Source of the DNA: Nitrospirota bacterium
GTDB taxonomy: Bacteria > Nitrospirota > Nitrospiria > Nitrospirales > UBA8639
DNA length: 10,612 bases
Direction: 5' to 3'
NCBI GenBank assembly: GCA_029879555.1
Contig: JAOUQB010000052.1
Coordinates: forward strand, 1-10,612
The notes below the pieces were generated by a model. That model had not been told where the DNA came from, ran no database searches, and worked only from the letters and a program-made list of their open reading frames with translations. This document shows, one piece after another, positions 1 through 10,612 of this stretch (position 1 is its first letter; each line of letters opens with the position of its first letter). Made by a program: the position numbers and the translations under genes.

Positions 1-1
1 G

Positions 2-841
2 ATTGTGCTCATTGGCTGTCAAGATCAAAAGGGGCTGGTGGCCAGGATAGCCGGGTTTATCAATGAGTATGGGGGGAATATTCTGGATTCCGATCATCAC
101 ACCGATCGGGAAACGGGAGACTTTCTCATGCGAACGGTGTTTGATATCTCAGAATTCCAACTGGCGCCAAAGGATATATGCGATGCGTTTCGTCCCATAG
201 CCAAAATTCACCATATGGAGGTTCAATGGTATTTTTCGGATCAAAAGCCCAGAGTCGGACTGTTGGTCTCCCAATACGATCATTGTCTTGCTGATGTGTT
301 GCAACGCCATCGTCGGGGCGAATTGGCGATTGAGATACCGGCCATCATATCCAATCATCAAACGGCCGCCTGGTGGGCCGAGCTATTTCATATTCCCTTT
401 CATTATTGCCCTGTGACGCCTGCAACCAAGCCGCAACAGGAAGAACAGGTGCTCTCCATCTTGGGTGAACAACGGGTGGACCTTGTTGTTCTGGCAAGGT
501 ACATGCAAATTGTTAGTGAGAATTTTTTAGATCAGGTTGGCTGTCCAGTGATTAATATTCATCATTCCTTCCTGCCTGCATTTATTGGTGCCAAGCCCTA
601 TCATCAGGCATATGATCGTGGCGTGAAGATTATTGGAGCGACCGCGCACTACGCGACGGCGGAATTGGATGAAGGCCCTATTATCGCACAAGATGTGGTT
701 CGAGTGAGCCACCGGGACACCGTCCACGACCTTATCCGTAAAGGCCGGGATCTCGAGGAACTGGTATTTTCTCGAGCCATTCGTCTTCATATCGAACGCC
801 GAGTGTTAGTTTATGGTCGAAAAACTGTGGTCTTTGATTAA
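2..841 (+). CDS. purU: Formyltetrahydrofolate deformylase PurU, 5'-truncated by window edge
   Basis: Cytoplasmic enzyme that hydrolyses 10-formyltetrahydrofolate to formate and tetrahydrofolate, balancing the one-carbon pool and supplying formate. Counting from the GTG at base 5, residues 1-78 form an N-terminal ACT domain (CQDQKGLVARI, then HTDRETGDFLMRT) and residues 82-278 the formyltransferase-fold catalytic domain. The catalytic signature NIHHSFLPAFIGAKPYHQAY starts at Asn184 with His186, and the catalytic Asp222 lies in LDEGPI. The C-terminal VYGRKTVVF matches the end of known PurU proteins. The frame is open back to the first bases, and the ACT strand before LIGCQDQKG looks incomplete, so the GTG at base 5 is probably not the start: the gene most likely begins a few codons upstream of the window. 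The visible 278 codons compare with about 280 in E. coli PurU. Family assignment is very secure. Confidence 0.95.
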   Translation: MVLIGCQDQKGLVARIAGFINEYGGNILDSDHHTDRETGDFLMRTVFDISEFQLAPKDICDAFRPIAKIHHMEVQWYFSDQKPRVGLLVSQYDHCLADVLQRHRRGELAIEIPAIISNHQTAAWWAELFHIPFHYCPVTPATKPQQEEQVLSILGEQRVDLVVLARYMQIVSENFLDQVGCPVINIHHSFLPAFIGAKPYHQAYDRGVKIIGATAHYATAELDEGPIIAQDVVRVSHRDTVHDLIRKGRDLEELVFSRAIRLHIERRVLVYGRKTVVFD

Positions 842-1036
842 GCCTGTTATGGCTGGTAGGAATTTCCGTGTGTATTTGATGGGTACATTAAGAGATTGAG
901 GGTTAGCTTGGCGAATGTTTGTGACTAGGTCAAAATCGAAAAAACCCGTTGCTGAAAATGACCAAATGCGTGCGGCGTTTTTGCAGTTGCTAACATACAT
1001 TAAACAGGCTTGACGAAGATATTTCTAAAGTATTCG

Positions 1037-1237
1037 ATGCGCATGCTGTGTTTGTTCAAAAGTGTGTTTGAGGTGGTGGGTGTATGCGAATCGTGTGAGA
1101 AAGCACGAAATGTGGAAAAGGTTGATCCTCTGCCTGGTCATCAAACCGCTAAAGAGGAGCGGCTGTATCTTCAAAAACACCAAATTCCTACTGAACCTCA
1201 TTATTGTACCCCAGAAGAAGCACTTGGATACCTCTGA
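1037..1237 (+). CDS. Doubtful small ORF with a CxxC motif, possibly a remnant
   Basis: A 66-codon frame from the ATG at 1037 (open back to a TTG at 1010). The first 15 residues are hydrophobic, then comes CESCEKARN with a CxxC pair, then a hydrophilic tail ending in HYCTPEEALGYL. The tail's composition and codon use look protein-like, but there is no good Shine-Dalgarno sequence before any candidate start and I recognise no family. The CxxC alone does not make it a thioredoxin or glutaredoxin, and no such fold is evident. The same frame continues past the TGA at 1235-1237 for 23 more sense codons (DHEDVRYDVNETP...) to a second TGA at 1307, which could mean a gene with a nonsense mutation. It may equally be chance. 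Confidence 0.25.
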   Translation: MRMLCLFKSVFEVVGVCESCEKARNVEKVDPLPGHQTAKEERLYLQKHQIPTEPHYCTPEEALGYL

Positions 1238-1575
1238 GATCACGAAGATGTGAGGTATGACGTGAATGAAACCCCGTGTCGTGTTGGTTCGTCAAAATCG
1301 CTGTGGTGATTGCTCCTCTTTAAATTCCTGGACCAGTATAAGCTCCAATATGAACCACTGCTGGTTTAACGGTTGAGTGCCATCCTGTTCGGTCTTTCAC
1401 GACTATTGTGCTAGGATTGACTCGAATACAACCTCGAACATGAAGCCTGCTGAGGGCCCAGTTGTGTGCTTTTATACAACATGCGCGCCTTCTTCCATAG
1501 CTGCGGGAACCCGATATCCCAAAATAAACCAAGGTGATTGGTATGTACAAAAAATGGGATTTAATCAAATATTGT

Positions 1576-1584
1576 GAGGTGAGA
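1576..1584 (+). promoter_or_regulatory. Ribosome-binding site of the response regulator gene
   Basis: GAGGTGAGA lies a few bases before the ATG at 1590 and is a strong Shine-Dalgarno match. It fixes the start, agreeing with the receiver's first strand (TVLVVDDE) beginning at residue 4. Confidence 0.75.
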
Positions 1585-1589
1585 TCGTA

Positions 1590-2282
1590 ATGTCTGCAAC
1601 GGTGTTAGTCGTGGATGATGAAAAGGATCTGGTTGACCTTGTTCGATATCATCTCGAAAAAGATGGGCTCAAATGTCTGGAAGCTCGAGATGGGGAAACG
1701 GCCCTGCAAGTCGCCAGAGAGCGGACTCCTGATCTGATTGTGCTCGATCTAATGCTGCCAGGTGTGGATGGGTTGGAGGTATGTCGGAAACTCCGTAAAG
1801 ATCCTAAAACCGCGGCGGTGGCGATCATCATGTTAACCGCTAAAGCAGAAGAAGTGGATCGCATTGTCGGCTTAGAGATGGGAGCCGATGATTATATCGT
1901 GAAACCCTTTAGCCCTCGAGAGCTTGTCGCTCGGGTGAAAGCCGTCTTGCGGCGCGGCCAGCCTCTAGACCAGTCCGCCCTGGCGCAGGTGGGCACCTTA
2001 CTCGTGGATGAGGGGAAACATCTGATTACGATTGCAGGGAAGGCGGTCGATCTGACCGTCAAGGAGTTTGATTTGCTCTGCGGCCTCATGAAGGCCAATG
2101 GCCGTGTCCTCAACCGGGAACAAATTATGGAAACGGTGTGGGGTTATGCGAATGCCGTTGATATTGAGTCGCGTACGGTCGATGTCCATATTCGGCGGCT
2201 TCGAGAAAAATTAGGAGAGGAACAGAAGCGGGTGGTGACGGTGAAAGGTGTGGGTTATCGTTTTGATGCGGACATCGATTGA
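1590..2282 (+). CDS. phoB: OmpR/PhoB-family response regulator
   Basis: DNA-binding response regulator that would be phosphorylated by the kinase encoded 32 bases downstream. Residues 1-120 are a complete receiver domain: acidic pocket Asp9/Asp10, phospho-acceptor Asp53 in LIVLDLMLPG, Thr83, and Lys105 in DDYIVKPF. Residues 130-228 are the OmpR-type winged helix, with DLTVKEFDLL, the recognition region around ESRTVDVHIRRLREKLG and the C-terminal hairpin VTVKGVGYRF. The length of 230 aa equals that of classical PhoB (229 in E. coli), and the receiver wording is closest in feel to PhoB. The partner kinase has the short-loop two-helix membrane anchor of PhoR, which supports the name. No pst or phoU genes lie in the window and no Pho box was found, so the phosphate-starvation role is inference; response-regulator identity is certain. 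Confidence 0.93.
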   Translation: MSATVLVVDDEKDLVDLVRYHLEKDGLKCLEARDGETALQVARERTPDLIVLDLMLPGVDGLEVCRKLRKDPKTAAVAIIMLTAKAEEVDRIVGLEMGADDYIVKPFSPRELVARVKAVLRRGQPLDQSALAQVGTLLVDEGKHLITIAGKAVDLTVKEFDLLCGLMKANGRVLNREQIMETVWGYANAVDIESRTVDVHIRRLREKLGEEQKRVVTVKGVGYRFDADID

Positions 2283-2314
2283 TACCAGGCTTTTCCGATC
2301 TGTGAGAACCCCTC

Positions 2315-3673
2315 ATGGGTAATCCTGCGGTCGTTCTTGTCGGTTGGATGGTTGCTGCGATGCTCGTCGTTGGGGCTAGCCTGACTTGGGCCTGGTCGTG
2401 GTTGGCAATTCTCTTTCTGGGGGGAGGCCTACTTGGTGTGGCATATTGGATCACGCAGAGGGGTTGGAGCCAGGCTCGGGAGAAGGAAGAGAAGATTCGC
2501 GCCAGTCTTGTCGAATTGCAGAAAGTTTCCAAGAGACAAGAGAGTCCTCCCCCTCGGTCGTTTTCCCCAGAGTCTTTGGGAGCCGAGCTTCAGCAAGTCG
2601 TCAATCACATACAGAAACGAATAGGCAACCTTGAAGAAGAACGGGCGAATATTTCCGCCATTGTTCAAAATTTGGTGGAAGGAGTTGTCGCCTTTGACTC
2701 TCATGGCCATGTTCTTTTTGGTAATTCCAGTGCCTGTCACATGCTTGGCTTAGATGAGCAACAGTTGCAAGGGCGATCAGTGTGGGAAGTCATTCGAAAT
2801 AAGGAATTAGCTGAATTGGTCGAACGATGTCGAGCTCTAGATTTCCATGAACGGCAACGTGTGGAAGTTGATATTCATGCACCGTCACCAATGATCGTTG
2901 AAGTGTATGGATTACCGTTTCCCTTGGCCAATCAGAAACAGGGGAGCGTCATGGTGTTGCATGATGTCACCCAATTACGTCGTTTAGAACAGGTCCGTGC
3001 GGAATTTGTTGACAATGTGTCGCATGAATTACGGACCCCTTTGGCGGCGATCATTGGCTACCTAGAGACCTTAATTGATGAGCCATCACTCGAGACCCCG
3101 AATACTCGTAAATTTCTGCATGTCGCGCATCAACATGCTGAGCGGCTCAATCGGTTAGTGGATGACTTGCGAAGTCTCTCAGAAATCGAATCAGGGAATG
3201 TGGTGCTGCGGTGGGAAGCGGTCGGATTGAAGGCTGTGGTTGATGAAGTGACAGGCATGCTTCAGTCACAGGGCCAAAAGAAGGGCCTTCGCTTTCTTAA
3301 TCAGATTGCTGAAGCGGACTGTGTATGGGCTGATCGAGACCGCATGGTACAAATCCTTGTGAACCTTGTCGACAATGCGATTAAATATTCGTCGGAGGGA
3401 GGGTGTATTTCGTTCCTCGCACAGCGGTTGAATGCATCGGTCGTGTTGCAGGTAAATGATACCGGGCAGGGTGTTCCTTCAACCGAACTCTCTCGAATCA
3501 CTGAACGGTTCTACCGTGTGGATCGTGCTCGGTCTCGTGAAGAAGGCGGGACCGGACTGGGCTTATCCATCGTCAAGCATCTGGTTCAGCTGTTGAGAGG
3601 GCAACTTCGTATTCAGAGTGAGTTAGGTAAGGGCACCACGGTCGAGGTGGTGCTGCGAATTTCTTCGAAATAA
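2315..3673 (+). CDS. phoR: PhoR-like membrane sensor histidine kinase with PAS domain
   Basis: Inner-membrane sensor kinase, probable partner of the upstream regulator. Two transmembrane helices (about residues 5-25 and 28-46) are joined by a very short loop, so there is no real periplasmic sensor domain, as in E. coli PhoR. A charged coiled-coil linker (50-115) leads to a PAS domain (115-220: IVQNLVEGVVAFDSHGHVLF to VMVLHDVTQLRRLE). The dimerisation box is FVDNVSHELRTPL with phospho-accepting His237. The ATPase has the N box NLVDNAIKYS (350-359), G1 DTGQG (382-386), F box ITERFYRVD (395-403) and G2 GGTGLGLSIV (411-420), all intact. The 452-aa length is normal. The ATG at 2315 has only a weak ribosome-binding site, so translation may be coupled to the regulator gene. 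The sensed signal is not visible; phosphate control via a Pst complex is only the family expectation. Confidence 0.92.
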   Translation: MGNPAVVLVGWMVAAMLVVGASLTWAWSWLAILFLGGGLLGVAYWITQRGWSQAREKEEKIRASLVELQKVSKRQESPPPRSFSPESLGAELQQVVNHIQKRIGNLEEERANISAIVQNLVEGVVAFDSHGHVLFGNSSACHMLGLDEQQLQGRSVWEVIRNKELAELVERCRALDFHERQRVEVDIHAPSPMIVEVYGLPFPLANQKQGSVMVLHDVTQLRRLEQVRAEFVDNVSHELRTPLAAIIGYLETLIDEPSLETPNTRKFLHVAHQHAERLNRLVDDLRSLSEIESGNVVLRWEAVGLKAVVDEVTGMLQSQGQKKGLRFLNQIAEADCVWADRDRMVQILVNLVDNAIKYSSEGGCISFLAQRLNASVVLQVNDTGQGVPSTELSRITERFYRVDRARSREEGGTGLGLSIVKHLVQLLRGQLRIQSELGKGTTVEVVLRISSK

Positions 3674-3731
3674 TCAGCCAATTGGTGAGGGGGAGAATTC
3701 CGAGACCTGATCCACGAGTAGGAGATGCGGT

Positions 3732-4127
3732 ATGTATGTCATCGAAATGTTTGCAGATTCTTGTGAGGGAATTAAACCGTCAGGAGCTATTTTATTACAC
3801 CCTTCATGGGAAGATATTGAAACAGCGATACGGAAACTGAATGGCGAAAGCTACACCATCGTGCGGTTACAGGGCCAAGATGAAGGCCATATGGCCGTTG
3901 GCGGTGGAGCGCATGGACGGTATATTGTGTATGCCACATTCGACAATGAAGAATTTTTTAATTTAGTGTCTGCTGATAAAGCCATAGGCTCCGTACCCCT
4001 TTCCATTGGTGGGCAGAAACAACATATTCCTATGGAGACCGTTGTCGAGGTTGATCTTGTGTTCAAAGCCGCAAAAGCTTTTGTGGAGCTTGGAGCGCTC
4101 GAAACAAGTTTGGAATGGAAGAAATAA
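3732..4127 (+). CDS. Imm1-family-like immunity protein (orphan)
   Basis: Small soluble protein of 131 aa, no signal peptide or membrane segment. The layout matches my recollection of the Imm1 immunity family (Pfam PF14430), which includes antitoxins of polymorphic-toxin systems such as the DddA deaminase. It has an N-terminal helix SWEDIETAIRKLNG (25-38), a strand YTIVRLQG, then HMAVGGGAHGRYIVYATF with the glycine-rich turn, and the family-like ending in which a Val-Asp helix (KAAKAFVELG) is followed by SLEW. AGGAG at 3720-3724 precedes the ATG at 3732 with good spacing and sets the start. It lies 58 bases after the kinase gene with no terminator between, so it may be co-transcribed with it; a terminator follows at once. 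No toxin gene accompanies it. The family call is by pattern only and no specific toxin partner can be named. Confidence 0.72.
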   Translation: MYVIEMFADSCEGIKPSGAILLHPSWEDIETAIRKLNGESYTIVRLQGQDEGHMAVGGGAHGRYIVYATFDNEEFFNLVSADKAIGSVPLSIGGQKQHIPMETVVEVDLVFKAAKAFVELGALETSLEWKK

Positions 4128-4153
4128 GGAATGGTTGAGAGATGAAAAATGAG

Positions 4154-4197
4154 GGTTTGTGTATTGATGATAGAGGATCGATCAAACCACGCTTTTT
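4154..4197 (+). terminator. Candidate rho-independent terminator after the Imm1-like gene
   Basis: GGTTTG (4154-4159) pairs with CAAACC (4183-4188), and inside it ATTGAT (4163-4168) pairs with ATCGAT (4177-4182) with one G-U pair. A 3-base bulge separates the two stem halves and the loop is 8 bases. ACGC then TTTTT (4193-4197) follows. It starts 27 bases after the stop codon of the Imm1-like gene, the right place to end the two-component transcript. The stem is AT-rich, so strength is uncertain. Confidence 0.5.
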
Positions 4198-4239
4198 GAC
4201 TGTGATGGCCCCGCGCATCCCATTCCCTGATGCGTTTAA

Positions 4240-4679
4240 ATTGAAACCATTCCTCTAGGGTGCCTTGTCCATCTCACCATGTGCTGCAGTGTGATTGCGA
4301 TGCAAAAAAAACGCCAGGTTCCTCCCACGGCCGACCTATTTTTTGTTCCAGTAAAAAAGGCCAAAACCGGTAACGCCTTGTTCGGCCTCATGTAGATAAG
4401 CCCGGCGCTGGTCAAAGAGAAGCAGGCCCACTCGCGGAGCCTGTCCTGCATCTAGTCAAAGGGTTCAGTCAAAGACCGCTGATTGATAAGGACATCCATC
4501 CTACGATCTGGACCGCCTGCCTTGAGTTTTCGGAAGAGGGGTGGGGCGAAGGTTTTGCAACCCCGTATTTCTACTTCCAGTACAACTTCCCAGCGAACAC
4601 TAAGTCCTTGCGGAGGGGATATTCAGACTCGTTTTTAATGGGAGTGAAGGAAGTGCATTTTTTGGCGATGTCCAGGGAA
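4240..4679 (+). pseudogene. Possible frameshifted coding remnant of unknown family
   Basis: Two adjacent plus-strand frames read like pieces of one protein. The first is open from 4240, has an ATG at 4300 and stops at TAG 4393-4395 (MQKKRQVPPTADLFF...NALFGLM). The second frame opens at 4374 and carries on from GAT 4395 (DKPGAGQREAGPLAEP, later TACLEFSEEGWGEGF, TPYFYFQYNFPANTK) without a stop to beyond 4679, where it enters the antisense of the lipoprotein gene. It has no ATG, GTG or TTG until 4608, so it could be translated only as a continuation. Composition and codons look protein-like but I recognise no family and see no ribosome-binding site. A hairpin proposed as a minus-strand terminator lies inside it, so chance open frames are a real alternative. 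Confidence 0.25.
4353..4388 (-). terminator. Candidate rho-independent terminator for the minus-strand operon
   Basis: Read on the minus strand, AGGCCGAA (from 4388 down) pairs with TTTTGGCCT-side bases (AGGCC/GGCCT plus a G-U and two A-U pairs). The loop holds a GG/CC inner pair, and a run of six T follows (4358-4353). It points the right way to end the lipid-transport transcript but lies about 290 bases past the lipoprotein stop codon. A second T8 tract (4311-4304) sits further along without a clear stem. Confidence 0.4.
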
Positions 4680-5324
4680 TTACATGTTGGTGTTGGTGAG
4701 TTTGAGGAGGGAGAGCTTGGATGCATCTGCGAGAAAATGATTCAGGATGGTCGACAACGCTTGATTGTAGGCATCAATAGAGGAAGCGATATCCAGGTCT
4801 GTCGTTGGCCGCTCTTCTCGATAGGTGCGTAGCAAGAGCGTTCGTCGATCGTGCATCGACGTGATTCCCAGTTCAAGTTCCAAGATGACCCGAGGGGTTT
4901 GATCGAGTACTCGTTCTAATTTCGCAATCCGACATGATAAGGCGTAGTCTGCCTTCGTGCGCATTTCCGGTGTGACGACTTGTTCGGCGAGTCCGGCTTT
5001 CCTGAGATAATGTGTCATTTCTTGTTGTACCAAGAGGGTAGGAGAATCGACCCAACGATGGTAGGCATGGTGGTTGAGTTGGGAGATGTTGTCGTCTTTC
5101 CGATACACAAGATGCCGTTCACTCGTCAGGGCGTCTGCCCAGGGGCGCGTGACTTGAAGGGTTCCCTGAAAAGGAGTCGGATCTAATCGTGTTTCTGGAT
5201 CGGCCAGATTCAATCGATAAAAATAATCTGGTGAGGGCTGTCCACCGAGACACCCCGTCAAGGCCAAAGCGCCGACCACACATAGGCTGATCATACAGAT
5301 CATTTTCGGTATGTTCATTTTCAT
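4680..5324 (-). CDS. ABC-transport auxiliary lipoprotein, PqiC-like
   Basis: Envelope lipoprotein expected to work with the MCE transporter encoded just upstream. From the ATG at 5324 the first 25 residues are a lipoprotein signal peptide: Lys near the start, a hydrophobic core, and the lipobox LTGC with Cys25 as the lipidation site. Leu and Gly follow the cysteine, with no Asp at +2, so outer-membrane sorting is expected. The mature part starts PSPDYFYRLNL, the typical opening of the PqiC/ABC_trans_aux family (PF03886), and has the family's RWVDSPTLLVQQEMTHYL helix and YALSCRIAKLERV strand. The length of 214 aa is normal. A TTG directly behind the mlaD stop codon would add four residues; I preferred the ATG, though Met at 5318 is also possible. 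It is the last gene of the operon. Confidence 0.85.
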   Translation of the reverse strand: MKMNIPKMICMISLCVVGALALTGCLGGQPSPDYFYRLNLADPETRLDPTPFQGTLQVTRPWADALTSERHLVYRKDDNISQLNHHAYHRWVDSPTLLVQQEMTHYLRKAGLAEQVVTPEMRTKADYALSCRIAKLERVLDQTPRVILELELGITSMHDRRTLLLRTYREERPTTDLDIASSIDAYNQALSTILNHFLADASKLSLLKLTNTNM

Positions 5325-5336
5325 TTGTCCATTCAA

Positions 5337-6263
5337 TCAGGGTTCACTAAACTCCCGACCTCGTACAATGAGCCCAGGGTTGCGACGCAGATCAGTGGTG
5401 AGTTCATTCATATTTCGCGTGGTGGCTTCCAAGTTAGAACTAATCTCTTGAATGTGGCTCGCGACGACTTCCAGCGTATGGTGGAGATCGGCGATAGAAT
5501 GATCAATCTCTCCACCATTGTTGCTGACGATCTTTCGCATCGAGAGCAAGAGGACATCCAATTGTTTCCGGGTCTGGTGAAAATCCGTTGTCAGGGTGGA
5601 TATGTTTCCAGAGGCGAGCTCGGCCTTTCCTAGAATCGTCTCGATGTGCCCTCCGCTTTGATCAAGAATGTGATTAAGGCGTGTGGTGGCGGTGGTCAAT
5701 TGTTTGGTAAAGATTTTAATATTATCCAGAATAATGGGGGCATCTTGAGAGAGAGTTGAGAGGGAGTCTGTGCCTCCTGAGAGATTATCAAGTAAGGGCT
5801 TTAAGCTCGAATCTGCAAGGTGCCCTAACTTTGCGGCGACGGATGACATGGTCGTCATGATATTCGTGGATCCTAAGCTCGGAATACGTTCACCGGGTGC
5901 AAGCATGTGATTTGACGTTCCAGCTTGGATATCGACGACCATGGCAGAAAGGAGACTGGCTTGAGTCATGACCGCGAGGCTGTCTTCAGGGATTTCCCAT
6001 GTCTTGCGAATCGTGACATGAAGACGGTAGAAGGCCGACTCAGGTGTTCGCATAAACACAATATCCTCGATTTCTCCAACCGGATAGCCTTCAAATAGGA
6101 TTTGGCCGCCTGGAGAAAGTCCGATAACATTGTTGAATTCCATGTAATAGGCGGTGGTTGATTGAGTGCTACCGGAAAGCACGGCGAGCCAAGCCACAAG
6201 GGTACCGAGCATGGTGAGCACAAAGACTCCGACGATGAGATAATTTTTTCGAGAATCTCGCAT
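5337..6263 (-). CDS. mlaD: MlaD-family MCE-domain lipid-transport protein
   Basis: Substrate-binding subunit of the lipid ABC transporter, anchored in the inner membrane and facing the periplasm, where MCE domains form a hexameric ring with a central lipid channel. Residues 8-29 are one transmembrane helix (YLIVGVFVLTMLGTLVAWLAVL). Residues 39-120 are the single MCE domain: YYMEFNNVIGLSPGGQILFEG, then PVGEIEDI, and VVDIQAG with PGERIPS. Residues 125-295 are a long helical region rich in Leu and Thr that could extend the ring towards the outer membrane, and the C-terminus DLRRNPGLIVRGREF is typical of such proteins. At 308 aa it is longer than E. coli MlaD (183), nearer to MCE proteins paired with a PqiC-like lipoprotein. 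It starts 39 bases after mlaF, with only a distant AGGAA as ribosome-binding site. Confidence 0.92.
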   Translation of the reverse strand: MRDSRKNYLIVGVFVLTMLGTLVAWLAVLSGSTQSTTAYYMEFNNVIGLSPGGQILFEGYPVGEIEDIVFMRTPESAFYRLHVTIRKTWEIPEDSLAVMTQASLLSAMVVDIQAGTSNHMLAPGERIPSLGSTNIMTTMSSVAAKLGHLADSSLKPLLDNLSGGTDSLSTLSQDAPIILDNIKIFTKQLTTATTRLNHILDQSGGHIETILGKAELASGNISTLTTDFHQTRKQLDVLLLSMRKIVSNNGGEIDHSIADLHHTLEVVASHIQEISSNLEATTRNMNELTTDLRRNPGLIVRGREFSEP

Positions 6264-6302
6264 GGCGTAGAATCAATTCCTCAGGAGTGACTTGCTCGTC
6301 TG

Positions 6303-7133
6303 TTAAGCATGGGTCAGCGCCTCGTTGGGTTCTCCCGTAAGCCGAGCCATGTATTCATCGGGATCAAGGATCTCTTCTTCAAAATATCGGTTCAGTAAAT
6401 CTTGGATGCGACGGTTGTCAGATGCCCGGACTTCATCCACGGTTCCAATGGTCAAAATATCGCCTTTATCCAAGACGGTGATGCGGTCCGCAATACGAAA
6501 CGCACTTTCCAACTCGTGTGTCACCACGACGATGGTCATGTCGAGGGCGTCTCGGAGACGGAGAATTAATTCGTCTAACGAGGCGGACACGACCGGGTCG
6601 AGGCCAGCCGAGGGTTCGTCGCAAAATAAAAGAACGGGGTCCATGATCACCGCCCGCGCAAATGCGGCTCGTTTGAGCATCCCCCCTGAAAGTTCGGAGG
6701 GCATGAGATTTTCAAATCCTGCCAGGTTGACCACTTCCAATTTGAGCCGTGCCATAATTTCCATCGTGTGGTGATCGAGCTTCGTGTGTTCTCGTAGTGG
6801 GAGCATGATGTTTTCCCCCACGGTCATCGAACTGAACAATGCGCCACTTTGAAAGGCCACACCCAGCTTTCGATAAAACAAGGTGATTTCCTGGTCAGTC
6901 ATCATGCCAATGTCTTGGCCTAACAGTTTGATGTGCCCGCTACTCGGCTGTTCCAAGCCAATGAGATGGCGTAAGAGGGTGCTCTTGCCTGAACCACTGC
7001 CCCCCATAATGACCATGATTTCACCCTTGTAAACAGTCAGTGAAATGCCATTCAAGATCTTGCGAGATCCGTAATGCGTGGTGAGATCCGTGACTTCAAT
7101 CATGGGGGGAGATTCAGAAAGCGGGATAGCCAT
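6303..7133 (-). CDS. mlaF: MlaF-family ABC transporter ATP-binding protein
   Basis: Cytoplasmic ATPase that powers the MlaE permease. All nucleotide-binding elements are intact, counting from the ATG at 7133: Walker A GGSGSGKST (44-52), Q-loop Gln95 in VAFQSGALFS, signature LSGGM (148-152, the Mla-type variant, where most ABC proteins have LSGGQ), Walker B VLLFCDEP with Asp172 and Glu173, D-loop SAGLDP and switch His206 in VVTHE. The C-terminal tail (about 245-276, ILDPDEYMARL) extends past the core and may contact the partner subunit or the STAS protein, as the MlaF tail does in E. coli. An upstream in-frame TTG at 7163 would overlap the permease gene by 23 bases; the ATG at 7133 lies seven bases past the permease stop codon and keeps the usual family N-terminus, so I chose it. 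Confidence 0.93.
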   Translation of the reverse strand: MAIPLSESPPMIEVTDLTTHYGSRKILNGISLTVYKGEIMVIMGGSGSGKSTLLRHLIGLEQPSSGHIKLLGQDIGMMTDQEITLFYRKLGVAFQSGALFSSMTVGENIMLPLREHTKLDHHTMEIMARLKLEVVNLAGFENLMPSELSGGMLKRAAFARAVIMDPVLLFCDEPSAGLDPVVSASLDELILRLRDALDMTIVVVTHELESAFRIADRITVLDKGDILTIGTVDEVRASDNRRIQDLLNRYFEEEILDPDEYMARLTGEPNEALTHA

Positions 7134-7140
7134 GGTTTCG

Positions 7141-7959
7141 TTACCGAGTGAGCAGGAACACAATAAGAAGATCGGCCAAAATAATGGCTAAGATCGAATG
7201 GACGACGGCCTGAGTGGTGACCTGTCCCACGCCTTCTGCCCCTCCGCTGACCGATGAGCCATTCACGACACCAACAAGTGTGATCAGGACGCCAAATACC
7301 AAACTTTTTCCCAAGCCGTGCAACACATCATCGGTCCCAAGATAGGTCACGGTTTCTGTGACATAGGATCCCATCGAAATCCCGAGATCGGTCGTGATAT
7401 AGAGTCCTGCACCCAGGAGGGCGATGAGGTCTGCCCATAGGGTAAGTGAGGGAACCATGATCATCATGGCCACCAGGCTGGGAACGACCAGGAATCGCAC
7501 GGGATTGATGCCCATGACCCGCAAGGCATCAATTTCATTATTGATCATCATGGTACTTAAGCGAGCTGCAAAGGCCGAACCTGACCGGCCGGCGACTAAA
7601 ATCCCGGTTATCAATGGCGCGAATTCACGGACAACTGACAGCGACACGCCAAACGTCACTTGATGCTCTGCGCCAAAATCCTTTAACGCATCGATGCCTT
7701 GAATTGCCAACATAAGTCCGATGGTGATGGAGACCAGTGAGATAATTGGTAACGCCAAAATACCGACCTCCAGCATTTGAGCGACGATGGGAGCAAGGCG
7801 AACCTGCTGTTTTCGACGTCCTCCCCAACAGATCCAAAAGATCGATTGGGAGAATAAGGACGTTCCAAATCCAAGTGCCTCGACCCATTGGGTGGTGACT
7901 CGTCCTACGCTTTCGATTTTGTAAAGGAATCGTGGAAGTGGGTGTTCAGATCTCTGCAT
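7141..7959 (-). CDS. mlaE: MlaE-family lipid ABC transporter permease
   Basis: Inner-membrane permease of the MCE lipid transporter, forming a dimer with two MlaF subunits and carrying the MlaD ring. Counting from the ATG at 7959 (272 aa), an amphipathic N-terminal helix (8-50) precedes about five hydrophobic stretches: 66-86, 112-124, 154-170, 174-190, 217-233 and 252-270. The family hallmark REFAPLITGILVAGRSGSAF begins at Arg111 and runs into INNEIDALRVMGINP (139-153), the coupling region facing the ATPase. Length is normal (E. coli MlaE 260). An upstream TTG at 7992 is in frame and would give 283 aa with a 47-base overlap; I favour the ATG, preceded by GGAAAG and overlapping the STAS gene by 14 bases. 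That overlap implies translational coupling to the STAS protein. Confidence 0.92.
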   Translation of the reverse strand: MQRSEHPLPRFLYKIESVGRVTTQWVEALGFGTSLFSQSIFWICWGGRRKQQVRLAPIVAQMLEVGILALPIISLVSITIGLMLAIQGIDALKDFGAEHQVTFGVSLSVVREFAPLITGILVAGRSGSAFAARLSTMMINNEIDALRVMGINPVRFLVVPSLVAMMIMVPSLTLWADLIALLGAGLYITTDLGISMGSYVTETVTYLGTDDVLHGLGKSLVFGVLITLVGVVNGSSVSGGAEGVGQVTTQAVVHSILAIILADLLIVFLLTR

Positions 7960-8278
7960 GGATCGCGCTTTCCATGTCTGAATGAATGACAAACACCTTG
8001 TCGAGTCGTGCGAGGGTCAACACTCGAACGACAGCTGGGTTGAGCCGAATAAACGCCAGCTGTCCCCCCTTTTTCTTGGTTCGTTGAAAGGCTTCCACAA
8101 GTGAGGCGATACCGGAGCTGTCAATATACGTGACGGATACCATATCAATCAGAACGTTTGTGCTCTGATCGATGGTCTCGAGCAAAATCTGACGAGCTTT
8201 GGGGGAGCTTTCTAAGTCGATCTCTCCGGTAAGAGCGACAATGTGATAGCCCTGTTGTTCGCAGACCGTATGTTCCAT
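7946..8278 (-). CDS. STAS-domain protein, anti-sigma-factor-antagonist / MlaB-like
   Basis: Single STAS domain of 110 aa with no other region. Strands HIVALTGEIDLESSP (12-26) and NVLIDMVSVTYIDSSGIASL (41-60) are characteristic. The phosphorylatable motif Asp53-Ser54-Ser55-Gly56 is intact; by comparison with SpoIIAA the second serine, Ser55, is the likely phosphosite. Two roles are possible. Classic antagonists bind a RsbW/SpoIIAB-like kinase when dephosphorylated, and the upstream gene encodes exactly such a kinase and its opposing phosphatase 16 bases away. In Mla transporters the STAS protein MlaB binds MlaF and activates it, and the downstream gene is mlaE, overlapping by 14 bases. Context supports both, so it may link the two. 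The ATG at 8278 has no clear ribosome-binding site, which suggests coupling to the preceding gene. Confidence 0.9.
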   Translation of the reverse strand: MEHTVCEQQGYHIVALTGEIDLESSPKARQILLETIDQSTNVLIDMVSVTYIDSSGIASLVEAFQRTKKKGGQLAFIRLNPAVVRVLTLARLDKVFVIHSDMESAIHAEI

Positions 8279-8294
8279 ATGTTTGATTCAGGGG

Positions 8295-10019
8295 TTACGA
8301 ACGTTCATCCACGGCTTTGACCATGCGAAGGCGATTTCCATTCCCGGCTGGGGATGGTTTGATAGAAACCGTATCCATGACTTGCCGCATAAAATGACAG
8401 CCCAGTCCCCCAGGGCGAATATCCTCAAACGCTCGGGGATTCATACAATCGGGACTGACCACCGGGGCCTGATCTTCGAGGATGACGACCAAGGCCTTCG
8501 GGGTGAGTTCGATGTGCAAGGTAATCGGGTCATCGCATTCCCCATGATAGGCATGGCGGATAATGTTCTGGCACGCTTCATCAATGGCCAACACGATGTC
8601 TTCTACTTTATCGGAGTGCCAACTATGATTATTGAGGGCCATTCGTGTCATGGCTCGCAGAGGGCCGAGTTCTTTTGCGCGAGCAGGGAACTGATGAGCG
8701 AGAACGACCTGTTTAATGAAGCCAGGTGTGTGCAGGCTCATACTAGGGGCCCACTCGAAGGCGAGAATAGATAAATCATCCTGCGCGTGTTGGGTCTCGG
8801 TCCAATCCAACACGGTTTTCGCAATTGCGTCGACGCTGACTTGTAGTGGCGATTTCTGTGTGACTTTCAATGTTTCTTGTAATCGAGTTTCACCGAAAAA
8901 TTCCTTTGAGGGATCCTTGGCCTCGAGTATCCCGTCCGAATACAAGAAGAGCCGTCCGCCTGGCTCAAGTTTGATGGTTCCCTCCTCATACTGACTTTCT
9001 TCGAAAAGACCGATCGGGACATTTCCGATTTCACAGGCGATCACCTGTTGATGAGGCGCAAGGTAGAGGGGAGGCGGATGACCTGCACACGTATACCGAA
9101 ACACCCCGTTTCGAATATTCAAAATTCCGTAGATCCAGGTGAAGTATTGGCGACCATTTTCGCTCATGGGAAACATACGATTTAAACGAATGGCGATTTC
9201 TGCGGGAGGAATAATAGTGTCTGGTTCAGGCGTCCGGTTGGCTTTGATAAAAAGACAAGAGGGGTCTCGGCGAGGAATCAGCACCCGGCTGAGGGTGACC
9301 GACAGTAGAGACGCGGAAACCCCATGACCACTGACATCCAGCACATACATTCCCACATGGTCGGCATCAAGCTGAAATACATTTAACGAATCTCCACCTA
9401 ACTCTGAGCAAGGTTGATAGGTCCAGGCAAAGACCACACTAGGAAGTGTCGGTAAGGTATCGGGTAATAGCGCTTGTTGAACTCTTGCCGCAGCAGCGAG
9501 ATCATTTTTCATGCGATCATTCGCTTGCTGGACCATCAGCATGGACGCTTGTAGTGCTTCTTCCGTTCGTTTGCGTTCCGCGACCTCACTCTGAAGATTT
9601 TCGATGATTTCTTCCAGCAGCACCTGGAGATTTCGAATTTTCAAATGGGTGGTAATGCGCGCAATCACTTCCTCGACTTGAAATGGCCTCGTGACGTAAT
9701 CCACCGCGCCGACAGAAAATCCTTTGACGGTACTGACCGAATCGGAAGGGGCCGTGACAAAAATAACGGGGATATCTTTAGTCTCATCCTGTTCTTTCAG
9801 GCGAAGACAGGTGTCAAACCCGCTGAGGCCAGGCAACGTGACATCCAAAAATATTAAATCCGGCTTGAGAGCGTCACAGGTCGTCAGAGTGGTTTCTCCA
9901 TCCGGGACGAGGGTCAGTTGAAAACCAAACGCGGAGAAGCTTTGCACGAGTATTTGGACATCAGGAGAATCGGCTGTGGCCATTAATATGAGGCCCAGAT
10001 GCATGGGATGGTTGGTCAT
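8295..10019 (-). CDS. Receiver-PP2C (SpoIIE/RsbU) phosphatase-RsbW-like kinase fusion protein
   Basis: Cytoplasmic three-part regulator of 574 aa. Residues 8-120: receiver domain with phospho-acceptor Asp59 (LIFLDVTLPG) and Thr89, but Arg111 in VTRPF where Lys is nearly invariant, and ATAD instead of the usual two-acid VDD. Residues 125-178: coiled-coil signalling helix. Residues 179-424: PP2C-type serine phosphatase like RsbU/SpoIIE, with RVQQALLP and the metal-binding aspartates Asp210 (ELGGD), Asp228 (LDVSGHG), Asp362 (LYSDG) and Asp414/415 (QDDLS). Residues 435-570: HATPase of the RsbW/SpoIIAB type, with AIDEACQNIIRHAY (Glu481, Asn485), a divergent G1 (EDQAP) and GGLG (537-540). The predicted job is to set the phosphorylation state of the STAS protein encoded next. 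The ATG at 10019 lacks a good ribosome-binding site; Met6 or Met13 are less likely starts. First gene of the operon. Confidence 0.93.
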   Translation of the reverse strand: MTNHPMHLGLILMATADSPDVQILVQSFSAFGFQLTLVPDGETTLTTCDALKPDLIFLDVTLPGLSGFDTCLRLKEQDETKDIPVIFVTAPSDSVSTVKGFSVGAVDYVTRPFQVEEVIARITTHLKIRNLQVLLEEIIENLQSEVAERKRTEEALQASMLMVQQANDRMKNDLAAAARVQQALLPDTLPTLPSVVFAWTYQPCSELGGDSLNVFQLDADHVGMYVLDVSGHGVSASLLSVTLSRVLIPRRDPSCLFIKANRTPEPDTIIPPAEIAIRLNRMFPMSENGRQYFTWIYGILNIRNGVFRYTCAGHPPPLYLAPHQQVIACEIGNVPIGLFEESQYEEGTIKLEPGGRLFLYSDGILEAKDPSKEFFGETRLQETLKVTQKSPLQVSVDAIAKTVLDWTETQHAQDDLSILAFEWAPSMSLHTPGFIKQVVLAHQFPARAKELGPLRAMTRMALNNHSWHSDKVEDIVLAIDEACQNIIRHAYHGECDDPITLHIELTPKALVVILEDQAPVVSPDCMNPRAFEDIRPGGLGCHFMRQVMDTVSIKPSPAGNGNRLRMVKAVDERS

Positions 10020-10290
10020 GATGGGTAGTTAGCAGCTGGGAAGGAAGCAGGGCATGGAAGGTGGAATAAAATAAAGGAATAATTCTGCCGCGTTAAAGGT
10101 TTTGCCTCAGATTCTTCAAGGCCGTTTGGTGAGCGATCCCATTTGTTCCCTTTCTCACTATATCGACAAAAATTTTGGGAGACCTAAATTCGCGGTTCGA
10201 TTTCATTGCAGCCATACGTGTGGTTGTAGGATGGGTAAGTATCTCCTGGTCGCAGTGTTCCCCGAGGAAGCGTACATCGTCCCCTAAAAC

Positions 10291-10306
10291 GTTACATAGC
10301 TGTAAC
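10291..10306. promoter_or_regulatory. Perfect inverted repeat, possible operator
   Basis: GTTACA-TAGC-TGTAAC: two 6-base half-sites with perfect symmetry around a 4-base spacer, in the divergent intergenic region about 110 bases before the plus-strand gene and 270 before the minus-strand operon. Size and symmetry suit a dimeric repressor such as a TetR- or GntR-class protein. No T tract follows, so it is not a terminator. A chance occurrence is possible. Confidence 0.35.
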
Positions 10307-10403
10307 CTGGCCCCAACCCGTTAGCAACATGATGTGAGTAGGATCTGTATAGCGGAGTTGATCTCGTGAATGAATTGCTCTTGGAACAATCGCGAATAAC
10401 CGT

Positions 10404-10410
10404 GGAGGTG
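10404..10410 (+). promoter_or_regulatory. Strong ribosome-binding site for the partial gene at 10415
   Basis: GGAGGTG sits four bases before the ATG at 10415, close to the consensus Shine-Dalgarno. An in-frame TGA at 10409-10411 rules out any start further upstream, so the start codon is well fixed. Confidence 0.8.
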
Positions 10411-10414
10411 AGAG

Positions 10415-10612
10415 ATGGTTTCATTGCAAGAACAAGAACGGGCCAAACGAATGATTGAGGGACAGGATGAGCAACATGTTTTGAATTTTATTGCGTTAAA
10501 AAAAGTCGTCACGCTTGACATGCTTGTTGAACAGTTTTCGCGGATTCGCTGGGGCGATCTGTTTTCAACTTTGGGTAGGTTTAGGCGTGAAGGTCTCATG
10601 ACAGTACACCAA
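10415..10612 (+). CDS. Partial protein with winged-helix-like N-terminus, runs off the window
   Basis: The first 66 codons of a gene that continues beyond the right edge without a stop. The strong ribosome-binding site and bounded start make it a real gene. After a charged N-terminal helix (QEQERAKRMIEGQDEQ), residues 20-63 have a helix-turn-helix rhythm: VLNFIALKKVVTLDMLVEQF, then WGDLFSTLGRFRREGLMTV, where a helix pair is followed by a likely recognition helix and the start of a wing. This resembles winged-helix DNA-binding domains in which RREGL precedes the wing. I do not recognise a specific family and the C-terminal part is missing, so its role is unknown. It is divergent from the minus-strand operon and could regulate it, perhaps through the dyad at 10291-10306; that is speculation from position alone. 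Confidence 0.8.
   Translation, partial: MVSLQEQERAKRMIEGQDEQHVLNFIALKKVVTLDMLVEQFSRIRWGDLFSTLGRFRREGLMTVHQ

Follow-up and report, generated by a model that had tools for sequence, protein, structure and literature searches.

Our results demonstrate that genes encoding a phosphatase, a kinase and a switch protein are located directly ahead of an envelope lipid-transporter operon in this bacterium and in members of at least five bacterial phyla. From the sequences and models described below, we consider it likely, with a probability of about 0.72, that these genes form a partner-switching module whose output would be an MCE lipid transporter, with a STAS protein acting in the place of MlaB and being switched by phosphorylation of residue Ser54.

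The window, that is, the whole stretch of DNA that was analysed, comprises 10,612 nt of a Nitrospirota bacterium (UBA8639; assembly GCA_029879555.1, contig JAOUQB010000052.1, positions 1 to 10,612, forward strand). ORF calling and Pfam searches revealed an operon encoded entirely on the minus strand, in which a REC-PP2C-HATPase_c_2 gene is followed by genes for a STAS protein, MlaE, MlaF, MlaD and a PqiC-like lipoprotein (Table 1). Since an MlaE permease, an MlaF-type ATPase and an MCE protein are all encoded, the transporter can be classified as an MCE/Mla-type lipid ABC transporter. An earlier note on this DNA had described a PP2C phosphatase and an RsbW-like kinase in one protein, a subsequent STAS protein with an intact Asp-Ser-Ser-Gly site, and mlaE, mlaF, mlaD and lipoprotein genes on one strand, all of which was confirmed by the ORFs and Pfam matches, but it had overlooked the N-terminal receiver domain of the first protein. 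The overlap of 14 bases that it gave for the STAS and mlaE genes applies if mlaE begins with the ATG at 7959 and becomes 47 bases with the alternative TTG start at 7992 (ORF 7141-7992), and the extent that it assigned, 7141..10019, covers the regulators and mlaE but not the rest of the operon, which runs on to 4680. A promoter scan gave 6 matches versus 5.9 in shuffled sequences and thus no excess.

Table 1 Features of the operon in the window, with positions, strand and supporting evidence.
Feature	Position	Strand	Evidence
REC-PP2C(SpoIIE)-HATPase_c_2 protein, 574 aa	8295..10019	-	Pfam, three domains above curated cut-offs
Receiver (REC) domain, residues 22-122	9654..9956	-	Pfam, 68.9 bits
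PP2C (SpoIIE/RsbU-type) phosphatase domain, residues 219-423	8751..9365	-	Pfam, 138.6 bits, cut-off 25
HATPase_c_2 (RsbW/SpoIIAB-type) kinase domain, residues 444-568	8316..8690	-	Pfam, 86.2 bits, cut-off 27.4
STAS protein, 110 aa, RsbV/SpoIIAA-type, putatively in MlaB's place	7946..8278	-	Pfam STAS, 73.7 bits; TIGR00377; AlphaFold model
Asp53-Ser54-Ser55 codons of the STAS gene	8114..8122	-	
mlaE permease gene (ATG start)	7141..7959	-	PF02405, 232.8 bits
mlaF ATPase gene (ATG at 7133; ORF 6303-7163)	6303..7133	-	ABC ATPase, signature LSGGM
MlaF C-terminal extension with DPDEYMARLTG	6306..6392	-	Motif comparison; model
mlaD, MCE domain and long C-terminal region, 308 aa	5337..6263	-	PF02470
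PqiC-like ABC auxiliary lipoprotein gene (ABC_trans_aux)	4680..5336	-	PF03886; LTGC lipobox in sequence

The three-domain architecture of the first protein was found in at least 13 further proteins, 73-84% identical to it, among the 120 matches listed of 663. The aspartate residues of the PP2C metal site are present and are kept in 126-129 of 129 operons, as in SpoIIE/RsbU phosphatases. In the kinase domain, which bears an RPGGLGxH signature, the N-box Glu and Asn are both present (128/129 and 129/129 operons, respectively), and these residues, together with the G1 Asp and the G2 glycines, are kept in 128-129 of 129 operons, which assigns the domain by sequence to the RsbW/SpoIIAB kinases. The G1-box Gly is replaced by Ala in 43 of the 129 operons, the window kinase included, and this counts against the proposed role of the kinase in a switch. 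The receiver domain possesses the phospho-acceptor Asp59, but the canonical acidic pair is absent and Arg111 replaces the usual Lys (residue counts from 75 relatives), so the receiver's input may not be phosphotransfer. Among the 129 operons, a REC match on the phosphatase was obtained for the window locus and L090 only; GAF is the putative sensor domain in the other phosphatases scanned.

The STAS protein exceeds the TIGR00377 cut-off (53.45 bits) and carries the site Asp53-Ser54-Ser55-Gly56, which places it among the RsbV/SpoIIAA-type antagonists, and no cognate sigma factor gene was found in its cluster with Pfam. In SpoIIAA, Ser58 is the serine directly after the aspartate. Ser54 also aligns with Thr52 of E. 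coli MlaB, so that the Ser/Thr expected there in an MlaB is present. Membership in the MlaB family itself was rejected: the protein reaches 22.6 bits with NCBIfam NF033618, for which the cut-off is 90, and its AlphaFold model (pLDDT 94.9) has the full SpoIIAA/RsbV fold including strand 97-99 and helix 102-107, whereas E. coli MlaB, according to the available text of its description, is without the fifth strand and the last helix (PMC7367683). Because of the failed NCBI MlaB model and the full fold, the STAS protein would, on sequence grounds, act in MlaB's place and not as MlaB proper. No protein encoded in this genome, which is 92% complete and yields 14 STAS matches including this one, passes the MlaB model, the best being this same STAS protein with 22.1 bits. 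MlaB chains were absent among the 50 matches listed in a fold comparison with the STAS model, a result with no bearing on the relationship.

The D-S-S phosphosite was found in 131/131 operons and, counted separately because one of the two STAS search patterns contained DSSGIA and biased the STAS-selected counts, in 72/72 of the loci chosen by MlaE or kinase. Downstream of the site, Ala58 and Glu62 are each present in 131/131 operons, versus 3 (Ala) and 0 (Glu) of 20 STAS rows unlinked to mlaE. This contrast uses 20 of 27 other STAS rows, with L091 and L174 representing one locus; the seven excluded (L109, L128, L147, L178, L188, L201 and L205) belong to Mla operons that lie at a contig end or in which kinase or mlaE was not recognised, and they share the Ala58/Glu62 signature. 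An apparent fusion of STAS to MlaE in L090 was discarded after a separate in-frame STAS ORF (8310-8642) was recognised beneath an over-extended MlaE ORF, and L207 resembles it.

The earlier note had named conservation of the gene order as a check and, as grounds for refutation, a pairing unique to this genome together with a separate mlaB and a separate sigma/anti-sigma set elsewhere. The order PP2C-HATPase-STAS-MlaE was observed in 75 of 80 loci selected by STAS; among the five exceptions, three lie on short contigs truncated at an end, one has STAS and mlaE set apart by a receiver gene, and in one no mlaE was recognised. Kinases scoring at least 109 bits were detected in 36 of 245 Nitrospirota genomes, and all 36 are located upstream of mlaE, with a receiver gene separating STAS and mlaE in one. 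Magnetospira is an alphaproteobacterium; in the order to which a Magnetospira MAG belongs, 124 of 199 genomes encode a kinase of at least 114 bits, and 39 of the 40 loci examined among these 124 show kinase-STAS-MlaE, 38 of them with a recognised phosphatase, the single miss being a locus that ends at a contig end. Lower-scoring Nitrospirota kinases were without mlaE in all 7 control loci, which were picked on purpose from 30 matches under 109 bits. The gene order is thus conserved and the pairing recurrent, and a chance neighbourhood in one genome can be discarded. MlaE itself is encoded in 229 of the 245 Nitrospirota genomes, so it works without the module in most of them, which weighs against the proposed switch. 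In L091, a further low-scoring kinase was sighted by chance, in a kinase-STAS pair convergent to a transporter operon.

Loci were annotated with profiles built from the window proteins and their matches in other loci, not with Pfam; one MlaD match, in L246, proved false, the protein being a chemoreceptor. In a tree of MlaE sequences obtained by a quick method from 66 of the 129 kinase-linked rows and 30 others, forcing the kinase-linked genes into one clade was disfavoured (AU p 0.029), but several origins are not pressed because long branches meet. A plasmid search for the alphaproteobacterial form of the operon yielded no match.

The MlaF proteins of these operons share a C-terminal extension of the type that contacts MlaB, found in 118/118 usable tails (one truncated MlaF was excluded), 0/22 fused STAS-MlaE systems and 1/5 others; this count is not blind because the pattern was relaxed after its misses had been inspected, and the stricter first pattern gave 92/118 versus 0/22. 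The extension with DPDEYMARLTG likely corresponds, by sequence, to the part of E. coli MlaF with which MlaB makes contact, and the MlaF model places a short helix there (258-266, pLDDT near 67). The LSGGM signature is present in 117 of 119 MlaF proteins of kinase-linked operons. In the STAS-like domains that are fused to MlaE without a kinase, delimited as more than 110 residues ahead of the MlaE domain, the site residue is T in 9, S in 7, G in 4 and V in 2 (n=22), some of which may be misaligned because the STAS profile recognised only 6/22. D-S-S is thus invariant in the company of kinase and phosphatase but varies in the fused systems that have neither enzyme. The STAS gene of the window occupies the position at which other Nitrospirota and, as far as the available text describes it, Brucella Mpc have an MlaE-fused STAS domain. 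The suggestion of an MlaB role for the STAS protein, switched by serine phosphorylation, accordingly survives in the sense of a stand-in, given the kept gene order, the invariant D-S-S, the MlaF extension and the fact that neither a protein passing the MlaB model nor, in the operons, a sigma gene was found, but not in the sense of a literal MlaB.

In the mechanism that we propose, the STAS protein would dock on the MlaF ATPase like MlaB of E. coli. The HATPase domain would use ATP to phosphorylate Ser54, the likely acceptor, and phosphorylated STAS would leave MlaF, rendering the ATPase idle. Upon a signal perceived by the receiver, or by GAF in the other phosphatases scanned, the PP2C domain would strip the phosphate, and the dephosphorylated STAS protein would rebind MlaF and allow lipid transport to resume. 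The STAS protein would thus alternate between kinase and transporter, giving an output without a sigma factor.

An ordinary anti-sigma circuit, in which the kinase would hold a sigma factor encoded elsewhere until its release by STAS, with the transporter genes as no more than a co-transcribed target, is compatible with the RsbV/SpoIIAA-type sequence and fold of the STAS protein and with the eight sigma-70 region-2 proteins of this genome, which together with a second REC-HATPase/STAS cluster elsewhere in it mean that cross-talk may occur. We regard this circuit as unlikely. In agreement with the earlier note, Pfam detected no sigma factor gene in the window operon, and a profile search found none in the other operons, the 131 operon loci (1.43 Mb) giving one weak sigma-like ORF, on the opposite strand and about 3.9 kb away; the profile, whose recovery of the four E. 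coli sigma factors behind it is no independent control, recovered 6 of the 8 sigma loci of this genome and missed two short ones, so small ECF-type genes in the flanks may be overlooked. Furthermore, the top-scoring Nitrospirota kinases are all upstream of mlaE and the seven lower ones are not, the STAS gene takes the position of the MlaE-fused STAS domain in other Nitrospirota and, in the available account, Brucella Mpc, and the MlaF extension goes with a free STAS protein, which a purely transcriptional link would not need.

The STAS protein could also be a constant structural subunit on which kinase and phosphatase act, with phosphorylation activating or licensing MlaF and causing no release. 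In the available texts on E. coli MlaB, the T52A variant still binds MlaF but abolishes ATPase activity (PMC5016091), suggesting that a hydroxyl or phosphate might be required and that simple release may not be how the site acts, and in Bordetella BtrV phosphorylation is described as promoting binding to the anti-sigma partner (PMC8256260). The phosphomimetic T52E, however, weakens MlaF binding (PMC7367683), and in SiaC and canonical SpoIIAA/RsbV phosphorylation prevents or ends partner binding, as far as these sources describe it (PMC8457831, PMC8256260), so that activation by phosphorylation appears quite unlikely. Formal similarity to the RsbW/RsbV/sigma arrangement would be greatest if the kinase itself also bound the transporter, at MlaF or MlaE for instance, and STAS, without ever joining the transporter, drove the kinase off it; such a three-way competition seems very improbable, since the MlaB-contact-type extension of MlaF and the fused STAS-MlaE of related systems point to STAS rather than the kinase as the transporter's partner.

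Returning to phospho-controlled release of STAS from MlaF, we lean, with less assurance, towards the wider view of a widespread and dedicated class of partner switches that would act on an envelope lipid pump and not on transcription. Between them, the sensor phosphatase and the serine kinase would clamp the STAS protein on MlaF or release it, so that a signal would switch inter-membrane lipid traffic without new gene expression; the sensor would be exchangeable (GAF elsewhere, a receiver in this lineage), and what model bacteria have as MlaB would be a remnant or simplified version of this phospho-switch after loss of its kinase. That E. coli MlaB might be phosphorylated is a proposal of two studies, whose available text gives no evidence in cells and names no kinase (PMC5016091, PMC7367683). 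Here, a kinase and a phosphatase are encoded directly ahead of the STAS and transporter genes in several phyla, and the question of MlaB phosphorylation becomes directly testable with three purified proteins. If true, our reading would answer an open question on how envelope lipid transporters are controlled and would add an ABC transporter to the outputs of partner switching, which have mainly been sigma factors, with a few enzymes besides. MlaB surveys relying on the NCBI MlaB model, as the available text of PMC10665443 indicates for that study, would probably miss STAS proteins of this type. We found no description of such an operon in the available texts of the open-licence PubMed Central literature on partner switching or on RsbU/RsbW with Mla.

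Compared with E. coli MlaFEDB, the operon shares homologues of MlaE, MlaF and MlaD, a free STAS protein with Ser54 aligned to Thr52, and comparable MlaF ends (DPDEYMARLTG here, GDYHADLLPG in E. coli). It differs in its RsbV-type STAS protein with Ser-Ser at the site, a longer fold and a gene before mlaE, in encoding a kinase and a phosphatase, a PqiC-like lipoprotein and a longer MlaD, and in being without mlaC, of which two genes lie elsewhere in the genome. The chimeric Mla-Pqi system of Brucella, Mpc, has the same succession of MlaE, MlaF, long MlaD and PqiC-like lipoprotein and likewise places a STAS domain ahead of the permease MlaE, but that domain is fused to the permease whereas here it is a separate ORF, which sets this operon apart from Mpc, and the available text of its description mentions neither kinase nor phosphatase (PMC12436622). 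The fused STAS-MlaE systems of related Nitrospirota differ in not keeping the phosphosite and in having MlaF without the extension. With RsbU-RsbW-RsbV and SpoIIE-SpoIIAB-SpoIIAA, the module shares a SpoIIE phosphatase, an HATPase_c_2 kinase and a STAS protein with Asp-Ser; unlike those systems, it is followed by the genes of an ABC transporter, the operon yielded no sigma gene, and phosphatase and kinase are joined in a single chain, as they are in 36 further operons among the 129. It would work most like SiaABCD of Pseudomonas aeruginosa, in which, according to the available text, a phosphatase and a kinase set the phosphorylation of the STAS-like SiaC and the unphosphorylated form directly activates an enzyme (PMC8457831), although the output there is a diguanylate cyclase and not a transporter.

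ORF calls and Pfam matches define six consecutive minus-strand genes in the window, which overlap or lie no more than about 40 bases apart and encode a phosphatase-kinase, a STAS protein and a lipid transporter. The gene content and order described in the earlier note hold, and the receiver domain of the phosphatase had been overlooked there. The STAS protein carries the phosphosite Asp53-Ser54-Ser55-Gly56, whose Ser54 aligns with Thr52 of E. coli MlaB, and it matches the anti-sigma factor antagonist model TIGR00377 with 76.3 bits (cut-off 53.45). As a member of the MlaB family it fails, scoring 22.6 bits with the NCBI model NF033618 (cut-off 90). A passage of the survey PMC10665443 describes the use of NF033618 to find MlaB, and surveys based on this model would probably miss STAS proteins of the window type. 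Elsewhere in the window, no toxin partner of the Imm1-family protein was recognised among the ten ORFs scanned with Pfam.

Features of the window, with coordinates, strand and basis of assignment
Feature	Position	Strand	Basis
REC + SpoIIE PP2C + HATPase_c_2 protein, 574 aa	8295-10019	-	Pfam
Receiver domain of the phosphatase	9654-9956	-	residue comparison with relatives
STAS protein, 110 aa	7946-8278	-	Pfam
mlaE	ATG at 7959; 14-base overlap with the STAS gene	-	ORF + Pfam
mlaF	ATG at 7133	-	ORF + Pfam
mlaD	3' of mlaF	-	Pfam
PqiC-like lipoprotein gene, last of the operon	end at 4680	-	Pfam
Imm1-family immunity protein gene	3732-4127	+	Pfam, 41.3 bits
Response regulator (REC + Trans_reg_C) and PAS-containing histidine kinase pair	1590-3673	+	
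ACT + formyl transferase domain protein, ahead of the regulator/kinase pair	2-841		

To learn how widely this gene order is conserved, the window MlaE was searched against 245 genomes of the phylum, and the best loci were fetched and annotated with profiles made from the window's own proteins. The order PP2C-HATPase-STAS-MlaE was present in 18 of the 20 top loci other than the window; in one of the remaining two, STAS and mlaE are parted by a receiver gene, and the other lacks such genes. Among 80 named STAS-selected loci, the best of 448 relatives in a collection with one genome per species, 75 show the full order, and their NCBI phyla are Nitrospirota (52), Calditrichota, Nitrospinota and Pseudomonadota (3 each), Tectimicrobiota (2), Myxococcota and Bacteroidota (1 each), with 10 lacking a phylum, KSB1 records included. 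Two of these labels are doubtful, the Myxococcota one because its copy nests within Nitrospirota in the MlaE tree, and the Bacteroidota one because its copy shares an identical MlaF tail with one KSB1 copy.

A kinase-based survey was performed to avoid selection by STAS itself. Kinase matches of at least 109 bits occur in 36 of the 245 phylum genomes, all 36 upstream of mlaE; the next matches fall to 90 bits (30 in these genomes), and no mlaE was found near the seven of these 30 that were fetched, whose genes sit in other clusters. MlaE itself is present in 229 of the 245 genomes, and the kinase module is a minority trait within Nitrospirota. In the order containing a Magnetospira MAG, 124 of 199 genomes have a kinase match of at least 114 bits, and 39 of the 40 loci fetched from these 124 contain kinase-STAS-MlaE, 38 of them with a recognised phosphatase; the 40th stops at a contig end.

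Several loci vary around this block. In L109/L205 the STAS gene and mlaE are separated by a gene for a receiver domain (1350-2357), so the module can acquire an additional signalling part. In L105, L125 and L164 the kinase-STAS-mlaE block is intact, yet mlaE is separated from mlaF and mlaD, by intervening genes in L125 and with neither gene seen downstream within the fetched stretches of the other two. In seven loci of one Nitrospirota family (L231, L232, L233, L236, L237, L240, L243) the phosphatase gene is preceded, on its own strand, by a gene encoding 412-439 aa, and the two products scanned (L232, L233) are M48/CAAX-type membrane proteases. A magnetotactic Nitrospirota genome encodes a second kinase-STAS pair, convergent to the transporter operon (L091, the same locus as L174, 5185-6020), with SSAG at the site instead of DSSG.

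The window copy and that of locus L090 cluster with Magnetospira-order copies in the MlaE tree (SH-aLRT 100) and share their MlaF tail form, and the hosts are nevertheless Nitrospirota. The phosphatase-kinase fusion of the window is also as in Magnetospira-order copies, and among the 16 searched genomes of the window's family the kinase occurs only in those of the window and L090 (G000 and G242). A receiver on the phosphatase is found solely in the window and L090 (2 of 129 operons), and all five phosphatases scanned from other loci carry GAF domains. Transfer followed by sensor-domain exchange likely explains the two copies. In the window receiver the phospho-acceptor Asp59 is retained, but the canonical acidic pair is missing and Arg takes the place of the usual Lys; relatives vary at the same acidic-pair and Lys positions.

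Asp-Ser-Ser is invariant across the 131 distinct operons in which the STAS and kinase genes stand beside mlaE, and 72 of these operons were picked independently of STAS sequence. Ala58 and Glu62, in the helix following the phosphosite, are also invariant in Mla-linked STAS proteins; among 20 STAS rows unlinked to mlaE, Ala occurs at 58 in three and Glu at 62 in none. The catalytic residues of kinase and phosphatase are kept, except that Ala replaces the G1-box Gly in 43 of 129 kinases, the window's included. The comparison set consisted of 22 permeases whose N-terminus carries a long STAS-like extension, as in Brucella Mpc; no kinase or phosphatase gene was found upstream of them, and their phosphosite position holds Thr (9), Ser (7), Gly (4) or Val (2).

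The genome of the window (605 contigs, 92% complete) has three MlaE genes and two MlaC genes, the latter both on contigs other than the window's, and no mlaB over the cut-off was found in it. It encodes eight sigma-70 region-2 proteins, 14 STAS matches including the window's, and two HATPase_c_2 domains over the cut-off, the window's being far stronger (89.8 vs 36.2 bits). The window kinase may cross-talk with the other STAS proteins. On contig C329, a second partner-switch-like cluster (L110, 3824-8624) comprises a PP2C ORF end, a REC-HATPase_c_2 protein, an HDOD-STAS protein, a STAS protein and then a chemoreceptor-type protein.

Most likely, the module is a partner switch whose output is the transporter. 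The HATPase domain would phosphorylate Ser54 of STAS, phospho-STAS would be released from MlaF, and a signal would let PP2C reactivate it. That phosphate turns the transporter off is suggested by the behaviour of E. coli MlaB T52E and of SiaC, as given in passages of PMC7367683 and PMC8457831. The phosphosite may matter in some way other than release, since E. coli MlaB T52A, according to a passage of PMC5016091, still bound yet was inactive. Phosphorylation of MlaB was raised as a hypothesis in passages of Thong et al. 2016 (PMC5016091) and Kolich et al. 2020 (PMC7367683), and a term search of the main text of a review on STAS-only proteins did not return "Mla". The parts of this partner switch are already known; the conserved circuit joining them appears to be new. 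Among the matches listed by the search of open-licence literature, none described partner switching coupled to an Mla operon.

Operons with a free STAS protein and its enzymes also have the phosphosite and the extended MlaF. With a relaxed motif, the extension is found in 118 of 118 kinase-linked operons, in none of the 22 fused systems and in one of five others, where a free STAS lies on a short contig; the stricter initial pattern gave 92/118 kinase-linked against 0/22 fused. The AlphaFold model of MlaF (pLDDT 91.4) predicts a short helix at the extension, with lower confidence there, and its top fold matches are MlaF chains of MlaFEDB complexes, the alignment reaching E. coli residue 265. 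As in E. coli, where the C-terminal element contacts MlaB, the MlaF proteins of kinase-linked operons terminate in a comparable extension, for example DPDEYMARLTG in the window, and the tail reads DGPISFRASSKDYREDLLIG in one Nitrospirota clade, compared with DGPVPFRYPAGDYHADLLPGS in E. coli.
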